This document shows, piece by piece, positions 1-64,000 of a DNA stretch of 64,000 nucleotides. The translations under genes and the position numbers were made by a program. The DNA is taken from contig NC_014364.1 in assembly GCF_000143985.1 (NCBI RefSeq), forward strand, positions 1,364,001 through 1,428,000. Direction: 5' to 3'. Origin of the DNA: Sediminispirochaeta smaragdinae DSM 11293. GTDB lineage: Bacteria; Spirochaetota; Spirochaetia; DSM-16054; Sediminispirochaetaceae. The notes beneath the pieces were generated by a model. It ran no database searches, was not told where the DNA came from, and saw nothing but the letters and a program-made list of their open reading frames with translations. Positions within the stretch are counted from its first letter, which is position 1. Every line of letters begins with the position of its first letter.

Positions 1-467
1 TTTCCCATATCCCGGACACGGGCAATAATGACCAGTGCCGAGTAGGGGAGGGAAATAATCAAGTGCCCTATCAAGAGGACAATAAAATTCCTATCCAAGC
101 CTAAACTACGCAAAAGCAACAGAAGGGAAAGCCCCATGATCAGCCACGGCATCGTAAGCGGCAGCATAACCAGAGACTGCATGGCCGTTCGCGTCTTCCT
201 TCCTGCAAGGTTCGTTCCAAGAGCCAGGGATGTGGCAAGAATTACCGACAGTACGGCCGTAATGGCTCCGATCCAGAGGCTATTGATGGTTGCCTGAAGA
301 ATTTTTTCATTCCCTGCAAGGGCCTTGTACCATTTGAGGGAAAACTCTATGGGAAGAGCGTTGTATTGTGACCTATTGAAGGACATCACCATGAGGACGA
401 TGATCGGCGTGTAAAGAAAGAGTAGGAGCAGGCCTGTGTATATCCATCCGAACAATTTCTTAGCCAT
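1..467 (-). CDS. potC: Spermidine/putrescine-type ABC transporter permease (PotC-like), 3' end outside the window
   Basis: Inner-membrane permease of a polyamine-type importer. About 155 N-terminal residues are visible and the gene runs off the left edge. They start MAKKLFGWIYTGLLLLFLYTP, a first membrane helix followed by the short extracytoplasmic stretch typical of PotC, then at least two more hydrophobic helices. The ATG overlaps the end of potB by 8 bp, so translation is probably coupled. The EAA loop that contacts the ATPase would lie outside the window. No ATPase (potA) is visible here; it must lie further left or elsewhere. Substrate identity is inferred from the family only. Confidence 0.87.
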   Translation of the reverse strand, partial: MAKKLFGWIYTGLLLLFLYTPIIVLMVMSFNRSQYNALPIEFSLKWYKALAGNEKILQATINSLWIGAITAVLSVILATSLALGTNLAGRKTRTAMQSLVMLPLTMPWLIMGLSLLLLLRSLGLDRNFIVLLIGHLIISLPYSALVIIARVRDMG

Positions 468-1296
468 TGATACGCACCCCCCGCTTTCGCAAGGCGGAGA
501 GAATTCCCATTGAGGCGAGTACCATCACAAGGAGAAGGAAGGCTATCGCCGAGCCGAAATTCCAACCGTAAATCTCGAAAAACTGGTCTTCGATGACCGT
601 CCCTATGACCGATCCTTGCGTGCCTCCCAGAATTCTCGGCTCGACGAAGCTGCCCAAACAGGGTACGAACACCAAGATGGCGCCGCTTATGATGCCCGTT
701 TCGGTGAGGGGGAGAATAACGCGGCGGAAGGTCGTAATGGGCCGTGCTCCGAGACTGCGTGATGCCTCCAGCAGGGAATCATCTATCTTTTCCAGGGTCA
801 TGTAGATGGTGATGATCATATAGGGGCAGAATATATGGACCAGCCCGATAATGACCGCCGTCTGTGTAAAGAGGATACCCAATCCCTCTCCCGAGCTAAG
901 ATGCACATGCTGCAATGCGATATCAAGTATTCCTCCGTCCCGGAGAAGATTCATCCAGGAATAGGCGCGAATCAGTTGACTCGACCAGAAGGGGATAATG
1001 ATGAGCATGAGAATGATGTTTTTTCCCTTTGCAATGAGCTTTGCCAGAATAAAGGCCATAGGATAGGCAATCAACAGGCTGATCACCGTAACCAGAAGGC
1101 TCATTCTCATGGTTTTGAGGGTTAGTTTGAGATAGAATGATTTGCTGAAAAATCTGGCATAGTTCGCCAGGCCTACAAATCCGCTGCCGTCGTCGCCCTG
1201 AAAGCTGTATGCGAACATGATAAACAGCGGTACAACGGCAAAGCTGATGAGCATGAAGGCCGACGGGCTTAATAAAAAGATTGTTTTCTTTTCCAT
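460..1296 (-). CDS. potB: Spermidine/putrescine-type ABC transporter permease (PotB-like)
   Basis: Inner-membrane permease, 278 residues with about six hydrophobic segments. It contains the EAA-type cytoplasmic loop (LLEASRSLGARP...VILPL, roughly residues 185-210) that docks the transporter ATPase. The frame stays open upstream for 65 further codons, but those residues are Ser/Arg-rich and unlike a permease. The start was therefore placed at ATG 1296 (MEKKTIFLLSPSAF), directly before the first helix; its ribosome site is weak. It follows potD after 94 bp containing a strong hairpin and overlaps potC by 8 bp. Confidence 0.88.
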   Translation of the reverse strand: MEKKTIFLLSPSAFMLISFAVVPLFIMFAYSFQGDDGSGFVGLANYARFFSKSFYLKLTLKTMRMSLLVTVISLLIAYPMAFILAKLIAKGKNIILMLIIIPFWSSQLIRAYSWMNLLRDGGILDIALQHVHLSSGEGLGILFTQTAVIIGLVHIFCPYMIITIYMTLEKIDDSLLEASRSLGARPITTFRRVILPLTETGIISGAILVFVPCLGSFVEPRILGGTQGSVIGTVIEDQFFEIYGWNFGSAIAFLLLVMVLASMGILSALRKRGVRING

Positions 1297-1346
1297 GATA
1301 CTACTCTGAAGAAAGATCCATGGCGGAACACTAGTAAAGGACCAAA

Positions 1347-1375
1347 GAGCCCGGCTCCCAAAAGAATCCGGGCTC
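1347..1375 (-). terminator. Intercistronic hairpin between potD and potB
   Basis: Perfect 8-bp stem GAGCCCGG/CCGGGCTC around a 13-nt loop, lying 15 nt after the potD stop. On the minus strand it is followed only by TTTGG, a weak U-tract. It is therefore more likely an mRNA-stabilising or partial-terminating hairpin that favours binding-protein expression over the permeases than a full terminator. The role is inference. Confidence 0.55.
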
Positions 1376-1390
1376 ACCATAACAAGACTA

Positions 1391-2452
1391 TTACTTGGCC
1401 TTGACCTCCTGCCACAGCTCATTCCACTCGGTCTTTGTGCTGTTGTCCCGGTAGGCGATGAAGAAGAGCTTATTGATCGCATCTTCTCCAAGATTGTTCT
1501 CCTTCACAAACTGCGGATCCAACTCCTCTGCAACTCGCTGATTGACAGGTGCCGGGCCTCCGCTGGTAACCCATGCCTTCTGAAACGCCTCTCCGATCAT
1601 GTAGTTGATGAATGCATAGGCCATATCCTTGTGGGGGGCATCTTTCACGATCGCCCAGTTGTCGACCCAGCCGATTGCCCCCTCTTTGGGAATCACGTAT
1701 TCGATAGGTTCTCCGTTGAGCTTCATGGCAGCTGCCTGACCGCTCCACATCATGCCGACGGCGATCTGCTTGTTTGCAAAGAGCTTTGAGAATTCATCAC
1801 CAGTCTTCCAGTAGGTTCTGTTCAGGGGCTTTTGTGCGATAAGTTTTGCCTTGATCGCCTCTAAGTCGGAGGGATGATTTGGATCCTGGCCGAGGATGAT
1901 TGCGGCAGTCATGACAGCATCGTTGTAATCGTCCCGAAAGGCAATCTTTCCTGCATAGTTCTGGTCCCAGAGCACCGAGATGGTATCAACCTTTTCCTGT
2001 ATCATATCGCTGTTGTAGGCAATGGCCGTAGAACCCCATACCCAAGGAACCGCATAGAGCTTCCCGTTTTTGGAATTTTCAGGGAGTTGTCTGAACTTTG
2101 CAAACACATCGCCATAGTTGTCCAGTTTTGATGTGTCTATCGCTTCGATAAGCCCTTCGTTGATCGCCATGGGAAGGACCGAAGCGTTTGGCAGAACCAC
2201 ATCGAATTTCCCTATTCCACCTGTTCGAAGTTTGGTAAGAAGTTCTTCCTCCGAGGCCATATATTCGTGTACGATTTTACAGCCATAGGACTCTTCGAAA
2301 TGACGAATGACCTTTTCACTGTCGGATCCGTAATCCTTCCAGTTCACGACGACAAGAACATTTTCATCTTTTGATGTCTCCTGGCTTCCTGCGGCATAAA
2401 GCGAAAAAGAAACCAATACCGACATCAATACGGCAATCCATTTTGCTTTCAT
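1391..2452 (-). CDS. potD: Periplasmic spermidine/putrescine-type substrate-binding protein (PotD-like)
   Basis: Binding protein of the adjacent PotBC importer, 353 residues. It has a cleavable signal peptide (MKAKWIAVLMSVLVSFSLYA) followed by AAGSQE, a motif common in spirochaete binding proteins. There is no lipobox Cys, so it should be a soluble periplasmic protein. The start of the mature domain (VVVNWKDYGSDSEKVIRHFE) resembles the PotD/PotF fold. ATG 2452 has a strong site, AAAGGAGAGGTAG. Gene order is regulator-potD-potB-potC, with the binding protein first rather than last as in Escherichia coli. Whether the ligand is a polyamine cannot be decided by eye. Confidence 0.88.
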   Translation of the reverse strand: MKAKWIAVLMSVLVSFSLYAAGSQETSKDENVLVVVNWKDYGSDSEKVIRHFEESYGCKIVHEYMASEEELLTKLRTGGIGKFDVVLPNASVLPMAINEGLIEAIDTSKLDNYGDVFAKFRQLPENSKNGKLYAVPWVWGSTAIAYNSDMIQEKVDTISVLWDQNYAGKIAFRDDYNDAVMTAAIILGQDPNHPSDLEAIKAKLIAQKPLNRTYWKTGDEFSKLFANKQIAVGMMWSGQAAAMKLNGEPIEYVIPKEGAIGWVDNWAIVKDAPHKDMAYAFINYMIGEAFQKAWVTSGGPAPVNQRVAEELDPQFVKENNLGEDAINKLFFIAYRDNSTKTEWNELWQEVKAK

Positions 2453-2474
2453 CTACCTCTCCTTTTGTTTTTCC

Positions 2475-2489
2475 GCATGTATTACATGC
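2475..2489. promoter_or_regulatory. 15-bp perfect palindrome just upstream of potD
   Basis: GCATGTA-T-TACATGC lies between the regulator stop and the potD ribosome-binding site. GntR-type repressors bind such short palindromes, and a GntR gene is immediately upstream. It could be an operator for an internal potD promoter or simply an mRNA hairpin. Function is inferred from position. Confidence 0.45.
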
Positions 2490-2510
2490 AGATAAATTCC
2501 CATACAAGCT

Positions 2511-3077
2511 TCAACGGCTTATTGTCGTCATCATGTTCAGCGCCATCCTTGGGCTGTAGAGCACGGAAACCTCCCTCATCACCCGATATAATGATGATGA
2601 TCCGAAATCGTAGCGATCGATATCGGGAAATTGCGTCAAGGAAATGAGTGAGGTGTCGATGGTCCGATAGTGATTGCCGAAATCATCCATTATTCCTCTT
2701 GCCCTGATTAATCGTAATCGTTTTTCCCCCTTGCCACAATGTTCGATCTCATTGGTGAGAACAATTGATGTCGGCTTCTTACCAAGAGATGTGACATAAT
2801 CGGTAAAACCGTTGAAATTCCATATGCTGTAAGTGATCTCCCGAATACTGACAAATGAGCCCTTCCCTCGAATTTTCCTTACAAGTCCTTCCTGTACCAA
2901 TTCGGATAAAGCGCGTCTTATCGTTTGCCAGGTAACATCGTACAGGGAGGCAAGCCGAGGCCCAGAGGGAAGAGGTTCACCATCCTCATACTCCCCCTTG
3001 AAGATCGCATCTTTCAGGATCTGTTTCAACTGCAGATATAATGGTATCCCGCTGCTTTTTTCTAACATTGCTTCCAT
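2511..3077 (-). CDS. GntR-family (HutC/UTRA subfamily) transcriptional regulator, C-terminally short
   Basis: The N-terminal winged helix is complete: SGIPLYLQLKQILKDAI, then PSGPRLASLYDVTWQTIRRALSEL (HTH), then a G-K-G-S-F wing, roughly residues 8-75. A UTRA-like ligand domain follows but stops after SLYRVMREVSVLYSPRMALN. Full-length HutC-type proteins are about 240 residues, so roughly the last 50-60 residues are missing; translating past the TGA in the same frame, and in one alternative frame, gives nothing UTRA-like. Starts at 3098 (TTG), 3077 (ATG) or 3068 (ATG) are possible. The promoter places the transcription start near 3097, which favours 3077 or 3068. It probably controls potDBC and itself, but could be decaying. 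Confidence 0.75.
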   Translation of the reverse strand: MEAMLEKSSGIPLYLQLKQILKDAIFKGEYEDGEPLPSGPRLASLYDVTWQTIRRALSELVQEGLVRKIRGKGSFVSIREITYSIWNFNGFTDYVTSLGKKPTSIVLTNEIEHCGKGEKRLRLIRARGIMDDFGNHYRTIDTSLISLTQFPDIDRYDFGSSSLYRVMREVSVLYSPRMALNMMTTISR

Positions 3078-3085
3078 GTTGTTTG

Positions 3086-3132
3086 CTTGTGTGTACAAGT
3101 TCTATTATATATGTATGTTCTTTACGGGTCAA
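3086..3132 (-). promoter_or_regulatory. Sigma-70 promoter of the GntR-pot operon with overlapping operator-like palindrome
   Basis: On the minus strand, TTGACC (3132-3127), a 17-bp spacer and TATAAT (3109-3104) make a near-consensus promoter. The palindrome CTTGT-GTGT-ACAAG (3086-3099) covers the predicted start point, the usual place for an autorepressor site. Confidence 0.7.
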
Positions 3133-3138
3133 AGACAA

Positions 3139-3180
3139 TCAAGAACGACAGATCACATCTTGTGATTCTGCCGTTCTTGA
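3139..3180 (-). terminator. Strong hairpin ending the nucleoside-transporter operon
   Basis: Long inverted repeat (TCAAGAACG ... CGTTCTTGA with further pairing CAGA-TCACA/TGTGA-TCTG inside) immediately after the stop of the last permease and just before the GntR promoter. The U-tract is weak (TTGTCTTTG), so it may terminate partially. Confidence 0.6.
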
Positions 3181-3185
3181 AGGGT

Positions 3186-4097
3186 TTAATTTTCTTTAAC
3201 GTATGAGACGCCGAGTTTCGCAGGAACGTTGAATTGCTTTCGACTTATGGTAAGTATGATCGTCAGGATATAGGGAAGGGCGATGAACACCTCGTTCGGT
3301 AGAAAGCCTCCTCCCGAAGATTGCATATAAATTGCAATGGATTCGGCGACACCGAAGATAAGTGCTCCTATAATTGCGCCGATGGGATTCCAGTTTCCGA
3401 GAAAACAGATGGCAAATGCAATCCAGCCCCGTCCTCCTATAATACCTTCGGTATACATTCCCAGATAGACAACAGAGTAGAAGGATCCTGCTATTCCTCC
3501 AAGCACTCCGGCAATCAGGATGACGAGCATACGTACTTTTTCTACACTGATACCTACAACATCAACGGCAACGGGATTCTCTCCGACTGAGCGGATGACC
3601 AATCCCACCGCGGTTTTAAATAAGATGAAATAGGCGGCAAGGGCTAAAAGAAAGGCTATATAGGTGAGGATGCTTTGGTCAAAAAGAAGCCCTCCAATAA
3701 CCGGTATTTTCGACAAAAGCGGAATAGGTAACTTTTCCAGCGGTTCAATAGTCAACGGTAGCAGTGGAACCCCAAAAATGACACGATGAAAAAAAGCGAC
3801 GATTCCCGCTATGAAAATATTAAGCGCTGTTCCCGTTACGATTTGATGCTGCTTGAGAATGATGGTGATCCAACCGTAGATAAGTGCAACGCACAAACCC
3901 AAAAGGGCCGCAAGAAAAAAGCCCATCAGATAGCTTCCTGTTGTGTAGACACCGACAAAGCCGCCCCAGGCTCCGATGAGAAAAATCCCCTCCACAGCTA
4001 TGATCATTACCCCGGCACGTTCCGCGATAACCTCGGCAGTGGCACCAATCAAAAGAGGGGTACTCATCAAAAGTGCACGTGCTATAATGTTAATCAT
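3186..4097 (-). CDS. Nucleoside-type ABC transporter permease, second subunit (BPD_transp_2 family)
   Basis: Inner-membrane permease, 303 residues, strongly hydrophobic with about eight helices. It contains the family's TAEVIAERAGVMIIAVEGIFLIG start and the late conserved segment GGRGWIAFAICFLGNWNPIGA. Its ATG overlaps the stop of the preceding permease in an ATGA. Together with the BMP-type binding protein and the double ATPase it matches guanosine/general nucleoside importers (Treponema PnrA-E, Bacillus YufN-Q type). The substrate could also be another ribose-containing or purine compound. Confidence 0.87.
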   Translation of the reverse strand: MINIIARALLMSTPLLIGATAEVIAERAGVMIIAVEGIFLIGAWGGFVGVYTTGSYLMGFFLAALLGLCVALIYGWITIILKQHQIVTGTALNIFIAGIVAFFHRVIFGVPLLPLTIEPLEKLPIPLLSKIPVIGGLLFDQSILTYIAFLLALAAYFILFKTAVGLVIRSVGENPVAVDVVGISVEKVRMLVILIAGVLGGIAGSFYSVVYLGMYTEGIIGGRGWIAFAICFLGNWNPIGAIIGALIFGVAESIAIYMQSSGGGFLPNEVFIALPYILTIILTISRKQFNVPAKLGVSYVKEN

Positions 4098-5158
4098 CGC
4101 TTTACTCCGGTTTTCAATTTTGCAATATCCCGACGAAGCTCCAGCTTCTTTCTTACCCAGAAGGATAATAGGACGAATATCATGACGAAACCTTCCATGA
4201 TACCAATGATACTGGAAGGGATGCCTGAGGTCTGTCCGAGAATCGATCCCCCTACCTTCAGGGCCCCGAAGAGGATTGCGCCGAAAATAATGCCGATTGG
4301 GTGGGCGTTTGCCAGAATGGCTATGCCGATTCCTTCCGACCCTATCGTGGTATTAAAATCTTGAACCAGCATATGCTGAACCCCGTTTACCTCGGTGAAT
4401 CCGGCCATCCCTGCAAGTGCGCCACTTATGAGGAATGCAATGATGTAAATCCTACCGGATTCTATGCCTGCGTAGCCGGCGGCTACGGGATTCAATCCTA
4501 CAACACGGATCCGAAATCCTATCGTTGTTTTGTAAAGAAACCACCAGCAGAAGATGGCGACCAGGATTGCTAGAATGAAACCTGCATGAAGCCTTGTTCC
4601 ATGGATGATTGTCGGAATAAAAAGTTTATCCGCAATTGGGTTTGTCTGTGGATATTCATGCTTTGCTTCTATCAGTACTGTTCTGAGCAGATAGTTCATC
4701 AACGCAAGGGCTACATAGACGGACATCATACTAACCAGAAAATCGTTGGCGTTAAAACGGGCTTTTACAAAACCGACAAAGCCCCCCCATATGCCGCCTG
4801 CAAGAGCCGTTACGATAAGAATGAGAAACAGAGAAAAAATCCCCGGTAACCTCGGCCCGAGCAGCAGTGAAGCGGCAACCGATGTAAGGGCCCCGATATA
4901 AAATTGTCCCTGGGCTCCAATATTGTAGAGGTTGGCCTTAAAGGTAAAGGCGAAGGCGAGGGCAGTGAAAATAAGAGGAGTAGCTTTTACAAAGATATCG
5001 GCGAAGGTGTATCCGTCCCGTACCAGAAACGAAAAAAGGCGTCCGTAGACTGAGAAAGGATTTGCCCCTAAGAAAAGCATGAGCAGCCCGCTTACAAATA
5101 GCCCGAGAAAAATAGAAAGGAAGGAAGATACGATCAGATCTCGCATGTTAGGGTTCAT
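4094..5158 (-). CDS. Nucleoside-type ABC transporter permease, first subunit (BPD_transp_2 family)
   Basis: 354-residue permease. Features include TPLIFTALAFAFTFKANLYNIGAQGQFYIGAL near residues 75-105, typical of this family, and a late GSEGIGIAILANAHPIG segment. The frame is open further upstream, inside the ATPase gene, but ATG 5158 (MNPNMRDLIVSSFL) places the first helix normally and gives an 11-bp overlap with the ATPase stop. The C-terminus is basic (KKLELRRDIAKLKTG). It forms the membrane channel with the next gene. Confidence 0.87.
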   Translation of the reverse strand: MNPNMRDLIVSSFLSIFLGLFVSGLLMLFLGANPFSVYGRLFSFLVRDGYTFADIFVKATPLIFTALAFAFTFKANLYNIGAQGQFYIGALTSVAASLLLGPRLPGIFSLFLILIVTALAGGIWGGFVGFVKARFNANDFLVSMMSVYVALALMNYLLRTVLIEAKHEYPQTNPIADKLFIPTIIHGTRLHAGFILAILVAIFCWWFLYKTTIGFRIRVVGLNPVAAGYAGIESGRIYIIAFLISGALAGMAGFTEVNGVQHMLVQDFNTTIGSEGIGIAILANAHPIGIIFGAILFGALKVGGSILGQTSGIPSSIIGIMEGFVMIFVLLSFWVRKKLELRRDIAKLKTGVKR

Positions 5159-6665
5159 GCTGTTCCTCCTCTGTGATACCGGCCATAAGCAGCCCCACTT
5201 CCTCGATTGCGGCATCCTTTCGGTCCATCGTTTGCAGAAGCTTCCCATTGTAGATGACAGCTATTCTGTCGGAAAGGGCGAAGATTTCCGACAACTCCGT
5301 CGAAATCAGTAGAATACTTTTCCCCTTGTCTCGTTCTGCAAGAATCGTCTTATGCACATAATCGATTGCCCCAAGATCGAGTCCCCGTGTCGGTTGATCG
5401 AAGATGATAAGCTTTCTGCCGATATCGACTTCCCGTGCAACAACCACCTTCTGCTGATTTCCGCCGGAAAGCCCCTTCACCTGCTCTTCCCGACCTGAAG
5501 TTTTTATTGAATAATCGCTGATTGCCTTGTCGGCGTAGTCGTTGAATCTGTTCCGATCGATAACGATACCTTTGGCCGCGACCCTATCAAAACTGCTTTT
5601 GAGGAACATATTCTCCCCTAAGGACATATCCAGAACAAGACCGACCGCATGCCTGTCTGCATGTACGTATCCAATCCCTTTCTTTATTCGTTCCCGCACG
5701 GTAAGATGGCAGATACTCTCTCCGTCGATTCTGATATCACCCGAGTCTGCAGCCAATACGCCGATGATGGCATCTCCGAGCTCTTGTTGACCGTTCCCGC
5801 TCACTCCTGCGATGCCCAGAATTTCACCTTTTCCGATGGTAAAGCCGATATTGTCAAGAGCCTTGTGTCCTCGCTGATCTGTGACTGAAAGCCCATCTAC
5901 CTCAAAACCTGTGCCTGAATGCGAACGTCTGCGGTTTTCCAAAGGAAAAATTTCCTTCCCAACCATGAGTGACGACAGTTCATGCTCATTGGTACCGTTC
6001 TTTTCCAAATCCCCCAGCACCGCTCCATTACGCATGACAACGACCCTGTCTGCTACTTTCATGACTTCGTTCATTTTATGGGTGATAAATACGGCGGCGT
6101 TCCCCTTTTCCACAAACTGCCTTACAAACTGCATTAGATTATCGGCTTCCTGGGGTGTCAAAACCGCCGTGGGTTCATCCATAATCAGGAGCTCAACATT
6201 CTGATAGAGAGCTTTTAGGATTTCGACTTTTTGTTGCAGCCCGACCGGAAGGTCTTTTACATAGCTGTCGGGATCGACATCAAAGCCGTAATGGTCGGCA
6301 AGGTCGATGATGCGCTGCCTTAAGTCCTGGTTATTAAGGATTCCGTGAAGACTTCCCATTACGATGTTTTCCGTAACGGTATGGGGAGGTACAAGTGCAA
6401 AATGTTGCTGGATCATACCGATTTTTTCCCCCATGGCATCGCGTGGAGACGTTATATTCGTTTTCCGACCATTAATGAAAATTTCTCCCTCTTCTGCTTG
6501 ATAAAGGCCATAGAGGATTTTCATTATCGTACTTTTTCCGGCACCATTTTCACCCAACAGTGCTAAGACTTCCCCTTTGTGAATCGAGAAAGAAACATTA
6601 TTATTGGCAACCACTTTTGCAAAATATTTGCTGATCCCTTTTAACTCTACAAATGGTGTATCCAT
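5148..6665 (-). CDS. Nucleoside-type ABC transporter ATPase with two nucleotide-binding domains
   Basis: 505-residue cytoplasmic ATPase. The first domain has Walker A GENGAGKST (about 38-46), a signature LPVGLQQK and Walker B LLIMDEPTAVLTP. The second has the degenerate Walker A GVSGNGQQEL usual in this sugar/nucleoside subfamily, a good signature LSGGNQQKVVVAR and Walker B IIFDQPTRGLDLGA. It energises the two downstream permeases. A terminator-like hairpin lies between the binding-protein gene and this one, so it is probably expressed at a lower level. Confidence 0.92.
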   Translation of the reverse strand: MDTPFVELKGISKYFAKVVANNNVSFSIHKGEVLALLGENGAGKSTIMKILYGLYQAEEGEIFINGRKTNITSPRDAMGEKIGMIQQHFALVPPHTVTENIVMGSLHGILNNQDLRQRIIDLADHYGFDVDPDSYVKDLPVGLQQKVEILKALYQNVELLIMDEPTAVLTPQEADNLMQFVRQFVEKGNAAVFITHKMNEVMKVADRVVVMRNGAVLGDLEKNGTNEHELSSLMVGKEIFPLENRRRSHSGTGFEVDGLSVTDQRGHKALDNIGFTIGKGEILGIAGVSGNGQQELGDAIIGVLAADSGDIRIDGESICHLTVRERIKKGIGYVHADRHAVGLVLDMSLGENMFLKSSFDRVAAKGIVIDRNRFNDYADKAISDYSIKTSGREEQVKGLSGGNQQKVVVAREVDIGRKLIIFDQPTRGLDLGAIDYVHKTILAERDKGKSILLISTELSEIFALSDRIAVIYNGKLLQTMDRKDAAIEEVGLLMAGITEEEQHEP

Positions 6666-6690
6666 ATAGTTTCCCTGTGGGGCCTAAAAA

Positions 6691-6716
6691 AGGTCACCGA
6701 CAGTCGCCGGTGACCT
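6691..6716 (-). terminator. Attenuator-like Rho-independent terminator between binding protein and ATPase genes
   Basis: On the minus strand a 9-bp stem (AGGTCACCG/CGGTGACCT) with an 8-nt loop is followed by TTTTTTA. It sits between the stop at 6733 and the ATPase start at 6665. Partial read-through would give much more binding protein than transporter core. Confidence 0.8.
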
Positions 6717-6732
6717 GGGTCGATAGCTTGTG

Positions 6733-7746
6733 CTAAAATGAACCGGAGAACATCGATTCAAAGTCGACGTTCCCTGCTATTGCGGCTTGTGTGGCATCGT
6801 CCACTGCCGTTTTTATTTCCTTTGGGATACTTTTCCCATAGTAGGGAACAAAAATGCCTTCGGCCAATCCTGCTTTGTTTACCTTACCGCCTTCAAGTTT
6901 ACCGGCCAGATAGTTCCCAACGGCCCATTTGTAGAAAGTGGCGAAATCAAATCCGATACTTGCCAGAACGGTATCGGGTGCGACATTGTTCTGGTTGCTG
7001 GAGAAGCCGATGAACATGGCTCCTTTTTCTTTTGCCGCCTGAATGGCGCCGAGACCAACTTGGTTTGCATAAAAGAAGAGAACATCGGCGCCGTTGTCGA
7101 TCATCGTTTCGGCCATCTGCTTTCCAAGAGCAAGGTCACTCCAGGAGTTTGCATACGCTCGTACCGCTTCGATGCTCTTTCCCCGCTTTTCCTGCGCATA
7201 CTGCTTTGCCGTGGCTTCATATACATCAAGCAAGTCTATCATTGCTTTGTTTGGAAAACCGCCGACCGTTGCAATCTTTCCTGTTTCGGTAAGATAACCG
7301 GCAATGATACCAGCAAGATAGCTTGCCTCGTATTCTTTGGGAAAAATAGGAGCAGCGTTTTCCGATTTTGCCATTAAACCGTTCACGACACAAAAGGTGG
7401 TGTTTGGATACATGGGGGCGATTTTATTGGCAGCCTCGTCGAATTGGGTACCTGCGGCCATAATGAGGTCGTATTCCCGTTCGGCATAATTTCTGAACGT
7501 CGATTCGTAATCGCCGGCCGGAACATTTTCGATGTATTCCATATTGGTGCCCAACTCTTTGTTACAAGCGACAAGCCCCGCATAGTTTGTCGCGTTCCAA
7601 CTTTGATCGTTAATGGGACCGGGAAGTATCAGGACGATTTTGTAGTCGGCGGGTTTGCTTTTTTCCCCCGAAGCCTCTTGGGCCCCTCCTGCAAACAATA
7701 TCCCCCCCGAAAGGAGGATGGCTAAAAAGGCACTGATTTTTTTCAT
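6733..7746 (-). CDS. BMP-family (PnrA-like) nucleoside-binding protein
   Basis: 337 residues. The signal peptide MKKISAFLAILLSGGILFAG is followed by GAQEASG. There is no lipobox Cys, unlike many Bmp lipoproteins. The mature domain has the family's VLILPGPINDQSWNATNYAGL opening, an AGTQFDEAANKIAPMYPNTTFCVV segment and ANQVGLGAIQAAKEKG. ATG 7746 was chosen because AGGAGG lies 6 nt upstream; an open stretch of 24 codons before it runs into the promoter. It is the first gene of the importer operon. Confidence 0.9.
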   Translation of the reverse strand: MKKISAFLAILLSGGILFAGGAQEASGEKSKPADYKIVLILPGPINDQSWNATNYAGLVACNKELGTNMEYIENVPAGDYESTFRNYAEREYDLIMAAGTQFDEAANKIAPMYPNTTFCVVNGLMAKSENAAPIFPKEYEASYLAGIIAGYLTETGKIATVGGFPNKAMIDLLDVYEATAKQYAQEKRGKSIEAVRAYANSWSDLALGKQMAETMIDNGADVLFFYANQVGLGAIQAAKEKGAMFIGFSSNQNNVAPDTVLASIGFDFATFYKWAVGNYLAGKLEGGKVNKAGLAEGIFVPYYGKSIPKEIKTAVDDATQAAIAGNVDFESMFSGSF

Positions 7747-7774
7747 ATGGCCTCCTGTTGTAAGATGTTGCATA

Positions 7775-7803
7775 ATTATCATCCCAAAAAATACGCTTGT
7801 CAA
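7775..7803 (-). promoter_or_regulatory. Near-consensus sigma-70 promoter of the nucleoside-transporter operon
   Basis: Minus strand TTGACA (7803-7798), 17-bp spacer, GATAAT (7780-7775), about 30 bp upstream of the binding-protein ATG. One of the clearest promoters in the window. Confidence 0.85.
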
Positions 7804-7849
7804 ATTTAAAGAAATCAAATTTCAAACCATGGATTTTACAACAAAAAAA

Positions 7850-7874
7850 GCCGATCGAAACGAATTCGATCGGC
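7850..7874 (-). terminator. Terminator of tRNA-Leu(GAG)
   Basis: 10-bp perfect stem GCCGATCGAA/TTCGATCGGC with a 5-nt loop, followed on the minus strand by TTTTTTT. It lies 9 nt after the tRNA 3' end. Confidence 0.88.
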
Positions 7875-7882
7875 TTTTCGGC

Positions 7883-7967
7883 TGCTGCAGAGAAGACTTG
7901 AACTTCCACGGAGTCAACCTCCACTAGCCCCTCAAGCTAGCGTGTCTACCAATTCCACCACTGCAGC
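7883..7967 (-). tRNA. tRNA-Leu (anticodon GAG)
   Basis: Minus-strand cloverleaf with acceptor GCTGCAG/CTGCAGC, discriminator A, anticodon stem CTAGC/GCTAG around loop TTGAGGG, a long variable arm (GTGGAGGTTGACTCC) and T-loop GTTCAAG. The long variable arm and GAG anticodon fit Leu (CUC/CUU codons). CCA is not encoded. Confidence 0.93.
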
Positions 7968-8071
7968 TTGCAACGTGGGAGAAGATACAACAAGTTGGGT
8001 CCATCTGTCAATAGATTTTGCTGTTTTCTTCCTGCAAACGGCTTTCGCTTTCTTGTGTCAGAGGATAGGCT

Positions 8072-8644
8072 ATGGGCATGCACCATGAGAGACGACTGGA
8101 TGACATTGCGAGCGGAAAGATTGTCGCTAAGGGGTTTCCCCCGCTCATCGGCGATACGCCCAGAGTTCTCATCCTGGGGAGTATGCCGAGCCTTGAAAGT
8201 CTGCGAACGAACCGCTACTACGGAAATCCCCGGAACCATTTCTGGCCTCTGATCTTTGCAATCTACGGCGAAGTGCTTCCCGATTCATATGATTCACGGA
8301 CAGCCTTCCTCAAGGAGCATCGCATTGCCCTCTGGGATGTACTTGCCTCGTGCCGACGAAAAGGAAGTCTTGATTCGGCTATTCGGGAAGAGGTGTACAA
8401 TGATCTGCTTGGCCTGCTTTTCAGCTATCCAACCATTACAAGCGTCTGCTTCAACGGACGAAAGGCCGAAACAAGTTGGCTCCGCTATAGCAAACTGAAA
8501 GGCGTAGCTGCGGAAAAGCTTCGACCGCTGCACTATCTTTTACTCCCTTCATCAAGCCCGATTCCGACGGGCTTGATGAAGAGCATGGAGGATAAACTGC
8601 CGCGCTGGTCACAGCTTCGGCTTTTGTCCTCTCCCGCACCCTGA
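8072..8644 (+). CDS. DNA-deoxyinosine (hypoxanthine) glycosylase, uracil-DNA-glycosylase superfamily
   Basis: 190-residue repair enzyme predicted to excise deaminated adenine from DNA. The core KGFPPLIGDTPRVLILGSMP, followed by RYYGNPRNHFWPL, matches the family start. IALWDVLASCRR and a C-terminal LPSSSPIPT supply the other UDG-type motifs. ATG 8072 has GAGG 7 nt upstream; a second in-frame ATG at 8078 is possible. It is a lone plus-strand gene, convergent with pepF. The name follows the family; activity is not shown. Confidence 0.82.
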   Translation: MGMHHERRLDDIASGKIVAKGFPPLIGDTPRVLILGSMPSLESLRTNRYYGNPRNHFWPLIFAIYGEVLPDSYDSRTAFLKEHRIALWDVLASCRRKGSLDSAIREEVYNDLLGLLFSYPTITSVCFNGRKAETSWLRYSKLKGVAAEKLRPLHYLLLPSSSPIPTGLMKSMEDKLPRWSQLRLLSSPAP

Positions 8645-8661
8645 GCAGGGCACGGGAGAGG
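8628..8661. terminator. Hairpin between the convergent glycosylase and pepF genes
   Basis: CCTCTCCCG/CGGGAGAGG (9 bp) with an inner CCCT/AGGG stem, overlapping the stop of the plus-strand gene and 11 bp from the end of pepF. There is no U-tract on either strand, so termination strength is doubtful. Confidence 0.4.
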
Positions 8662-8671
8662 AGCTGGCCGA

Positions 8672-10477
8672 TTACACCTGCTTTTCGAGACGCTCAAGGA
8701 TCACTTGAAAGCGACTCAGAGCTTGGCGTATCGGTTCGGGGGATGCCATGTCCACCCCTGCATTTCGAAGCGATTCGATTGGATAATAGCGCCCGCCGCT
8801 TTTCAGAAAAGAGAGGTAGCGATCCCGCTCTTTTTCCCCGCCCGACAAGACCATGTTAGAGAGGGCCATTGATGCAGCGAGCCCCGTGGCATACTTGTAA
8901 ACGTAGAAGGCCCGATAAAAGTGTGGAATGCGGAGCCCTTCAAGGTCGCTTTCTTCGATGAAGACGAACTCCGGACCGAAATAGTCGCTCAAGAGCCCTC
9001 GGTATATATGTCGAAATTGGTCGAGGCTTAGCGGCTTGCCGCTTTCCACCTGCTGATGCACCAGAAATTCGAATTCAGCAAACATGGTTTGCCGAAAGAG
9101 GGTGGCTACAATGTCGTCCGCTTGTTTTGCCGCTATGTAACCAACCATCTGACTGTTTTCTGCATGCTCGGTCAGGTAGTGGGCCAAGAGCTGCTCGTTA
9201 AAGGTTGATGCCACCTCTGCTTCGAAGATGGTGTATTGATAGTGAGCGAAGGGATTGCTAGCCGCCGAATACCAGGAGTGCATGGAATGCCCCCCTTCAT
9301 GGGCTATGGTGAAGAGGTCCCTAAGCACCTCCTGTTTGTAATTGAGAAGGATATAGGGATCTCCCGCATATGATCCGGCGGAAAAGGCTCCAGAGCGCTT
9401 TCCTTTATTCTCATAGCGATCGACCCATCCCCCGAGAAGTCCCTTTTTAATGGTGGCACAATACTCCTCCCCAAGGGGACTAAGGGCATGTGTAACGGTC
9501 TCGACGGCCTTTTCATAGGGGTAATCCGTTTTGATATTGCCGATGATCGGGGTATAGACATCCCAGTGGGCCAATTCCCGGAGCCCCAGGGCCTTTTTCT
9601 TGAGCGCGTAGTAGCGGTGCAGGAGGGGAAGGCTTTCTCTAACCGTTGCAAGCAGATTATCGTAGACCGCTTCGGGTACCTGATCGGGAAATAAAGCCTT
9701 TTCCCTGGCCGAACCATAGCCTTTCACCCTGGCAAGATAGATGTCTTGCTGAATGCTGCCTTCATAGAGCGTTGCCAGGGTGTTTTTATGCTGATTATAT
9801 ACCGAATAGAACTGACGATAGGCCTGTTCCCTGATTTTTCTGTCGGGGTCTATAAGAAATGAACCAAAGGTGGATTGGCTGAGAGGCTTTTCACCATCGT
9901 TTGTTTCTATGGTGCCGAAATCGAAGTCGACATCACAGAGGTTGGAGAAGGTACGGCTAGGGGTCTGCCGGACCTCGGCCTGCATTGCAAGCAGTCGCTC
10001 TTCCGGCTCTGAAAGGGTATGCTCCCGAAATCGAAGAATCTTTTTAAGGGCGACTTTATAATCGGCAAAATCATCGAGCTCAAGCCAGGCCGAGATCTTT
10101 TCCTGATCGATTGTCAGCAGCTCCGGGGTAAAGAAGCTTGTTTCCGCAGCAAATCGGGTTGCCAGGGCCATGTAGCGGGAAAAGCGCTCCTGATGCCCGC
10201 TGTTTCCTGCATCCTCGCAGGTTCTCAGATGGGCCCAGTAGCCAAGTCGTTCGTCAAGAAGTTCGAGCTCGGTGATGGTATCGAGGTAGCGCTTCAGTTG
10301 CTCCGGACCCGTTCCGAGACTTCCCTTAAAAGATTGCAGGGTGGAGAGCCCCGCTTCCAATTTCGCATAGGCATCGTCCCAGCCCTTCTGGTCGGAGAAA
10401 AGGGAAGAGAGATCCCACTGGTCGGTCTCTGGTATTGCCGACCGTTCGGGTATCGTATTGCGTTGTTCACTGCTCAT
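8672..10477 (-). CDS. pepF: Oligoendopeptidase F (M3B zinc metallopeptidase)
   Basis: 601-residue cytosolic peptidase that degrades oligopeptides. The zinc site is IAHEGGHSMHSW (HExxH), with the third ligand in FEAEVASTFNE about 27 residues later. The N-terminal WDLSSLFSDQKGWDDAY and the late RYLSFLKSGG are family landmarks. ATG 10477 has AAGGAG at normal spacing; the longer open frame runs into rdgB. It lies 10 bp after the rdgB stop, so the two are probably cotranscribed. Confidence 0.92.
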   Translation of the reverse strand: MSSEQRNTIPERSAIPETDQWDLSSLFSDQKGWDDAYAKLEAGLSTLQSFKGSLGTGPEQLKRYLDTITELELLDERLGYWAHLRTCEDAGNSGHQERFSRYMALATRFAAETSFFTPELLTIDQEKISAWLELDDFADYKVALKKILRFREHTLSEPEERLLAMQAEVRQTPSRTFSNLCDVDFDFGTIETNDGEKPLSQSTFGSFLIDPDRKIREQAYRQFYSVYNQHKNTLATLYEGSIQQDIYLARVKGYGSAREKALFPDQVPEAVYDNLLATVRESLPLLHRYYALKKKALGLRELAHWDVYTPIIGNIKTDYPYEKAVETVTHALSPLGEEYCATIKKGLLGGWVDRYENKGKRSGAFSAGSYAGDPYILLNYKQEVLRDLFTIAHEGGHSMHSWYSAASNPFAHYQYTIFEAEVASTFNEQLLAHYLTEHAENSQMVGYIAAKQADDIVATLFRQTMFAEFEFLVHQQVESGKPLSLDQFRHIYRGLLSDYFGPEFVFIEESDLEGLRIPHFYRAFYVYKYATGLAASMALSNMVLSGGEKERDRYLSFLKSGGRYYPIESLRNAGVDMASPEPIRQALSRFQVILERLEKQV

Positions 10478-10487
10478 AAAGGTCTCC

Positions 10488-11087
10488 TTATGCGTTGTTT
10501 CGTAATGAATCCAAAATGGCGGCCATTCGCATCCCTGCACGGCCCCGATGGCTGATCCTGTTCTTTTCATCGTCGGAGAGCTGTGCCGCCGTTTTCCCGT
10601 ATTCGGGAAGAAAAAAGATCGGGTCGTAGCCAAACCCTCCCTCGCCGGAAGGCGCTTCTGCTATCTCTCCCGGAAAGATTTCCTGAACGGTAAAGATCCT
10701 TTCCTCTCCAACAATCAGTGCCATGCAGCAGACAAAAAAGCCGCGTCGTTCCTGTACCCCTTGCATCTTGTGAAGGAGGTAGTTATTGCGCTCAGCAGCT
10801 TCCATGTTCGCTTCTCCCGGACGGCTTCCATATCTGGCCGAGTAGATTCCGGGTTCTCCTCCCAGGGCCGGTACCACCAATCCCGAATCATCGGCAATAA
10901 CGGGCTTTTTCAGCTGAGTAAAAAGGGCTTGAGCCTTCCCCAGTGCATTTTCCATAAAACTTGAACCGATCTCTTCGTGTTCAAAACGAATTCCCGCCTC
11001 TGCCGGAAGTTTGAGTTCCCAGCCGGTTAAAATGGCCGAAAGTTCTCTTACCTTGTGCATATTATTGGTTGCCACAAACATATTCAT
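10488..11087 (-). CDS. rdgB: dITP/XTP pyrophosphatase (RdgB/HAM1 family)
   Basis: 199-residue house-cleaning enzyme hydrolysing dITP, ITP and XTP to monophosphates. Substrate-site motifs are ATNNMHKVREL at the N-terminus, FEHEEIGSSFMENALGKA, and IADDSGLVVPALGGEPGIYSARY. The start at ATG 11087 gives the standard N-terminus; no clear ribosome site is seen, and ATG 11081 or TTG 11093 are alternatives. Together with the nearby deoxyinosine glycosylase it forms a small purine-deamination defence neighbourhood, though the glycosylase is on the opposite strand. Confidence 0.93.
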   Translation of the reverse strand: MNMFVATNNMHKVRELSAILTGWELKLPAEAGIRFEHEEIGSSFMENALGKAQALFTQLKKPVIADDSGLVVPALGGEPGIYSARYGSRPGEANMEAAERNNYLLHKMQGVQERRGFFVCCMALIVGEERIFTVQEIFPGEIAEAPSGEGGFGYDPIFFLPEYGKTAAQLSDDEKNRISHRGRAGMRMAAILDSLRNNA

Positions 11088-11138
11088 GAGCAAACAGTAA
11101 CGCAGCGGGGCCTTTTGTGCAAGAAAGTCGATCCGGTC

Positions 11139-12041
11139 TCATGCGGCGTTGGACTCACCATCACTTTCATCGTCGGCAGAAAAGAAATTCTCAAACGAAC
11201 AGTGAAGGTAGTGAATGGCGGAACCCACGGTCCCTTTTGGAATGCCGATCACCTCGGCAATCTCAGACTGGGTAGGGTGCCAGTGCTTGTTTCGTAACTG
11301 GACATCCAGTTTTCGAATACGCTCTTGTTGGTGTACAATCGCTTCCCGTAAGGGCGTTCGTTCTGCCGGATCATTACATTCCCACAGCTTTATTTCCAGT
11401 TCGATCATTTTTGCGAAGGCGCTGTTTCTTCGCTCTTTAAGCTGATGATACCGACTCTTCCGTTCTTCGATGCATGCCCGCAATTGTGTGACCATATCAA
11501 CTAACGTATCTACACTCTTTCCCGTTATTTCTGATAGCTTCCCGATAAGGGGATCGTCGAGCATCTCCGCCTCCCGCAAGGCCAGCAATAGTATTTTCTT
11601 GGGGGAGGTCGTTTTTCTGATGGAGCCGTAGTCGTTCGCTTCCTCAATAAAAAAAGCGTTTTGATTTGGATATTCGGCAGCGAACCATTCACGTTTGAGG
11701 TCGTTCTCAAAGGAGGCGTAATGATAGCATCGGCACAGGAGCTCCCTCTGCCGTTTCCTTGCCACCCTGCATCGGATTGCTTTGCAACGCAAGGTGATTG
11801 TTTTGGACAGATAATGTTCCAGGGGGTGACCTTTGTATTGGAACTTTTGAAGCATTGCCGGAATTTTATCGAAGACTTGCTCAACAAAGGCGGTCATACA
11901 TGCATCTTGGTCCCTAAACATATGACATGCTATCTCGTAGCAGTAAATTTCGGTTTCGTTCTTCAATGTGTTCCAGGGAACCATGCCTTTCTGATGAAGA
12001 AGATACAATTCGGTTAAGGTTTTGTGCTCATCTTTTTTCAT
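11139..12041 (-). CDS. Sigma-factor-like protein of unknown function
   Basis: 300 residues, not assigned to a named family. Residues about 15-115 (YCYEIACHMFRDQDACMTAF, VEQVFDKIPAMLQ, later HPLEHYLSKTITLRCK) resemble sigma-70 region 2. A long basic, helical middle segment (about 185-240) follows. The C-terminus has an HTH of region-4 type (TQSEIAEVIGIPKGTVGSAIHYL). It is longer and more divergent than ECF sigma factors and could instead be an anti-terminator or DNA-binding regulator. ATG 12041 has AAAGGAG 5 nt upstream. It probably heads the rdgB-pepF transcript. Confidence 0.55.
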   Translation of the reverse strand: MKKDEHKTLTELYLLHQKGMVPWNTLKNETEIYCYEIACHMFRDQDACMTAFVEQVFDKIPAMLQKFQYKGHPLEHYLSKTITLRCKAIRCRVARKRQRELLCRCYHYASFENDLKREWFAAEYPNQNAFFIEEANDYGSIRKTTSPKKILLLALREAEMLDDPLIGKLSEITGKSVDTLVDMVTQLRACIEERKSRYHQLKERRNSAFAKMIELEIKLWECNDPAERTPLREAIVHQQERIRKLDVQLRNKHWHPTQSEIAEVIGIPKGTVGSAIHYLHCSFENFFSADDESDGESNAA

Positions 12042-12072
12042 TACGACTCCTTTTGAATTTTTTGAGGCATTA

Positions 12073-12089
12073 TGCAAAAAGTGTTCCAA
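12073..12089 (-). promoter_or_regulatory. Sigma-54-like promoter element upstream of the sigma-factor-like gene
   Basis: Minus strand TTGGAACACTTTTTGCA matches the -24/-12 pattern TTGGCAC-N5-TTGCA with one change in the conserved positions and keeps the GG-N10-GC spacing. It overlaps an alternative extended -10 (TGCATAAT) with a poor -35, so either reading is possible. Confidence 0.35.
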
Positions 12090-12120
12090 AAAAGAAGGCG
12101 TTTACATGTAAATTATGAAA

Positions 12121-12141
12121 GTTCCTTAACGAATCTTAAGA
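12121..12141 (-). terminator. Possible short terminator at the nrnA stop
   Basis: On the minus strand TTCTTAA-GATTCG-TTAAGGAA overlaps the stop codon and is followed by CTTTCATAATTT. The stem is AT-rich and only 7 bp with a wobble pair, so this is a weak call. Confidence 0.3.
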
Positions 12142-13116
12142 ATACATTGTTTCAATAACTGATAAAAGCTTGCGTTCCAGCTGATTCCTTTGCTCTCTAC
12201 TGCGAAAACTTGCCGCATGCTTGTGGCCTCCTCCGCCGAACTGCTGGGCGACTGCACCGACATCCAGCACAAGATTCGATCGAAGTCCGACAGAGATTTC
12301 CCCGGGCTCCTCATCGCGGAAGAATAGAACGGCATCAACCCCGGCAACGGCCTGAAGTTGTCCGTATATGGTGTCGGAATCTCTTTCACCGAAGCCGAGC
12401 TCCTTTTCATCGTCGACGGTAAGGTAGCTTGTGAGTACCTTGCCCCCGACACGAGGCTGAGCCCTGTCAAGCACTCTTCCTATCAACTTTTTCGAAACAA
12501 GGCTTCTGTTCCCGTACATCGTTTGATATGCATCCTTGGGGACGGCTCCATAGCGGCAGAGTCTGGACGCGACGCTGAGGATTTCCTCGCCGCCATGTGT
12601 TACATGTCTGAAGAAACCGGTATCGGTTGCAAGGCCGAAAAGCAGCAGCTGGGCTTCCTCGCTAGTGGGGATTCCTCCGAGCCCTTCAATCAGAAGAAGT
12701 GTCAAATAGGTTACCGAAGGAGCTCCCGGGTCGATGCAGGATGCCGCACTAGCTACCGGATCACCACCGGAGGCATGGTGATCAAGGATCAAGGTCGGCA
12801 ATCCCTCGATCTCTTTTGCAAGATAGCCGACCCTGTCGATACTTGAACAATCAACGATCACGGCTGCCCGTTTCGAACCTTTTTCCATCGGTGGCACATG
12901 ATCGGCAACCCTATCTGCAAGGTCGTTGATTTCTGCCCTTCGAAAAGGGCCCGATGAGAGGGCATTGGCCCGTTTCCCCGATCTATTCAAAAATGATGCC
13001 AAAGCAATCTGACTTCCGAGACAATCCCCATCCGGATCTTCATGACCGATAATCAGAAATTCATCAAAACTTTGAAAAACCAAGAGGAAAGGGTCCGGTA
13101 TGGATCCTATTGGCAT
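12136..13116 (-). CDS. DHH-family phosphoesterase, nanoRNase/pAp phosphatase (NrnA-like)
   Basis: 326-residue cytosolic enzyme of the bifunctional oligoribonuclease/pAp phosphatase family. It has the metal-binding motifs GHEDPDGDCLGSQIA (about 23-37), VDCSSIDRVG and ILDHHASGG (the DHH signature), plus a C-terminal DHHA1 domain with FGGGGHKHAASFR. ATG 13116 is preceded by AAGGAG. It likely degrades 2-4-nt RNA and possibly dinucleotides from cyclic-dinucleotide turnover, which is worth noting because a c-di-AMP synthase-like gene lies at 45111-46445. Confidence 0.85.
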   Translation of the reverse strand: MPIGSIPDPFLLVFQSFDEFLIIGHEDPDGDCLGSQIALASFLNRSGKRANALSSGPFRRAEINDLADRVADHVPPMEKGSKRAAVIVDCSSIDRVGYLAKEIEGLPTLILDHHASGGDPVASAASCIDPGAPSVTYLTLLLIEGLGGIPTSEEAQLLLFGLATDTGFFRHVTHGGEEILSVASRLCRYGAVPKDAYQTMYGNRSLVSKKLIGRVLDRAQPRVGGKVLTSYLTVDDEKELGFGERDSDTIYGQLQAVAGVDAVLFFRDEEPGEISVGLRSNLVLDVGAVAQQFGGGGHKHAASFRSREQRNQLERKLLSVIETMYS

Positions 13117-13131
13117 AGATACTCCTTATGC

Positions 13132-13157
13132 ATAAAAAACCGCCCCAGGGGGCGGTT
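13132..13157 (-). terminator. Rho-independent terminator upstream of nrnA
   Basis: Stem AACCGCCCC/GGGGCGGTT followed on the minus strand by TTTTTTATG. It terminates transcription from the small secreted-protein gene before nrnA. Confidence 0.85.
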
Positions 13158-13195
13158 CACGGCCGACTTGACCGTAGGCCATACATCTGAAAGCT

Positions 13196-13615
13196 TTAGA
13201 ACTCCAGACTAAGCGTTTCCACATTGAAATTGCTATCGATATCTCCTAGAGTACTGGCGTCTCCCCACGAGGTATCGTTCAAGTCCTTTTTAAGATAGAG
13301 TCGTATGTGATCAAATTGGCCGTCTTTCCAGAAAATGGAAAAGTAGGGGTATGCGGGATCGCTTCCCAATACCAATTCCGCCTTCGGGATTTCGCCGCTT
13401 TGACCGGCGACGGCAAACCAAGCCTGCGGGATATAGAGAACCTTGAACTGAAAGTCGTTCGTCATGTAAACGACACGATAACCAAGCCTGTGGTTATAGA
13501 CCTTGGAAATGGGAACGGTCTTGACGAAATATGGGGATTCTTCAGCCGCCACGGACGACAGAGCTACAATTGTTAATAGCGCGGCGAGAAGGGTAATGGT
13601 TATGGCTTTTTTCAA
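13196..13615 (-). CDS. Small exported protein of unknown function, TTG start
   Basis: 139 residues: an N-terminal signal peptide (LKKAITITLLAALLTIVALSS, then VAA) and a mature part of about 115 residues rich in aromatic residues and beta-prone stretches (YRVVYMTNDFQFKVLYIPQAWF). No family is recognised. The TTG at 13615 was chosen because AAGGAGG lies 7 nt upstream and it starts exactly at the signal peptide; the ATG further upstream gives 21 extra codons that cover the ribosome site. It is monocistronic, between its own promoter and terminator. Confidence 0.72.
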   Translation of the reverse strand: MKKAITITLLAALLTIVALSSVAAEESPYFVKTVPISKVYNHRLGYRVVYMTNDFQFKVLYIPQAWFAVAGQSGEIPKAELVLGSDPAYPYFSIFWKDGQFDHIRLYLKKDLNDTSWGDASTLGDIDSNFNVETLSLEF

Positions 13616-13647
13616 GACACTTCCTCCTTGTAGACAACCTGGTATAG

Positions 13648-13677
13648 AGTATATCGTTTCCGAACGATGAAAATCAA
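13648..13677 (-). promoter_or_regulatory. Promoter with an internal inverted repeat, small exported-protein gene
   Basis: Minus strand TTGATT (13677-13672), 18-bp spacer, TATACT (13653-13648). The spacer contains ATCGTT-TCCG-AACGAT (13653-13668), a candidate operator. Confidence 0.55.
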
Positions 13678-13704
13678 GCAAAAAAGCTTCTTAGAGGTCG
13701 GTAA

Positions 13705-16113
13705 TTAGGCGTTCGGGAACAAAAAGCGAAGAGCGTCTCCGATCGTGGCGACATACACCAATTCGATTTTCGACTTCACCTCTCTCGGCAGCTCGCCCCC
13801 GTCCTTTCTGTTGTCTTCCGGAAGCAAAATCGTAGTCATCCCGTTCCTTCGTGCGGCCAGACTCTTCTCTTTTAAACCGCCGATTGCAAGAATTCTCCCT
13901 GTCAGGGTTATCTCTCCGGTCATGGCTATATGCCTGTCGACGATGCGGCCGGTTAAGGCCGAAAGGATTGCCGTGGTTATGGTGATGCCCGCCGAGGGGC
14001 CGTCTTTAGGAATAGCCCCCTGCGGAACATGAACATGGATATCCTGTTCCTTGAGTGCCGAGGGTTCGACCCCGAACTCATGAGCGCAGGAGCTGATGAA
14101 GCTGAGGGCTATTCTGGCGCTTTCTTTCATGACATCCCCGAGGTTGCCTGTTAGTATGAGCTTGCCGTCTCCCGGAAGCAGGGCAACCTCGACAGGTAAC
14201 AGCTTTCCTCCCAACTCGGTCCATGCCAGGCCGTTGATAAGTCCGGGTCTCCCATTTCGATAGAGAAGATCGTTTTCAAAGCGGGGAACTCCAAGATATC
14301 GCTCGACACTTTTGGGAGTGATGATAGCCGAGAAGGCCTTTGTTTCCGATTTCTGCTGAGCCTCTTTTTGTTCTGTATCATCGTCCGGCTTCTGGAGCCG
14401 AGGGAGCAGGACTCCCTTGCTGAGTCCTTCCCGAGCCGTTTTCCTGATGATGGAGGCGATTTCCCGCTCGAGGTTCCTCACTCCTGATTCCATGGTATAG
14501 TTTCGAATGATGGTGGTAAGGGCCTCTTTTCGAAAGCTTATTGAATCGGACGGCAGGCCGTTTTCTTTGAGCTGCTTGGGAATAATAAAGTCCTTGGCAA
14601 TTCTCACTTTCTCGTAGTCCGTATATCCGGGAATTTCGATGACTTCCATTCGATCCCGAAGGGGGAGGGGAATGGTGTGAACACTGTTTGCTGTGGTGAT
14701 AAACATGACACGGGAAAGGTCGTAGGGAACCTCAAGGTAATGATCTACAAAGGTTCCGTTTTGTTCCGGGTCGAGGACTTCAAGGAGGGCCGATGCCGGA
14801 TCTCCTCGAAAATCGCTGCTCATCTTATCGATCTCATCAAGGAGGAAAACAGGATTGACGGTCTGTGCCTTTTTCATCGACTGGATGATTTTACCGGGAA
14901 GGGCCCCTACATATGTTTTGCGGTGGCCCCGAATTTCCGCCTCATCTCTGATTCCGCCGAGACTGATTCGTACGAACTTTCGGCCAAGGGCTCTGGCTAC
15001 AGATCTGCCTAAGCTGGTCTTTCCTGTACCGGGAGGCCCCACAAAACAGATGATAGGTCCTTTCCCTTTTCCTTGCAGTTGTCTGACTGCAAGAAAATCG
15101 AGGACACGTTCTTTTGCCCTTTTCAGGTCATAGTGGTCCTCATCCAGGATCTTTTGCGCCAGGTCGATATCGTGGTTATCGTCACTTGCCTCACTCCAGG
15201 GAAGATCAGCTATCCATTCGAGGTAGGTCCGTAAAACCCCCGACTCGGGGCTCATGGGCTGAAGCCGGGCAAGTCTTGAAAGTTCCTTATCCGCTTTCTC
15301 CCACACCTCGCTTGGCAGTTCCCTTGCTTCAATACGTTTTCGAAGCTCCTTAGCACCCGACCCGTCATCGTCCTCTTTTCCAAGTTCTTTGTTGATCTGT
15401 TTCAGCTGCTCATTGAGAAAGTATTCCCGTTGATTTTTTTCAAGCCGTTGTTTGACCCTGGAATTGATCTTATTTTGAAGCTCCAGCATCTCGTTTTCGG
15501 CCTCGAGGGTTACGGCAAGCAGTTCAAGCCGCTCATTGGGATGATCTTTTTCAATGATCTCCACCTTTTTCTCGGGCACGATCTGCACATTTGCACAGAT
15601 CAGATCGACAAGTTTATCGGGATATTCAGCTTTCTCAACGGCAGCAAGGATCTCCGGACCGATTTTTTTCTGATGCTTTGTATAGCGCCTGAATGCGTCC
15701 CGTGCCGCCGCCATGAGGGGGACACTCTCCTTACCAACTTCCCTGGCATCGATAATCGGCTCGACCTGAACGCGGTGGTACTCCTTTTTCTTTAGAAATC
15801 GTACCACCTTTCCTCGTTCCATTCCCTCTGCCAGTACCCTGAGGGTTCCATCGGGAAGTTTCAGCATCTGAAGGATTTTGCTTATGCTTCCGGCTTCAAA
15901 AACATCATCCTCCGTGGGTGTGTCGATGTCTCGTCGTTGGCAGGCGAGAAAGACCATTCGATCGTTTCCCATGGCCGCTTCAATGGCGCTGATAGTCTCG
16001 GCCCTTCCTGCAAAAAAGGGAACTACCATATGGGGAAAAACAACGAGCTCCCTCAGCGGGACCAGAGGGAGCTCTTTTTTACCATTTTTCAGGCTCAAAT
16101 CTTTCAGCTTCAT
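13705..16113 (-). CDS. lon: ATP-dependent Lon protease
   Basis: 802-residue AAA+ serine protease that degrades misfolded and regulatory proteins. It has an N-terminal LAN domain ([20 protein letters not shown]), a coiled segment near residue 230, Walker [10 protein letters not shown], Walker [10 protein letters not shown], and a protease domain with the Ser-Lys dyad in [10 protein letters not shown] (Ser) and [12 protein letters not shown] (Lys). A charged insertion ([18 protein letters not shown]) sits before the protease domain. Its ATG overlaps the clpX stop (ATGA), so it is the last gene of tig-clpP-clpX-lon. Confidence 0.97.
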
Positions 16114-17351
16114 GCACTTTTCTTGTCGAGTATAATCTCCGGAGTTTCCGACTTTTCTATTACGTCGCGGGTAACAACGACCTGCTTAGCTCCTTCGATG
16201 GAGGGAATTTCGTACATGATATCAAGCATGACATTTTCAACAATGGCCCGCAATCCTCTTGCGCCCGTCTTCTGCTCAAGCGCTTTTTCCGCGATGGCCT
16301 CCACAGCACCTGGCTGGAACACAAGATTGACCTCATCCAGCTTCAGGCTTGCCTGATATTGGCGCAGAATGGAATTCTTCGGTTCGGAAACGATCCTCAT
16401 CAGCTCCTCTTTCGAGAGATCGGAAAGTGCCACGTGAATGGGCAAGCGGCCGATGAACTCCGGTATGAGCCCGAATTTCACCAAATCGTCGGGATGGAGT
16501 TTGCTGTAAAGGGCGGAAAGGTCTTTCTCACTGCTTGCCATAACATCGGCACCGAAACCGAGGGGATGTTGGGCAACCCGCTGTTCGATGATCCTGTCGA
16601 GGCCGACAAAGGCGCCTCCCACAATAAACAGGATATTTGTGGTATCGATCCGTATCATTTCCTGATTCGGGTGCTTCCGTCCTCCCTGGGGCGGGACGGA
16701 GGCCACGGTCCCTTCGATGATTTTCAATAGGGCCTGCTGTACCCCTTCTCCTGATACGTCACGAGTGATGGATACATTTTCTCCCTTTCGGCTGATCTTA
16801 TCTATCTCGTCGATATAGATGATTCCCCGTTCGGCGGCGGCGATATTATTACCGGCGGCCTGTATCAGCTTCAAAAGGATATTTTCTACATCTTCGCCAA
16901 CATATCCCGCTTCGGTGAGCGTAGTGGCGTCGGCAATTGCAAAGGGAACCTTTAATTTTCTGGCAAGGGTTTTTGCAAGGAGGGTTTTACCCGTTCCCGT
17001 AGGACCAAGTAAAAGAACATTGGCTTTTTCGATTTCGATATCGTCTTCTATCTTCCCACGCTGCGCGATTCGCTTGTAATGGTTATAGACCGCAACGGAC
17101 AGAACCTTTTTTGCGGTCTCCTGACCGACAACGTATTCGTCCAGGTATGTATGAATTTCCTGAGGAGTAGGAACATCTTCGAGAAAATCGCTCGAAACGA
17201 CCTCATCCTCATCATTTAAAATGCGCATGCAGACATGAACACATTCATCACAAATGAATACCCCGGGGCCTGCAATCAATCGTCTGGCATGTTCGCTGCT
17301 TTTTCCGCAGAAGGAACACACCTTATTGGATTCATTTTTGTTTTTCGCCAT
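16110..17351 (-). CDS. clpX: ATP-dependent Clp protease ATP-binding subunit ClpX
   Basis: 413-residue AAA+ unfoldase. The N-terminal zinc-binding domain has [15 protein letters not shown] and CDECVHVC (four Cys). Walker A is [13 protein letters not shown], Walker [10 protein letters not shown], and the ClpP-docking loop reads PLGFGA. The protein feeds tagged or folded substrates to ClpP. It overlaps clpP by 20 bp and lon by 4 bp, so the three proteolysis genes are translationally coupled. Confidence 0.98.
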
Positions 17352-17949
17352 TTTTCTCCCTCACGAGAACTTTATCGATAATCCCGTACGCCACAGCCTC
17401 TTCGGCCGATAAAAAGTAATCACGTTCCAAGTCTCGTGCAATAACTTCTTCGCCTTTTCCCGTATGCTGGGAAAAGTAACGTATGGTCAACTGTTTAAGG
17501 CGAACAATTTCCTTTGCCTGGATACCGATATCAACCGCCTGCCCCTGAGCGCCTCCCCAGGGTTGGTGGATCAGAATTCTTGAAGAGGGAAGTGCGAATC
17601 GCTTTCCCGTACTTCCACAGGTAAGCATAAGGGCAGCCATGCTTGCCGCCTGTCCCATACAAATGGTCTGTACATCGGGCTTGATGTATTGGATGGTGTC
17701 ATAGATTGCGAGACCTGCCGTTACACTTCCTCCTGGAGAATTAATGTAAAGGCTGATGTCCCGCTCCGGATCAAGAGATTCAAGAAAAAGCAGCTGAGCC
17801 ACCACAAGGTCCGCGGTTGCATCATTAATTTCTCCATCAAGGAAAACAATCCTATCTTTCAAAAGCCGGGAAAAAATGTCGTAACTTCGCTCTCCGACTC
17901 CCGTCTGCTCAACAACATACGGCACAAGGTTGTTCATCTGTTCCTTCAT
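17332..17949 (-). CDS. clpP: ATP-dependent Clp protease proteolytic subunit
   Basis: 205-residue serine peptidase that forms the double-heptamer chamber. The catalytic triad is visible: Ser in [13 protein letters not shown], His in [14 protein letters not shown], Asp in [12 protein letters not shown]. The start at ATG 17949 is supported by GGGGAG 5 nt upstream; a frame open to 17982 has no ribosome site. The gene lies 34 bp after tig. Confidence 0.97.
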
Positions 17950-17983
17950 TCCTGCTCCCCTCATCTGTGAACCTTTATCCAAC

Positions 17984-19348
17984 TTACTGTTTATCCTGCA
18001 TGAAGTCCAGATAATCGGCCTTTTTCCCCGTCTTTATCTTGTTTTTCTCTATCAAGAGATCAAACCCCTTTCTATTGCGCAGATCGTTCTTTACCATTTC
18101 CATAAGGCCATTCTTCTCGAAGGCCTCTTTCAGCTCATCGAACTCCTGTCCGTTCTCTTCCGCCTGTTTACGGATCTCCGCTTCTACTTCATCATCGGTA
18201 ACTTCCGGCGATTCCTTTTCTATTATTTTTTCCATCAGAAGCTGAACCTTCAGACTCCGTTCTGCCTGGGGCTTCCATTCCTCAAAAACGGTTTCCTTGC
18301 TTTTTCCCTGAATTTGAAGGAATTGTACCAATTGATCTTCCGGCATCCTGGATTGCTGAACAAAACGCTGCCATGAGTTTTCCAATTCGGCGGTAAGCAT
18401 GGAAGTGGGAACCGCAAGCTCCGATCCCTCGATGATTTTGTCGAAGATCGCTTCACTTTTTACTTCACGAAACTTCTTTTCGAGGCTTTCTTCCAGTTGT
18501 CTGCGAATATCTTTTCGAAGATCGGCGAGGGTTTCGTATTTGTCGCTTACATCCTGCGCCAGCTCATCGTCAAGTTCCGGAACCTGTTTTTCTTTTATTG
18601 CCGTAACGACGACCTTAATCTTGACACTTTTACCGGCGAGTTCTTTGTAGTCGTAATCTTCGGGGAAGCTTTTCTCGATCAGCTTTTCCTCATTTTTGGC
18701 CATCCCGATGATATCGTCATCGAATTTATAGAGGTTGTATTCGGTTCCGACGGTGAAAACGAAGTCTTCCCTGCGGCTTTCGTCCTTTTCTTTTCCTTCG
18801 CCGTCCAGTTCGACATAGTTGACGGTTACGATGTCGTCTTTTGCAGCCTTGGCTCCTTCCGCTTTTTCGACGACCATGGAGTTCTGCTCCTGAATCTTCT
18901 CGAGTTCGCGGTCCTCATCTTTTTTCGTTACCTTTACCTCTGGAACCTCAATTTCAAAACCCTCGTAGCTGCCCAGTTTTACATCAGGATAAACATCATA
19001 GACAACGGCAAAGGTGAAATCTTCTCCGTCTTCGATTTTTCCGAGTTCTTTTTCGTCCGCTAATTCAGGCTGAGAGTAGGGAAGGGGTTTTTCCTCAATT
19101 TCCTCAAAAACCTGCTTCAGACTTTCCTCGATCAGTTTTACGGTTGCTTCTTCTCTGATCCCTTCGCCGTATTTCTGCTCGAGTATCTTTGCCGGTGCTT
19201 TTCCTTTTCGGAACCCGCGAATCTGAGCATGTTTTGCATAATTGGCAAGAAGATCTTGATACTGCTTTTTTGCCGCATCTTTTTCCACGGTGACCGTAAG
19301 TTTTACCGCAGAATTTTCAAGATGCTGCACTTCTTTATTTGCGATCAT
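17984..19348 (-). CDS. tig: Trigger factor, ribosome-associated chaperone and peptidyl-prolyl isomerase
   Basis: 454 residues. The N-terminal ribosome-binding domain contains the signature [17 protein letters not shown] (about 44-60). An FKBP-type isomerase domain lies around 165-245 ([20 protein letters not shown], later [14 protein letters not shown]), and the C-terminal chaperone arms are highly charged and helical. It is the first gene of the proteolysis operon. ATG 19348 is preceded by a modest GAGAGG site. Confidence 0.96.
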
Positions 19349-19378
19349 TCCCTAACCTCTCTATCGTCGTATTTGTTG

Positions 19379-19406
19379 AATATACACAAAATCCCTCTTT
19401 TAGCAA
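19379..19406 (-). promoter_or_regulatory. Candidate promoter of tig-clpP-clpX-lon
   Basis: Minus strand TTGCTA (19406-19401), 16-bp spacer, TATATT (19384-19379), about 30 bp before the tig ATG. There is no heat-shock (CIRCE-type) repeat next to it. Confidence 0.55.
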
Positions 19407-19432
19407 ACCGCCGTGGGAGGGAGGAATAAAAA

Positions 19433-19463
19433 AAGGCGACCCGGAATGGCTCCAGATCGCCTT
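19433..19463 (-). terminator. Terminator of the tRNA cluster
   Basis: Stem AAGGCGA/TCGCCTT, continued by an inner CTGGA/TCCGG stem, followed on the minus strand by at least seven T. It lies just after tRNA-Gly. Confidence 0.85.
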
Positions 19464-19470
19464 GGAAAAG

Positions 19471-19542
19471 AGCGAGAGACGGGAATTGAACCCGCGACAT
19501 CCACCTTGGCAAGGTGGAGCTCTACCGCTGAGCTACTCTCGC
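19471..19542 (-). tRNA. tRNA-Gly (anticodon GCC)
   Basis: Minus-strand cloverleaf: acceptor GCGAGAG/CTCTCGC, anticodon stem CCACC/GGTGG with loop TTGCCAA, T-arm GTTCAATTC. CCA is not encoded. Last tRNA of the cluster. Confidence 0.94.
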
Positions 19543-19568
19543 CGGAAATTGATTCTTGCCCTTTTCTT

Positions 19569-19650
19569 TGCGAGAGAAGGGACTTGAACCCTTACGCCTT
19601 TCGGCACCAGATCCTAAGTCTGGCGTGTCTGCCAATTTCACCACTCTCGC
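19569..19650 (-). tRNA. tRNA-Leu (anticodon TAG)
   Basis: Acceptor GCGAGAG/CTCTCGC with discriminator A, anticodon stem CCAGA/TCTGG with loop CTTAGGA, a variable arm of class II type and T-loop GTTCAAG. Together with the GAG isoacceptor at 7883-7967 it covers CUN leucine codons. Confidence 0.94.
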
Positions 19651-19697
19651 AGTGATTAACACGAAACGCCCTTCTTCGTCAAGAGCACATTTCGAAT

Positions 19698-19770
19698 TGA
19701 GCCGTGAAGGGATCGAACCTTCGACCCGCAGATTAAGAGTCTGCTGCTCTCCCAGCTGAGCTAACGGCCC
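19698..19770 (-). tRNA. tRNA-Lys (anticodon CTT)
   Basis: Acceptor GGGCCGT/ACGGCTC (one G-T pair) with discriminator A, anticodon stem GCAGA/TCTGC with loop CTCTTAA, T-loop GGTTCGATCC. Confidence 0.93.
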
Positions 19771-19786
19771 AATGATTAAACTGTAG

Positions 19787-19860
<74 letters not shown>

Positions 19861-19871
19861 ATATCGCGTAG

Positions 19872-19944
19872 GGTGGGTAACGGGATTTGAACCCGCAACA
19901 ACCAGAACCACAATCTGGCGCTCTACCGTTGAACTATACCCACC
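19872..19944 (-). tRNA. tRNA-His (anticodon GTG)
   Basis: Anticodon stem CCAGA/TCTGG with loop TTGTGGT. The acceptor starts with the extra G at position -1 opposite C73 that is the His identity element. First gene of the five-tRNA cluster. Confidence 0.93.
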
Positions 19945-19962
19945 GTGAATTGTGCAGGAGGA

Positions 19963-19991
19963 AATCTGCATCATTTCACGCTTTTTGTCAA
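19963..19991 (-). promoter_or_regulatory. Candidate promoter of the tRNA cluster
   Basis: Minus strand perfect TTGACA (19991-19986), 17-bp spacer, CAGATT (19968-19963). The -10 is poor but position, about 20 bp before tRNA-His, is right. The remaining bases up to 20081 hold nothing recognisable. Confidence 0.5.
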
Positions 19992-20081
19992 TACCGCTCA
20001 ACGTTTCGGTCAGACAAGATCCGATTGGTGGGAACATCATAAATGATTTGGAGAAAATGTCAACCCGCCGACGCTTCTGTT

Positions 20082-22289
20082 TTACCTGTGGAATTTCAAA
20101 AGTACGAGCTTTCTTCGCCAGGGAATGGGATGGCCTGCGAGAATCGTTGTAAGACGCTTTTCCGTTTCCCGGATATCCGCCAAATTCAGTTGAGAGATGC
20201 ATGCTCCATATCCCCCTTCGGTGGATGGGGAAAGCCAGCGCTTGAGTTCTCTGCTTCCTATGGTACGCTCCTCCTCAAGGGGAAAAAAACGGGGGCTGTC
20301 GACCTGGAAACCCACAGCAGCAGCATGTTCAGTGAGACTCTTTTCATCCCAGGAGGTCGTATCATTCGTCCCTGTTTCATATATGCTTTCTTCCGCCTTT
20401 TTCAAAAGTTCTATCAGCGATCCTTCTTGAGGTGCGATGCTTGCAACGGCATCGGAGAGCCTCATTCCGTATTTGGGAATGGTTTCGACCACAACGACTC
20501 TGCCCTTCGACTTGAGGACGGAAAAGATGTTTTCCATTTCCCCGAGGTGCTCACTTTCCGGGAGCCTGAGAAAGTGGTTTCTTCCTATCACCACCTCAAA
20601 GGAGATCTCTTCCGGAATCCCTTTCCTCAGCGGCTCGGATCCCGCGACAAAAAGCGAGGGGCGACCGGGATCGTCCAGGGTGGATGCATAGCCTTCCAGC
20701 CGTTGGAGTGCCTCCCGACTCCTGAGCGCTCCCCAGACCCCTCCCTCGGGGCTCTTTCTGCACGCTTCCCAGAGCAGCAACCCGTCGTCGGCGCGAAGGT
20801 CGAGGACCAGTTCATGGCGGGCCGGTTTTGCTTCGTCGAAGATGGCCTTTCTGAGCAGCATAAGGTTTTCCGAGGCATTGTCGGCCAGGCGTGCAAGCCA
20901 TCTTGCCTCCTTCCCGCTGGGTTTGCCGAAGCTGAGAATTTCGCCGGGATCCTCCATCTGACCCAAAGCCAGCTGTGCCTCCCTCCTCCTGGTTACCTGG
21001 TCTCTGACCCGCTCCTCATAGCCTTGAGACGATGGGCGGTAGAAGAGGCGGCCTCGCATCTGCTCCGGGAGATAGTGCTGGGCAACCCAGTGGTCCCGAT
21101 ACGCATGGGGATAGAGGTAGCCTTCGCCGTGGCCGAAGCCCTCCTTGTCGCGGTTGGCGTCCCGAAGATGGTTCGGCACCTCGCTTTTGGTATCCTCTTC
21201 CACCGCCTTAAGGGCGTCGAAAAAGGCGAGGGAGCTATTTGACTTCGGAGCTGTGGCAAGGTAGAGAACCGCATGGGTGAGGTGAAATCGTCCCTCCGGC
21301 ATGCCGACCCTGTCGAAGGCTGCCGCCGCCGACTCTACCACACCAAGGGCATGGGGATCGGCAAGGCCGATATCTTCGCAGGAACTGATCAGCATCCTTC
21401 GGAAGATAAACCTTGGATCCTCACCGGCCCGGATCATTCGTGCCATCCAGTAGAGGGCCGCGTCGGGATCGCTGCCCCGAATCGATTTTATAAAGGCACT
21501 TGCCACATCGAAATGGTAATCGCCGTCTTTGTCGTAGAGTACCACCTTTTGCTGGATGCTCTCTTCGGCTGCGCTGATGGAAACGAAGAGCTCAGTTCCC
21601 TCCTGCGGCGGGAATGAATCGACACTGGTCTCCACCGCAAGCTCCAAGGCTCCAAGCAGGCTTCGGGCATCACCTGAAGCCACAGAGATGAGGTGCTCCA
21701 GGGCCCCCTCTTCGAAGCTCACCTTCCACTTGCCGTATCCTCTTTCCCGATCGTTAAGGGCCTGGTGGGCCACCGCATACAAATCATCTTTACTCAAGGG
21801 CTTGAGCTGAAAGATTCGACTACGGCTGACCAGGGCCGGATTGACCTCGAAAAAGGGGTTTTCCGTGGTTGCACCGATGAGGATCACCGTGCCGTTTTCC
21901 ACCCAGGGAAGCAGGGCGTCTTGCTGTGCCTTGTTCCACCTGTGTACCTCGTCCACGAAAAGGATGGTACGCTTGTCATAAAGCTCTTTCCGTTCTTTTG
22001 CCGAGGATATGGATTGACGAAGCTCTTTCACCCCGGAGAGTACGGCGTTCAGGGTATCGAAGGCGCTTTTCGTCGTTCCTGCGATTACCCGTGCCAAGGC
22101 GGTCTTTCCACAGCCTGGAGGTCCGTAAAAGATAAGACTGGAGAGCCTGTCCGCCTGAATGACCCGCCTCAGGAGCCTGCCGGGACCGACGATGTGAGAC
22201 TGTCCGATATATTCGTCGAGGTTTCGGGGACTCATCCGGTAGGCGAGGGGGGCTTTTTCGTTCGATTCGGCGGCACTGAAAAGTTCCAT
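20082..22289 (-). CDS. rarA: RarA/MgsA-type AAA+ ATPase with an extra C-terminal methyltransferase-like domain
   Basis: 735 residues, against about 430-450 for ordinary RarA. Residues 1-435 are a complete RarA: Walker A GPPGCGKT (56-63), Walker B ILFVDEVHRW, sensor IGATTENPFFEVNPALVSR, and C-terminal helices (SFIKSIRGSDPDAALYW-like, PHAYRDHWVAQHYLP). Residues about 436-735 add a region with a Rossmann-like strand (HELVLDLRADDGLLLWEA), an acidic turn and later FEVVIGRNHFLRLPE and VVVVETIP, reminiscent of SAM-methyltransferases. RarA acts at stalled replication forks. ATG 22289 lacks a clear ribosome site; an in-frame TTG at 22307 is an alternative. Confidence 0.88.
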   Translation of the reverse strand: MELFSAAESNEKAPLAYRMSPRNLDEYIGQSHIVGPGRLLRRVIQADRLSSLIFYGPPGCGKTALARVIAGTTKSAFDTLNAVLSGVKELRQSISSAKERKELYDKRTILFVDEVHRWNKAQQDALLPWVENGTVILIGATTENPFFEVNPALVSRSRIFQLKPLSKDDLYAVAHQALNDRERGYGKWKVSFEEGALEHLISVASGDARSLLGALELAVETSVDSFPPQEGTELFVSISAAEESIQQKVVLYDKDGDYHFDVASAFIKSIRGSDPDAALYWMARMIRAGEDPRFIFRRMLISSCEDIGLADPHALGVVESAAAAFDRVGMPEGRFHLTHAVLYLATAPKSNSSLAFFDALKAVEEDTKSEVPNHLRDANRDKEGFGHGEGYLYPHAYRDHWVAQHYLPEQMRGRLFYRPSSQGYEERVRDQVTRRREAQLALGQMEDPGEILSFGKPSGKEARWLARLADNASENLMLLRKAIFDEAKPARHELVLDLRADDGLLLWEACRKSPEGGVWGALRSREALQRLEGYASTLDDPGRPSLFVAGSEPLRKGIPEEISFEVVIGRNHFLRLPESEHLGEMENIFSVLKSKGRVVVVETIPKYGMRLSDAVASIAPQEGSLIELLKKAEESIYETGTNDTTSWDEKSLTEHAAAVGFQVDSPRFFPLEEERTIGSRELKRWLSPSTEGGYGACISQLNLADIRETEKRLTTILAGHPIPWRRKLVLLKFHR

Positions 22290-22385
22290 GGCCAGGAGTA
22301 TACACAATTGAACCCCTTTTTTACAGAATACTTACCAATGCTTGACCTATTTTCTGCATGCTTTGTCCAAAGGAGTGTGTATACC

Positions 22386-23267
22386 ATGACCTGCACAAGT
22401 AAACGTCATAATTCAATCGTCATTTTCATTCTCGAAGGGGAGATGGATCTCTATTCGGCATCGATTCTGAAGACGGAATTTGACAAGCAGCGAACGGCGG
22501 GGTTTCGCCGTTTCCTTATCGATTGCGGGGAGCTGAGTTATATCGATTCCAGTGGGGTGGGGGTGCTTATCTCGGTCTTTACCACCGCTCACCGCATGAA
22601 GGCACCGCTTTTTTTGTGCGGTATCCACGGAACGGTACGATCGGTTATCGAATATACCAAGCTTACCGGCTTCCTTCCCATGGTCGAAGCGCGGGAAGAG
22701 GCTTTGTCTCTGCTTGCCGCCTCCGGTACCGACAGTGAGAAACAGGAGGGCTATGACGAAAAGTGGATTCTTCAGGATGATAATCACCCGCTGCTCAAGC
22801 GGGAAGGGATGCTTCACAAGGACTTTCATCTCGACTTGAAGAAGGTCCGTCACCTCAGTCAGCTGATCGTGCAAAAGGCTCCGACCGAAATCAGGGATTT
22901 CAATCTCCTTGAACAACAGATCAGTGAGCTGGTCAAAAATGGGGTCCGGCACGGAAACAAAAATGATCCGAATAAAAAAATCGGCGTCTGGTTCCGTTTT
23001 TCCACCCATTCGGCCCACCTCATCGTAGAAGACGAGGGTGAAGGCTTTCGGAATATCGGGGAATGGAACAGCTTTTACGCGAAAAAACGGGAGGCGTTCG
23101 AGAAGCATGATTTTGAAGAGATGATGAACTATGTCTCTTTTCGCACCAGCACAAGCCGCGATGACGATGGAGGCAACGCCCTCTTTGCCGCTGTTGAGTT
23201 CTGGAACAGAGGGGTCGTCTTCACTGAGGCCGGCAATTGTGTTGCGGTTGCCCGCAGTTACGACTGA
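22386..23267 (+). CDS. Fused STAS anti-anti-sigma factor and HATPase anti-sigma (RsbW-type) protein
   Basis: 293 residues. Residues 1-115 are a STAS domain with the phosphorylatable serine motif YIDSSGVGVLIS. Residues about 145-293 are a GHKL ATPase/kinase domain with N-box ISELVKNGVRHGNKND, G1 box VEDEGEGF and a DDDGGNALFAAVEFW segment. In other bacteria these are separate, mutually inhibiting partners; here they share one chain. A paralogous unfused pair lies at 36527-37428. The gene is convergent with a CBS-SpoIIE phosphatase, stops 4 bp apart, the expected third member of a partner switch. AAAGGAG lies 10 nt before ATG 22386. Confidence 0.9.
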   Translation: MTCTSKRHNSIVIFILEGEMDLYSASILKTEFDKQRTAGFRRFLIDCGELSYIDSSGVGVLISVFTTAHRMKAPLFLCGIHGTVRSVIEYTKLTGFLPMVEAREEALSLLAASGTDSEKQEGYDEKWILQDDNHPLLKREGMLHKDFHLDLKKVRHLSQLIVQKAPTEIRDFNLLEQQISELVKNGVRHGNKNDPNKKIGVWFRFSTHSAHLIVEDEGEGFRNIGEWNSFYAKKREAFEKHDFEEMMNYVSFRTSTSRDDDGGNALFAAVEFWNRGVVFTEAGNCVAVARSYD

Positions 23268-23271
23268 GGGG

Positions 23272-24501
23272 CTATGCTATTTCCCATTGCATGGTTTGTT
23301 CGGGAGATAGGTCCATTTCCACTTCTTTTGCGTCGGGATAGCGAAAAATGAGGAATGTTACATCATCGTGGTAGGGGGCGTCCCCCCGAAAGCGATTGAA
23401 ATCCCTTCGGATATGGTCTCTGATGGATTCCGGCCCCTCCTCCCGATACGTTTTTATCACGGAAAAGAGGCGTGTCATGGAGTACTCCTGACCATCAAGG
23501 TTCTGCTGTTCGGTCAGTCCATCCGTAACGAGGATGAGGATATCTTTTCGAAGAAGGGTAAAGGTGCTCGGTTTCGGTTCGATCTGCGGGGTAATGCCTA
23601 TGGGGAGATTCTCGTTCGAGGTGACCACCTTCAATAACTTTTGTCCCCGTAAAAGTCCGAAATAGGAGTGTCCCATATCGAGGATGGTGATCCTGCCGCT
23701 CTTTTCGTCGAAAACAAGAAAGATTCCCGTGAGGAATTTGTCTCCCTCAAAGGTTGAAAAGACCGATCGGTTTACATGGGTGACGAAATCGACCAGGTTG
23801 TGCCGGGAGAAATCAAAGGTTTCGACACTTCCGTGCAGCATTGCCGTGACAATGGAGGCCGCGACCCCCTTGCCTGAAACATCACAGATCGTGATGAACC
23901 ATGTGCTGTCGCCGATTTTCTTTACCGCGTAGAAATCGCCTCCGACTCCCTTTGCCGTGGTTGAGCTTGCAACCACTTCGAGGTGGGTGGTGAGAACGGC
24001 CTGCCGTTCCTGAACGATACGCTTTTGTACATTGTGCGCAAGATCGATATCCTTTCTCGACAGGTCGGAAAGAAAGGTCAAAAGATCGAGGGTCGAGAAG
24101 GTACCGCAAAAGTGGCCGGCTTCATCGATGATGATGAAGACCGATTCCTCTTTGCTTGAAAGGGCTTCCGCGAGATATTCGGAGACGACCAGGATATGTT
24201 CCCGAAGCTTGAAGGAAGGGCGCTGCATGGTAATCTTTTTTACCGATCGATTTTTTAAGACATCGCGGCCGAAGGGGCGGCTCAAGAGGCTTGTCAACTG
24301 ATTCTGGTCGATCAGGCCTATTGGTTCCATCTTGTCGTTTACGACCCCGAAGGCGGGAATCTCTTCACCCCGTTCCTTAATGAACTCCAGCAGTTCCTCT
24401 ACCAATGTTTCGTAATGTACGTAGTAAAAGCTTGATGCAATCTTACCGAGAGCCTGGCTCGGTAGGAGTTCCGGTATCTGCATAGTGCCAATGTGTTTCA
24501 T
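23272..24501 (-). CDS. PP2C-type serine phosphatase (SpoIIE/RsbU-like) with N-terminal CBS pair
   Basis: 409 residues. Residues about 15-150 form two CBS-like repeats (AFGVVNDKMEPIGLIDQNQ; VFIIIDEAGHFCGTFSTLD), which may sense an adenine nucleotide. Residues 165-400 are the phosphatase, with metal-binding GVGGDFYAV, ICDVSGKGVAAS, LVTDGLTEQ and HDDVTFLIF. It is predicted to dephosphorylate a STAS protein, most likely the fused one encoded convergently. GAAGAGG precedes ATG 24501. Confidence 0.9.
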   Translation of the reverse strand: MKHIGTMQIPELLPSQALGKIASSFYYVHYETLVEELLEFIKERGEEIPAFGVVNDKMEPIGLIDQNQLTSLLSRPFGRDVLKNRSVKKITMQRPSFKLREHILVVSEYLAEALSSKEESVFIIIDEAGHFCGTFSTLDLLTFLSDLSRKDIDLAHNVQKRIVQERQAVLTTHLEVVASSTTAKGVGGDFYAVKKIGDSTWFITICDVSGKGVAASIVTAMLHGSVETFDFSRHNLVDFVTHVNRSVFSTFEGDKFLTGIFLVFDEKSGRITILDMGHSYFGLLRGQKLLKVVTSNENLPIGITPQIEPKPSTFTLLRKDILILVTDGLTEQQNLDGQEYSMTRLFSVIKTYREEGPESIRDHIRRDFNRFRGDAPYHDDVTFLIFRYPDAKEVEMDLSPEQTMQWEIA

Positions 24502-24522
24502 CTATTGCCTCTTCCAATCTGT

Positions 24523-24590
24523 AGCCTGCAGCCAGTATCTCAGGATTGTGTGAGAATCCTGTGAGCTGATCGTAAAAAGTGCTGCAGGCT
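24523..24590. repeat. Nested inverted repeats between divergent phosphatase and hydrogenase operons
   Basis: Outer 10-bp arms AGCCTGCAGC (24523-24532) and GCTGCAGGCT (24581-24590) enclose an inner 7-bp pair CAGGATT (24541-24547)/AATCCTG (24555-24561). The right outer arm abuts the candidate -35 of the hydrogenase operon. Could be a regulator-binding region or a transcript hairpin. Confidence 0.6.
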
Positions 24591-24644
24591 TGAAGATTTT
24601 TGTATAATAGATTATATTTTATCGGTAAAAAAATACCGATAAAA
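24590..24644 (+). promoter_or_regulatory. Promoter and 28-bp operator-like inverted repeat of the sensory hydrogenase operon
   Basis: TTGAAG (24590-24595), 17-bp spacer and TATATT (24613-24618) form a promoter. A perfect 11-bp-arm inverted repeat, TTTTATCGGTA-N6-TACCGATAAAA (24617-24644), starts at the -10 and ends at the ribosome site, ideally placed for repression. An alternative -10 is TATAAT at 24603-24608. The repeat does not match the Rex consensus as I know it. Confidence 0.6.
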
Positions 24645-24654
24645 AGGAGTGGCT

Positions 24655-24906
24655 ATGACCATAGAGATCTGTATGGGAAGCTCCTGTTATGTACGGGGAA
24701 ATCGGGACCTGCTGGCGGCGTTGGAACAATTTCTCGAAACAGAAGGGCTTTCTGATCGGGTCGCTCTTAAAGGGTGTCTGTGTACCGATTGCTGTGGGCA
24801 GGGGCCCAACGTTATTATAGATGGTGAGATCTATCACGAGGCTGCCCCAGGGAGTATTATCGATCTGCTTCGAAGTCGGTTTGGGGCGAAAACGGAAGGA
24901 CAATGA
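24655..24906 (+). CDS. Thioredoxin-like [2Fe-2S] ferredoxin (NuoE C-terminal type)
   Basis: 83-residue electron carrier. Cysteines at about 6 and 11 (CMGSSC) and in GCLCTDCCGQGPNV fit the C-x4-C / C-x3-C pattern of thioredoxin-like [2Fe-2S] proteins, followed by the usual P-N-V-x-I-D-G-E-I-Y. ATG 24655 is preceded by AAGGAG at 5 nt; the GTG at 24649 would overlap that site. It overlaps the next gene by 4 bp and probably exchanges electrons with the hydrogenase-like sensor. Confidence 0.85.
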   Translation: MTIEICMGSSCYVRGNRDLLAALEQFLETEGLSDRVALKGCLCTDCCGQGPNVIIDGEIYHEAAPGSIIDLLRSRFGAKTEGQ

Positions 24907-26630
24907 AACCAGCGATTTATACCGAACAGGCGGCCTGCCAGGACTGCTATAAATGTGTGAGAGAGTGTCCTGTCAAGGCTATTGAGGTGAAAGACGGCCA
25001 TGCCGTGGTTGTACAGGATTTATGTCTCTACTGCGGCCATTGTGTGACGGTTTGTCCCGTCGGGGCGAAACGGATGCGGGAGGATCTGCCACGGGCAAAA
25101 CTCCTTCTTGCCCGTAGGGAATCCTGCCACATCTCCATAGCCCCAAGCTGGGTTTCCGAATTTCCCTGCTCTCCCGGCCAAATGGCAGCCGCCCTCCTTG
25201 CCCTCGGCTTTCGCTCCGCCGGGGAGACCAGTATCGGGGCAGAGGTCGTTTCGTCTGCCATTCGTCGTTCGTTTTCCGATTCCCTTTCGCTCTCTACCGC
25301 CTGCCCCGCCGTAACCGAACTGGTGGAAAAGTACTATCCCCGGTTGGCTTCCCATCTTTCTCCCTGGAAGAGCCCAATGCTTGCCCATGCATTGATGCTG
25401 AAACAGCGCTACGGCGATAAGGCCGGTGTCGTCTTTGCCGGTCCCTGCATTGCAAAGAAGCAGGAGGGAGATAAACATGAGGATTGTGTGGATGTAGTAC
25501 TTACCTTCGACGAGCTTCGAAGATGGTTTGACGATGCAGGAATCGACCTTCGAAGTATTGAACCCGCCTCCTTCGATGGAATGGCTTCCCGAGGCGGGGC
25601 CCTCTACCCCGTGGATGGCGGTATGATCGCTTCCATAAAAGAGAGGGCACAGATCATCGATGCCACGATGATCTCCCTTTCCGGCACGGAGTCGATCATG
25701 CGAAGCCTTGATGATCTTGGGGAACAAGCCTCCGGCAGACCCCTTTTCCTTGAGTTCCTTGCATGCAAGGGGGGCTGTATCAATGGTCCTGCAACCGACA
25801 AGAAGCGGAGCCTTGTTTCCAAACGGCTTCGGGTCATAGAGACCGCCGCCCGAAGAAGCAAGGAGGGGGAGGCTGCATCAAGCTTGGCGCCTGTCGGAGA
25901 TGAGAAGCTTTCCAAGCGGTGGCAAGCCGATCGGGGCGTTGTTCGCCGACACTTTTCTTCCGAGGAGATTGAATCGGCCCTTATTCGTTTGGGAAAAGAG
26001 CGTAAAGAGGATCGCCTCAACTGTGGGGGCTGCGGTTACCACACCTGTGCCGATTTTGCCGCAGCCTGGATAGAAGGAAAGGCAGAAAAGGCGATGTGTG
26101 TCGCTTCGATGCGCCGGATTGCCCAAAAAAAGATGAACGCCATCATAAAGGCGATTCCCCTGGGGGTTGTCATCGTCGATGACGAGATGAACGTGGTCGA
26201 GTGTAATCGAAAGTTTCTCGAATTCTTTTCCGACTTTCCCCCCGAGGAGATCGATGAGGTCATTATCGACAACATGGTCGGCAGGCCCGCTGCCCGTTTC
26301 CTTCCCGAGACAGAGGGAATCAGGCGAATTCAGGGGGGAGAACGGGAACTGGTGGAAAAACGGCTTGAGTATCGGGGGCGGATCATGAAGGTCTTGATAT
26401 TCATCATCGAACGGGACCGTTTTACCGGGGTCCTTTTTGAGGATGTGACGAGCCTCACCAAACGGAGGGATACAGTGATCAAAAACGCCGAGGCCGTCAT
26501 CGCGAAGAACCTTGCAACGGTCCAGCAGATCGCAGGCCTCCTCGGTGAAAGCGCCGCCGAGACCGAGATCATCCTTTCCAGCCTTATCGATGTCTTTAAG
26601 AGTTCCGGAGGTGGCGGTGAGGGCAGGTAA
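24903..26630 (+). CDS. Sensory-type [FeFe]-hydrogenase with FeS and PAS domains (HydS-like)
   Basis: 575 residues. Two [4Fe-4S] ferredoxin motifs (C12/15/18/22 and C41/44/47/51) precede an H-cluster domain. Its three binding motifs are recognisable but altered: STACPAV (canonical TSCCPAW), AGPCIAKKQE (canonical MPCxxKxxE) and LACKGGCINGP (canonical MACPGGCxxGGG); the four H-cluster cysteines (about 134, 182, 288, 292) remain. An RnfB-like FeS domain follows (NCGGCGYHTCADF, C399), then a PAS domain (about 405-520). It lacks the catalytic-hydrogenase partners. Probably an H2 or redox sensor passing its state to the overlapping SpoIIE phosphatase. Confidence 0.9.
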   Translation: MKPAIYTEQAACQDCYKCVRECPVKAIEVKDGHAVVVQDLCLYCGHCVTVCPVGAKRMREDLPRAKLLLARRESCHISIAPSWVSEFPCSPGQMAAALLALGFRSAGETSIGAEVVSSAIRRSFSDSLSLSTACPAVTELVEKYYPRLASHLSPWKSPMLAHALMLKQRYGDKAGVVFAGPCIAKKQEGDKHEDCVDVVLTFDELRRWFDDAGIDLRSIEPASFDGMASRGGALYPVDGGMIASIKERAQIIDATMISLSGTESIMRSLDDLGEQASGRPLFLEFLACKGGCINGPATDKKRSLVSKRLRVIETAARRSKEGEAASSLAPVGDEKLSKRWQADRGVVRRHFSSEEIESALIRLGKERKEDRLNCGGCGYHTCADFAAAWIEGKAEKAMCVASMRRIAQKKMNAIIKAIPLGVVIVDDEMNVVECNRKFLEFFSDFPPEEIDEVIIDNMVGRPAARFLPETEGIRRIQGGERELVEKRLEYRGRIMKVLIFIIERDRFTGVLFEDVTSLTKRRDTVIKNAEAVIAKNLATVQQIAGLLGESAAETEIILSSLIDVFKSSGGGGEGR

Positions 26631-27807
26631 TTCCTTTATCGAGGTCGACTACGGGCAACATTTCAAGGCAGGAGAGCGAATAGGAGGTGATGTCTTCCTC
26701 CTTTCCCGTCAAAAAGAGGACGGAAGGATTGTCTGTACCCTTTCGGACGGTCTCGGCAGCGGGGTGAAAGCAAACGTACTGGCGAACCTGACGGCCACCA
26801 TGGCGCAGCGATTCGTTACCCAGCGGCTGGATGTGAGAACCAGCGCAACCATTATCATGAACACCCTGCCGGTCTGTGCGGTGCGAAAGATCAGTTATTC
26901 GACCTTTTCCATCGCCGATATCACTGCAGACGGAAGGGCGAGAATCATTGAATACGATAATCCCCCATTTCTCTACCTGCGGGGAAGCAGCTTACTCGAT
27001 CCTCACAAACAGACCATTTCCCTGAAACGGGAGGGGGCCATGAAAGAGGAACAGCTTGTGCTTTCTGAATTGAACCTTGAGGTGGGAGACCGTCTTCTTT
27101 TCATAAGCGACGGTGTCACCCAGTCGGGCATGGGAAGCCCTTCTTTCCCTCTGGGCTGGAGGAGAGGGCCTTTGATTGAGGCAGTCAAGGAAATAGTGGC
27201 CTCACAACCCGATATCGGCGCACGGGAGCTCTCACATGCCATCTGTAATCGGGCGAGGCGGAACGACGGTTTTACCGCTCGGGACGATATTACCTGCGCC
27301 GTCGTCTATTTTCGCAAACCCAGACAGCTTCTGATCGTTACCGGCCCTCCTGTGGACCCGGACAAGGATCCCTGGATGGCCTCTTTTTTCGACAAATTCG
27401 ATGGGAAACGAATCATAAGCGGAGGGAGTACCGCCTCCCTGGTTGCTCGGGAGCTGGGGCGCCAGGTAACGGTGAGACTTCACAGCGGCTGTGACGACGT
27501 GCCCCCCGCCTCCACCATGGAAGGGGCCGATTTGGTGACCGAAGGACTTATCACCTTGAGCAAGGTCTCCCTTGCCCTTGAAAAGCGGGTCGATCCCTCT
27601 TCTCTGTCCCCCGGGCCGGTGAGATCCTATCTGGAATTGCTTCTCGACAGCGATTCCGTTCACTTTCTGGTCGGAACGAAAATCAACGAGGCCCATCAGG
27701 ATCCCAATATACCGGTTGAGATGGAGTTGCGTAGAACCATTGTCAGAAAAATAGAAAAAATCCTTGAAGAGCTCTATCTGAAAGAGACGGAAATCCACTT
27801 TTTGTAA
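26617..27807 (+). CDS. SpoIIE-type serine phosphatase coupled to the sensory hydrogenase, GTG start
   Basis: 396 residues. The N-terminal PP2C domain has IGGDVFLLS, TLSDGLGSGVKANVL, LLFISDGVTQSG and RDDITCAVVYF (about 15-245). A C-terminal region of about 150 residues (LLIVTGPPVDPDKDPWMA, IISGGSTASLVARELG) is a distinct extension found with hydrogenase-linked phosphatases. GTG 26617 was chosen because GGAGG lies 5 nt upstream; it overlaps the hydrogenase gene by 14 bp. It should convert the sensor state into dephosphorylation of a STAS-type partner, none of which is in the same operon. Confidence 0.87.
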   Translation: MRAGNSFIEVDYGQHFKAGERIGGDVFLLSRQKEDGRIVCTLSDGLGSGVKANVLANLTATMAQRFVTQRLDVRTSATIIMNTLPVCAVRKISYSTFSIADITADGRARIIEYDNPPFLYLRGSSLLDPHKQTISLKREGAMKEEQLVLSELNLEVGDRLLFISDGVTQSGMGSPSFPLGWRRGPLIEAVKEIVASQPDIGARELSHAICNRARRNDGFTARDDITCAVVYFRKPRQLLIVTGPPVDPDKDPWMASFFDKFDGKRIISGGSTASLVARELGRQVTVRLHSGCDDVPPASTMEGADLVTEGLITLSKVSLALEKRVDPSSLSPGPVRSYLELLLDSDSVHFLVGTKINEAHQDPNIPVEMELRRTIVRKIEKILEELYLKETEIHFL

Positions 27808-27818
27808 TGGTTTTCTAC

Positions 27819-27961
27819 TGTTCCGAATCCTGGTGATTGAAGAGACATAATTCCATTTCCTATAATAAACTGAAAGTTGAACAATGGAAAAAAGGAAGCA
27901 CTGACATAAAAGCAAGGATTTTACCGGCACAGTGGCTCGTACACCACCAGGATTCGGAACA
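27819..27961. repeat. 143-bp element bounded by perfect 17-bp inverted repeats
   Basis: TGTTCCGAATCCTGGTG (27819-27835) and its exact complement (27945-27961) enclose 109 bp with no reading frame of note. The ends are TG...CA, and near-identical AATGGTTT(T)CTA stretches flank it at 27806 and 27968. Together these suggest a small non-autonomous (MITE-like) insertion between convergent genes, or a large terminator/structured RNA. Confidence 0.6.
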
Positions 27962-27988
27962 CTAAAGAATGGTTTCTATAGCATGGCC

Positions 27989-28705
27989 CTACTGGGGAAG
28001 AGCCGAGGCTATCTGCCCGACGATTTCTTCGGTTAGCCGCTTCTGCTCCTCTCTTCCAAGCCCTTTGCTTGGCATCGGAGGATGGATGGTAAGGTGTACC
28101 TTCCCCGATCTGACCTTTCCCTCGGCTTCCAGAAGCCTTCTGGTTCCGTCGATGGTGATGGGGACAATAAGTGCCTCGGCCTTGAAGGGAAGCTTCATGG
28201 CTCCGGCCCGCACCGGGCCCATTCCTGATCCTTTGTTCCTCGTTCCTTCGGGAAAGATCAGTTTGGCATGACCGCTTCGGATATCCTCGGCACCGAGATC
28301 AAAAAGCCGAAGTGCCTGTTTCGGATTTTTCCTGTCGAGAAAAATGCAGCCGATCTGCTTCATCCAACTACTGAGAAATGGAACATAGCGAAGTTCTTTC
28401 TTTGCCACAAACCCAATGATTTTCGGCACGGACGCCATGATGACCGGTATGTCCAGATAGCTTTGATGGTTCGAGACGAAGCAGAGATTGTCCGCTTCCG
28501 GAAGATGTTCCAAGCCCCGTACCTCTATATCGATTCCGCAGCTGTATACCAGGATGCGTGCCCAGGCTCTGGTAATGGTAAGGACGTAAGCCCGACGCTT
28601 TGCGACACAAGCAAAAAGGTAGAGAAAGGGAATCGGTAAGAGAAAAAGCATGGACAAAAGCATCATGATCCAAAAAGCGGTGATAAATAGGATAGTTCGT
28701 ACCAT
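27989..28705 (-). CDS. plsC: 1-acyl-sn-glycerol-3-phosphate acyltransferase (PlsC-like)
   Basis: 238-residue membrane-bound acyltransferase making phosphatidic acid. An N-terminal helix (TILFITAFWIMMLLSMLFLLP) precedes motif I NHQSYLD, motif II-like FLDRKNP, motif III IFPEGTRNKG and motif IV VPITIDGT. ATG 28705 starts right at the helix; a longer version from ATG 28783 is possible but overlaps the promoter region of the divergent gene. It is a single-gene unit. Confidence 0.88.
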   Translation of the reverse strand: MVRTILFITAFWIMMLLSMLFLLPIPFLYLFACVAKRRAYVLTITRAWARILVYSCGIDIEVRGLEHLPEADNLCFVSNHQSYLDIPVIMASVPKIIGFVAKKELRYVPFLSSWMKQIGCIFLDRKNPKQALRLFDLGAEDIRSGHAKLIFPEGTRNKGSGMGPVRAGAMKLPFKAEALIVPITIDGTRRLLEAEGKVRSGKVHLTIHPPMPSKGLGREEQKRLTEEIVGQIASALPQ

Positions 28706-28800
28706 TTCTTTAGTAGACGCTTTTCCCGGGTGCTTGTCAATTCCCGATTGATTGCGTACCTTATAGATAAGAATACGCGACATGACGATGGAGGTTATGT

Positions 28801-29505
28801 ATGGCTTTTGCAAGAGAAGAAACGCTTCGCTATGCCGAAGTTCGTGAACGAAATATCATTAGGAACGTCTACCTCTGGATGACCGCCGGCCTTGCTCTTA
28901 CCGGGGTGGTAGCCATGGCCGTTTCGTCAAGCAGGAGTATGATTGCCACCTTGGTCGGTAATCCCGTCCTCTTCTTCGCTCTGATCATCGGCGAGCTGGT
29001 TCTTGTCTCGGTCCTTTCGGCCCGAATCAACAAGATGAGCGCTTCGTCTGCAACCTTGGCTTTTGCCGGTTATGCCGTATTGAACGGTATCACCCTTAGT
29101 ATTGTTTTTCTTGCATATACCGGTCAGACCATCGCTCTTGCCTTTTTTACAACGGCGGCGACCTTCGGAGGGATGAGCCTCTGGGCGTTGACGACAAAGC
29201 GAGATCTTTCCGGCCTTGGTCATTACCTGATGATGGGGCTTTGGGGGGTTCTGATTGCGACTCTTATCAATTTCTTTCTCAAGAGCCCTACGGTCTATTA
29301 TATGATCAGCTACATCGGTATTGCGGTTTTTCTTGGTCTTACGGCCTATGATACGCAGATTATCAAACGCTGGAATGCGGCCTATGGTAATTCCGTCGAT
29401 GAGGAAGGGTATGTTAAGATTTCGATCATGGGAGCCCTTAAGCTCTATCTTGACTTTATCAACATCTTTCTCTTTTTGTTGAGAATCTTCGGCAGGCGCA
29501 GATAG
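28801..29505 (+). CDS. Bax inhibitor-1 family membrane protein (YbhL/YccA type)
   Basis: 234 residues with seven hydrophobic helices, characteristic of the BI-1/LFG family. It has an N-terminal RNVYLWMTAGLALTG motif, YAVLNGITLS in the middle, and FLGLTAYDTQIIKRW with GALKLYLDFINIFLFLL at the C-terminus, which hold the conserved acidic residues of the pH-sensitive channel pore. ATG 28801 has GGAGG 6 nt upstream. Family members affect calcium leak and membrane-protein quality control; the substrate here is unknown. Confidence 0.9.
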   Translation: MAFAREETLRYAEVRERNIIRNVYLWMTAGLALTGVVAMAVSSSRSMIATLVGNPVLFFALIIGELVLVSVLSARINKMSASSATLAFAGYAVLNGITLSIVFLAYTGQTIALAFFTTAATFGGMSLWALTTKRDLSGLGHYLMMGLWGVLIATLINFFLKSPTVYYMISYIGIAVFLGLTAYDTQIIKRWNAAYGNSVDEEGYVKISIMGALKLYLDFINIFLFLLRIFGRRR

Positions 29506-29511
29506 TCTTTT

Positions 29512-30096
29512 ATGGGACAGCCTTCTCTCAAGGGGCCCGGTAACGACCAGCCGTCGCGCCGGGCCCTTTCTATGTTCTTTACCTTTTTTCGGATCGGAGC
29601 GTTTACCATCGGCGGTGGCTATGCCATGCTGCCTTTGATCGAACGGGAGATTGTCCATCGACAGGGTTGGGTAAGCGAGGAAGAGATCGTCGATGTCTTC
29701 ACGATTGTGCAATCTGTTCCCGGAACGATTGGAATAAATTCGGCGATTTTTATCGGCTATCGCCTTGCCGGCTTTCGGGGGGCGGTCGCTGCTGCCCTGG
29801 GCATGATACTTCCCTCCTTTATCATCATCTCAGTTCTTGCGACCCTTCTGGTCCGTTTTCGGGATGTCCCGGAGGTGCAGCGAGCCTTTGCCGGAGTGCG
29901 GGCTGGGGTGACAGCCCTGATTTTTATCGCCGCCCTGAAGCTTGGGAAGAAGGTGATACAGGGGATTTTCCCTATTGTTGTCGCTCTTGCCGCTTTTCTT
30001 GCCCTCGTGGTTTTTAATCTGCATGCCATCGCCATTATTGCATCGGCCGGCCTTGCCGGTGTGCTGCACTATTACTTCCTGCGCAAGGAGCTGTAG
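29512..30096 (+). CDS. Chromate transporter family protein, first half (ChrA N-type)
   Basis: 194-residue membrane protein, one of two short CHR proteins that together correspond to a full ChrA. The core FFRIGAFTIGGGYAMLPLIEREIV and the following VQSVPGTIGINSAIFIGYR are signature segments. The start is uncertain: ATG 29512 adds 20 polar residues encoded through a strong hairpin, whereas ATG 29572 begins at the first helix. Neither has a good ribosome site. It is followed directly by its partner gene. Anion (chromate/sulfate) export is inferred from the family. Confidence 0.85.
   Translation: MGQPSLKGPGNDQPSRRALSMFFTFFRIGAFTIGGGYAMLPLIEREIVHRQGWVSEEEIVDVFTIVQSVPGTIGINSAIFIGYRLAGFRGAVAAALGMILPSFIIISVLATLLVRFRDVPEVQRAFAGVRAGVTALIFIAALKLGKKVIQGIFPIVVALAAFLALVVFNLHAIAIIASAGLAGVLHYYFLRKEL
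29530..29569 (+). terminator. GC-rich hairpin between the Bax-inhibitor gene and the chromate transporter
   Basis: AAGGGGCCCGG pairs with CCGGGCCCTTT (11 bp, one wobble, 18-nt loop) 25 bp after the Bax-inhibitor stop, followed by TCTATGTTCTTT. If it is a terminator, the chromate gene must start at ATG 29572. Confidence 0.5.
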
Positions 30097-30693
30097 ATGG
30101 CACTCCATTTTGATTTACTTTGGACCTTTTTCAAAATAGGGCTTTTCAGTTTTGGGGGCGGTTATGCGATGATCCCCCTCATGAAGATGGAAATTGAGCG
30201 ACACGGCTGGCTTTCCCTCCAGGAATTTGCCGATCTGGTGGCTGTCAGCCAGATGACTCCTGGTCCCATCGGCATTAATGCCGCCACCTTCATCGGCATC
30301 AGAACGGCCGGTATCAGTGGTGCTATTGTTTCAACCTTGGGGGTCGTTCTTCCATCGTTTGTGATCATCATTATCATCGCCCGTCTTTTGAATGCCTTCA
30401 GAACCAACAGGATCGTTGATGCTGTCATAAAGGGAGTCCGTCCGGCTACCATCGGTTTGATTGCTACGGCGGTCCTGTTTTTTGCCGAGCTTTCCATCTT
30501 CCGTGGTCACATCGGCCTTGAAACAATTGGAACATGGATTGCCGGTAAGGGGGGGCCAAAGCTCAATTTTGCCCTCAATCCCGGCGGATGTATCATTTTT
30601 GTGCTCATTTTGATTCTTGTGCGCCGTTTCAAGCTTCATCCCATTTTGGGAGTGATCCTTTCGGGGATTCTGGGTATTTTTTTGATGGGCTGA
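30097..30693 (+). CDS. Chromate transporter family protein, second half (ChrA C-type)
   Basis: 198-residue membrane protein paralogous to the preceding gene. It has LLWTFFKIGLFSFGGGYAMIPLM, then VSQMTPGPIGINAATFIGIR and an ILPSF-like VVLPSFVIII segment. Its ATG immediately follows the TAG of the first half, with GCAAGGAG upstream, so the pair is co-translated and likely forms a heterodimer. It is convergent with the UPF0280 gene, 25 bp apart. Confidence 0.87.
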   Translation: MALHFDLLWTFFKIGLFSFGGGYAMIPLMKMEIERHGWLSLQEFADLVAVSQMTPGPIGINAATFIGIRTAGISGAIVSTLGVVLPSFVIIIIIARLLNAFRTNRIVDAVIKGVRPATIGLIATAVLFFAELSIFRGHIGLETIGTWIAGKGGPKLNFALNPGGCIIFVLILILVRRFKLHPILGVILSGILGIFLMG

Positions 30694-30718
30694 GCCCTTA
30701 TTCCTCTATCCGGTTCCA

Positions 30719-31486
30719 CTATCCGGGAAAGTTGCTCTCTTTGTCTTTGCTTACCCGGCTTTTAAGCCGTGGATCAACATGGCGAATGAGGGGAGGAAGC
30801 TTCCCCGCCATGGCCATTGTTCCGTCAAGAATGATGAGTACCCCTTGTACTCCGGGAAGATCTGCGATCTCTTCCGCTCTGCGCCCCAGTTCTTTTGGTG
30901 AGTCGATGCCGTTTGCTCCCCAGGTTGCCGCCGCATCGGCTATGGCGGCATCGGGGGCCACTACCGTTACCAGATCCGCTCTTCCAAAACTGAGTGAATG
31001 CCCCATCTTTGAACTTGAGGAACAGACTGCCAAGGGCGTTTGTTCGGCTTCGATGCGGAATGCCAGATGCCGGAACCCCTCCGGAGCCTTTCCCGCATAG
31101 AGGGCAAGGATAAGTTCGTGCTCGAGTTTCATGAAAACATCACCGCCGTTTTCCACGATTGCCTCTTCAAGCCCCTCGGATAAGGCCTTCTCGACAGCCA
31201 GTTGCGCGAAGGTTCCGGCAACCGCAGCCATGGGGCCTACTCCGATGCGTAAGGATGCCTTGTGCATCCTGATGGCGGATTCCGGCGCCGGTGTCTGGAG
31301 AACCGTAAGCGGGGTTAGGGCTCTCTGAAAGTCGGGGAAATGGCGGATATACTTCTCCAGCTCTTTTCGAAGCACCGGGAGATAGCGTCGGGCAGAATCA
31401 AAGGCCTTATCGCTTATCCGATAATGGGCCCCTCGAAAGGAAAGGGCCCTAAAATTGCGTTTAGAAGACCGAAGTACAGGCGCCAT
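30719..31486 (-). CDS. UPF0280/COG2122 (ApbE-superfamily) protein of the anaerobic homocysteine pathway
   Basis: 255 residues. It has an ApbE-like fold signature (IGVGPMAAVAGTFAQLAVE, IVENGGDVFM) and a late AATWGANGIDSP. In methanogens, members of this family work with a COG1900 protein and a NIL-ferredoxin in forming homocysteine from aspartate semialdehyde and sulfide; the same three genes are adjacent here. It overlaps the ferredoxin gene by 26 bp and is the last gene of the operon. The biochemical role of this subunit is less certain than that of the other two. Confidence 0.85.
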   Translation of the reverse strand: MAPVLRSSKRNFRALSFRGAHYRISDKAFDSARRYLPVLRKELEKYIRHFPDFQRALTPLTVLQTPAPESAIRMHKASLRIGVGPMAAVAGTFAQLAVEKALSEGLEEAIVENGGDVFMKLEHELILALYAGKAPEGFRHLAFRIEAEQTPLAVCSSSSKMGHSLSFGRADLVTVVAPDAAIADAAATWGANGIDSPKELGRRAEEIADLPGVQGVLIILDGTMAMAGKLPPLIRHVDPRLKSRVSKDKESNFPG

Positions 31487-31871
31487 AGGGGCAGTTCTTT
31501 ATGCAGGCAAGACATTCGATACAGGCCTCGGCATCAAAGATGATATGCATCGTGGCTGGATTATCTATCCGTAAAGCATGGGTCGGGCAGTGGGAGAGGC
31601 AGTTCCCGCATTGAGTACAACGCTCTTCGTCCCAAACAACACCCTTTTCCGCTTCGCCTACACCGACATTCTGATCTCTAAGGTAGGCAATGCCTTTCCT
31701 CAGGGCATCTTTTTCCCCTGATATTTCCAGGATCATAAAACCTTCGGCCTCGTCGGTTATCTTTGCCCGAAAGATGTTGACGATAAGGTCGTAATCTTTG
31801 ACCAAATGGTAGATGTGCGGCTGTTCGGAGACCTCTTTTGAAAAATTGAGCAGGAATTTTTTTTGTATCAT
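31461..31871 (-). CDS. NIL-domain 2x[4Fe-4S] ferredoxin of the homocysteine pathway
   Basis: 136 residues: an N-terminal NIL domain (about 1-75, KKFLLNFSKEVSEQPHIYHL) of the type fused to methionine importers, then two [4Fe-4S] motifs, CTQCGNCLSHCP and CIECLACIKNCP. It starts 2 bp after the hcyA stop. It probably delivers electrons or sulfur for homocysteine formation, with the NIL domain possibly sensing or binding product. Confidence 0.88.
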   Translation of the reverse strand: MIQKKFLLNFSKEVSEQPHIYHLVKDYDLIVNIFRAKITDEAEGFMILEISGEKDALRKGIAYLRDQNVGVGEAEKGVVWDEERCTQCGNCLSHCPTHALRIDNPATMHIIFDAEACIECLACIKNCPYGACTSVF

Positions 31872-31873
31872 CT

Positions 31874-33070
31874 TCAGCGTACCTCATCCTCTTTCCGGAT
31901 TTTCAGCGATTTCAGTTCCTGTTCCACCGGAAGCGGCTGTAAAGGCCGGCTCAGTAGGAAACTTCCGCTTCGAACTTCCTCTTTCAACAACTCAGCAATT
32001 TCCAAGGCCATTGCATAACTTGACATGGAAGAGACCTCAACCCTTTTGCCGAGAAGCTCAATATTTCCCTTCTTTAAATCGGCGTAGTTGACATGAGCGA
32101 GTACCTTGCCGGTTTTGTTTGGATAATCACTGCTGTAATCGATTACCTCCGCCGGAATATCCCGGTCTCGTACGGTGGTTTTCAGAAGTACATCTTCGTC
32201 CAGAATAGGAATAGGGATACCGACCCCCAGGGCCAGGGATACCCCGTAACCCTTGAGACTTACTCCCCTGACATAACGGCCGTTCATCTGCTTCATGTCC
32301 GCGGTAAGTGCCAGGGTTCCTGCCCCTCCGGTAGGCACTCCTCCCGGCGTACGTGAAATGGAGGGAGCATGTTGCGTTCCCTCGGCGTAGACATGGCCCC
32401 TTGCTCCGGCCAGCCACACCGCCGTGCCTATCCCGATTGTTCGATAGAGGGGGTCGTTGAGAAGCGGCGAAAGCTGTCCTGCCGAGCTATAGGTCAGATT
32501 CTTCATGTGTGGCTTCAAGGCCCCCAGATAGGTGTAGATGGTTTTGTCAGATAGGTTTGTCGCCACATTGTAGTTCTGGTAGCAGTTTCTCGGATTGACC
32601 ATGATGGCCTGATTAAGGTCGTCGATAGTAAACCAGGTTCTCAGCTCTCTCCTGGGATATTCGTCGGTCCCATACGAGAGGGCAAAGAGCTGGCATTGTT
32701 TCCCCGCTACCAGTTTTTCAATAACATGGCCCCCTCCGAAGCGGAACTCTCCTGGGTAATACATGTTTTCAGGATCGTTTTGCCTCAGCTGGGTCGCCCC
32801 TATATAGGCATCCACCGCAGCTACTCCCGAGTAGGCAAGAACATCATCGATCCATGCTTCGGTTATTCGTATCTTGGGAGCGCATTGACCGAAGTTCACA
32901 AATGCTCCGGAGCTACACATGGCTCCGAAGGTCGCCGTGGTCACGACATCAATCTCTTCGGCCGCCTTTGCCAAGCCCTTTTGATCGACATAATCGGAGA
33001 CTTCATCGGCGGTGAGCACCACCGCCTTGCCTGATGCAATTTTCTCGTTGATTTCTTCGTAGCTTTTCAT
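31874..33070 (-). CDS. hcyA: Homocysteine biosynthesis protein (DUF39/COG1900, HcyA-like)
   Basis: 398-residue enzyme of the direct sulfide-to-homocysteine route known from anaerobic archaea and bacteria. Recognisable segments are TTATFGAMCSSGAFVNFG near the N-terminus (Cys candidate for catalysis), GGGHVIEKLVAGK, NCYQNYNVATNLSDKTIYTY and HAPSISRTPGGVPTGGAGTL. The start was placed at ATG 33070 (MKSYEEINEKIASGKAV), which matches the family N-terminus. First gene of a three-gene operon, divergent from a CheY-like regulator. Confidence 0.9.
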   Translation of the reverse strand: MKSYEEINEKIASGKAVVLTADEVSDYVDQKGLAKAAEEIDVVTTATFGAMCSSGAFVNFGQCAPKIRITEAWIDDVLAYSGVAAVDAYIGATQLRQNDPENMYYPGEFRFGGGHVIEKLVAGKQCQLFALSYGTDEYPRRELRTWFTIDDLNQAIMVNPRNCYQNYNVATNLSDKTIYTYLGALKPHMKNLTYSSAGQLSPLLNDPLYRTIGIGTAVWLAGARGHVYAEGTQHAPSISRTPGGVPTGGAGTLALTADMKQMNGRYVRGVSLKGYGVSLALGVGIPIPILDEDVLLKTTVRDRDIPAEVIDYSSDYPNKTGKVLAHVNYADLKKGNIELLGKRVEVSSMSSYAMALEIAELLKEEVRSGSFLLSRPLQPLPVEQELKSLKIRKEDEVR

Positions 33071-33120
33071 TCGTATTATCCTAAAGAAATGAGCTTTCCG
33101 GAGCAAGAGGAGAAAAGCGG

Positions 33121-33148
33121 TTGAATTTCATCTTAAAAAGCATACAAT
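33121..33148 (+). promoter_or_regulatory. Candidate promoter of the CheY-like gene
   Basis: TTGAAT (33121-33126), 16-bp spacer, TACAAT (33143-33148), 33 bp before the TTG start codon. Confidence 0.5.
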
Positions 33149-33181
33149 AGGGAAAGCAGATATCGTTTCCGGGAGGAACCT

Positions 33182-33619
33182 TTGAAAACGAAAACAGACT
33201 TTCCTGACATCAATTCCCGCAAACCCGATGGGATCGGCCCCGATGGGAATCCCTATAAGATTCTTGTCGTGGACGATTCGATGTTTGTCAAAAAGCAGCT
33301 TACCCAGATTCTTGGTAGCGAAAGCTATGAAGTAGTGGATACTGCAGGACATGGCGCTGAGGCTGTGGAGAAATATAAGGAACTCTATCCGGGAGTTGAC
33401 CTTGTTACCATGGACATCACCATGCCGGGGATGGACGGAGTCACCGCACTTGAAAAAATCATGGAATTCGATAAGGACGCCAGGATAATCATGATTTCGG
33501 CCCTTGGAAAACAGGACTTGGTGAAAAAGTCTTTTATGTTGGGAGCGAAAAACTATATCATAAAGCCATTGGATCGAAAGAAGGTGCTTGAACGAATCAG
33601 GAGCGTTTTTGAGGAGTGA
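33182..33619 (+). CDS. Stand-alone CheY-like response regulator, TTG start
   Basis: 145 residues: a 25-residue polar extension, then a full receiver domain with acidic pocket VVDDS, phospho-acceptor Asp in LVTMDITMPGMDG, Thr/Ser in IIMISALGK and Lys in IIKPLD. There is no output domain. TTG 33182 is supported by GGGAGG 5 nt upstream and no ATG is available upstream of the receiver. Its 3' end overlaps the convergent PHP gene by 23 bp. No kinase is adjacent; it may serve chemotaxis or act on the neighbouring partner-switch proteins. Confidence 0.88.
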   Translation: MKTKTDFPDINSRKPDGIGPDGNPYKILVVDDSMFVKKQLTQILGSESYEVVDTAGHGAEAVEKYKELYPGVDLVTMDITMPGMDGVTALEKIMEFDKDARIIMISALGKQDLVKKSFMLGAKNYIIKPLDRKKVLERIRSVFEE

Positions 33620-34310
33620 CCCTTTTTGCTACCAAGGCGTCGTATAGACCTTCGAAGGTTGGAGAATCGGCTTCGAACGTAAAGCTTCGTTTTGCGATAT
33701 CCTGTGGATAATGAGCATCGCTGTCGGTAATGACACAATAGTCTGCCGTGTCGATGACCGGCGGCCATGTTACACATTCCACTGCCGAGTAGTCCAAGCG
33801 GGGAAGAAATCCCAACTGACTAACGACACTAAAAGAGGGTCTGTCGATATGGGCGGGAATGAACAGTCCGCCCCGCTCTTTTACCTCTTTCAGTAGCTCT
33901 TCCAAGGCGATTTCAGCCCCCTGCAGAAGCGAAACTTCTACCTCTCCCAGAATGAATTCATGTTCGTCCACATAGACTTGATCCCCGAAAAGATCGGGAT
34001 TATTGGGAATTTGCGGTAGACGATTCTCAATGAAGTCTCCCAGCTCTTCGGCCTGCTTTACTGTGGGAAAGAGACACAGCACATGTGCCTCTTCGATGCT
34101 GTTTACCTCGATGCCGAAAATAGGGGTGATGTTGCTTTTTCGTGCCGCATGGTCGAAGGCTCGCAGGTTCCGTGCACAGTTGTGATCGGTCAGGGCAACC
34201 AAATCGAGACCCGCGGCCTCCGCCTCGGTAATAATCCTTGCAGGGCTCATTTCCAGGCTGCCGCAGGGGCTCAGGCAGGAATGAATATGAAGGTCGGCCC
34301 TGAATCTCAT
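33597..34310 (-). CDS. PHP-domain phosphoesterase (hydrogenase-associated type)
   Basis: 237 residues. Metal-binding motifs are DLHIHSCLSPCG (HxH) at the start, ALTDHNCARN, FGIEVNS, AHIDRPSFSV and VITDSDAHYPQD, typical of PHP phosphoesterases related to histidinol phosphatase and the DNA polymerase III PHP domain. ATG 34310 is preceded by GAGGAAT. It ends a CBS-HATPase/DRTGG/PHP operon; this trio recurs beside [FeFe]-hydrogenase genes in clostridia and Thermotoga-like bacteria. Substrate unknown. Confidence 0.87.
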   Translation of the reverse strand: MRFRADLHIHSCLSPCGSLEMSPARIITEAEAAGLDLVALTDHNCARNLRAFDHAARKSNITPIFGIEVNSIEEAHVLCLFPTVKQAEELGDFIENRLPQIPNNPDLFGDQVYVDEHEFILGEVEVSLLQGAEIALEELLKEVKERGGLFIPAHIDRPSFSVVSQLGFLPRLDYSAVECVTWPPVIDTADYCVITDSDAHYPQDIAKRSFTFEADSPTFEGLYDALVAKRVTPQKRS

Positions 34311-34321
34311 TGCTTTATTCC

Positions 34322-34657
34322 TCAGTTCTTTTTCAATAGACCTGCAATTTTCCAACTTGCGGTGAATTGGTTGTCGCTGGTCCGAAAAATGGCGATATCC
34401 TCGTTGATAGCCGCCTCTATCATCTCCTCCGGGGCTTTCCTCCCGTTGCAAAGCACGATTGCCCGAATCCCCGCAAGGCTTGCGACCGCCACGCTGTTTC
34501 GGTGTGCCTGGATGGTGATCAGCACGGAACTATCCGGAGCGTTGCCCATCACATCGCTGAGTAGGTCCGATGTATATCCATCGACAATCTCCGCTTCCAT
34601 TCCTTCCGAACAGAGGCATTCGTAGCCAAGCACCTTCCCAATGTCAGCCGTTTTCAT
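34322..34657 (-). CDS. DRTGG-domain protein
   Basis: 111 residues forming a single DRTGG domain, the small domain that precedes phosphotransacetylase in some Pta proteins. Landmarks are VLITIQAHRNSVAVASLAGIRAIVLCNG and a C-terminal DIAIFRTSDNQFTASWKI. ATG 34657 has GGAGGGAG upstream and lies inside the 3' end of the CBS-HATPase gene (14-bp overlap). The domain is thought to bind a small ligand. Part of the hydrogenase-associated trio. Confidence 0.85.
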   Translation of the reverse strand: MKTADIGKVLGYECLCSEGMEAEIVDGYTSDLLSDVMGNAPDSSVLITIQAHRNSVAVASLAGIRAIVLCNGRKAPEEMIEAAINEDIAIFRTSDNQFTASWKIAGLLKKN

Positions 34658-35603
34658 GTCGGACTCCCTCCTTTTCTTCTTCTTTATGAGGTAGCAGAAT
34701 TTCCGCCCGAGCAACGGTACCGCGTTCTGCCCCATCAGTATGCGATACAAGGGTGAATTGGTCCGCAACCCTGCGACAATTGGGCAGACCCATACCTGCA
34801 CCGAAGCCCAGGGACCTGATCCACTCATTTGCGGTAGTCCAACCTTCCTTGAGTGCTAACTCCACATCCTGAATTCCTGGACCGCCGTCTCTGCTTACAA
34901 TAACGATCTTCTGCTCGTCGATTTCAATCGAAATGGTACCGCCGTCGGAATGGACCACCAGATTCATCTCCAATTCGTAAGCGGCAATGGATACCCTTCG
35001 GATGATTTTTACATCGGTTCCCCGTTGTTTCAACAACTTTTTGATTTCCGTAGAGGCATGTCCGGCATTCTCGAAATCATTTCTGATTACCCGAAACTCC
35101 ATGGATGCTTTGCCCTGAAGCGCATCGGGAGAGGGGATGCTGATCCTTTCGATCCTCTCCATCTCTTTGTTTATTTCGACCAATAGCCTTGTAATGATAT
35201 CCCTGCTGGTGATGATTCCCACCAGTTTGTTGGTTTTATCGAGAATGGGAAAGCGATGGTATGAGTACTTTTCGAAGTAACTGATGGCAAAGCTGACCGG
35301 CATATCTTCCTCAAGAAATATGAGCTTTCTCGACATATGCATCTCTGCGGCCTCGTCGATATACCCGCCTTCGAGAGCCCGTATAATGTCGTCCATACTG
35401 ACGATACCGAACAATCTTCCGGACTCTGCAATCGGCATGCCTGTGATGCCTCGTCGTCTCATTGTCTGTTGTATTTCCCGGAGGGGAGTGTTTCGTCCTG
35501 CCGTCGTCACCTCTTTGCACATTACATCCTTGACCTTGAGACGATAGATCAATTCCAGAATAACGGTAGGAGAATCGTAGGTGTTGATCGGTATAGCCCG
35601 CAT
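34644..35603 (-). CDS. CBS-pair protein with RsbW/RsbT-type HATPase domain
   Basis: 319 residues. Two CBS domains (about 15-150: VKDVMCKEVTTAGRNTPLRE; LVGIITSRDIITRLL) precede a GHKL ATPase with N-box SIAAYELEMNLVVHSDG, G1 box RDGGPGI and lid GFGAGMGLPN. The clean ATP lid suggests an active kinase. The CBS pair would let adenylate levels or NADH-type ligands gate the activity. The start MRAIPINTY at 35603 has only a weak ribosome site. First gene of the CBS-HATPase/DRTGG/PHP operon. Confidence 0.87.
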   Translation of the reverse strand: MRAIPINTYDSPTVILELIYRLKVKDVMCKEVTTAGRNTPLREIQQTMRRRGITGMPIAESGRLFGIVSMDDIIRALEGGYIDEAAEMHMSRKLIFLEEDMPVSFAISYFEKYSYHRFPILDKTNKLVGIITSRDIITRLLVEINKEMERIERISIPSPDALQGKASMEFRVIRNDFENAGHASTEIKKLLKQRGTDVKIIRRVSIAAYELEMNLVVHSDGGTISIEIDEQKIVIVSRDGGPGIQDVELALKEGWTTANEWIRSLGFGAGMGLPNCRRVADQFTLVSHTDGAERGTVARAEILLPHKEEEKEGVRHENG

Positions 35604-35662
35604 AGTAGAAAGTATAGCGAAATACGGGCATAGACGGTAGGGGGCTATATATCTGGGAAGCT

Positions 35663-35691
35663 TGATTTCTTTTGGATTTCTTCCTATCCTG
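35663..35691 (+). promoter_or_regulatory. Weak candidate promoter of the MIF-like gene
   Basis: TTGATT, 17-bp spacer and TATCCT, about 27 bp before the ATG. Only partly like consensus. Confidence 0.3.
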
Positions 35692-35718
35692 TGAAAAAGT
35701 AAAGAAAGGAGTGAAATT

Positions 35719-36063
35719 ATGCCCTTTGTCAGTGTAGAAACAAATCTCGCCATCGATACGGAAAAACGCAAACAATTCTGTAAAGCACTCAGTTCTGCTG
35801 CCGCACAGGCTGTGGGAAAACCTGAGCAGTACGTCATGGCATTGGTTCGCAGTGATGCGGCCCTGACTTTTGGGGGGAGCGAAGAGCCTGCGGCTTTTGT
35901 TGAACTGAAAAGCATTGCTCTTGCCGAGGCCGCGTTAAAAGAGATCTCCCGCCGGTTTTGCACCCTCATCGAGCAGGAACTTGGCGTTCCCTCCGCCCGC
36001 ATCTACATTGAATTTACCAGTGCGTCGGGGGCATGGTGGGGCTGGAACGGTTCCACATTTTAG
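35719..36063 (+). CDS. Macrophage migration inhibitory factor (MIF) homologue, tautomerase superfamily
   Basis: 114 residues, the usual MIF length. It begins MPFVSVETNL, exposing the catalytic N-terminal proline after Met removal. Further MIF-like segments are PEQYVMALVRSDAALTFGGSEEPAAFVELKSI and IYIEFTSASGAWWGWNGSTF at the C-terminus. AAAGGAG precedes ATG 35719. It is predicted to be a small trimeric tautomerase; the biological role in a bacterium is unknown. Lone gene, convergent with a small XRE regulator. Confidence 0.88.
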   Translation: MPFVSVETNLAIDTEKRKQFCKALSSAAAQAVGKPEQYVMALVRSDAALTFGGSEEPAAFVELKSIALAEAALKEISRRFCTLIEQELGVPSARIYIEFTSASGAWWGWNGSTF

Positions 36064-36067
36064 GCCA

Positions 36068-36322
36068 TTAAGCCTTTCCTCTTTTACCTTTCTCCCTTTT
36101 TCCGTCTTTTCCTTCGGGGAGAAAGAGTTCATGCGGCTCCAATTGCAAGGCGTCACATAGCTTTTGCAATGTATTTGCCGAAGGAAATTTCTTTCCCGCC
36201 TCTATGTCTCCTACAAATCCGATCGAAATCCCCGCCTTTTCAGCCAATCCCATCTGCGTCAGATTTAATGTGTAACGGGCTTCCCGAAGGTTGGCAATTA
36301 GCCGCTCCTGAACTTTTGTCAT
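36068..36322 (-). CDS. Small XRE-family HTH regulator
   Basis: 84 residues: an N-terminal helix-turn-helix (RYTLNLTQMGLAEKAGISIGFVGDIEAGKKFPSANTL is the family pattern, about residues 15-55) and a short basic tail (KDGKREKGKRGKA). There is no sensor domain. ATG 36322 is preceded by GGAG at 6 nt. It lies 4 bp from the MIF-like gene tail to tail. The target is unknown. Confidence 0.87.
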   Translation of the reverse strand: MTKVQERLIANLREARYTLNLTQMGLAEKAGISIGFVGDIEAGKKFPSANTLQKLCDALQLEPHELFLPEGKDGKREKGKRGKA

Positions 36323-36358
36323 TTGGCGCTCCACCATGGACGATTCATCATTTCCATC

Positions 36359-36370
36359 TTTCTTAAGAAA
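36359..36370. promoter_or_regulatory. 12-bp palindrome upstream of the XRE regulator
   Basis: TTTCTTAAGAAA lies 37 bp upstream of the XRE start codon, where an autoregulatory site would be expected. The remainder up to 36526 holds a short inverted repeat (TGGTG-N6-CACCA near 36460) and TTGACT at 36482, but no convincing -10. Confidence 0.35.
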
Positions 36371-36526
36371 TAGAACTAATTACCATTTTGGGAGGTTAGT
36401 GTGCAATTTTCAATACGCTGAAAGCGAGTGGTTCCCTATTCTCCCTCTTCATGGCTCCTGGTGCTTTTACACCAAGTTAACTTGACTGCTGGGTGGAATA
36501 ATGGTACCGTACAGCGAGGTCGGTAG

Positions 36527-36877
36527 ATGGACATAAAGCTGCGTCGTTATAATACTATTTATATTATCGATATCTCCGGGGATATGGACCTTTACAACGC
36601 GCATCGGTTGAAAGATGTCGTTGCCAAACTGATTGCAAAAGGTGTCTCGGAGCTTGTTATCAATCTCGAAAAGGTCGACTACCTTGACTCAAGCGGGGTA
36701 GGGGCGCTTATTCATGTATTCACGCAGGTCAAGCAGCGGGAGCTGCAGATGCGGATTACTCATGTCCACGGTTCTGTTGAAAAAGTTATCCGTCTGACCA
36801 AACTCATGGACTACTTCCCCATTGTCGACAGTGTAAAAGACGCTCTCTATGAATTGAGCGGAAAAGGGCAGCAGTGA
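36527..36877 (+). CDS. STAS-domain anti-anti-sigma factor
   Basis: 116 residues, a single STAS domain (LRRYNTIYIIDISGDMDLYN) with the phosphorylation motif YLDSSGVGALIHVF. GAGGT lies 6 nt before ATG 36527. It overlaps the HATPase gene by ATGA. In partner switching the unphosphorylated form would bind the anti-sigma kinase encoded next. Closely resembles the STAS half of the fused protein at 22386-23267. Confidence 0.92.
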   Translation: MDIKLRRYNTIYIIDISGDMDLYNAHRLKDVVAKLIAKGVSELVINLEKVDYLDSSGVGALIHVFTQVKQRELQMRITHVHGSVEKVIRLTKLMDYFPIVDSVKDALYELSGKGQQ

Positions 36878-37428
36878 TGGAATCGAGAAAAGAGATAATC
36901 GTCGATGGTTCTCACAAGCTTTTTGATCGAAAGGGAACCTTTCATAAGGAGTTCCCGAGCGACTATCGGCAGGTTCGTTTTTTTTCCATGTTGATTGCTC
37001 AGAAGGCACCCCCTGAGATTCGGGAGATCAATCTCCTTGAGCAGCAGATAAGTGAGCTGATCAAGAATGCAGTTCGTCACGGAAATAAAAAAGATCCTTC
37101 AAAGCATGTTCGCGTCTGGGCATCGTTCAGCGAGCATCATGCTCATGTTATTGTCGAAGACGAGGGTGCCGGGTTTCAAAACCTTGAGTCTTGGAATGAG
37201 TTTAATCGTCGGCGAAACCAGTGTTTCCGTGAGCATAATTACGAAGAGTTAGAAAAGTATTTTTCCTATCGTACATCGGAAAGTGAAGACAACGACGGAG
37301 GAAATGCCTTGTTTGCCGCCCTCGAATATTGGGATGGTGGTGTTGTATTTAACGAAAAAAGAAACACAGTTGCTGTGTACAAGCATTTCGACAACACCAG
37401 ACGGCCCGGTATCTCAAGGGAAGAGTAG
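36874..37428 (+). CDS. RsbW-type anti-sigma/switch-protein serine kinase (HATPase)
   Basis: 184 residues. The N-box is ISELIKNAVRHGNKKDP, the G1 box VEDEGAGF, and NDGGNALFAALEYW stands where the second ATP-lid motif lies. A spirochaete-like insertion WNEFNRRRNQCFREHNYEELEKY sits in the lid. Roughly half the residues match the second half of the fused STAS-HATPase protein by eye, so the loci are paralogous. It should phosphorylate the preceding STAS protein. No sigma factor is adjacent, so the final output is unknown. Confidence 0.9.
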   Translation: MMESRKEIIVDGSHKLFDRKGTFHKEFPSDYRQVRFFSMLIAQKAPPEIREINLLEQQISELIKNAVRHGNKKDPSKHVRVWASFSEHHAHVIVEDEGAGFQNLESWNEFNRRRNQCFREHNYEELEKYFSYRTSESEDNDGGNALFAALEYWDGGVVFNEKRNTVAVYKHFDNTRRPGISREE

Positions 37429-37440
37429 ACGGAGCCTCCA

Positions 37441-38592
37441 GTGGAGAGGATCGATACATCGTCAGTCATTGATCTCCCCGTGTCATTGATTCTTACCGAT
37501 GACGGGCTCTTTTTTTTCAGTAAGCATCGCTCCGCTCCCCATCAGAGAGACAAAGGTGGAATGTGCCTCGAGTCCTTCCCCGCATCGACGCTTCAGCGGA
37601 TGATACTTGCCGGGTATGTATCTTCGGTAGAGGTTTCGAGAAGCGATTTCACCTCAAAACGTCAGGAATTGATGGATGTCTCGAAGTTAATCATGTATGG
37701 TACCTTGTACCGCCATTTCCCCGATGCGCTCTGGAAATTGGTTGCTACCAGCGATCTCATCCTTCATTACAATCGATCACATCCGAAAACTCCCTTTACC
37801 CGGGAACATCTTGACCGGGGAGGGGCCATTGATGCTTCAGGACAAGGAACTGCGGCTCCTGCTTTGGCTCTGCTGGAAGAACTCTCTGTTTCTGCGGCAG
37901 ATGAGGCACTGAAGGAGCGCTCCTCCTTTTCCGAACAGGAAAAAGAGATGGCGAGGACAATCGGCCGTAGGTATCTGTCACACATTACCGCGCCCTTCTG
38001 GCTGCTGCTGTCTGCTTCCCAGAGGGCCGTAGCCGATCCGATGCTCGATACCTTAAGAGATTTGGTGGCCTCCTATATCGGAAAGGCTTCCATTTCCGAT
38101 TATTTAGCCCTCCTTCTCATGGAGCTTGGTGTCTATGCGGAGAAAAAGCTGGTAGGGCGGGCTACCAAGGAGCTTTTTCACGGGAATCTTGATGCCGATG
38201 CGGTCATGCGAAACGATGAGGCCAGAAGCAGGGTTCTTGCGGAAATGGAGCGCATGGGGTTCCGGGTGACGGTGGTCTGGAAGATTATGGGACGTACGGC
38301 TTCTATCGGCACCGACAATCGTCTGGAAGTAATCCTTTACGACCGGGGCAGCGATTCCGAAACCCTCAAGAATCAGATAGAGACCAAAAAGGGAATGGAT
38401 ACCAAAAATCACTCCCTTTTGGACTACTACGAGAAAATCGTCTCTTCAGCCAGCGGAGAGGAATTGGGACTTTTTTATCTTGGGTATATCGAAGAGGCGT
38501 GTCAAAAGCAGGATATTCGATTTGAGAGTCACGTTAGTAGAATCGAGAAAAACGATTTGACCATTGTCAGGTTAGCCTTCCACTTCAGGTGA
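37441..38592 (+). CDS. Protein of unknown function in a partner-switch operon, GTG start
   Basis: 383 residues, mostly helical, no signal peptide or membrane segment, not recognised. A short beta-rich start (DLPVSLILTDDGLFFFSKH) is followed by acidic helical regions (LALLEELSVSAADEALKERS; EKEMARTIGRRYLSH) and a C-terminal YEKIVSSASGEELGLFYLGYIEE. GTG 37441 has GGAG 6 nt upstream, 12 bp after the HATPase stop, so it is cotranscribed with the STAS/HATPase pair. It could be the output or scaffold of that switch. Its 3' end overlaps the convergent phosphatase gene by 8 bp. Confidence 0.75.
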   Translation: MERIDTSSVIDLPVSLILTDDGLFFFSKHRSAPHQRDKGGMCLESFPASTLQRMILAGYVSSVEVSRSDFTSKRQELMDVSKLIMYGTLYRHFPDALWKLVATSDLILHYNRSHPKTPFTREHLDRGGAIDASGQGTAAPALALLEELSVSAADEALKERSSFSEQEKEMARTIGRRYLSHITAPFWLLLSASQRAVADPMLDTLRDLVASYIGKASISDYLALLLMELGVYAEKKLVGRATKELFHGNLDADAVMRNDEARSRVLAEMERMGFRVTVVWKIMGRTASIGTDNRLEVILYDRGSDSETLKNQIETKKGMDTKNHSLLDYYEKIVSSASGEELGLFYLGYIEEACQKQDIRFESHVSRIEKNDLTIVRLAFHFR

Positions 38593-40723
38593 TTTCCGCT
38601 ATCTTCATGATCAGAAAGGTTTGATCGTCGTGTTGGCTTGTACCTTGTGCGAAGCGATCGATATCTTCCTTTATCCGCTCGGCAATTTTCGAGGCGGAAA
38701 GCTGTGCCGATGAACGCACGACGGACTTAAGCGCTTCCAGACCATACTCCCGACTTTCCTTGCTTCTCGTTTCGGTCACACCGTCGGTATAGAAGATCAG
38801 GATATCTCCGGGAATGGTCTGGAACTGACGCTGCTTATAATGTTCGCCGACCTCTATACCTATGGGAAGTCCCGGAGTGTCCATCTCGATAAAGACTTCG
38901 GTCCCTTTTCTGTAGATCAGCAGAGGCAGATGAGCAGCGTTGGAAAAGTAGATTCGCTTTTCCATCTCGTCATATACAAACATGCCCATGGTGGCAAAAT
39001 GATCGACACCAATTTTCCCGGTGATACCTCTGTTGAGAAATGTCAGAATCTGGGCGGGTTTTCTGTCTCCCGATGCGGTCAGCCTAAGGATCGTTCGAAT
39101 CATAACCATGAGCATGGCCGCAGGCACACCTTTCCCGACCACATCGCAGATGACCACTGCCGTTTTCCCCTTTTCGATGGGAAAGATATCGTAGTAATCA
39201 CCACTGACACCCTTTGCAGCCTTTGAATAGGTGGCTATGCTTGTCCCCTTTGGTTCCGAGATCCGTTTGGGAAGAAGATCCTTCTGTATCCTTGCCGCAA
39301 TTTCAATCTCGCGCTGGATCTCTCTTCGCTCTATCAACTCGGTGTAATTGTAGATGTTGTCGATGGTGAGGGCCGCATAATCGGCGAAGGTTCTCATATG
39401 GGTGAAATCAAGGTCACTGAAATGACTTGTTTTTCCTCTTCTCGCCACGGCAATGGCCCCCAGAATTCTACCGGGAAGTGAAAGCGGTACGATGATAAGG
39501 CTTGATACATAGAGTGGATCGTCATCCTCAAGAAGCGGAAAGGTCGTTCCCTCAAGCGCTTGTGAACAGTTTCTGAAAAAACGGGGTTCGGCGGCGGCAA
39601 TACATTCACCGATGATAGTTTCGCCGAGGCCGAAGGGTTTATTCCGTATATATTCATCCACTTCCTGTTTTTGCCTCGGAAGCCGCTCGGGAAAGGGATA
39701 GGGAGGGGGAAACATCCCGATAATATCGGAGACATAGATTGATTTACTTGCCTCATCAACCAGAAAGAGTGCCCCTGCATCTGCCTCGGTATTTTCGACG
39801 GCCGATTCGACAACCAAGGCAAGAACTGCCTCGGGATCCGGGTCCTGGGCCTGAAGACTGCCGATCCTAAACATAAAATCGAGTACCGAATCGAGCTTCT
39901 CCTTCAACTGATCCTTGAGAGCGTTGTAGTCTTTTGAAAGCTCTTCAAACTCGTCCCGCGAACGGATGGTGAGCTCGTTGGAAAAATCGCCCCGGGAGAT
40001 AACGCTCATGGCCTCTCCGACCAGTTTAATTCGTTTTACCATCTGAGTGGAAAAACGGCTGGTAAGGATGAGCGTTATCAAAAGACTGCATGCGATGATG
40101 GCTATTGCTATCCGTGTTCCTGCCGTGATAATGGTGTTGGCCCGGAGATTTGTCTCCCCTATCAGCTTATCCATTCTTGCTTTGAAGGTTTCGGTATTAT
40201 CCATGATCAGCAGCTGATAGTTTTTTAGGGTCTGATAGGCGCCGAGAAAGGGGTGAGGCTGTCCTTCCTGGCTGATGACGAGGAAGGTCTGAAAGAGGCC
40301 CCTGTCGCCGACAAGTCGGTCCATCCGCTGATCGATCATCCAATCCATATGATCGAGTGCCGGCTGATAGTACCAGGTCGAAAGTTGGTTCCACCAGCCT
40401 ACCGTTTGCTGCAGCTCCGAGGTCTGCCGTTTGCTGAGGAATCGGGCTCCTCGTGCCGAGACAAAATCATTCAGCTCTTGCTCGAACTTATCGATGCCGA
40501 ATTCGATTCTCGCTTTTTCCACGGTGATTCTGCTGTTCGTGGTCATGAGAGAATCCATGCGAACCGAAAGCTGCTCAAGGCTCGAGATCGATCGTTCGGA
40601 GAGCATTTCAAAATCCTTGAGCGCTATGATGGTGCTGGTAAAAAAAATCACCACCGAGAGGGCGATAAGCACACCCAACACTAAAAGGGCCTCGATGATG
40701 GACAGCTTCGTACGAATCTTCAT
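38585..40723 (-). CDS. Membrane-bound HAMP-GAF-SpoIIE serine phosphatase
   Basis: 712 residues. TM1 (about 9-35) and TM2 (about 195-220) enclose a helical extracytoplasmic sensor of about 160 residues. A HAMP domain (KRIKLVGEAMSVISRGDFSNEL), a GAF domain (about 290-455, including GLGETIIGECIAAAEPRFF) and a PP2C domain follow. The PP2C domain contains AKGVSGDYYDIF, VICDVVGKGVPAAML, FYTDGVTETR and HDDQTFLI. It would link an external or redox stimulus to dephosphorylation of the STAS protein encoded convergently. ATG 40723 was chosen before TM1; ATG 40735 is an alternative. Confidence 0.9.
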   Translation of the reverse strand: MKIRTKLSIIEALLVLGVLIALSVVIFFTSTIIALKDFEMLSERSISSLEQLSVRMDSLMTTNSRITVEKARIEFGIDKFEQELNDFVSARGARFLSKRQTSELQQTVGWWNQLSTWYYQPALDHMDWMIDQRMDRLVGDRGLFQTFLVISQEGQPHPFLGAYQTLKNYQLLIMDNTETFKARMDKLIGETNLRANTIITAGTRIAIAIIACSLLITLILTSRFSTQMVKRIKLVGEAMSVISRGDFSNELTIRSRDEFEELSKDYNALKDQLKEKLDSVLDFMFRIGSLQAQDPDPEAVLALVVESAVENTEADAGALFLVDEASKSIYVSDIIGMFPPPYPFPERLPRQKQEVDEYIRNKPFGLGETIIGECIAAAEPRFFRNCSQALEGTTFPLLEDDDPLYVSSLIIVPLSLPGRILGAIAVARRGKTSHFSDLDFTHMRTFADYAALTIDNIYNYTELIERREIQREIEIAARIQKDLLPKRISEPKGTSIATYSKAAKGVSGDYYDIFPIEKGKTAVVICDVVGKGVPAAMLMVMIRTILRLTASGDRKPAQILTFLNRGITGKIGVDHFATMGMFVYDEMEKRIYFSNAAHLPLLIYRKGTEVFIEMDTPGLPIGIEVGEHYKQRQFQTIPGDILIFYTDGVTETRSKESREYGLEALKSVVRSSAQLSASKIAERIKEDIDRFAQGTSQHDDQTFLIMKIAEIT

Positions 40724-40831
40724 GTCGCCGATCATACCATGAGGGAGGCAAATCGTCAAAACTCTTCGGAATTCAAGATGGAATTCAACGCCGCTTGTAA
40801 TTTTTCCAAAGAAAGGTACACTGGATAAAGC

Positions 40832-42073
40832 ATGAAAATACTGCATACTTCAGATTGGCACCTCGGTAAGCGCCTGGGCCGTTTCAGCCGCATGGAAGAG
40901 CAGGCCGATATTCTGGATGAGATCTGTTCCATTGTTGATGAGCAAAATCCCGACCTTATTATGCTCTCAGGGGATCTTTTCGATGGTTTCAACCCTTCGG
41001 CCGAGGCAATTGAGCTGCTTTACCGGACGCTCCACCGCATGTCCGGCGGCGGAAAAAGAGTGATCATCGCCATTGCCGGTAATCATGATTCGCCGGATCG
41101 AATCGAATCGCCCGATCCCCTTGCAAGGATCAGCGGCATTTTTTTCCTCGGTTATCCCGAGACTCAAATCAAAACGTGCCATCTGGAGAGCGGCTGGGTG
41201 GTGGAGAGCCCCGAAGCGGGGCTGCTTCGCCTTCGAAAAGAGGGGAGGGCGGAGCTGCGAATCATCGCCACCCCCTATGCCGGGGAGGTTCGACTTCGCA
41301 AGGCCATCGATCCGACACGGGGAGAGGAACAGGTCAGGGCCATTCTCCGTGATCACTGGAAGAATCTTGCCGACCGTTTTTTCGATGATGGGGGCATTAA
41401 TCTGATGGCGGCACATCTTTTTTCCGCCGAAGCCGAGAGCCTGCCCTTCGACGAGCTTGAGGAAGATGGAGAACGTCCCATTCTCCATCCCGGAGGCCTT
41501 GAGCTGATTCCCTTTTCCGCCTTCCCCGCAGAGGCCCAATATATTGCCCTAGGGCATCTTCACCGACCGATGCTTACGCAGTATGGCAAGAGCACCATCT
41601 GCTACAGCGGCAGCCCCTTGGCCTATTCCCTTTCCGAAAGTGGTCAGCAGAAGCAGGTTGTTCTTGTCGATCTCGAGCCTGGGAAGAGGGCAAAATGCGA
41701 AGTGGTGCCCCTTTCTCGCGGTAGAGCCCTGTGCCGGGGGCGTTTCAAGACGCTTGAAAGGGCCCTTGCCTGGCTTGGCGAACACCAGGAGGCTTACGTA
41801 GAAGTGACGATGGAGGTTGATCACTATCTCGAGACAGGAGTGCGGGATGCCATCCATGATGCCCATCCTCGGGTCCTTGCGGTTGTTCCCGAACTGCTGG
41901 AGGGCCCGGACCTTTCAGTTTCCAGACGGGAAGAAATAGATATCGATGCCCCTTTGGAACGACTTTTCACCGAATACTTTCGCGGCCGAAACAACGGTGC
42001 CGATCCGGAACCCTATCTGCTGGAGCTGCTCGCCGAGGCCGTTTCCGCAGGAAACGAGGAGCCAGGAGTATGA
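40832..42073 (+). CDS. sbcD: Exonuclease SbcCD subunit D (Mre11 family)
   Basis: 413-residue Mn-dependent nuclease subunit. Phosphoesterase motifs are LHTSDWHLGKRLG, MLSGDLFDG, IAGNHDSP, AAHLFSAE and LGHLHRP, followed by the C-terminal capping region. With SbcC it cleaves hairpins and protein-blocked DNA ends. Divergent from the HAMP-GAF phosphatase. The ribosome site before ATG 40832 is weak (GGAT). It overlaps sbcC by ATGA. Confidence 0.95.
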   Translation: MKILHTSDWHLGKRLGRFSRMEEQADILDEICSIVDEQNPDLIMLSGDLFDGFNPSAEAIELLYRTLHRMSGGGKRVIIAIAGNHDSPDRIESPDPLARISGIFFLGYPETQIKTCHLESGWVVESPEAGLLRLRKEGRAELRIIATPYAGEVRLRKAIDPTRGEEQVRAILRDHWKNLADRFFDDGGINLMAAHLFSAEAESLPFDELEEDGERPILHPGGLELIPFSAFPAEAQYIALGHLHRPMLTQYGKSTICYSGSPLAYSLSESGQQKQVVLVDLEPGKRAKCEVVPLSRGRALCRGRFKTLERALAWLGEHQEAYVEVTMEVDHYLETGVRDAIHDAHPRVLAVVPELLEGPDLSVSRREEIDIDAPLERLFTEYFRGRNNGADPEPYLLELLAEAVSAGNEEPGV

Positions 42074-45000
42074 TACCGCTGCAGTTGACGTTGAAAGGCT
42101 TTTATTCCTATCTCGAGGAGACGGTGATCGATTTCAGGCCCCTGACCGCCGCAGGTCTCTTCGGTATTTTCGGGCAGGTCGGCAGCGGCAAGAGTTCCAT
42201 TGTCGACGCAATCGGCTTTGCCCTCTACGACCAGAGCGAGCGCCTTAATCGTCAGGAGAAGCGCCACTACATGCACCTCTCCGCTCGCGAGATGATCGTT
42301 GATTTTACCTTCCTTCACGGGGATGGAGAGTACCGTTTTCTCGTCTCCGGAAAGCGTTCCGGTAAGGGGGACAAGGCCCCGAACTACAACCGCTCCGCCT
42401 ATCGGAGGGAGGGAGAGGCATGGATTCCCTTTGCCGATGATCGGGATCGGGGGGCAGGGAATGCTGCGGAGCTGCTGGGCCTCAGCTATGAAAATTTTCG
42501 GCGTGCGGTGGTTATCCCCCAAGGCTCCTTTCAGGAGTTTCTCCGGCTTTCGGGCAAGGACCGGACGGAGATGCTTCAGGAGCTTTTTCAGTTGGATCGT
42601 TTCGACCTCTACCGGCCCGTGACGAACCTGCTTTCTGATACTCGTCGCGATTGTGAACGCATCGAAGAGCGTAAGCGGCTGATCGTCGAGGAGGAGGGCG
42701 AGAGTTCCTCTGAACTCGAAGGGCATGTATCTTTGCTCACACAAGAGCTTGATCGGTTGACGGGGGAACTCAAAGATCTGCGTGCCTTCACCTCCCGCCA
42801 GGAGCAGGCTCGTCAACGGGCCGAGCGGCTTACACAGCTGAAAGAACGCCTTGCCGATCTCGAACTCGCCGAACCCGAGTGGAAAAAGCGACGCCTTGGC
42901 CTAGAACGCTTTGATGCGATCACCCGGGAAGTCCTGCCCCGAAGGACGGAGATGCTTGAGATTCGCAAGCGGATGGAAACCCTTGATGCCCGTCGTCTGG
43001 AAAATGAGGCTGCTCTTCGTAAGAGCAGGGAGGAACGGCTCGGCTGCGAAGAACGCTACCGGGAGCTTGAAGCTGCAATGGAGAATCGCAGGAAAAATGC
43101 TGATGAGGCCGAAGCCCTGGAGCGGATTCTGACATTCAGGCGGTCGGGTGAGAAGCTTCGGAAGGCCGAAAAGGCGTTTGGAGACTTGCAAGAACGGGAA
43201 CGTCTTCTTATCGGACGTAGGCAGGAGCTTCTCACGCGGCGGGGAGAGGTTCAAAAGGAACTGCAGGACATCGAAAAACTGGCGGAAGAAGAGGGCGAAC
43301 TTTCCCTCCTCGGACAGTGGTATGCCAAAGCCGACGCTTTACAAGAGGAGACCAAACGTCTCTCTTTTGAACTTGAAGAGAATGAACGGAAGGCCGAAGA
43401 GCTTCTCCAGCTGCCGCGATCTTCGGCGTCAGAAATTCCCGGACTCTCCTGCTCCGTAGATGATGCACCTGAGACAATCCTCGAGGCTCTGAGGCGCCGG
43501 GAACGGGAGATTGAAGATCGTTTAACGACGATTGGTATTCGCAGTCATCGAGGCTTGCTTGTCGATGGGACCCCTTGTCCGCTCTGCGGTTCTCTTCATC
43601 ATCCCGTTGTCGAAAAAAAGGAGGCGTTTGAAGCCGAAGCAGAGGGGGAAGCCGAAGAGCTCCAATCACTGCTTCCTATGGTTCGAAAGGCTGCTATCGA
43701 ACGTGGTAACGCCCTTTCCAAGGCCGAGGTACATATGGACCGGGTACGGCAACTGACTAGGTCCCTGGAAGATGTACAGGAGCGAACAAGAGAGCATCTC
43801 GAAACCTTTTGCTGGGACCGTTTCGATCCTGAGGAGCGGGAGCCCTGGAAGCGGGCGACACAAGAGGCCGAAGCCCGATCGCGGCAAGGCCGCCTGCTGC
43901 GATTAAACTTGGATGGCATCAGCGCCGATCTTGAAGGCCTTGAGCCCAAACTCGCCGCGGCAAGCGATGAGAAATCCGCTCTCCTTGAGAAGATTGCCGG
44001 GGAAAAGGGAAGGAGTACGCTCCTTCGGGAATCGATCCCGGACGAACTTTTTACCATATGGGGCGATACGGACGGCGGGGAACTCGCAGCCCGTCGTGAG
44101 AAACTCAGAGCCGATGCCGAGGGGTTGGAGATCCGTTTTGCCCAGGCACGCCGGGAAATGGAAACAAGTGCCCTGCGAGTAAGTACCTTGACCGGTAGCC
44201 TCGAGGAGCTGGGACGGAGTCTTGCGGAGGAAGGGGCACGTTTTGACCGGCTGCGAGAAGGTTTTCTGCCGATGCTTTCCGACCATGGTTTCGACTCCGA
44301 AGATGCCCTCGATTCCTTTATACAAAGGTATGAAAAAGCCGATGAGGAGCGGGAGAAGATAGCAACCTTCGAAAGGGAGCTCCATGCCACGCGGGAGCAG
44401 CTTCGAGAGGCAATCGATGTGGCCGGTAGCGAGGAGTTCAACGAAGCGGGCTACCGAGAGGCTCTGTTAAGCTGTGAAGAGAAAGAGGGGCGGGAAAAAG
44501 AGCTTTGGGCCGAGCTTGCCACGGCCAGGGAACGGCATAGCAGGAGCCTTCGCCAGGAGGAAGAGCTCCGTCGATTGGAAAAAGAGGAGCGGGTGCTTTC
44601 CCGTCGCCGTGAAGCCCTTTCCCTTCTTCAGAATATGATGAAGGGGAACGGCTTCGTTCGTTTCGTTTCGACTCGCTACCTGCGGGAACTCTGTGCCAGA
44701 GCAAATAGACGGTTCCTTCCTTTGACAGGCAAAAGCCTCGCTCTCGAGGTCGACGAGAACGGGGACTTTCAGGTGCGAGATCTCCTTAACGGGGGTAAAC
44801 TTCGGTCCATCAAGACACTTTCCGGCGGGCAGACCTTTCAGGCCGCCTTTTCCCTTGCCATTTCTCTTTCCGAAAGCGTGAGAAGGGGAGGGGAGAGCTT
44901 CTTTTTTATCGATGAGGGCTTTGGCTCGCTGGATAACGAGGCCCTCGGCCAGATCTTCGAAACGCTCAAAACCCTTCGGCGAGAGAGGAGTATCGTCGGG

Positions 45001-45114
45001 ATCATCAGTCATGTCGAGGCCCTGCAGGAAGAGGTCGATACCTCTCTGATCGTACGGCGGGATCCTGTGCGCGGAAGTGTGATAAGCTTTAATGAAGGAG
45101 GGCGTGGATCATGA
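42070..45114 (+). CDS. sbcC: Exonuclease SbcCD subunit C (Rad50-like SMC ATPase)
   Basis: 1014 residues. The N-terminal ATPase half has FGQVGSGKSSIVDAI (Walker A, about 35-49) and the Q-loop PQGSFQEFLRLSG. Two long Glu/Arg-rich coiled coils flank a zinc hook CPLC near residue 503. The C-terminal half has signature KTLSGGQTFQAAFSLAISLSE and Walker B FFFIDEGFGSLD. Coupled by 4-bp overlaps to sbcD and to the following EIIA-cyclase gene. Confidence 0.96.
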   Translation: MIPLQLTLKGFYSYLEETVIDFRPLTAAGLFGIFGQVGSGKSSIVDAIGFALYDQSERLNRQEKRHYMHLSAREMIVDFTFLHGDGEYRFLVSGKRSGKGDKAPNYNRSAYRREGEAWIPFADDRDRGAGNAAELLGLSYENFRRAVVIPQGSFQEFLRLSGKDRTEMLQELFQLDRFDLYRPVTNLLSDTRRDCERIEERKRLIVEEEGESSSELEGHVSLLTQELDRLTGELKDLRAFTSRQEQARQRAERLTQLKERLADLELAEPEWKKRRLGLERFDAITREVLPRRTEMLEIRKRMETLDARRLENEAALRKSREERLGCEERYRELEAAMENRRKNADEAEALERILTFRRSGEKLRKAEKAFGDLQERERLLIGRRQELLTRRGEVQKELQDIEKLAEEEGELSLLGQWYAKADALQEETKRLSFELEENERKAEELLQLPRSSASEIPGLSCSVDDAPETILEALRRREREIEDRLTTIGIRSHRGLLVDGTPCPLCGSLHHPVVEKKEAFEAEAEGEAEELQSLLPMVRKAAIERGNALSKAEVHMDRVRQLTRSLEDVQERTREHLETFCWDRFDPEEREPWKRATQEAEARSRQGRLLRLNLDGISADLEGLEPKLAAASDEKSALLEKIAGEKGRSTLLRESIPDELFTIWGDTDGGELAARREKLRADAEGLEIRFAQARREMETSALRVSTLTGSLEELGRSLAEEGARFDRLREGFLPMLSDHGFDSEDALDSFIQRYEKADEEREKIATFERELHATREQLREAIDVAGSEEFNEAGYREALLSCEEKEGREKELWAELATARERHSRSLRQEEELRRLEKEERVLSRRREALSLLQNMMKGNGFVRFVSTRYLRELCARANRRFLPLTGKSLALEVDENGDFQVRDLLNGGKLRSIKTLSGGQTFQAAFSLAISLSESVRRGGESFFFIDEGFGSLDNEALGQIFETLKTLRRERSIVGIISHVEALQEEVDTSLIVRRDPVRGSVISFNEGGRGS

Positions 45115-46445
45115 CTTCATTTGGCAGGATGCTGGATACCGACCGTATCCTTATCATCAAAGCCGATAGGCTTATAGACAAGAAAGAATTGTTGTCCCTT
45201 CTGTGTGAGCGGATCAGCAAGGCTTGGGACATCGTAGGATCTGAGCAACTTCTTACCCTGGTCCATAAGCGGGAAGAAACCTTTTCTACCCGCCTCGGAC
45301 CGATGCTGGCTGTTCCCCATGCTGTTATCCCGGGTGGAGAGGAGAACCGGATGGCTGCGGCCGTGATTCCCAATGGTGTGGAATGGGATTCCGATACCGA
45401 TCACCCTGTCCGTTTGGTTTTTCTTCTCGTAGGGGGGCAAGAAGATCATCTGAAATTGCTCAGCGAATTGGCGGCAGCGCTCCAGGACGAAACCTTTTTG
45501 CTTCGATTGACCACTGCCACCTCTCCCAAGGCCTTTCTTTCCGTTTTTCGAAGGAGGGATGAGGGCCCCGTTCATCCCTTCGTCCATCGCCACCGTGATC
45601 TTTCCGCGGCCATCTTTGAACAGGCCCTTCGCCTGCGGGATGCTGTCGATGGTGCCAGAATCATTCTCCATGCCGACGCCCTGGGAGACGGCGAATATAT
45701 TGACGAGTTGATTCGCGGAAAAAATGTCCTTGTTGTAAGCGGCGGGGAGACCCTTTTCGATGCATCATTCCTTGAGCGCTATAGGCCGATAATCATGCCC
45801 TTCAGGGGGATCAGACGTTCGATCCATGTCCAGTTTATTCTCCTCTATCTCCTTGGGCGAGGGGTAATAGGTGAAGACGATCTCATTGTGAATGCCTATG
45901 GAAAGCCGGGATCGGGTTTTCTCGATTCAATCAGATTAAGCCACCTGAAGCGTGAACTTAATCTTCCCTTTTCCTCTCAATCGGGAGCCTTCCCCACAGA
46001 TCTCGAGCTTTCCACCTTCGCACGTGTCCTGCAACTCGCTTCCCAGCTTGCCGCCGAAGGAAGAGAGGGAAAGCCGGTGGGCACCCTCTTCGTTGTGGGA
46101 GATCAGGCCGGTGTCTATCCCTATACCAGGCAGATGATTGTTAATCCCTTTCACGGCTATGCCGATAGCGATAAAAACATCCTCGATCCGAGCATAGAGG
46201 AGACGGTGAAGGAGTATGCCAAGATCGACGGGGCCTTTATCATACGGGGCGACGGCACCATTCTTTCTGCCGGAACCTTTCTGTCGGGTCAGCCGACGGC
46301 CGACGAAATGCAGTCCGGCCTAGGTGCACGGCACGCTGCAGCTCAGGGCATTACCGCGGTCAGCAAGGCACTGGCGATAGCAATCTCGGAATCGACGAGA
46401 AAGGTGACGGTCTTCCAATCGGGGAGACGAGTGATGGAGCTATAG
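45111..46445 (+). CDS. PTS EIIA domain fused to a DisA_N-type diadenylate cyclase domain
   Basis: 444 residues with a clear composite architecture. Residues about 10-150 are a PTS EIIA type-2 domain with the phosphorylatable His70 in MLAVPHAVIPG and VFLLVGGQEDHLKLLSELA. About 165-285 resemble the pyruvate-kinase C-terminal-like domain of archaeal DacZ enzymes. About 320-444 form a DAC domain with GTLFVVGDQAG, IDGAFIIRGDG (DGA motif, 373-375) and LGARHAAAQGIT (407-409 RHA where RHR is usual). It is predicted to make c-di-AMP from ATP, perhaps gated by EIIA phosphorylation. ATG overlaps the sbcC stop; AAGGAGG lies 9 nt upstream. The RHR change leaves activity open. Confidence 0.85.
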   Translation: MTSFGRMLDTDRILIIKADRLIDKKELLSLLCERISKAWDIVGSEQLLTLVHKREETFSTRLGPMLAVPHAVIPGGEENRMAAAVIPNGVEWDSDTDHPVRLVFLLVGGQEDHLKLLSELAAALQDETFLLRLTTATSPKAFLSVFRRRDEGPVHPFVHRHRDLSAAIFEQALRLRDAVDGARIILHADALGDGEYIDELIRGKNVLVVSGGETLFDASFLERYRPIIMPFRGIRRSIHVQFILLYLLGRGVIGEDDLIVNAYGKPGSGFLDSIRLSHLKRELNLPFSSQSGAFPTDLELSTFARVLQLASQLAAEGREGKPVGTLFVVGDQAGVYPYTRQMIVNPFHGYADSDKNILDPSIEETVKEYAKIDGAFIIRGDGTILSAGTFLSGQPTADEMQSGLGARHAAAQGITAVSKALAIAISESTRKVTVFQSGRRVMEL

Positions 46446-46464
46446 CGTACCGCTTCCTATTGCT

Positions 46465-46908
46465 TCAATTGTCCCAGATATACTGTTCCATCTTTGCAAT
46501 GAGGAAGTCTTTTTCGGTGATGACCGCCTTAACGATATCACCGATGGAGATGATGCCGATCAGTGCGTTGTTTTCCATTACCGGAAGATGACGGAATCGT
46601 TTTTTCGTCATCAGGGCCATGCAGGTCTCGACCCCCGTCTCCGGTTTTATGGCGACAACCTCCGTGGTCATCAACTCCTTTACGGGAAGGTCACGGGGAC
46701 ACTCCTGGCTTCCAATGGCTCCGATGGTTTTTCTTGCATAGTCGCGTTCGGAAAAAATACCGATCATCTTTTGCTGATCGTCAAGGACGACAACCGCACC
46801 AACATTTTTCTCACTCATCAGACTCAGCGCCTGAAATACCGTAGTCTCGGGCCTCACCGACCAGATATCGGCTCCCTTTTGCGCCAGAAGGTCTTTGATT
46901 GTTTCCAT
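46465..46908 (-). CDS. CBS-pair protein
   Basis: 147 residues, two CBS domains and nothing else: VFQALSLMSEKNVGAVVVLDD, then VKELMTTEVVAIKPETGVET and FRHLPVMENNALIGIISIGDIVK. Such proteins bind adenosine nucleotides and modulate partner enzymes. AAGGAGG lies 9 nt before ATG 46908. It ends the dnaE-yggT-recG-rsmD cluster, convergent with the EIIA-cyclase gene 19 bp away. Confidence 0.9.
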   Translation of the reverse strand: METIKDLLAQKGADIWSVRPETTVFQALSLMSEKNVGAVVVLDDQQKMIGIFSERDYARKTIGAIGSQECPRDLPVKELMTTEVVAIKPETGVETCMALMTKKRFRHLPVMENNALIGIISIGDIVKAVITEKDFLIAKMEQYIWDN

Positions 46909-46955
46909 CTTGTATTTCCTCCTTCCCTAAGTATGTAAAAGAAGGACGCACTCCG

Positions 46956-47489
46956 TCAAACTTCCGGACGAAAAAATCGCAGCAAAGACCTGCCGTAGCG
47001 TCGTGTATCGTAGCAGATAAGGGTTCCGACCTCATCCGGCCATTGTTCTTCGGCGGGATGGTGGATCAGGACCTTTGTTTCCTCCGTTATGAGTGAAGAA
47101 TCGGAGAGGACCTTGATGAGATCGATTTTTCCGGGCATGGGGAAGGGGGGATCGAGGTAGATAATATCGAACGAGCCCCTGCCTCGGCGTAAAAAGGATT
47201 CCGCCGACATCATCACCAGGGATATTTTCGATTCAACCATTTCGATGTTTTCCAGGATGGTTTCCCGTTTTCCCCTGTCGTTCTCCACCAATACGACGGG
47301 TTCGGCTCCCCTGCTTGCCGCTTCGATACCGACCAAACCGGATCCCGAAAAGATGTCGAGAAACGAGTAGCCGTCGAGAGGTCCGAGGATGCTGAACATC
47401 GACTCTCTCATACGATCCATGGCGGGGCGGATGACCCCTTTTGGGCAGCGCACCTTGCGGCCCCGATATGTTCCACCGGTAATTCTCAT
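46956..47489 (-). CDS. rsmD: 16S rRNA (guanine-966-N2)-methyltransferase RsmD
   Basis: 177 residues. The N-terminal MRITGGTYRGRKVRCPKG contacts rRNA. SAM-binding motif I is FLDIFSGSGLVGIEAASRGA and the catalytic motif IV is IIYLDPPFP (DPPF). It methylates G966 of 16S rRNA in the 30S P-site region. Starts 9 bp after recG, as in many genomes. Confidence 0.93.
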   Translation of the reverse strand: MRITGGTYRGRKVRCPKGVIRPAMDRMRESMFSILGPLDGYSFLDIFSGSGLVGIEAASRGAEPVVLVENDRGKRETILENIEMVESKISLVMMSAESFLRRGRGSFDIIYLDPPFPMPGKIDLIKVLSDSSLITEETKVLIHHPAEEQWPDEVGTLICYDTRRYGRSLLRFFRPEV

Positions 47490-47498
47490 CGTTCTAAG

Positions 47499-49622
47499 CT
47501 ACCCTTCGGAGGCGATTGAGACAAGATCATCAAAGGGAGGGGCGACGGTGTAGAGCCGCTTCAGAACCTGATGATCGGCGTGTTCAAGTTCGAAATCGCC
47601 CGAAACAATAGCCGTCGCCTCCTTTCTGCTTGCTTCGAGGATCTCCCCATCTTTGAGTAGGTCGGCAAACTGAAGATTCAGAACCCCCGCCTGCCTCATC
47701 CCCGAGAGCTCTCCCGGCCCTCGAAGCTTTAGATCTTCCTCGGCAATGACAAATCCGTCGTTGTTTTCCTTCATGATGCGAAGCCGCTGCTTGCCCGTTT
47801 CCGTCAAACCCTCGGAAAAAACGAGGAAACAATAGGATTGGCGGTCGCTCCGACCCACCCGTCCTCTGAGCTGATGCAGGGCCGAAAGCCCGAATTGTTC
47901 CGCATGTTCGATCACCATGCAGCTGGCATTGGGGGCGTCAACGCCGACCTCGACGACGCTGGTTGCAACAAGGATATCAAGTTCTCCGGAAAGAAACCGT
48001 CCCATCTCCCGCTCCTTTATCTCCTCATCGATGCGGGAATGAAGAAGAGCGATCCTCCTTTGGGGAAATACCTCCTCCCGCAGCAGACGGTACATACTCT
48101 CCGCGCTGTCGATCTTCTCCCTGCTTCCCTCTTCGATCAGGGGATAGACAAAATAGGCCTGTCCTCCCCGTTCAAGTTCCTTCTCGACCGCGGCATAGAC
48201 CTTCGGCCTGTTTTCGACCTTTGCAAGATGGGTAATGATCGGTTTTCTTCCCGGCGGCATGGTCCTGATGACCGATACCGCAAGGTCCCCGAAGGCGGTG
48301 AGGGCCATGGTTCTGGGAATGGGCGTGGCGGTCATCGTCAGAAGGTCGGGAAATTCCCCCTTGTCCAAAAGCCCCTGCCGCTGCATAACCCCGAACTTAT
48401 GCTGTTCGTCGATGATACAGTAGCGCAGGCGGCGAAAGCGAACGGAAGAGGAGAAGAGGGTATGGGTCCCAACCACAAGATCGATTTCTCCCTCTTGAAG
48501 GGCGACAAGAAGCTCCTTTCTTGCCGGGCTTGGGATACTTCCGGTGAACAGGGCGATTCTCACCCCAAGAGGAGCAAGTATTCTGGCGCTGTTTTCCGCA
48601 TGCTGACGGGCAAGAAGTTCGGTCGGTGCCATGAAGGCAACCTGATAACCTGCTTCGATGATCGGCAAGGCGGAAAGGAGGGCCGTGAGGGTTTTTCCCG
48701 ATCCGACATCCCCCTGCAGGAGTCTTGCCATGGGGTAGGGCCGTTTCAGATCTTCTATGATCTCTTCGACCGCCTGCTTTTGATCGGCGGTGAGAGAAAA
48801 GGGAAGATCCCTGATACAACGATCGACAAGGCCTGTTTCCAGGGCCAGGGAGGGACGTTCCTTTCGCTTGCGAAGGGCTCCGCGTCTTGTGACGGCACAT
48901 TGCAGATGAAAGAGTTCATTGAAGGCGAGGGCCTTGCGCCCCTCCTCCGGCTCCTCGATCCGGCGAGGACGATGAATCATGACCAGTGCCTCGGCAAGAT
49001 GGGGCAGTCCGTGATCCCGGCGTATTGCTTCAGGCAGTTCATCATCCACGAATTTGCCGAAGCCCTCCATCGCTTGCTGCATCAGGTCTCGCAGAGCCCC
49101 TTGCGTCAATCCCTCGGTAAGGGGATATACCGGCAGGATGGAACCAATGCCTCCTCGCCCCGAGATCTTCGGCACCTCGCTAAGATAATCCTCTTCCCTG
49201 GTGAGGGGGTACTTTCCTGCGGGAACGAAATCAAAGGAGGCTGCCTGAAGTTCCCCAAAGCGATGCTGGAGCGGTGCGTAGAGGAGGATACGTGCACCAA
49301 CAGGCAGTTTCCCGGCCAGGAAATTCCGATTAAAGCAGAGCAGCACGGCGACTGAGGTTTCATCTTGAACAAACACCTTCAGCGTTTGATTATGAGGTTT
49401 TCCAAACCAGTCGTGGGCAACAATTTCCACCACGGTGAGAGCGGGTCTGGCATCACCGGCCCGGACTATGGGGACAAGGCGACTCCGATCCTCCCATTGT
49501 CTGGGCAGCAGACGGAGCAGATCGGCAATATGCCTTACTCCAAGACGGGCGAGCCTTTCCGTGCTTTTTTTACCGACTCCGTGGAGCACGGTGACCGGCT
49601 TGCGCAATTCTCCCAGGAACAT
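47499..49622 (-). CDS. recG: ATP-dependent DNA helicase RecG
   Basis: 707-residue branched-DNA helicase that regresses stalled forks. The N-terminal wedge domain (LHGVGKKSTERLARLGVRHIADLL, then an OB-fold with FNRNFLAGKLPVGARI) is followed by motif I QGDVGSGKTL, motif Ia APTELLARQH, motif II DEQHKFGV, motif III TMTATPIPRT, and motif VI QLRGRVGRSD. The TRG-type end AEEDLKLRGPGELSGMRQAG is present. ATG 49622; 12 bp after the YggT-family gene. Confidence 0.97.
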   Translation of the reverse strand: MFLGELRKPVTVLHGVGKKSTERLARLGVRHIADLLRLLPRQWEDRSRLVPIVRAGDARPALTVVEIVAHDWFGKPHNQTLKVFVQDETSVAVLLCFNRNFLAGKLPVGARILLYAPLQHRFGELQAASFDFVPAGKYPLTREEDYLSEVPKISGRGGIGSILPVYPLTEGLTQGALRDLMQQAMEGFGKFVDDELPEAIRRDHGLPHLAEALVMIHRPRRIEEPEEGRKALAFNELFHLQCAVTRRGALRKRKERPSLALETGLVDRCIRDLPFSLTADQKQAVEEIIEDLKRPYPMARLLQGDVGSGKTLTALLSALPIIEAGYQVAFMAPTELLARQHAENSARILAPLGVRIALFTGSIPSPARKELLVALQEGEIDLVVGTHTLFSSSVRFRRLRYCIIDEQHKFGVMQRQGLLDKGEFPDLLTMTATPIPRTMALTAFGDLAVSVIRTMPPGRKPIITHLAKVENRPKVYAAVEKELERGGQAYFVYPLIEEGSREKIDSAESMYRLLREEVFPQRRIALLHSRIDEEIKEREMGRFLSGELDILVATSVVEVGVDAPNASCMVIEHAEQFGLSALHQLRGRVGRSDRQSYCFLVFSEGLTETGKQRLRIMKENNDGFVIAEEDLKLRGPGELSGMRQAGVLNLQFADLLKDGEILEASRKEATAIVSGDFELEHADHQVLKRLYTVAPPFDDLVSIASEG

Positions 49623-49634
49623 CTGCCGCTGAAC

Positions 49635-50222
49635 TTATATCGGAAAGGCCTGCAGGACGTTGTATAGCAGACCGAAGAGTACTTTTCCCGCTATATAGAG
49701 AACCAGAAGCGAGGCCCCTGTGGTTGCAAGGATGGTCTTATAGGTAACAAATCGTTTGCGGAAAAAAAGCCTTCGCGTTTTTTCCAGGATAGGAGCGATT
49801 AGAAGATCCACGGTGCGGGCGAAGGGGCCCACGCTATTGGCTCCGCTGAGCCCCATGAAAAATCGTATGGCGGTTAAAATGATGAAGAGACTCAACAGAA
49901 AGGAGACGACCGACCACAGGGCGGAGGTGATGACTGCCAGAACAATGCCGAGGCTCAGTCTCCCCTCCCTGATGAACTGGGATGCAAAATCGATCAGTAC
50001 GACGATGACAAGCATGGCCGCTACCGGAGAGAAGTCGATCGCGGAAAAACGAAGGAATTTGATCTTCTGGAAGATGCGGAGATAGGGGTCGGTGGCCGCT
50101 GCGAGGATACGATAGGGTTTGCCGTAATCGACCCCCTGAAACCAGGTGAGCATCACCCTGATCAATATGAGCAGAAGGTATCCTGAAAGTACTCCGATAA
50201 AAATTTTCAATCCAAGAATCAT
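49635..50222 (-). CDS. YggT-family membrane protein
   Basis: 195 residues with two YggT repeats, each a helix pair and an amphipathic segment: LLILIRVMLTWFQGVDYGKPYRIL, TDPYLRIFQKIK and, in the second half, VDLLIAPILEKTRRLFF. The family is linked to membrane organisation and osmotic tolerance; the molecular role is unknown. ATG 50222 has AAGGAG 6 nt upstream. Between dnaE and recG. Confidence 0.87.
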   Translation of the reverse strand: MILGLKIFIGVLSGYLLLILIRVMLTWFQGVDYGKPYRILAAATDPYLRIFQKIKFLRFSAIDFSPVAAMLVIVVLIDFASQFIREGRLSLGIVLAVITSALWSVVSFLLSLFIILTAIRFFMGLSGANSVGPFARTVDLLIAPILEKTRRLFFRKRFVTYKTILATTGASLLVLYIAGKVLFGLLYNVLQAFPI

Positions 50223-50241
50223 GCATTGCTCCTTGATGATG

Positions 50242-53200
50242 TCATGCGGTCCAGACATCTTCGATATGAGGATGGCTTCTGATTTGATCGAGGGCGTCGT
50301 CCTCCGAGGAGAGGGATATCTGTCGGTTTACCTGTATGATGGTCTCGCCCTGACCGTTTTTCTTTACTATGTGAAAATAGACGGGGCAGGCACCCTGAAA
50401 ATCCACCAGAAAGGAACGAAAACCGAGCAGTTTTTCCTCGGTGCAGAGGCTGCGATCGATTCTTATATGGACTTCATAGCCGCCTTTGACCTCAATCTCC
50501 GAGGGATCGGAGAAACTTTCCAGCAGCAGTTTCGGCTCCCCCCGGGAGAGGTCCATCTTTCCCGTACAGGCAATCACCCCGTCGGTCTCAACCTTATCAC
50601 GAATCTGCTCCCACAGCTTACTGAAGACCACAGACTCGATTTTCCCGTTGTAATCTTCCAGCTGGAGAAAAGCCATCGGCCGCCCTTTTTTCGTGATAAT
50701 GGTTCTCAGGGATGTCACCATGGCAATGAGGGTGTAGGTCCGTTCGGGGATGAAACGGTCGGGTCGGGAAAGGTCGATATTGACGGCACTTTTCCAGCGG
50801 TCCTTGAAGTCGTCCATGGGATGGCCCGAGAAATAGAAGCCGAGAAGCTCACGCTCTCTTCGCAAAACCTCCATCTTGGGAAGGGGCTCTGCAGGAGTCA
50901 GGTCTGTCTTCCAGGGCATCTCCTCTTCGTTTCCATCGTCGAAAAGGCTCGACTGGCCGAATTGCTCACCCTCTTTCTTTTTGCTTACCACCTCCATCAC
51001 CCGTTCGAGGTTTTCCAAAAGGGTTGAGCGGTTTATACCAAAACTGTCCAGTGCACCGCATTCTATCAAGGTCTCCAGAACCTTGCGGTTTACGGTCTTC
51101 ATATCGACCCGATCCAGAAGATCGAAGATATCCTCAAAGGGGCCCCCCTCTTCACGGGCCCGGACAATCTCTTCCACTGCGTTGGTTCCGACATTCTTGA
51201 TGCCGATCAAGCCGTAGACGATCTTTCCGTCGCTTACCGAGAAATTTTTCTCGGAGATGTTGACTTCGGGAGGCAAAAGGTCGATTCCCATGGTCTTTGC
51301 CTCGCCGATGTAGAAAGCAAGTTTATCGGGGTTGTTTATTTCGTTTGTAAGGTTCGCGGCCATGAATTCGGCCGGGTAGTTTGCCTTCAGATAGGCGGTT
51401 TTATAGGCCACCACCGAGTAGGCAGCCGCATGGCTCTTGTTGAAGCCGTAACCGGCAAAGGGAACGAGCATCTCGAAGATTTCGTCGGCGTGTTCCTTTG
51501 TATGTCCCTTTTTTACCGCCCCCTCGATGAACTCGAGCTTCATCTTTGCCATCTCTTTGACTTTCTTTTTTCCCATGGCCCGCCGCAGGATATCTGCTTT
51601 TCCGAGGCTGAAACCACCGATAATCTGAGCGACCTGCATAACCTGTTCCTGGTAGACAATGACACCGTAGGTCGGTTTGAGTACCTCTTCAAGGCTCGGA
51701 TCAGGATAGCGAATCTCCTGTTCTCCGCTCTTGGATGCGATGTACTGGGGGATGTACTGCATCGGTCCGGGCCGGTAGAGGGCGTTCAAGGCGATGAGAT
51801 CTTCGATGCTGGTCGGGTGGGCCTGCTTGAGGATGTTCTGCATCCCTGAGCTTTCAAACTGAAATACACAGGTACTCTTTCCCTCTCCCAGAAGTGTAAA
51901 GGTGGCGGGATCGTCCTCCGGAACCCTTTCGATGTCGAAATCCTTATCCCGGCGATGGATGAGGTCTTCGGTGTGTTTGATCAGGGTAAGGGTTTTCAGC
52001 CCGAGAAAGTCCATCTTGACCAACCCGCACTCCTCAAGCTGGTCCATGGTGAACTGGGTGGAGATGGATCCGGTCTTGGAGTCTCGATAGAGGGGGACAT
52101 ATTCGGTCAGGGCTTTCCGGCCGATGACCACACCTGCTGCATGGGTGGAGGCGTGGCGGGAAAGTCCCTCGAGCCTTCGGGCCGCATCGATCAACTCGCC
52201 GTAGACCCCTCCCTGGTCCATAAGCTCTTTGAGTTGCGGTTCCTGTTCCAGGGCCTTGTCGATGGTGATTTTGAGATCGTTGGGAATCAGCTTGCTGATT
52301 TTATCCGCCTCGGCAAAGGGAATATCCAAAACCCTGGCAACATCCTTGACCACCGCCTTCGCCTTGAGGGTACCGAAGGTGATAATCTGTCCGACCTTGT
52401 CCTTGCCGTATTTACGGTTGACATAGTCGATTACCTCCTGACGTCGTTCGAAGCAGAAGTCAACGTCAAAGTCAGGCATCGATACCCGTTCCGGGTTGAG
52501 AAAACGCTCGAAGAGCAGCTGATACTTAAGGGGGTCGATATCGGTGATGGTCAGGGCGTACGCGACGATGGAACCGGCACCGGAACCTCGTCCCGGGCCG
52601 ACGGGAATGTCGTGTTGTTTTGCATAGTGAATAAAGTCCCAGACGATGAGAAAGTAGCCGGGAAAATGCATACTGTTAATGATTCCCAGTTCCTTTTCGG
52701 CCCGCTGGACAATTTCGTCGGTGAGACTCGGATAACGCTTTTTTAGGCCTTCGAAGGTGAGGTGGCGGAGATAGTCGCCGAGATTTTCGAATTCGGGAGG
52801 TATCTCATACTCGGGAAGTATGGGCCCGGGAAGATCGATTTCCAAGTTGCACTGTTCTGCAACCCTCAGGGTATTAGACAGGGCCTCGGGAATTTCCCTG
52901 AAGGTTTCCGCCATCTCTTCCTGACTTTTCATGTAGAACTGATCGGAGTGAAAGCGCATCCGATCCTGTTCCCTTCGCTTTCGGTTGGTTCCTATGCAGA
53001 GCAGGATATCCTGGGCACTTGCATCGGCCCGATCGAGATAATGGATGTCGTTGGTTGCAACCAGGGGGATGCCCGTTTTCTTCGATATACGAACCAGCTC
53101 TTTATTGACGGTCTTCTGTTCGGGAATACCGTGGTCCTGCATTTCGAGGAAAAAGTGTTCTTTTCCAAACAGCTCACGGTAGTAGTTCGCCTTCTGCTCC

Positions 53201-53667
53201 GCCTCTTCGGCCTTTCCATTCATGATCATTGACGGAATTGCCCCGGCAAGGCACGCAGAAAGGGCGGTCAGACCGCCGTTGTACTGCTCGAGCAGCTCGT
53301 CGTCGATACGCGGTTTGTAGTAAAATCCCTCGGTATAGCCGCGGCTGCAGAGCTGGATAAGGTTTTTATAGCCTTCGCTATTTCTGGCAAGAAGCACCAG
53401 GTGCTGGTAACGGTTTCCCTTCTCGCTTCCGTTTTTTACGTGGCGGGAACCTGGAGCGACATAGACCTCGCAGCCGATGAGCGGGTTGATCTCATGGGCC
53501 TTGCACGCTTTATAAAATCGGAGAACGCCGAACATATTGCCGTGATCGGTGATTGCAAGATGTTTCATACCGAAGGAGACCGCTTTTTCCACCATTTTAT
53601 CGATTGGAGCGGCTCCGTCGAGAAGGCTGTAGTCTGTATGATTGTGTAAATGGACAAAATCAGGCAT
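50242..53667 (-). CDS. dnaE: DNA polymerase III alpha subunit
   Basis: 1141-residue replicative polymerase. The PHP domain comes first (FVHLHNHTDYSLLDG), then the palm with catalytic aspartates in MPDFDVDFCFERRQ and GPGRGSGAGSIVAYAL. Next come the fingers/tandem HhH region (FNKSHAAAYSVVAYKTAYLKANYP) and a C-terminal OB-fold (LIAMVTSLRTIITKKGRPMAF). ATG 53667 has AGAGGA 5 nt upstream. First gene of the dnaE-yggT-recG-rsmD-CBS group. Confidence 0.97.
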   Translation of the reverse strand: MPDFVHLHNHTDYSLLDGAAPIDKMVEKAVSFGMKHLAITDHGNMFGVLRFYKACKAHEINPLIGCEVYVAPGSRHVKNGSEKGNRYQHLVLLARNSEGYKNLIQLCSRGYTEGFYYKPRIDDELLEQYNGGLTALSACLAGAIPSMIMNGKAEEAEQKANYYRELFGKEHFFLEMQDHGIPEQKTVNKELVRISKKTGIPLVATNDIHYLDRADASAQDILLCIGTNRKRREQDRMRFHSDQFYMKSQEEMAETFREIPEALSNTLRVAEQCNLEIDLPGPILPEYEIPPEFENLGDYLRHLTFEGLKKRYPSLTDEIVQRAEKELGIINSMHFPGYFLIVWDFIHYAKQHDIPVGPGRGSGAGSIVAYALTITDIDPLKYQLLFERFLNPERVSMPDFDVDFCFERRQEVIDYVNRKYGKDKVGQIITFGTLKAKAVVKDVARVLDIPFAEADKISKLIPNDLKITIDKALEQEPQLKELMDQGGVYGELIDAARRLEGLSRHASTHAAGVVIGRKALTEYVPLYRDSKTGSISTQFTMDQLEECGLVKMDFLGLKTLTLIKHTEDLIHRRDKDFDIERVPEDDPATFTLLGEGKSTCVFQFESSGMQNILKQAHPTSIEDLIALNALYRPGPMQYIPQYIASKSGEQEIRYPDPSLEEVLKPTYGVIVYQEQVMQVAQIIGGFSLGKADILRRAMGKKKVKEMAKMKLEFIEGAVKKGHTKEHADEIFEMLVPFAGYGFNKSHAAAYSVVAYKTAYLKANYPAEFMAANLTNEINNPDKLAFYIGEAKTMGIDLLPPEVNISEKNFSVSDGKIVYGLIGIKNVGTNAVEEIVRAREEGGPFEDIFDLLDRVDMKTVNRKVLETLIECGALDSFGINRSTLLENLERVMEVVSKKKEGEQFGQSSLFDDGNEEEMPWKTDLTPAEPLPKMEVLRRERELLGFYFSGHPMDDFKDRWKSAVNIDLSRPDRFIPERTYTLIAMVTSLRTIITKKGRPMAFLQLEDYNGKIESVVFSKLWEQIRDKVETDGVIACTGKMDLSRGEPKLLLESFSDPSEIEVKGGYEVHIRIDRSLCTEEKLLGFRSFLVDFQGACPVYFHIVKKNGQGETIIQVNRQISLSSEDDALDQIRSHPHIEDVWTA

Positions 53668-53729
53668 GTGGATCCTCTGCATGTGAATATACCCTGCTCT
53701 ACCGGCTTCTGTAAAGTATGGGGGGAATT

Positions 53730-54590
53730 TTAGTCCGGTTCCCGCAGCACGTGGATGAACCAGTCGAAAAGTTCCCGCGCCCTGTTTTTCTGGAAGGATG
53801 ATATGCCGGGACTTTCGGCAATGGTTTTTTCCATCATTGCGAGGGCTTCTTCACGCTCCTTACGGGTAAAGGGCACCTTTTTACCCGAGAGGAAGGCTTC
53901 TAACTCGCGGTTGCGTATCACCAGCGGCGAAAAGGTACCGAAGGCACAGCGAAGATCGGAAACCGTCGCCTTGACGATTTTCCCGGTGCAGCAGAAGCTC
54001 AAAGAGCTCCGCAGGTCGTTCATCGGTGTTCCGATCTGGCGAAAATAACCGAGGTCCCACTCTTCAAAGGGAATACGTATCCTGGTAATGAGTTCTCCGC
54101 TGTCGAGGATAGGGTTACCTGCCCGGTCGAAGAGCCGCTGCATGGTGATCCAACGATTTCTACCTTCCCTCCTCAGCTCTATGCGGGCATCCAGAAGTAG
54201 AAGAATCGGGTATGCGTTCAGCCGCAGGCCTCGGACGGCAAGATTGCCTCCGAGGGTCGCCAAATTTCTCAGGGGCATGGGACGAAGGAGCGAAAGCCCC
54301 TGGCTGAGGGCTGAGGGCAATACATGCTGGCCGACCTGAAGGATCTTATTGTAGGGAACTGCGGCTCCTATTTCCAGATAGCGTTCGGTTCTGCTTACCT
54401 TTGCAATTTCACTCACCATTGCAAGGCTGATAATCTTTTTGGGCCGTGCATATTGGGGATCGTTTTTTCGTAGGCCACCGATAGCTGTTCCACCGGCCCA
54501 TAGCAGGGCATTGGGATTTTGGCGATAGATGGCCAAGAGTTCAGCCATGTTGCCAGGCAAAAAGACCCTTGGGGCGATACCGCTAAGCAC
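53730..54590 (-). CDS. Xanthine-dehydrogenase-family FAD-binding subunit, GTG start
   Basis: 286 residues. The FAD site is visible in LLWAGGTAIGGL (about 31-42) and LRNLATLGGNLA (about 107-118); a C-terminal CO-dehydrogenase flavoprotein-type domain includes RCAFGTFSPLVIRNRELEAFLSG. GTG 54590 overlaps the end of the Fe-S subunit by 8 bp, with AAAGGGG upstream. Last gene of the operon. The substrate cannot be told from sequence. Confidence 0.87.
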   Translation of the reverse strand: MLSGIAPRVFLPGNMAELLAIYRQNPNALLWAGGTAIGGLRKNDPQYARPKKIISLAMVSEIAKVSRTERYLEIGAAVPYNKILQVGQHVLPSALSQGLSLLRPMPLRNLATLGGNLAVRGLRLNAYPILLLLDARIELRREGRNRWITMQRLFDRAGNPILDSGELITRIRIPFEEWDLGYFRQIGTPMNDLRSSLSFCCTGKIVKATVSDLRCAFGTFSPLVIRNRELEAFLSGKKVPFTRKEREEALAMMEKTIAESPGISSFQKNRARELFDWFIHVLREPD

Positions 54591-55059
54591 GGAGATGCCC
54601 CTTTATGATACGTCCGGCGCTCCTGATCGCCTTGACAATCTTTTCAGGATCGGTGCAGCTACAGCTCTTCCCGGAAAAAGCATCCAGAATTTCAGCTTCC
54701 TTTGGTTCCAGACTTCGTTCAAGAATACTGTAGGCGATGAGCATTGTCGAGGGCCTGCAGTAGTCGCAGGGGTGGTAGTCGGCCTCGGCAAAGGCTGCCA
54801 GAAGGTCTTTGTATTCCCCCTTTTCCCGCAAACCCTCTTCGGTGATGATGTCGGCCCCGGGGGTACGAAACATGGGGACGAGGCAGGACTGGATGGGGAC
54901 ACCGTCTACCAGCACCGAGCATATGCCGCATAGTCCTCCCTCGCAACCGCGTCGGACAGAGGCTATGTGAAAAAAGTTGCGAAGGACGTTTATAAGCATC
55001 TGTTCCGGAGCGGCATTGACCGTAACCGCTTTACCGTTAAGAAGAAAGCGAAATTCCAT
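54583..55059 (-). CDS. Xanthine-dehydrogenase-family [2Fe-2S] subunit with atypical motifs
   Basis: 158 residues. The plant-type cluster motif GCEGGLCGICSVLVDG...SC is intact. The second cluster motif reads HPCDYCRPSTML and SCSCTDPEKIVKAI, whereas the family usually has CGYCTPGM and CRCTGY; the four cysteines persist. Its start overlaps the stop of the molybdenum subunit by one base (TAATG). It should shuttle electrons from the molybdenum subunit to FAD. Confidence 0.87.
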   Translation of the reverse strand: MEFRFLLNGKAVTVNAAPEQMLINVLRNFFHIASVRRGCEGGLCGICSVLVDGVPIQSCLVPMFRTPGADIITEEGLREKGEYKDLLAAFAEADYHPCDYCRPSTMLIAYSILERSLEPKEAEILDAFSGKSCSCTDPEKIVKAIRSAGRIIKGHLRA

Positions 55060-57116
55060 TACTCCTCCTCCCCTTTTACCATAAATGAGTGGATCAACTC
55101 GGGAGTAATGGGAAGCGTGTCCAAATAGATTCCCGTGGCCTGGCTTACGGCAGATACAAAGGCCGAGGGGAAAAGGGCTCCGGGGATCTGGGCGACACCG
55201 GATGGTTGTGCCGTTCTATTTTCAGAAAAAGAGATTTCGATGGGATACATCGACAGCTGCTCCGTCTCTTCGAATATTCCAGCCTCCCTTGCTCTCCTGC
55301 TTATCAGGAGATCCCCATTTGTGCAGCGTCTCAGACTCCTTGTGATTGCCGTTCTTACAGCCGATGATGCCTCTTTTCGGTCGTATACGTTTCCGCAGTC
55401 TATGGCACACCAGATTCCCCGGATTGAGGGTTGCCAACTGAAGGGGTCAAGATCTACTTCCACCACCATGGCTCCCCAGGTAAGACGGTGGAAGGGCGTT
55501 CCTTTGAGTTTTTCTCTGTCCCATACCGCCTGAGAGGGGGAGCGAAAGTTTTTCCTGACATTGATGGGTAGGGGTACATTAAAGCGCTGCCGTTTGATGG
55601 CATTGCAGCACTGCTCCACCAGGGTGGTCGTCACGGAAAGGCGTTGTCCACACACCAGGGGCCCGTTACCGCCGAGATCCTGCCAGATTGGATCAATGTC
55701 GATCAGTTCCGGATTAATGCCGAGAATTTCGCCGGCCCGATGCTTCCATAGGGCTTTCACCGAACCGGGAAAGGCACCTGCCCTGGTCTGGATGGTGAGT
55801 TTGTCGTTCTTGTCGAGGAGCACCGAGACGCTCCAAGGCTCTCTTCCCGCAGGTTTTGCGGTAAATCCGTCTCCGGTAAAGCCGCTGGCAATGCCTATGC
55901 CCCGGAAGATTCCCCCTCTTCCCGGGATTGCGGGCCGTTTCTTCATCAGCTGGTAGGCGGCATGCTTTCTATGAAAGTCCGAGGCGGAGCAGACCTGTTG
56001 GATGAGAAGTCGATCACTTCTCCTTTTGAGGCTTCCGCCGGTTGGAATTCGCTTCTTGTCCGCAGCCTCCAGTTTCCTGTCTGCGGGATCTTTCCCAAGA
56101 AGTTGGGCGATTCTCGCTTCATGGACCTCTCTGGAAAAGAGACCGGGAATGATACCGAAACCGCAACGGAGTCGGGTCGGGGAGAGAGAGGTTCTTACTC
56201 CGCGGGCCCTGATCAAGGTATTCGGGGTATAGCGGCTTCCCGCGATCCCGATAACCAGCCTCGTCAGCATCTCTTTAGATAAAAAGGAAAAAGCTCCGAG
56301 ATCGATGGAGGCATCGATGTTTTCTCCCACAACGTTTCCCTTTTCATCAAGGGCTGTCTGAAAGGCAATCCGGCTTCTGGGAGAACGGAGAAAGGGAAGG
56401 GGGGTGGGAGGCACATCCCAGGCAACCTTCACCGCCCTGCCGGTAAGGCGGCATCCCAGGGCCGCCCAGACTGCAATGAGGCTGGGAAGCATGATCTTTT
56501 CGCCGTCGGTTGGAAAGGGATTGACCGGTTTGATCCTGATCATCGTCTGAGGAATATCCAAAATCTCGGAGACACTTTTCTTTACCTGCTCCGGCCAGAG
56601 GCTGCTTACCTTTATCTCAAGGACCCCTTCCTTCTCCACCGCCAAGGCTCCTATCGGAGCCATGGCATCCCGGATCGGATCCTGCTGAAGGTATTCACCT
56701 TCAACAATTTGATGGGCAGTGGCAAAGGCCTTTTCCGCACTTCCCCGCTTTAGAACCGTCTCCTCGAAAAATTGCTCTTGTCTTGGATGGTCGAAGTCTT
56801 CAAGGGTATAGTTGCTTTCGTAATCAATGATGATCTGTTTTTCCGCTTCTTCCAGGACTTCGGGGGTCTCGCCGAGGATAAGACAGATGGCTTCGCCTTC
56901 GTAGTGTACCTCGCTTCCCGAAAGCACGGGCATCTGTTCTCCATATATTTCCATGCTCTTGGCCCCGGGAATATCGGATTCCTTGTAGAGAAATAGGCCT
57001 GGCCCTTGGTCGGGGTATCTGATCGAAGCGATATTCCCCTTGGGGATGGTCGAAAGGATGGGCCGAAGGTAGAGCATTCCCGGCTCACTAAGATCGTCGG
57101 CAAATCCCATGCTCAT
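55059..57116 (-). CDS. Xanthine-dehydrogenase-family molybdenum subunit, apparently degenerate active site
   Basis: 685 residues, shorter than the usual 750 or so. The a/b-hammerhead start (MGFADDLSEPGMLYLRPIL) and SPTRLRCGFGIIPGLFSREVHEARIAQLLGKDP and DLGGNGPLVCGQRLSVTT segments fit the family. The pterin-binding glycine loop (usually GGGFGxK) reads NPFPTDGEK, and the C-terminal segment that normally carries the catalytic Glu (GVGE-x-P) reads GVAQIPGALFP. The ATG overlaps the aminotransferase stop by 4 bp. Probably a member with altered chemistry or no hydroxylase activity. Confidence 0.8.
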   Translation of the reverse strand: MSMGFADDLSEPGMLYLRPILSTIPKGNIASIRYPDQGPGLFLYKESDIPGAKSMEIYGEQMPVLSGSEVHYEGEAICLILGETPEVLEEAEKQIIIDYESNYTLEDFDHPRQEQFFEETVLKRGSAEKAFATAHQIVEGEYLQQDPIRDAMAPIGALAVEKEGVLEIKVSSLWPEQVKKSVSEILDIPQTMIRIKPVNPFPTDGEKIMLPSLIAVWAALGCRLTGRAVKVAWDVPPTPLPFLRSPRSRIAFQTALDEKGNVVGENIDASIDLGAFSFLSKEMLTRLVIGIAGSRYTPNTLIRARGVRTSLSPTRLRCGFGIIPGLFSREVHEARIAQLLGKDPADRKLEAADKKRIPTGGSLKRRSDRLLIQQVCSASDFHRKHAAYQLMKKRPAIPGRGGIFRGIGIASGFTGDGFTAKPAGREPWSVSVLLDKNDKLTIQTRAGAFPGSVKALWKHRAGEILGINPELIDIDPIWQDLGGNGPLVCGQRLSVTTTLVEQCCNAIKRQRFNVPLPINVRKNFRSPSQAVWDREKLKGTPFHRLTWGAMVVEVDLDPFSWQPSIRGIWCAIDCGNVYDRKEASSAVRTAITRSLRRCTNGDLLISRRAREAGIFEETEQLSMYPIEISFSENRTAQPSGVAQIPGALFPSAFVSAVSQATGIYLDTLPITPELIHSFMVKGEEE

Positions 57117-58309
57117 TGAGTTTGCGTCCTCCTCCTGTTTGGAGAAAGAAGCTCCTTGATCGCCTCGACAACCCGCTCAACCTGCCCGTCGCTCATGGAG
57201 GGGTAGATCGGCAGACTAAAACAGCTGTTTGATACCGCCGTGGCAACGGGAAATTGCTCCGGACTAAGATTATAGCGGCTACGATAATAGGGCATGAGGT
57301 GAAGGGCGATGTAATGGACGGAGGTTCCGATACCCCGGGCCTTCAATGCCTCCACCATCCCGTCCCTGTCGATTGCCGAGTATCCGGGGCGAAGCCGCAC
57401 GATGAAGAGGTGCCAGGCATGGTCCTCTTTCCGGCCGGGGGGCTTCGGTAGTTTCAGCGCCTCTATGCCTCCCAATTCCGCCTCATAATAGGAAGCAATA
57501 CGGCAACGCCTTTCCTTGAATTCCTGTGCCCGTTTCAGCTGAACCCTTCCGATGGCGGCGGCAAGGTCCGTGAGATTGTATTTGTAACCAGCGGCAACCA
57601 CCGCATAGCGCCAGGAGCCTTTCGATGAGGAGTAGCGATCCCAGACATCACGATCGATGCCGTGCAGGCGCATTACCGACATTCGTTTTGCCAATGCTTC
57701 ATTGTCGGTGACAACCATTCCTCCCTCGCCGGTAGTAATAGTCTTCGTTGCATAAAAAGAAAAGACACCTGCATCACCGATGGTCCCCGCCGCTTTTCCC
57801 TTGTAGGAGAGGGGAAAGGCGTGGGCCGCGTCTTCAATAACAAAGAGACCACGTTTTTTCGCCTCAGACACTATCCGGTCCATTTCGGCCATCCGCCCCC
57901 CGAGGTGAACCGGTATCACGCCCTTTATCTTTGGTTCTCTGTCGAGAATTTCGGCAACACATCGGGGATCGATGGTTAAGGTTTCTTCGTCGATATCCGC
58001 AAAAATCGGGTCCGCACCGAGGTAGCGCAGAATTTCTGCGGTCGATGTAAAGGTAAAGGGCGTTGTAACAACCTTATCACCGGGGCAAACCCCCAGGGCC
58101 TCTGCCGCAAGATGTAGTCCGGCCGTGGCCGAGTTTACCGCCAGGGCCGAGTGTGCCGACACTGCTTCGGCAAACTCCTTTTCAAAGGAAATAGCCTCTT
58201 TTCCAGTCGTAAGCCACCCACTTCTCAAGACCCGAAGAACCGCCTCCTCTTCCTCCCTACCGATATCGGGAAGGGCAAAGGGAATGGGCTGTTGTTCCTT
58301 TGTTTCCAT
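57113..58309 (-). CDS. DegT/DnrJ/EryC1/StrS-family sugar aminotransferase
   Basis: 398 residues. PLP-dependent, predicted to aminate a nucleotide-linked keto-sugar. It has SAYSALAV-like HSALAVNSATAGLHLAAEALG, VIEDAAHAFPLSYKG, the internal-aldimine Lys in FSFYATKTITTGEGGM, and a late C-terminal GIGTSVHYIALHLMPYYR. GAGGG lies 4 nt before ATG 58309. It follows the CapD-like gene, whose product could supply the 4-keto sugar, and overlaps the molybdenum-subunit gene. Confidence 0.92.
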   Translation of the reverse strand: METKEQQPIPFALPDIGREEEEAVLRVLRSGWLTTGKEAISFEKEFAEAVSAHSALAVNSATAGLHLAAEALGVCPGDKVVTTPFTFTSTAEILRYLGADPIFADIDEETLTIDPRCVAEILDREPKIKGVIPVHLGGRMAEMDRIVSEAKKRGLFVIEDAAHAFPLSYKGKAAGTIGDAGVFSFYATKTITTGEGGMVVTDNEALAKRMSVMRLHGIDRDVWDRYSSSKGSWRYAVVAAGYKYNLTDLAAAIGRVQLKRAQEFKERRCRIASYYEAELGGIEALKLPKPPGRKEDHAWHLFIVRLRPGYSAIDRDGMVEALKARGIGTSVHYIALHLMPYYRSRYNLSPEQFPVATAVSNSCFSLPIYPSMSDGQVERVVEAIKELLSPNRRRTQTQ

Positions 58310-58326
58310 GTGACCCTCTTGCCTCC

Positions 58327-59802
58327 TTAATATTCGGGCTCGTTCGGTACCGGAATCAGCGACGGGAAATGGGGATCGAGGATCTCCTTGAGCCGCTTTC
58401 TGTTGCGGTATTCCTGTTCCTTCCCTCCGATAAGAAAACAGACGCTTCGAAGCTCGCCCAACAGCTCTTCAAGGTCCGATTGAAGGCTCGCCTGGCGTTT
58501 AAGCCTAAGAATACCGGGAAAGTCGGTCGCTTCGGTGGATTCCGATTCGAGCCAGAGCCGTTCGGTCAGTTTTTCTCCCGGCCTCAGTCCTATGTAGCGG
58601 ACGGCGATCTCTTCGTGTGGACGGTAGCCGTAAAAGCGTATCATCTGCTCTGCAAGCTCCTTTATGGAAAGGGGTTCTCCCATATCAAGGATATAGAGGC
58701 TGCCTCCCTCTCCGACACCACCGGTTTTGAGCACGAGGGAAGCTGCCTCCGGGATGGTCATGAAAAAACGGGAGACCTTTGGATCTGTAATGGTTACCGG
58801 CCCCCCCTTCAGAATCTGTTTTGTAAAGAGGGGAACGATGCTGCCTCTGCTGGCAAGTACATTCCCAAATCTGACGACCATAAAGGCCCCGCCGCCGCGT
58901 CCGTTTCTGCTCAGTACGATCTCTTCCGCAATGGTCTTTGTTGCTCCGTATACACAGGAGGGTGCTACGGCCTTATCGGTAGATACCAGCACAAAGCGGC
59001 TGGTTCCCGCCTCCAGGGCCGCATCCACAATGTTGAGGGTTCCAAATACGTTGTTTTTTATCCCCTCTACCGGATTTGCTTCGGTAAGCGGAACATGCTT
59101 GTAAGCGGCACAGTGAAAAATGACATCCGCCCGGAGCCTCTTGATAATGAAATGCATGTAGTCGCGGTCTTTTAGATCTCCAATAACGGGTACGATGGTA
59201 GCCGCTTCGCCGACTCCCTCTTCCTGGAGGAGCCTCAGTTCCTTCTCGATTTCATAGACATTGTTTTCGCCGTGGTCGAAAAGGTATAGACGTTGCGCTC
59301 CTCCCGAAAGAAGCTGTCTGGCAAGCTCTCCCCCGATACTGCCGCCGGCTCCCGTTATAAGGACCCGCTTTCCCCGAAGGTAGAAAAGACTCTCTTTTAA
59401 GGGGATAAGGACCGGATTACGGCCCAGCAGGTCCTGCGCGCTCAATTCCCGCGTTTGAATCAGGTGGGCATCTCCGTCAACGATCTGGCTGATTCCCGGA
59501 AGGATTCTGATCCTTTCAAGATCCGCACGTTTTAAGGCGAGGTATATCTTCCTCAGCTGCTCACCGGTGGCTCCGGGAACCGCAATAAGCGCCTCCTGAA
59601 CACGGTTTCGCTTCAGAATCTCCGGGGCATCCACAACAGGCCCTTCCACAGGAATCCCGTCCAGAAGGCCCCCGACCTTTTCGCCGTCATCGTCAAGAAA
59701 AACAACAACCTTCCCAAATACGCCCTTATGTTCTATCTCCCCGGCAATTTCTCTCCCGGCGAAACCCGCGCCGACGATGGCAAGACGTTTTTCCTTACTC
59801 AT
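58327..59802 (-). CDS. CapD/FlaA1-type nucleotide-sugar dehydratase/epimerase lacking the membrane domain
   Basis: 491 residues. An N-terminal Rossmann-like domain (LAIVGAGFAGREIAGEIEHKG, about 1-130) precedes a short-chain dehydrogenase domain with VLITGAGGSIGGELARQLL and VSTDKAVAPSCVYGATK. The latter supplies a YxxxK motif; many FlaA1/WbpM relatives have Met in place of that Tyr. The four N-terminal membrane helices of WbpM/CapD are absent, so it is soluble. ATG 59802 overlaps the NusG-like gene by 8 bp. Likely makes a UDP-4-keto-6-deoxy or epimerised sugar used by the next gene's aminotransferase. Confidence 0.88.
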   Translation of the reverse strand: MSKEKRLAIVGAGFAGREIAGEIEHKGVFGKVVVFLDDDGEKVGGLLDGIPVEGPVVDAPEILKRNRVQEALIAVPGATGEQLRKIYLALKRADLERIRILPGISQIVDGDAHLIQTRELSAQDLLGRNPVLIPLKESLFYLRGKRVLITGAGGSIGGELARQLLSGGAQRLYLFDHGENNVYEIEKELRLLQEEGVGEAATIVPVIGDLKDRDYMHFIIKRLRADVIFHCAAYKHVPLTEANPVEGIKNNVFGTLNIVDAALEAGTSRFVLVSTDKAVAPSCVYGATKTIAEEIVLSRNGRGGGAFMVVRFGNVLASRGSIVPLFTKQILKGGPVTITDPKVSRFFMTIPEAASLVLKTGGVGEGGSLYILDMGEPLSIKELAEQMIRFYGYRPHEEIAVRYIGLRPGEKLTERLWLESESTEATDFPGILRLKRQASLQSDLEELLGELRSVCFLIGGKEQEYRNRKRLKEILDPHFPSLIPVPNEPEY

Positions 59803-60349
59803 GTTCTTTACCTTCTGCTTTCTTGATACCATCGAAGGCGAAATCTATAAGAAACGACTGCTCGTAAAGCATCAGCTCTATCTTCGCCCGCCCTTTTCTT
59901 TTGTTCACTTTTCTGATGTTCCCCTCTAAGCCCTTCATGGGGCCGCTTAGCACTACGATTCTATCTCCCGTTCCAAAGGTGACCGTCGAAGTTCCGACAA
60001 CCTCACCATAGTTAAGAAAGTGAACCAATAGTTCTTTCGATGCTCCTGTCAGTGGTTCTATGTCGTAATTACTCTTAAGAAATCGTATAAAACCACTGTT
60101 CCTTTTCAAAAGCCAGTACACCTCTGGTTCCAAACTTTCTGCCTGCCAGAAAAGGTATCCGGGGAAGATCGGGGCCTGTTCCTGCGTCGTTTTGCCTCGT
60201 TTTCTGATTTTGAGGCTTCTTCTCGGCCACAGCAGTTTCCCGGTGATCTCTACTCCCTGCTCTTTTTCGAACTGGGCGATTGCGTTCTCGGCGAGCTGCA
60301 TAAACCTTTTTTCCTGGCGGGTAATCACCTGCATTGAATAATAGTTCAT
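59795..60349 (-). CDS. NusG paralogue (RfaH/LoaP/UpxY-type) operon-specific antiterminator
   Basis: 184 residues. An NGN domain (MNYYSMQVITRQEKRFM ... IFPGYLFWQAESLEPEVYWLL, about 1-110) and a C-terminal KOW domain (TFGTGDRIVVLSGPMKGLEGNI, about 125-175). It is not the housekeeping NusG, which sits by secE/rplK. As first gene of a sugar-modifying operon it likely prevents premature termination within that operon. The ribosome site at 60349 is weak; ATG 60334 is an alternative. Confidence 0.85.
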   Translation of the reverse strand: MNYYSMQVITRQEKRFMQLAENAIAQFEKEQGVEITGKLLWPRRSLKIRKRGKTTQEQAPIFPGYLFWQAESLEPEVYWLLKRNSGFIRFLKSNYDIEPLTGASKELLVHFLNYGEVVGTSTVTFGTGDRIVVLSGPMKGLEGNIRKVNKRKGRAKIELMLYEQSFLIDFAFDGIKKAEGKEHE

Positions 60350-60372
60350 TATGATACTCTGACAACTCTATG

Positions 60373-60401
60373 AAAATAGCATGGAAGAGGTGCCGGTGCA
60401 A
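60373..60401 (-). promoter_or_regulatory. Promoter of the NusG-like/sugar/molybdoenzyme operon
   Basis: Minus strand TTGCAC (60401-60396), 17-bp spacer, TATTTT (60378-60373), 24 bp before the first ATG. Confidence 0.6.
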
Positions 60402-60496
60402 GCGGAGCAAGGATTTTCCCATTCTCTGGTTATCCTTTCAAAAAAAATGTCGATATTCTGAGATAGAGAAGCATTATGCGGAAAGGAGATGTCCTT

Positions 60497-60970
60497 ATGC
60501 ACCGAAATTATGCAAAACGGGTGGTAGTGCTCGGCGTGATCCTCTCATCCATGTTCCCCCTGTTTGGTTTCGGCGAATCCATTCTCGTTTCGACCCACTA
60601 TCCCGGGGCGAAGCTGTTCGGGAAGGAGGTCGCCACCTTGTGTGAATCTGGTATCATGGACAGGCTCTTTGGTGCGGGGCATCTTGTCTTCTCGACCGAG
60701 GTGAATGAAGTAGCCTATCATCAAGACTTCGAAGCCAGTTCGGTCAGAATTGCGAAAAATTGTGGTGCACAGTACCTGCTTGAGGTCAGAATTGATTTTG
60801 CAACTACAGTTGCGGATGTCAACGACCCCGAAAAAGCCGTGTACCGCCTCTACGATGTTGCCGGAGATCACGAGCTGAGTGAAGGGAGCTTCCCCTTTTC
60901 CGAGTCGGACGAGGAATCACTTGAAACAGCAGGGGCCGGGCTTGCTTCGGTGGTCTTGGAACGGCTGTAA
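60497..60970 (+). CDS. Small exported protein of unknown function
   Basis: 157 residues. Signal peptide MHRNYAKRVVVLGVILSSMF, then PLFGFGES. The mature part (about 130 residues) has CGAQYLLEVRIDFATT and YRLYDVAGDHELSEGSFPF, a beta-rich pattern without a recognised family. ATG 60497 was chosen for AAAGGAG 8 nt upstream; an earlier in-frame ATG at 60476 would place that site inside the gene. It precedes the DPBB-SPOR gene by 25 bp and is probably cotranscribed, suggesting an envelope role. Confidence 0.75.
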   Translation: MHRNYAKRVVVLGVILSSMFPLFGFGESILVSTHYPGAKLFGKEVATLCESGIMDRLFGAGHLVFSTEVNEVAYHQDFEASSVRIAKNCGAQYLLEVRIDFATTVADVNDPEKAVYRLYDVAGDHELSEGSFPFSESDEESLETAGAGLASVVLERL

Positions 60971-60995
60971 CGGCCTGATATGTGAGGAGTAAAGT

Positions 60996-62825
60996 ATGAA
61001 ACGTTTGAGAGTCATGACAACCATTCTCATGGTGGCATGCCTGTCGCTGAATACCGGTACGCTTATCGGACAAGGTGAAGTTTTCGAAGGGAGTATTGCC
61101 GTCGGTAATTATGGCAGATTGCCTGCCTCCGGTCTCTATGCTGCCTCCAATGCCTTTCCCAAGAATAGTACCGTTCGAGTGACGGATGCCTCTTCCGGGA
61201 AGAGTGTGGATGTTCTGGTCGTCGAAGGCCTCAGTAATCCCAACATTTTTTTACTTTTAAGTCCCGAAGCGGCAGAAAAGGTGGGGATGGCTTCGGATGA
61301 TGTGATCAGGGCTTCCGTTCTTGAGATTCCCGCAGGAGATCCTGTTCCCATAAGTAGTACGGCCGAACAATCTGCTAATCCCGATCCCGATATCAATCCA
61401 GCGGCTTCTGTTCCTTCCGATGGGGAACAGGCAATGATCGCCGCTTTTATTGAAGAAGAGCTGGCCGCTGCCGATGGCGCGGAAGCCGAAAAAACAGCGC
61501 TTGGCGATTCGAAGTCTCCCGAGGCGGAAGCGGTCGAGCCTGTCGTAAAAGAGGAAGAAACGAAAGAGGCATCAGCACTTCCCCCGGCTGAACATACCAG
61601 TGGACCCGATATCCCCAGGGCGATTGCTCTTTCAGAGGGCCTTCCCTCCGATGATTCGAAAGAATGGGTCGGTGTCGAAAGCCCGGCTTTGCCCGAGCCA
61701 CCGGCCGGTTCCCCAGTCGAATCGGCTTCCTCTGGGCCGGGGATCAGCGGTCCCGTCATAGCCTCTCTTCCCTCCGGAACGGAACCCTCTTCGGTTGAAT
61801 CGGGATATGGCTGGTCGTCGCTTCCCGAACCCGAGGTGAGGGAAGGGAGCCAGGCCCTTGCGGCTGAAGGTTCGGCCGGTGAAGTTGCCTCCTCTTCCAG
61901 ACCGGTAAGGATCCTTGCTCTTCCCGTTCTCAATGCAGCAGGGACCGATGGGACCGGCTGGGATCGTGTCGATACCCCTCTCGTACCTCGGCCGCGTGAA
62001 GACCGGCTTATGGCAGGCAAGGCTCCCACAAACGGGTCCTACCGGATTGCGGTATCAGATATTCCTCCGCTTCCCGAGTCGGCGGAATCGATATCTTCCG
62101 GCCTCCTTCTTGCATCGGCCGAAGAACGGGTTGCCCCCGAAGCCGAGGAGCGTGCCGATGTTTCTGCTCTTGCCGAGCCTTCCCTTGCGGAAAAGGGTGA
62201 GGAGCCGGGAAAGGAAGAGATACCCGCGGGACCGCTCCTTGCAGAGGGTGACGGTCCTCGTCCGCCTGCCGAGACGGAGTCTGAAAAGGATGCCGGGGCC
62301 GCGGTTCCCGCCCCTCCCGAACGGCAGATTGCCTCTGTGATGGTCGACGAGGGTGAAAGTGCCGGTCCCATACCCGAAGATGCCGAACTTGTAATCGAGA
62401 GCGCCGACGCCAGGCCTCCCCAGGTCGATACGGCGGAACTTGATGCAGAGGAAGCGTCAAAGAAAGCGGCAATCGAAACGCTCCCTGAAGCCGAAAAAGC
62501 GGCTGTGGCGGTCGATACATCGTCCGAGTCGAAAGCGACTGTACCCCAAACGACTTCCGCACCGGTTCCCATTGATTCCTACCTCGTCAGGGACCTGGAT
62601 GAGCATGCCTACTATCTGCAGATCGCGGTGGTTAAAGAGGCTGATGCGGCGGGAAGGCTTGCACAATCCCTCGCTTCCACCTATCCTGTAACCATCCATC
62701 CCAAAGACGACGGAGCCGGCTATCGTGTGATGGTGGGGCCTTTACGCAAGGACGAGAGCGGCGCACTGCTGCTCAGTTTCAGAGCCGGTGGTTACCGTGA
62801 CGCATTTTTACGAAAGGGGAACTAA
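60996..62825 (+). CDS. Exported RlpA-like (DPBB) protein with long acidic linker and C-terminal SPOR domain
   Basis: 609 residues. A signal peptide (MKRLRVMTTILMVACLSLNT) leads into a double-psi beta-barrel-like domain (about 28-105: EGSIAVGNYGRLPASGLYAA; STVRVTDASSGKSVDVLVV). About 400 residues of low-complexity Pro/Glu/Ala/Ser-rich linker follow, then a SPOR domain (about 530-605: YYLQIAVVKEADAAGRLAQS; YRVMVGPLRKDES). SPOR domains bind denuded septal peptidoglycan and RlpA relatives can be lytic transglycosylases, so a cell-wall or division role is likely. The linker would span the periplasm. Confidence 0.83.
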   Translation: MKRLRVMTTILMVACLSLNTGTLIGQGEVFEGSIAVGNYGRLPASGLYAASNAFPKNSTVRVTDASSGKSVDVLVVEGLSNPNIFLLLSPEAAEKVGMASDDVIRASVLEIPAGDPVPISSTAEQSANPDPDINPAASVPSDGEQAMIAAFIEEELAAADGAEAEKTALGDSKSPEAEAVEPVVKEEETKEASALPPAEHTSGPDIPRAIALSEGLPSDDSKEWVGVESPALPEPPAGSPVESASSGPGISGPVIASLPSGTEPSSVESGYGWSSLPEPEVREGSQALAAEGSAGEVASSSRPVRILALPVLNAAGTDGTGWDRVDTPLVPRPREDRLMAGKAPTNGSYRIAVSDIPPLPESAESISSGLLLASAEERVAPEAEERADVSALAEPSLAEKGEEPGKEEIPAGPLLAEGDGPRPPAETESEKDAGAAVPAPPERQIASVMVDEGESAGPIPEDAELVIESADARPPQVDTAELDAEEASKKAAIETLPEAEKAAVAVDTSSESKATVPQTTSAPVPIDSYLVRDLDEHAYYLQIAVVKEADAAGRLAQSLASTYPVTIHPKDDGAGYRVMVGPLRKDESGALLLSFRAGGYRDAFLRKGN

Positions 62826-62834
62826 ACCGCGGCA

Positions 62835-64000
62835 ATGAACGACGAGGTACAGAAGCAGAAAGAGAAGGCAACCGAGGAGGTCCGCAGGCTTGCGGATCTC
62901 CTTTTCCGTTATAACCGTGCCTACTATATTGAAGGCAAGCCTGAGGTTTCCGATACCGAATACGACCGGCTCTTCCTTCGGCTTCAGGAATTGGAAGAGC
63001 AGTGGCCGGAACTAAAACGTGAGGATTCTCCTACCCTTCGGGTCGGAAGCGATCTTTCTTCCGATTTTCCGGAAGTGGAACATCGCGTTCCCGTGCTCAG
63101 TCTGGATAAGGCCTACAGTGTCGAAGAGTTACTCGGCTGGATGGGGCGCACCAGCGGCAGGGAGGCCTCGGGTCTCTCCTTTGTCGTCGAAGAGAAGATC
63201 GACGGGGTTTCCATTGTACTTTACTATCGGGGCGGGATCCTGGAGAGGGCTGTCACCCGGGGAAACGGTTATGTCGGTAACGATGTAACCGACAATGTCA
63301 GGACCATAGGTTCCGTGCCTCTCCGTCTCACCGAAGCGGTCGATATTGCCGTGCGCGGTGAGATCTATCTGCCCAAGGCCTCCTTCGAAAGCTTGAATCG
63401 GAAGATGGGAAATCTCTATGTGAATCCCCGGAACCTTGCCGCCGGAACCCTTCGGCGGGTCAAAAGCCGGGAAGTCGCAGAGGTACCCCTTACGATCTTC
63501 GTCTATGAAGGGTTCTTTTCCGACGGACCCAAAAGTCATCTGGAAATTCTGGAATATCTTCAATCCCTCGGTTTCAGGACCAATCGACGTGTCGGAATCT
63601 TTACCAACCGAACGGACCTTGCCGACTTTTCCAGGCGTCACCCGGACTGGCAGAGCGGAACCTGGGATGAGCTTGAGGGGTATGTGCGTACGAGTACCGA
63701 AGAGCGGGGAAGCCTCGACTATGAGATCGACGGTCTTGTCGTTAAAATAAATGAGCTGGATGTGCGGGATCGCCTCGGCTATACGGGACACCATCCCCGC
63801 TGGGCCATTGCATACAAATTTGAAAGCCCTACCGGCACTAGCATCATCAAGTCGATAGATATCCAGGTGGGACGCACCGGGCGAATCACCCCGGTCGCAC
63901 GGGTGGAACCAGTATTTGTAGGTGGTTCCACCATCAGCAACGTCACCCTCCATAACCAGGATTACGTTGATATGCTGGAGATTGCCGTGGGCGATCAAGT
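62835..64000 (+). CDS. ligA: NAD-dependent DNA ligase LigA, 3' end outside the window
   Basis: About 388 residues are visible from ATG 62835. They comprise the Ia domain (YNRAYYIEGKPEVSDTEYDRL, which binds NMN), and the nucleotidyltransferase domain with adenylated Lys in VVEEKIDGVS, GNGYVGNDVT, VRGEIYLP, NPRNLAAGTLRR, DYEIDGLVVKIN and WAIAYKFE. The start of the OB-fold (DIQVGRTGRITPVARVEPV) runs off the right edge. It lies 9 bp after the SPOR gene stop with no strong ribosome site, so coupling is possible. Confidence 0.96.
   Translation, partial: MNDEVQKQKEKATEEVRRLADLLFRYNRAYYIEGKPEVSDTEYDRLFLRLQELEEQWPELKREDSPTLRVGSDLSSDFPEVEHRVPVLSLDKAYSVEELLGWMGRTSGREASGLSFVVEEKIDGVSIVLYYRGGILERAVTRGNGYVGNDVTDNVRTIGSVPLRLTEAVDIAVRGEIYLPKASFESLNRKMGNLYVNPRNLAAGTLRRVKSREVAEVPLTIFVYEGFFSDGPKSHLEILEYLQSLGFRTNRRVGIFTNRTDLADFSRRHPDWQSGTWDELEGYVRTSTEERGSLDYEIDGLVVKINELDVRDRLGYTGHHPRWAIAYKFESPTGTSIIKSIDIQVGRTGRITPVARVEPVFVGGSTISNVTLHNQDYVDMLEIAVGDQ

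Follow-up and report, generated by a model that had tools for sequence, protein, structure and literature searches.

The closest described systems are the SpoIIAA/SpoIIAB and RsbV/RsbW partner switches of Bacillus, in which antagonist and kinase are independent proteins that associate and come apart again and whose structures show the antagonist sitting on the kinase dimer (PMC7340262). Two proteins with related fusions are relevant here. Rv1364c of M. tuberculosis holds a GHKL kinase and a STAS domain in one chain together with PAS and PP2C domains, with the kinase listed before the STAS domain; it is reported both to phosphorylate and to dephosphorylate a serine in its STAS domain, and is a precedent for intrachain action of a kinase on a STAS domain (PMC10950880). 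Leptospira LvrC (PDB entry 9QIH) is a precedent in a spirochaete for an N-terminal regulatory domain fused to an RsbW-type domain (PMC13269768).

The protein described here is encoded in a window of 64,000 nucleotides, the whole stretch of DNA analysed, from the genome of Sediminispirochaeta smaragdinae (4.65 Mb, single contig). It joins a STAS domain and a SpoIIAB/RsbW-type kinase in one chain, with the following features.

22386..23267, plus strand: fused STAS and SpoIIAB/RsbW-type kinase gene, 293 aa (open frame, domains, sister-species conservation)
22369..22375, plus strand: Shine–Dalgarno-like AAAGGAG, 5' of the fused gene (sequence)
22386..22721, plus strand: STAS domain, residues 1–112 (Pfam PF01740, 1e-16; SpoIIAA fold, 1thn, Z 18.6)
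22545..22556, plus strand: DSSG acceptor motif, residues 54–57 (alignment)
22722..22757, plus strand: linker, about residues 113–124 (low pLDDT; sequence varies among relatives)
22758..23264, plus strand: GHKL serine-kinase domain, residues 125–293 (SpoIIAB 1l0o, Z 14.6; motifs)

A single uninterrupted frame runs from the ATG at 22386 to the TGA at 23267. The Pfam STAS match covers residues 6–106 and is over its curated cut-off, as is TIGR00377 on the same part of the protein. Ser55, within the DSSG motif, lines up with the serine that is phosphorylated in RsbV and is, by comparison with SpoIIAA and RsbV, the putative phosphorylatable serine. Profile and structure comparison of residues 125–293 leads to SpoIIAB/RsbW: SpoIIAB is the structural match, SpoIIAB sequence profiles match too, and the domain has the GHKL (Bergerat) fold with N and G1 boxes that characterizes these kinases (N box Glu181/Asn185; DEGEG at 216–220; a long lid; GGNA at 262–265). 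HATPase_c_2 matches residues 152–222 weakly (1e-3, under the curated cut-off), and the curated SpoIIAB/RsbW cut-offs are not reached by this domain (TIGR01925, 26.7 versus 135 bits; TIGR01924, 15.4 versus 155 bits; PF13581, 19.3 versus 27.4 bits). In sequence it is best described as a divergent relative of the TIGR01925/TIGR01924 equivalogs that lies outside them. The likeness to the Bacillus switches thus comprises both domains by fold and profile, the acceptor serine motif and the N and G1 boxes; DSSG and both boxes are kept in the fused proteins aligned.

According to AlphaFold the protein has two confident domains (mean pLDDT 88, pTM 0.58), with pLDDT <50 at residues 115–123; this is a model of two folded units joined by a flexible tether, and it does not fix their mutual placement. 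Searches of the PDB did not find a fused STAS–kinase chain, although one may still exist. The window chain, with its STAS domain first and a kinase as its only other domain, differs from Rv1364c in composition and order. LvrC is closer in layout, having an N-terminal alpha/beta regulatory domain, an RsbW-type Bergerat domain and a similar total length, and Foldseek aligned it along the model of the fused protein (E 1.4e-7, TM 0.34); a sequence profile search did not list it. In LvrC the N-terminal domain is a receiver of the response-regulator type that takes its signal from a histidine kinase, whereas that of the window protein is a STAS domain.

An earlier, sequence-only reading of the window had recognized an antagonist and an RsbW-type kinase in one chain, both halves of which appear to be intact, as the open frame and the Pfam, profile and fold matches bear out, and had allowed that a sequencing error might have joined two genes. 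Re-reading around 22740 shows neither a stop nor a frameshift. The sister species has a 97% identical protein in the same continuous frame, the frame is also continuous in 13 further genomes, and comparison with the sister species (dN 0.014, dS 0.167, dN/dS about 0.08, with both domains constrained) shows that the gene is under purifying selection. Against these observations, a sequencing error or a pseudogene as the source of the single frame is so improbable that it can be disregarded.

Relatives are common in the class, with 155 of 394 sampled genomes matching at 1e-20. In many of the unfused pairs elsewhere a single stop separates two genes that share a frame, and in many others the frames differ. 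A search for the fusion itself in other spirochaetes returned 15 genomes with no intervening stop: the window genome, its sister species and 13 further genomes, seven from family f19 (three of genus g59, three of g213 and one of g206), three from f73 and one each from f81, f17 and f64. Twelve of the fused loci have short linkers; the other three, all in f73, have about 45 to 70 residues between the domains.

L099, 5236–6255: long-linker STAS–kinase fusion, f73
L147, 5879–6877: long-linker STAS–kinase fusion, f73
L148, 6270–7382: long-linker STAS–kinase fusion, f73

The distribution is patchy, the fusion being present in seven of 26 f19 genomes; as most of the genomes sampled are not completely assembled, little weight should be put on an absence. 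In 299 genomes of another phylum (that of G594) there was no fused gene and only two distant unfused pairs. A scan of genome contigs, made to find named relatives, turned up a single distant STAS domain, and a scan of plasmids none. No paper in the open-access collection searched matched phrases for such a fusion, a narrow phrase search by which absence is unproved.

The window also contains a related unfused pair, spanning 36527–37428 and 14 kb from the fusion.

36527..36877, plus strand: unfused STAS paralogue (Pfam, comparison with the fused half, junction)
36877..37428, plus strand: unfused kinase paralogue (Pfam, comparison; TGATG overlap with the STAS gene; GTG at 36874 as an alternative start)

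The sequence-only reading had noted this pair and the likeness of the kinase halves over nearly their whole length, which amounts to 57% identity over 168 aa; the STAS halves are 37% identical over 114 aa. The ATGA overlap that it described at the junction is in fact TGATG, with the STAS stop at 36875–36877 and the kinase ATG at 36877, so that the genes share one base and lie in different frames. The unusual lid insertion that it remarked upon is real, with 41 residues from DEGEG (the G1 box) to GGNA compared with 21 in a canonical Firmicute homologue, from which the fused kinase differs by a lid 20 residues longer, as well as in its G2 box. The long lid is not peculiar to the fusion: it is common to the fused kinase, the window pair and the unfused spirochaete kinases aligned, and on this alignment is a mark of the spirochaete family. 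Upstream of the pair, 34644–36002 encodes two CBS domains and a GHKL ATPase domain in one protein, a further instance in which a sensing domain is joined to an anti-sigma-like kinase. On the 3' side, 37441–38592 encodes a protein of 383 aa that matches nothing in Pfam or NCBIfam; weak relatives of it (54–61 bits) adjoin the fused loci of two other genomes, G520 and G482.

The proximity of the pair, together with the 57% identity of the kinase halves, is what might suggest a local origin of the fusion by duplication of the pair and loss of the stop codon, as the sequence-only reading had proposed. The phylogeny of 38 kinases points elsewhere. The 12 short-linker fused kinases that it includes lie on one side of a branch (support 100/97), as do all 15 fused kinases when those of f73 are added (99/99). 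The window fusion groups with fused f19 genes (99/96) and the window pair with other unfused pairs, from its own family and from f15 (98/96); forcing the two window loci into a clade costs 51 units of log likelihood (p-AU 3.5e-6). Distant families share the fusion and, since the genes of the pair lie in different frames, stop loss alone could not have fused them. We therefore reject an origin by local duplication and stop loss. As the fused kinases form one clade and the constraint on the window loci is rejected, the tree indicates that the fusion is an old sublineage and not a local event, and the same-frame pairs with an intervening stop seen in many spirochaetes appear to be a better model of its ancestor. 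The STAS tree has the same outline, with weaker support because the domain is short, and its fused domains are more diverged than the unfused ones. Members of f19 fall in two different fused subclades, so the past of the fused genes must have included either an early duplication followed by losses or lateral transfer. A separate second fusion for the long-linker genes of f73 is not needed, as the 15 fused genes form one clade, although the branches are long. A tree rooted on Firmicutes places the fused genes inside the unfused ones, with an outgroup branch that is too long to trust.

The linker region itself contains, at 22744–22756, AGGAGG followed after 3 nt by an ATGA that is not in the frame of the fusion. 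This start-like site is retained in the sister species and was not seen at the other fused junctions. It might be read as a vestigial start site; chance is more likely, because the fused clade is old.

Directly 3' of the fused gene lies a gene that the sequence-only reading did not link to the fusion.

23272..24501, minus strand: CBS and SpoIIE-type PPM phosphatase gene (Pfam SpoIIE 1e-40, CBS 2e-5)

It is convergent with the fused gene, with a gap of 4 bp, and its translation has the acidic PPM motifs GGDFY, CDVSGKG, TDGLTE and DDVTF. The Bacillus switches likewise have a SpoIIE-type phosphatase counterpart; unlike the PP2C domain of Rv1364c, which is part of the chain, the window phosphatase has a gene of its own and carries CBS domains, the usual ligands of which are adenine nucleotides. 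In all 12 short-linker fused loci the gene adjoining the fusion encodes a SpoIIE/PPM phosphatase (in nine it converges on the fused gene and in three it runs in the same direction), and the remaining neighbours vary between lineages. The sister-species copy is 98% identical to that of the window. Nine of the ten phosphatase copies scanned, counting that of the window, have a CBS match: it is over the cut-off in the window copy and seven others and just below it in L057; L053 has none, and L050 ends at a contig end. The phosphatase tree mirrors the three fused subclades of the kinase tree (100/97, 98/96 and 100/99), and pairwise kinase and phosphatase distances are correlated (r 0.93, p 5e-5; r 0.69, p 0.0012 when thinned to seven loci), a correlation to which the shared ancestry of whole genomes contributes. 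No such phosphatase was present in the DNA fetched around the three f73 fusions. A further set of unfused STAS/kinase pairs (L094–L098, L126, L139, L141, L143 and L144) forms a third family that has diverged; most of these pairs are divergent in orientation from a CBS–PPM phosphatase gene. As related CBS–PPM genes adjoin this separate family, the association of phosphatase and kinase is wider than the fusion.

We consider it probable that 22386–23267 and 23272–24501 make up a compact partner-switch module, in which a tethered STAS domain and kinase work with a CBS-regulated PPM phosphatase. This reading builds on the identity of the domains, the intact active-site and acceptor motifs, the purifying selection, the single fused clade, and the linkage and co-inheritance of the phosphatase; from these we infer the phosphorylation, the direction of the switch and the client. 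Given the homology with SpoIIAA/SpoIIAB and RsbV/RsbW, the kinase should act on Ser55 and the neighbouring phosphatase should reverse this. A kinase homodimer would phosphorylate the STAS domain at Ser55, either within a chain or from one chain to its partner; the phosphorylated domain would come off the kinase face, leaving it free for a client, most likely a sigma factor. On a signal sensed by its CBS domains, the phosphatase would dephosphorylate Ser55, and the tethered STAS domain, present at high local concentration, would take the kinase face and the client would be let go. The tether would fix the ratio at 1:1, and the output would therefore be set by kinase activity versus phosphatase activity and not by the amounts of two free proteins. 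The observation of the fusion by the sequence-only reading is confirmed and its interpretation is supported only in part; its idea of the mechanism is plausible, and the fusion may, as it offered, make switching intramolecular or drive oligomeric assembly.

The tethered STAS domain could instead be mainly structural or autoinhibitory, with the fused kinase acting in trans on a separate STAS protein, either the unfused paralogue or one encoded upstream. A hint of this comes from G520, G482 and G419, in which a free STAS gene lies directly 5' of the fusion and no unfused kinase relative was found in the incomplete assemblies.

L052, 5990–6409: free STAS gene, immediately 5' of the fusion
L053, 3831–4208: free STAS gene, immediately 5' of the fusion
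L054, 7739–8113: free STAS gene, immediately 5' of the fusion

The greater divergence of the fused STAS domains would also fit. However, every fused STAS domain examined keeps the DSSG acceptor, and nine of the 12 short-linker loci have no upstream STAS gene, so we regard action mainly in trans as quite unlikely.

A partner switch of the kind that we prefer might also serve a client other than a sigma factor, such as another regulator or an enzyme. No SigB/F/G-subfamily sigma factor reaches its cut-off in this genome, and no sigma-factor gene was recognized beside the fused loci, the neighbours of which lay outside any sigma-family scan. Ten matches to the sigma-70 family over the general cut-off are nevertheless present in the genome, sigma factors are the typical binding partners of RsbW-type proteins, and LvrC, with its related architecture, is a proposed anti-sigma factor for which the sigma factor is likewise unknown (PMC13269768). 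A non-sigma client is thus possible, if somewhat unlikely. More tentatively still, and with appreciable doubt that all of its parts will hold together, the module could be a patchily distributed spirochaete device in which switching takes place wholly within one tethered dimer, is set by the adjacent CBS ligand-sensing phosphatase and controls a client that is not of the SigB/F type.

The usual account of partner switching is an exchange of free partners, the ratio of which sets the threshold. Permanent joining leaves the two halves of the switch unable to drift apart. A natural fusion of kinase and antagonist with its phosphatase, kept across several spirochaete families, is a tractable one-chain system in which one can ask how switching works at a fixed ratio and with binding that is intramolecular or between the chains of a dimer. 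Together with LvrC, it adds to the signs that spirochaetes join regulatory domains directly to RsbW-type domains.

Follow-up and report, generated by a model that had tools for sequence, protein, structure and literature searches.

A diadenylate cyclase fused to a PTS EIIA domain in Sediminispirochaeta smaragdinae and in several bacterial phyla: a candidate phosphorelay input to c-di-AMP synthesis

The window analyzed here, a stretch of 64,000 nucleotides from Sediminispirochaeta smaragdinae, codes at positions 45111 to 46445 of the plus strand for a protein of 444 residues, the reading frame originally predicted, in which a PTS EIIA domain, a DacZ_P domain, and a diadenylate cyclase (DAC) domain share one chain. 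This architecture is real and widespread, and we find it rather likely that the protein belongs with the DacZ/CdaZ diadenylate cyclases, is soluble, and serves the PTS as an output, with phosphorylation of its EIIA-Ntr-like domain by EI/HPr as the gate. For most diadenylate cyclases, it is an open question which signal controls the level of c-di-AMP; the fusion names a candidate, PEP/PTS phosphorylation, together with the residue to mutate (His70). Through such a protein, the fuel state of the cell may be turned into a c-di-AMP signal, and two systems that act separately on K+ and osmotic balance would be joined. The gene is under purifying selection, with a dN/dS of 0.09 against the congeneric genome G003, and its host is described, for strain SEBR 4228 under the former name Spirochaeta smaragdinae, as an obligate halophile (PMC3035371).

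The N-terminal domain (residues 19 to 146; 45165 to 45548, plus strand) is a type 2 EIIA domain that is nearest to EIIA-Ntr/PtsN. Pfam PTS_EIIA_2 (PF00359) matches it with an E value of 4e-22 and 79.2 bits against a cut-off of 27, and PtsN structures are the top matches both by profile and by fold (TMt up to 0.86). In the family alignment, the predicted phospho-acceptor is His70 (45318 to 45320, plus strand), within an AVPHA motif, so the phospho-His claimed from the sequence is indeed in place. This position is His in 84 family rows and Gln in 2, and the site is absent in one Wallbacteria member (L157). The two members with Gln (L132 and L140) both belong to the Fibrobacterota, and all three proteins are natural tests of the need for phosphorylation. 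H113, the other His of the EIIA site, is Tyr, Gln, or Asn in about one quarter of members, so lineages may not all transfer phosphate in the same way.

The middle domain (residues 158 to 288; 45582 to 45974, plus strand), which had been likened to that of archaeal DacZ, is PK_C-like, as three lines of evidence agree. The Pfam family DacZ_P matches the window protein weakly (E value of 0.005) and is found in 53 of 70 family members, with a best E value of 9e-21, while PK_C itself is found in 13 of the 70 (best, 2.9e-6). A profile built from 70 full-length relatives matches the C-terminal domain of Escherichia coli pyruvate kinase (E value of 3e-4). Last, the model of the middle domain alone is confident (pLDDT of 92, pTM of 0.88), and all 50 PDB matches listed by Foldseek for it are pyruvate kinases, with TM scores of 0.53 to 0.71. 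The same PK_C-like view of archaeal DacZ was taken in a study of Haloferax volcanii, which points out that the version of this fold in pyruvate kinase binds fructose-1,6-bisphosphate (PMC6741144). As is typical of DacZ/CdaZ proteins, the domain stands directly ahead of the DAC domain. The model of the full-length protein reaches a pTM of only 0.62, so the arrangement of the domains relative to each other is not predicted.

The fusion was followed in 94 relatives, most of them with all three domains, from the Spirochaetota, Fibrobacterota, Verrucomicrobiota, Kiritimatiellota, Planctomycetota, and Wallbacteria; some of these rows are one genome entered twice by two routes. An alignment-based scan of GTDB genomes gave at least 345 relatives, of which 80, from the same six phyla, were kept, and a scan of the same GTDB genome contigs with the single protein found no relative. 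Within the spirochaete phylum, 15 of 393 genomes, counting S. smaragdinae itself and G003, match the C-terminal two thirds of the protein strongly. When 10 relatives were examined with Pfam, 8, all from other families, had both the EIIA and DAC domains and 2 (L067 and L072) had no EIIA; a further DacZ-type relative, L071, also has none. The presence or absence of EIIA on the tree needs five changes, a figure that includes several rows scored as having no EIIA merely because contig ends cut them, and a long archaeal branch of unsure placement. Phage records contained matches to the EIIA region only, all in unannotated records. Two loci have unusual layouts. The relative at L063 (8186 to 10018, genome G256) has 610 residues and an insert of about 170, rich in Pro, Ser, and Ala, between EIIA and DAC, and at L127 (1922 to 3466) the gene upstream of the relative codes for a glycosyltransferase 2 domain fused to another type 2 EIIA domain.

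The idea that the PTS feeds the EIIA domain proved plausible on inspection of the genomes. S. smaragdinae codes for HPr and for four EI genes, one of which has an N-terminal GAF domain as in EI-Ntr (PtsP-like). Among the 17 spirochaete genomes searched, EI is present in 17 and HPr in 16, but PTS_EIIC (counted as PF02378 alone among the EIIC families) in only 7, so the PTS relay is often regulatory in these genomes. On the output side, the S. smaragdinae genome has three matches to TrkA_C (RCK_C), a domain type to which c-di-AMP binds in other bacteria. Apart from the fusion, two stand-alone EIIA genes of S. smaragdinae (L185, 433 to 924, and L186, 349 to 816; near 4,060,500 and 4,311,400 of its genome, G000) adjoin cation/proton antiporter genes (MnhE and Na_H_Exchanger). 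This placement suggests that EIIA proteins control cation antiport in the species and agrees with the action of EIIA-Ntr on K+ handling elsewhere (PMC9239096).

In the mechanism that we favor, PEP would phosphorylate EI, EI would phosphorylate HPr, and HPr would pass the phosphate on to His70 of the EIIA-Ntr-like domain at the N terminus. Whether His70 is phosphorylated would then alter either the meeting of two DAC domains or their binding of ATP and in this way set the rate of c-di-AMP synthesis, while the PK_C-like domain may add a metabolite input, as the equivalent region of pyruvate kinase holds the fructose-1,6-bisphosphate site. The c-di-AMP produced would act on the transport of ions and osmolytes, for example, through proteins with RCK_C domains. 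Our guess, a weak one, is that the cyclase is active when His70 carries no phosphate. The Fibrobacterota member L132, which has Gln in place of the phospho-His, comes from a genome that shows no other DAC (one assembly of unstated completeness), and this hints that, provided the enzyme is needed there, it is unlikely to be completely off when unphosphorylated. Taken as a whole, a phosphorelay-to-cyclic dinucleotide switch has in our estimate about an even chance of being correct. In such a switch, c-di-AMP, and with it K+ and turgor, would be set in several phyla by the PEP/PTS state as read at phospho-His70, perhaps together with a sugar phosphate held by the PK_C-like domain, and the fusion would be the sole c-di-AMP synthase in Opitutae and Fibrobacterota.

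The best-surviving alternative, although we regard it as unlikely, is that the EIIA domain serves other proteins as a docking site or phosphodonor, or that it senses by binding and not by phosphorylation, with the PK_C-like domain as the main control on the cyclase. EIIA-Ntr is known to act by protein contact, as in Sinorhizobium, where unphosphorylated PtsN1 binds KdpD and favors growth at low K+ (PMC9239096), and the members with Gln at His70 or without the site, as well as the DacZ-type relatives without any EIIA, would fit such a role. However, pure docking would not require that His70 be retained in almost all members across several phyla, and the near-universal EI and HPr of the spirochaete genomes searched likewise count against this reading.

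The C-terminal domain (residues 314 to 439; 46050 to 46427, plus strand) is a DAC domain by Pfam (PF02457; E value of 1.2e-22, 80.2 bits against a cut-off of 27) and by fold, with CdaA and DisA structures as matches. The best NCBIfam model for the C-terminal half (residues 301 to 444) is that of haloarchaeal DacZ (E value of 4.5e-29), but the equivalog cut-off of NF041371 (DacZ, Halobacteria) is not reached (101.6 versus 430 bits), which makes the protein a DacZ-like cyclase outside the haloarchaeal equivalog. The DGA catalytic motif read from the sequence is confirmed at residues 373 to 375 (46227 to 46235, plus strand), with D373 and G374 conserved in 95 of 95 rows and A375 in 94. A GARH motif follows at residues 405 to 408 (46323 to 46334, plus strand), in which R407 and H408 are invariant in all 94 rows that have a residue there, and the family alignment places an SES motif, the counterpart of (V/I)SEE, at residues 426 to 428 (46386 to 46394, plus strand).

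The original prediction had raised the doubt that RHA in place of RHR might affect activity, and this doubt is largely answered. Residue 409, at the place of the last Arg, is Ala in the window protein, and Ala or Thr is usual there (87 of 94 rows; 67 Ala, 20 Thr, 4 Gln, 2 Arg, and 1 Tyr). In a small DAC alignment of six rows, for which the archaeal DacZ and CdaA rows were used and the L071 row was left out, a haloarchaeal DacZ carries RHH and SES, so neither RHA nor SES marks an enzyme as dead. For Listeria CdaA, the Arg and His of RHR are listed among the active-site residues and the last Arg is not; the last Glu of SEE, also listed, is said in the same work to contact ATP (PMC7288161), and this place is Ser in the window protein.

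The distribution of DAC genes also bears on activity, as several lineages show no synthase of any other kind. The fusion was the one kind of DAC found in 5 of 5 Opitutae genomes and 6 of 6 Fibrobacterota genomes (completeness not given, although all of them agree and Ereboglobus sp. PH5-10 is an isolate) and also in G401, G416, G418, and G011, the last of which is 94% complete. The loci led to 29 genomes, of which 12 have a single DAC, of the EIIA type, and 2 more have two long DAC frames, none of them CdaA sized; among these are all of the Opitutae and Fibrobacterota genomes tested. If the EIIA-DAC protein were dead, the Opitutae, the Fibrobacterota, and these four genomes would be left with no cyclase. 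Most spirochaetes with the fusion also carry CdaA, so in most of them the EIIA-DAC protein is not the only source of c-di-AMP; S. smaragdinae itself has a canonical CdaA with RHR and SEE (G000:C1, near 1,764,900). As the only kind of DAC found in the Opitutae and Fibrobacterota genomes, the EIIA-DAC protein very probably is active and makes c-di-AMP.

It is improbable, in our judgment, that in the CdaA-bearing genomes the DAC domain lacks activity or yields a different product, the protein being there a nucleotide-binding regulator of the PTS. SES for SEE, the loss of the last Arg of RHR, and the canonical CdaA of S. smaragdinae would allow it, but the same SES and non-Arg residues are also seen in members whose genome has no other DAC and in a haloarchaeal DacZ, H. 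volcanii has c-di-AMP in vivo with DacZ as its one putative DAC (PMC6741144), and the DAC domain alone shows a low dN/dS of 0.11 between the two Sediminispirochaeta species.

The gene neighborhood had suggested a different input. Upstream of the cyclase gene, and only in this genus, are sbcD (40832 to 42073, plus strand; NCBIfam TIGR00619, 154 bits, over the cut-off) and sbcC (42070 to 45114, plus strand; Pfam AAA_23 and SbcC_Walker_B). As had been noticed, the ATG of the cyclase gene overlaps the TGA of sbcC in an ATGA at 45111 to 45114, and an overlap of like kind links sbcD and sbcC at 42070 to 42073. A strong Shine-Dalgarno sequence, AAGGAGG (45095 to 45101, plus strand), lies inside the end of sbcC, 9 nucleotides 5' of the cyclase ATG, so translation of the cyclase is possible alone and need not rest on coupling. 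Scans for promoters and terminators gave signals near the shuffle level.

From this arrangement, a DNA damage input to c-di-AMP had been proposed, and neither this input nor conservation of the sbcD-sbcC-EIIA-DAC order was borne out by the relatives. The congeneric G003 keeps the sbcC-cyclase order with the same 4-nucleotide overlap and is the only genome to share the linkage. Neither sbcC nor sbcD was found in the fetched flank of any of the 94 loci outside the genus, 81 of which have at least 1.5 kb upstream, and the linkage to DNA damage was rejected on these loci; absence of sbcDC beside close homologues is what the original prediction had named as a refutation. The partial locus of G001 (L073), from the other genus of the family, ends upstream at a contig end and so cannot tell on sbcDC. 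The genes immediately upstream of the relatives code for an amylase, a fumarase, an aldo/keto reductase, a lipoyl ligase, AcrB, an acyltransferase, a glutamate dehydrogenase, NuoA, and others, and 20 upstream genes examined with Pfam were metabolic, transport, regulatory, or unknown, with no theme. No conserved neighbor of any kind was found at the loci compared, as shared neighbors are confined to small sets of related loci; the large neighbor clusters look like open reading frames antisense to the cyclase gene (45 and 36 loci) or like ABC transporter ATPases (22 loci). The predicted absence of a DNA-binding domain does hold: Pfam finds none in the window protein, and the C-terminal HhH of DisA is absent, as the DAC domain ends at residue 439 of 444.

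It is thus very improbable that SbcCD, by co-expression or by contact with the cyclase, links c-di-AMP to DNA breaks in place of the DNA-binding domain of DisA, as the overlap in the two congeneric species and the priA- and mutM-like genes upstream of the relative in G133 (by reading of the translation, a single case with no theme) stand against unrelated upstream genes, a protein with no DNA-binding domain, and loci without sbcDC even where sbcC is present elsewhere in the genome (G377, G353, G296, G256, and G002, the last without a detected EIIA-DAC). The tempting tie to DNA break repair is a local gene arrangement only, and the operon in Sediminispirochaeta is at most a means of co-expression.

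Three other genes of the window deserve mention. A HAMP-GAF-SpoIIE gene (PP2C-type phosphatase; 38585 to 40846, minus strand) is divergent from sbcD, and the first ATG of its reading frame overlaps the sbcD start; its true start is probably further inside the frame. Convergent with the cyclase gene, and kept in G003, is a gene for a protein with two CBS domains (46465 to 46908, minus strand) that weakly resembles the c-di-AMP-binding protein CbpB (NCBIfam, 39.9 bits against a cut-off of 125). About 32 kb from the cyclase gene, a DHH-DHHA1 protein of 326 residues (12136 to 13116, minus strand) is a candidate phosphodiesterase of the NrnA/DhhP type for pApA or c-di-AMP.

The description of the system as little described stands for experiments and less so for the domains. 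The middle domain had been catalogued before, as Pfam has named families DacZ_A, DacZ_P, and DacZ_T. The 2023 survey by Galperin ("All DACs in a row") reportedly sorts DACs into families by their N-terminal domains, and it probably lists the EIIA-DAC fusion. The survey is among the works cited in PMC12974146. A search of an open literature library for diadenylate cyclase with EIIA or phosphotransferase system returned no title or abstract studying the fusion. A DacZ-type cyclase with a PTS receiver is therefore known at most as a domain architecture, and what we put forward is a candidate control mechanism.

Among known systems, the closest is DacZ/CdaZ of the euryarchaea (Pfam DacZ_N/A/P/T plus DAC), which shares the C-terminal DAC adjoining a PK_C-like domain, the GLGxRH and SES motifs, and the lack of transmembrane or DNA-binding domains but does not have the extra N-terminal PTS EIIA of the window protein. 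EIIA-Ntr (PtsN) of the nitrogen PTS shares the EIIA fold and phospho-His motif, is the best structural and profile match, and also signals without sugar transport; PtsN is a separate partner-binding protein, whereas the EIIA domain described here is covalently fused to its presumed target enzyme. With DisA, the likeness is limited to the DAC catalytic domain, as the window protein has no DNA-binding domain, carries its DAC at the C terminus with DacZ-type motifs, and is not known to be octameric. The CdaA-CdaR system also shares the DAC catalytic domain only, since CdaA has N-terminal membrane helices, RHR and SEE motifs, a YbbR-like gene after it, and no PTS or PK_C-like domain.
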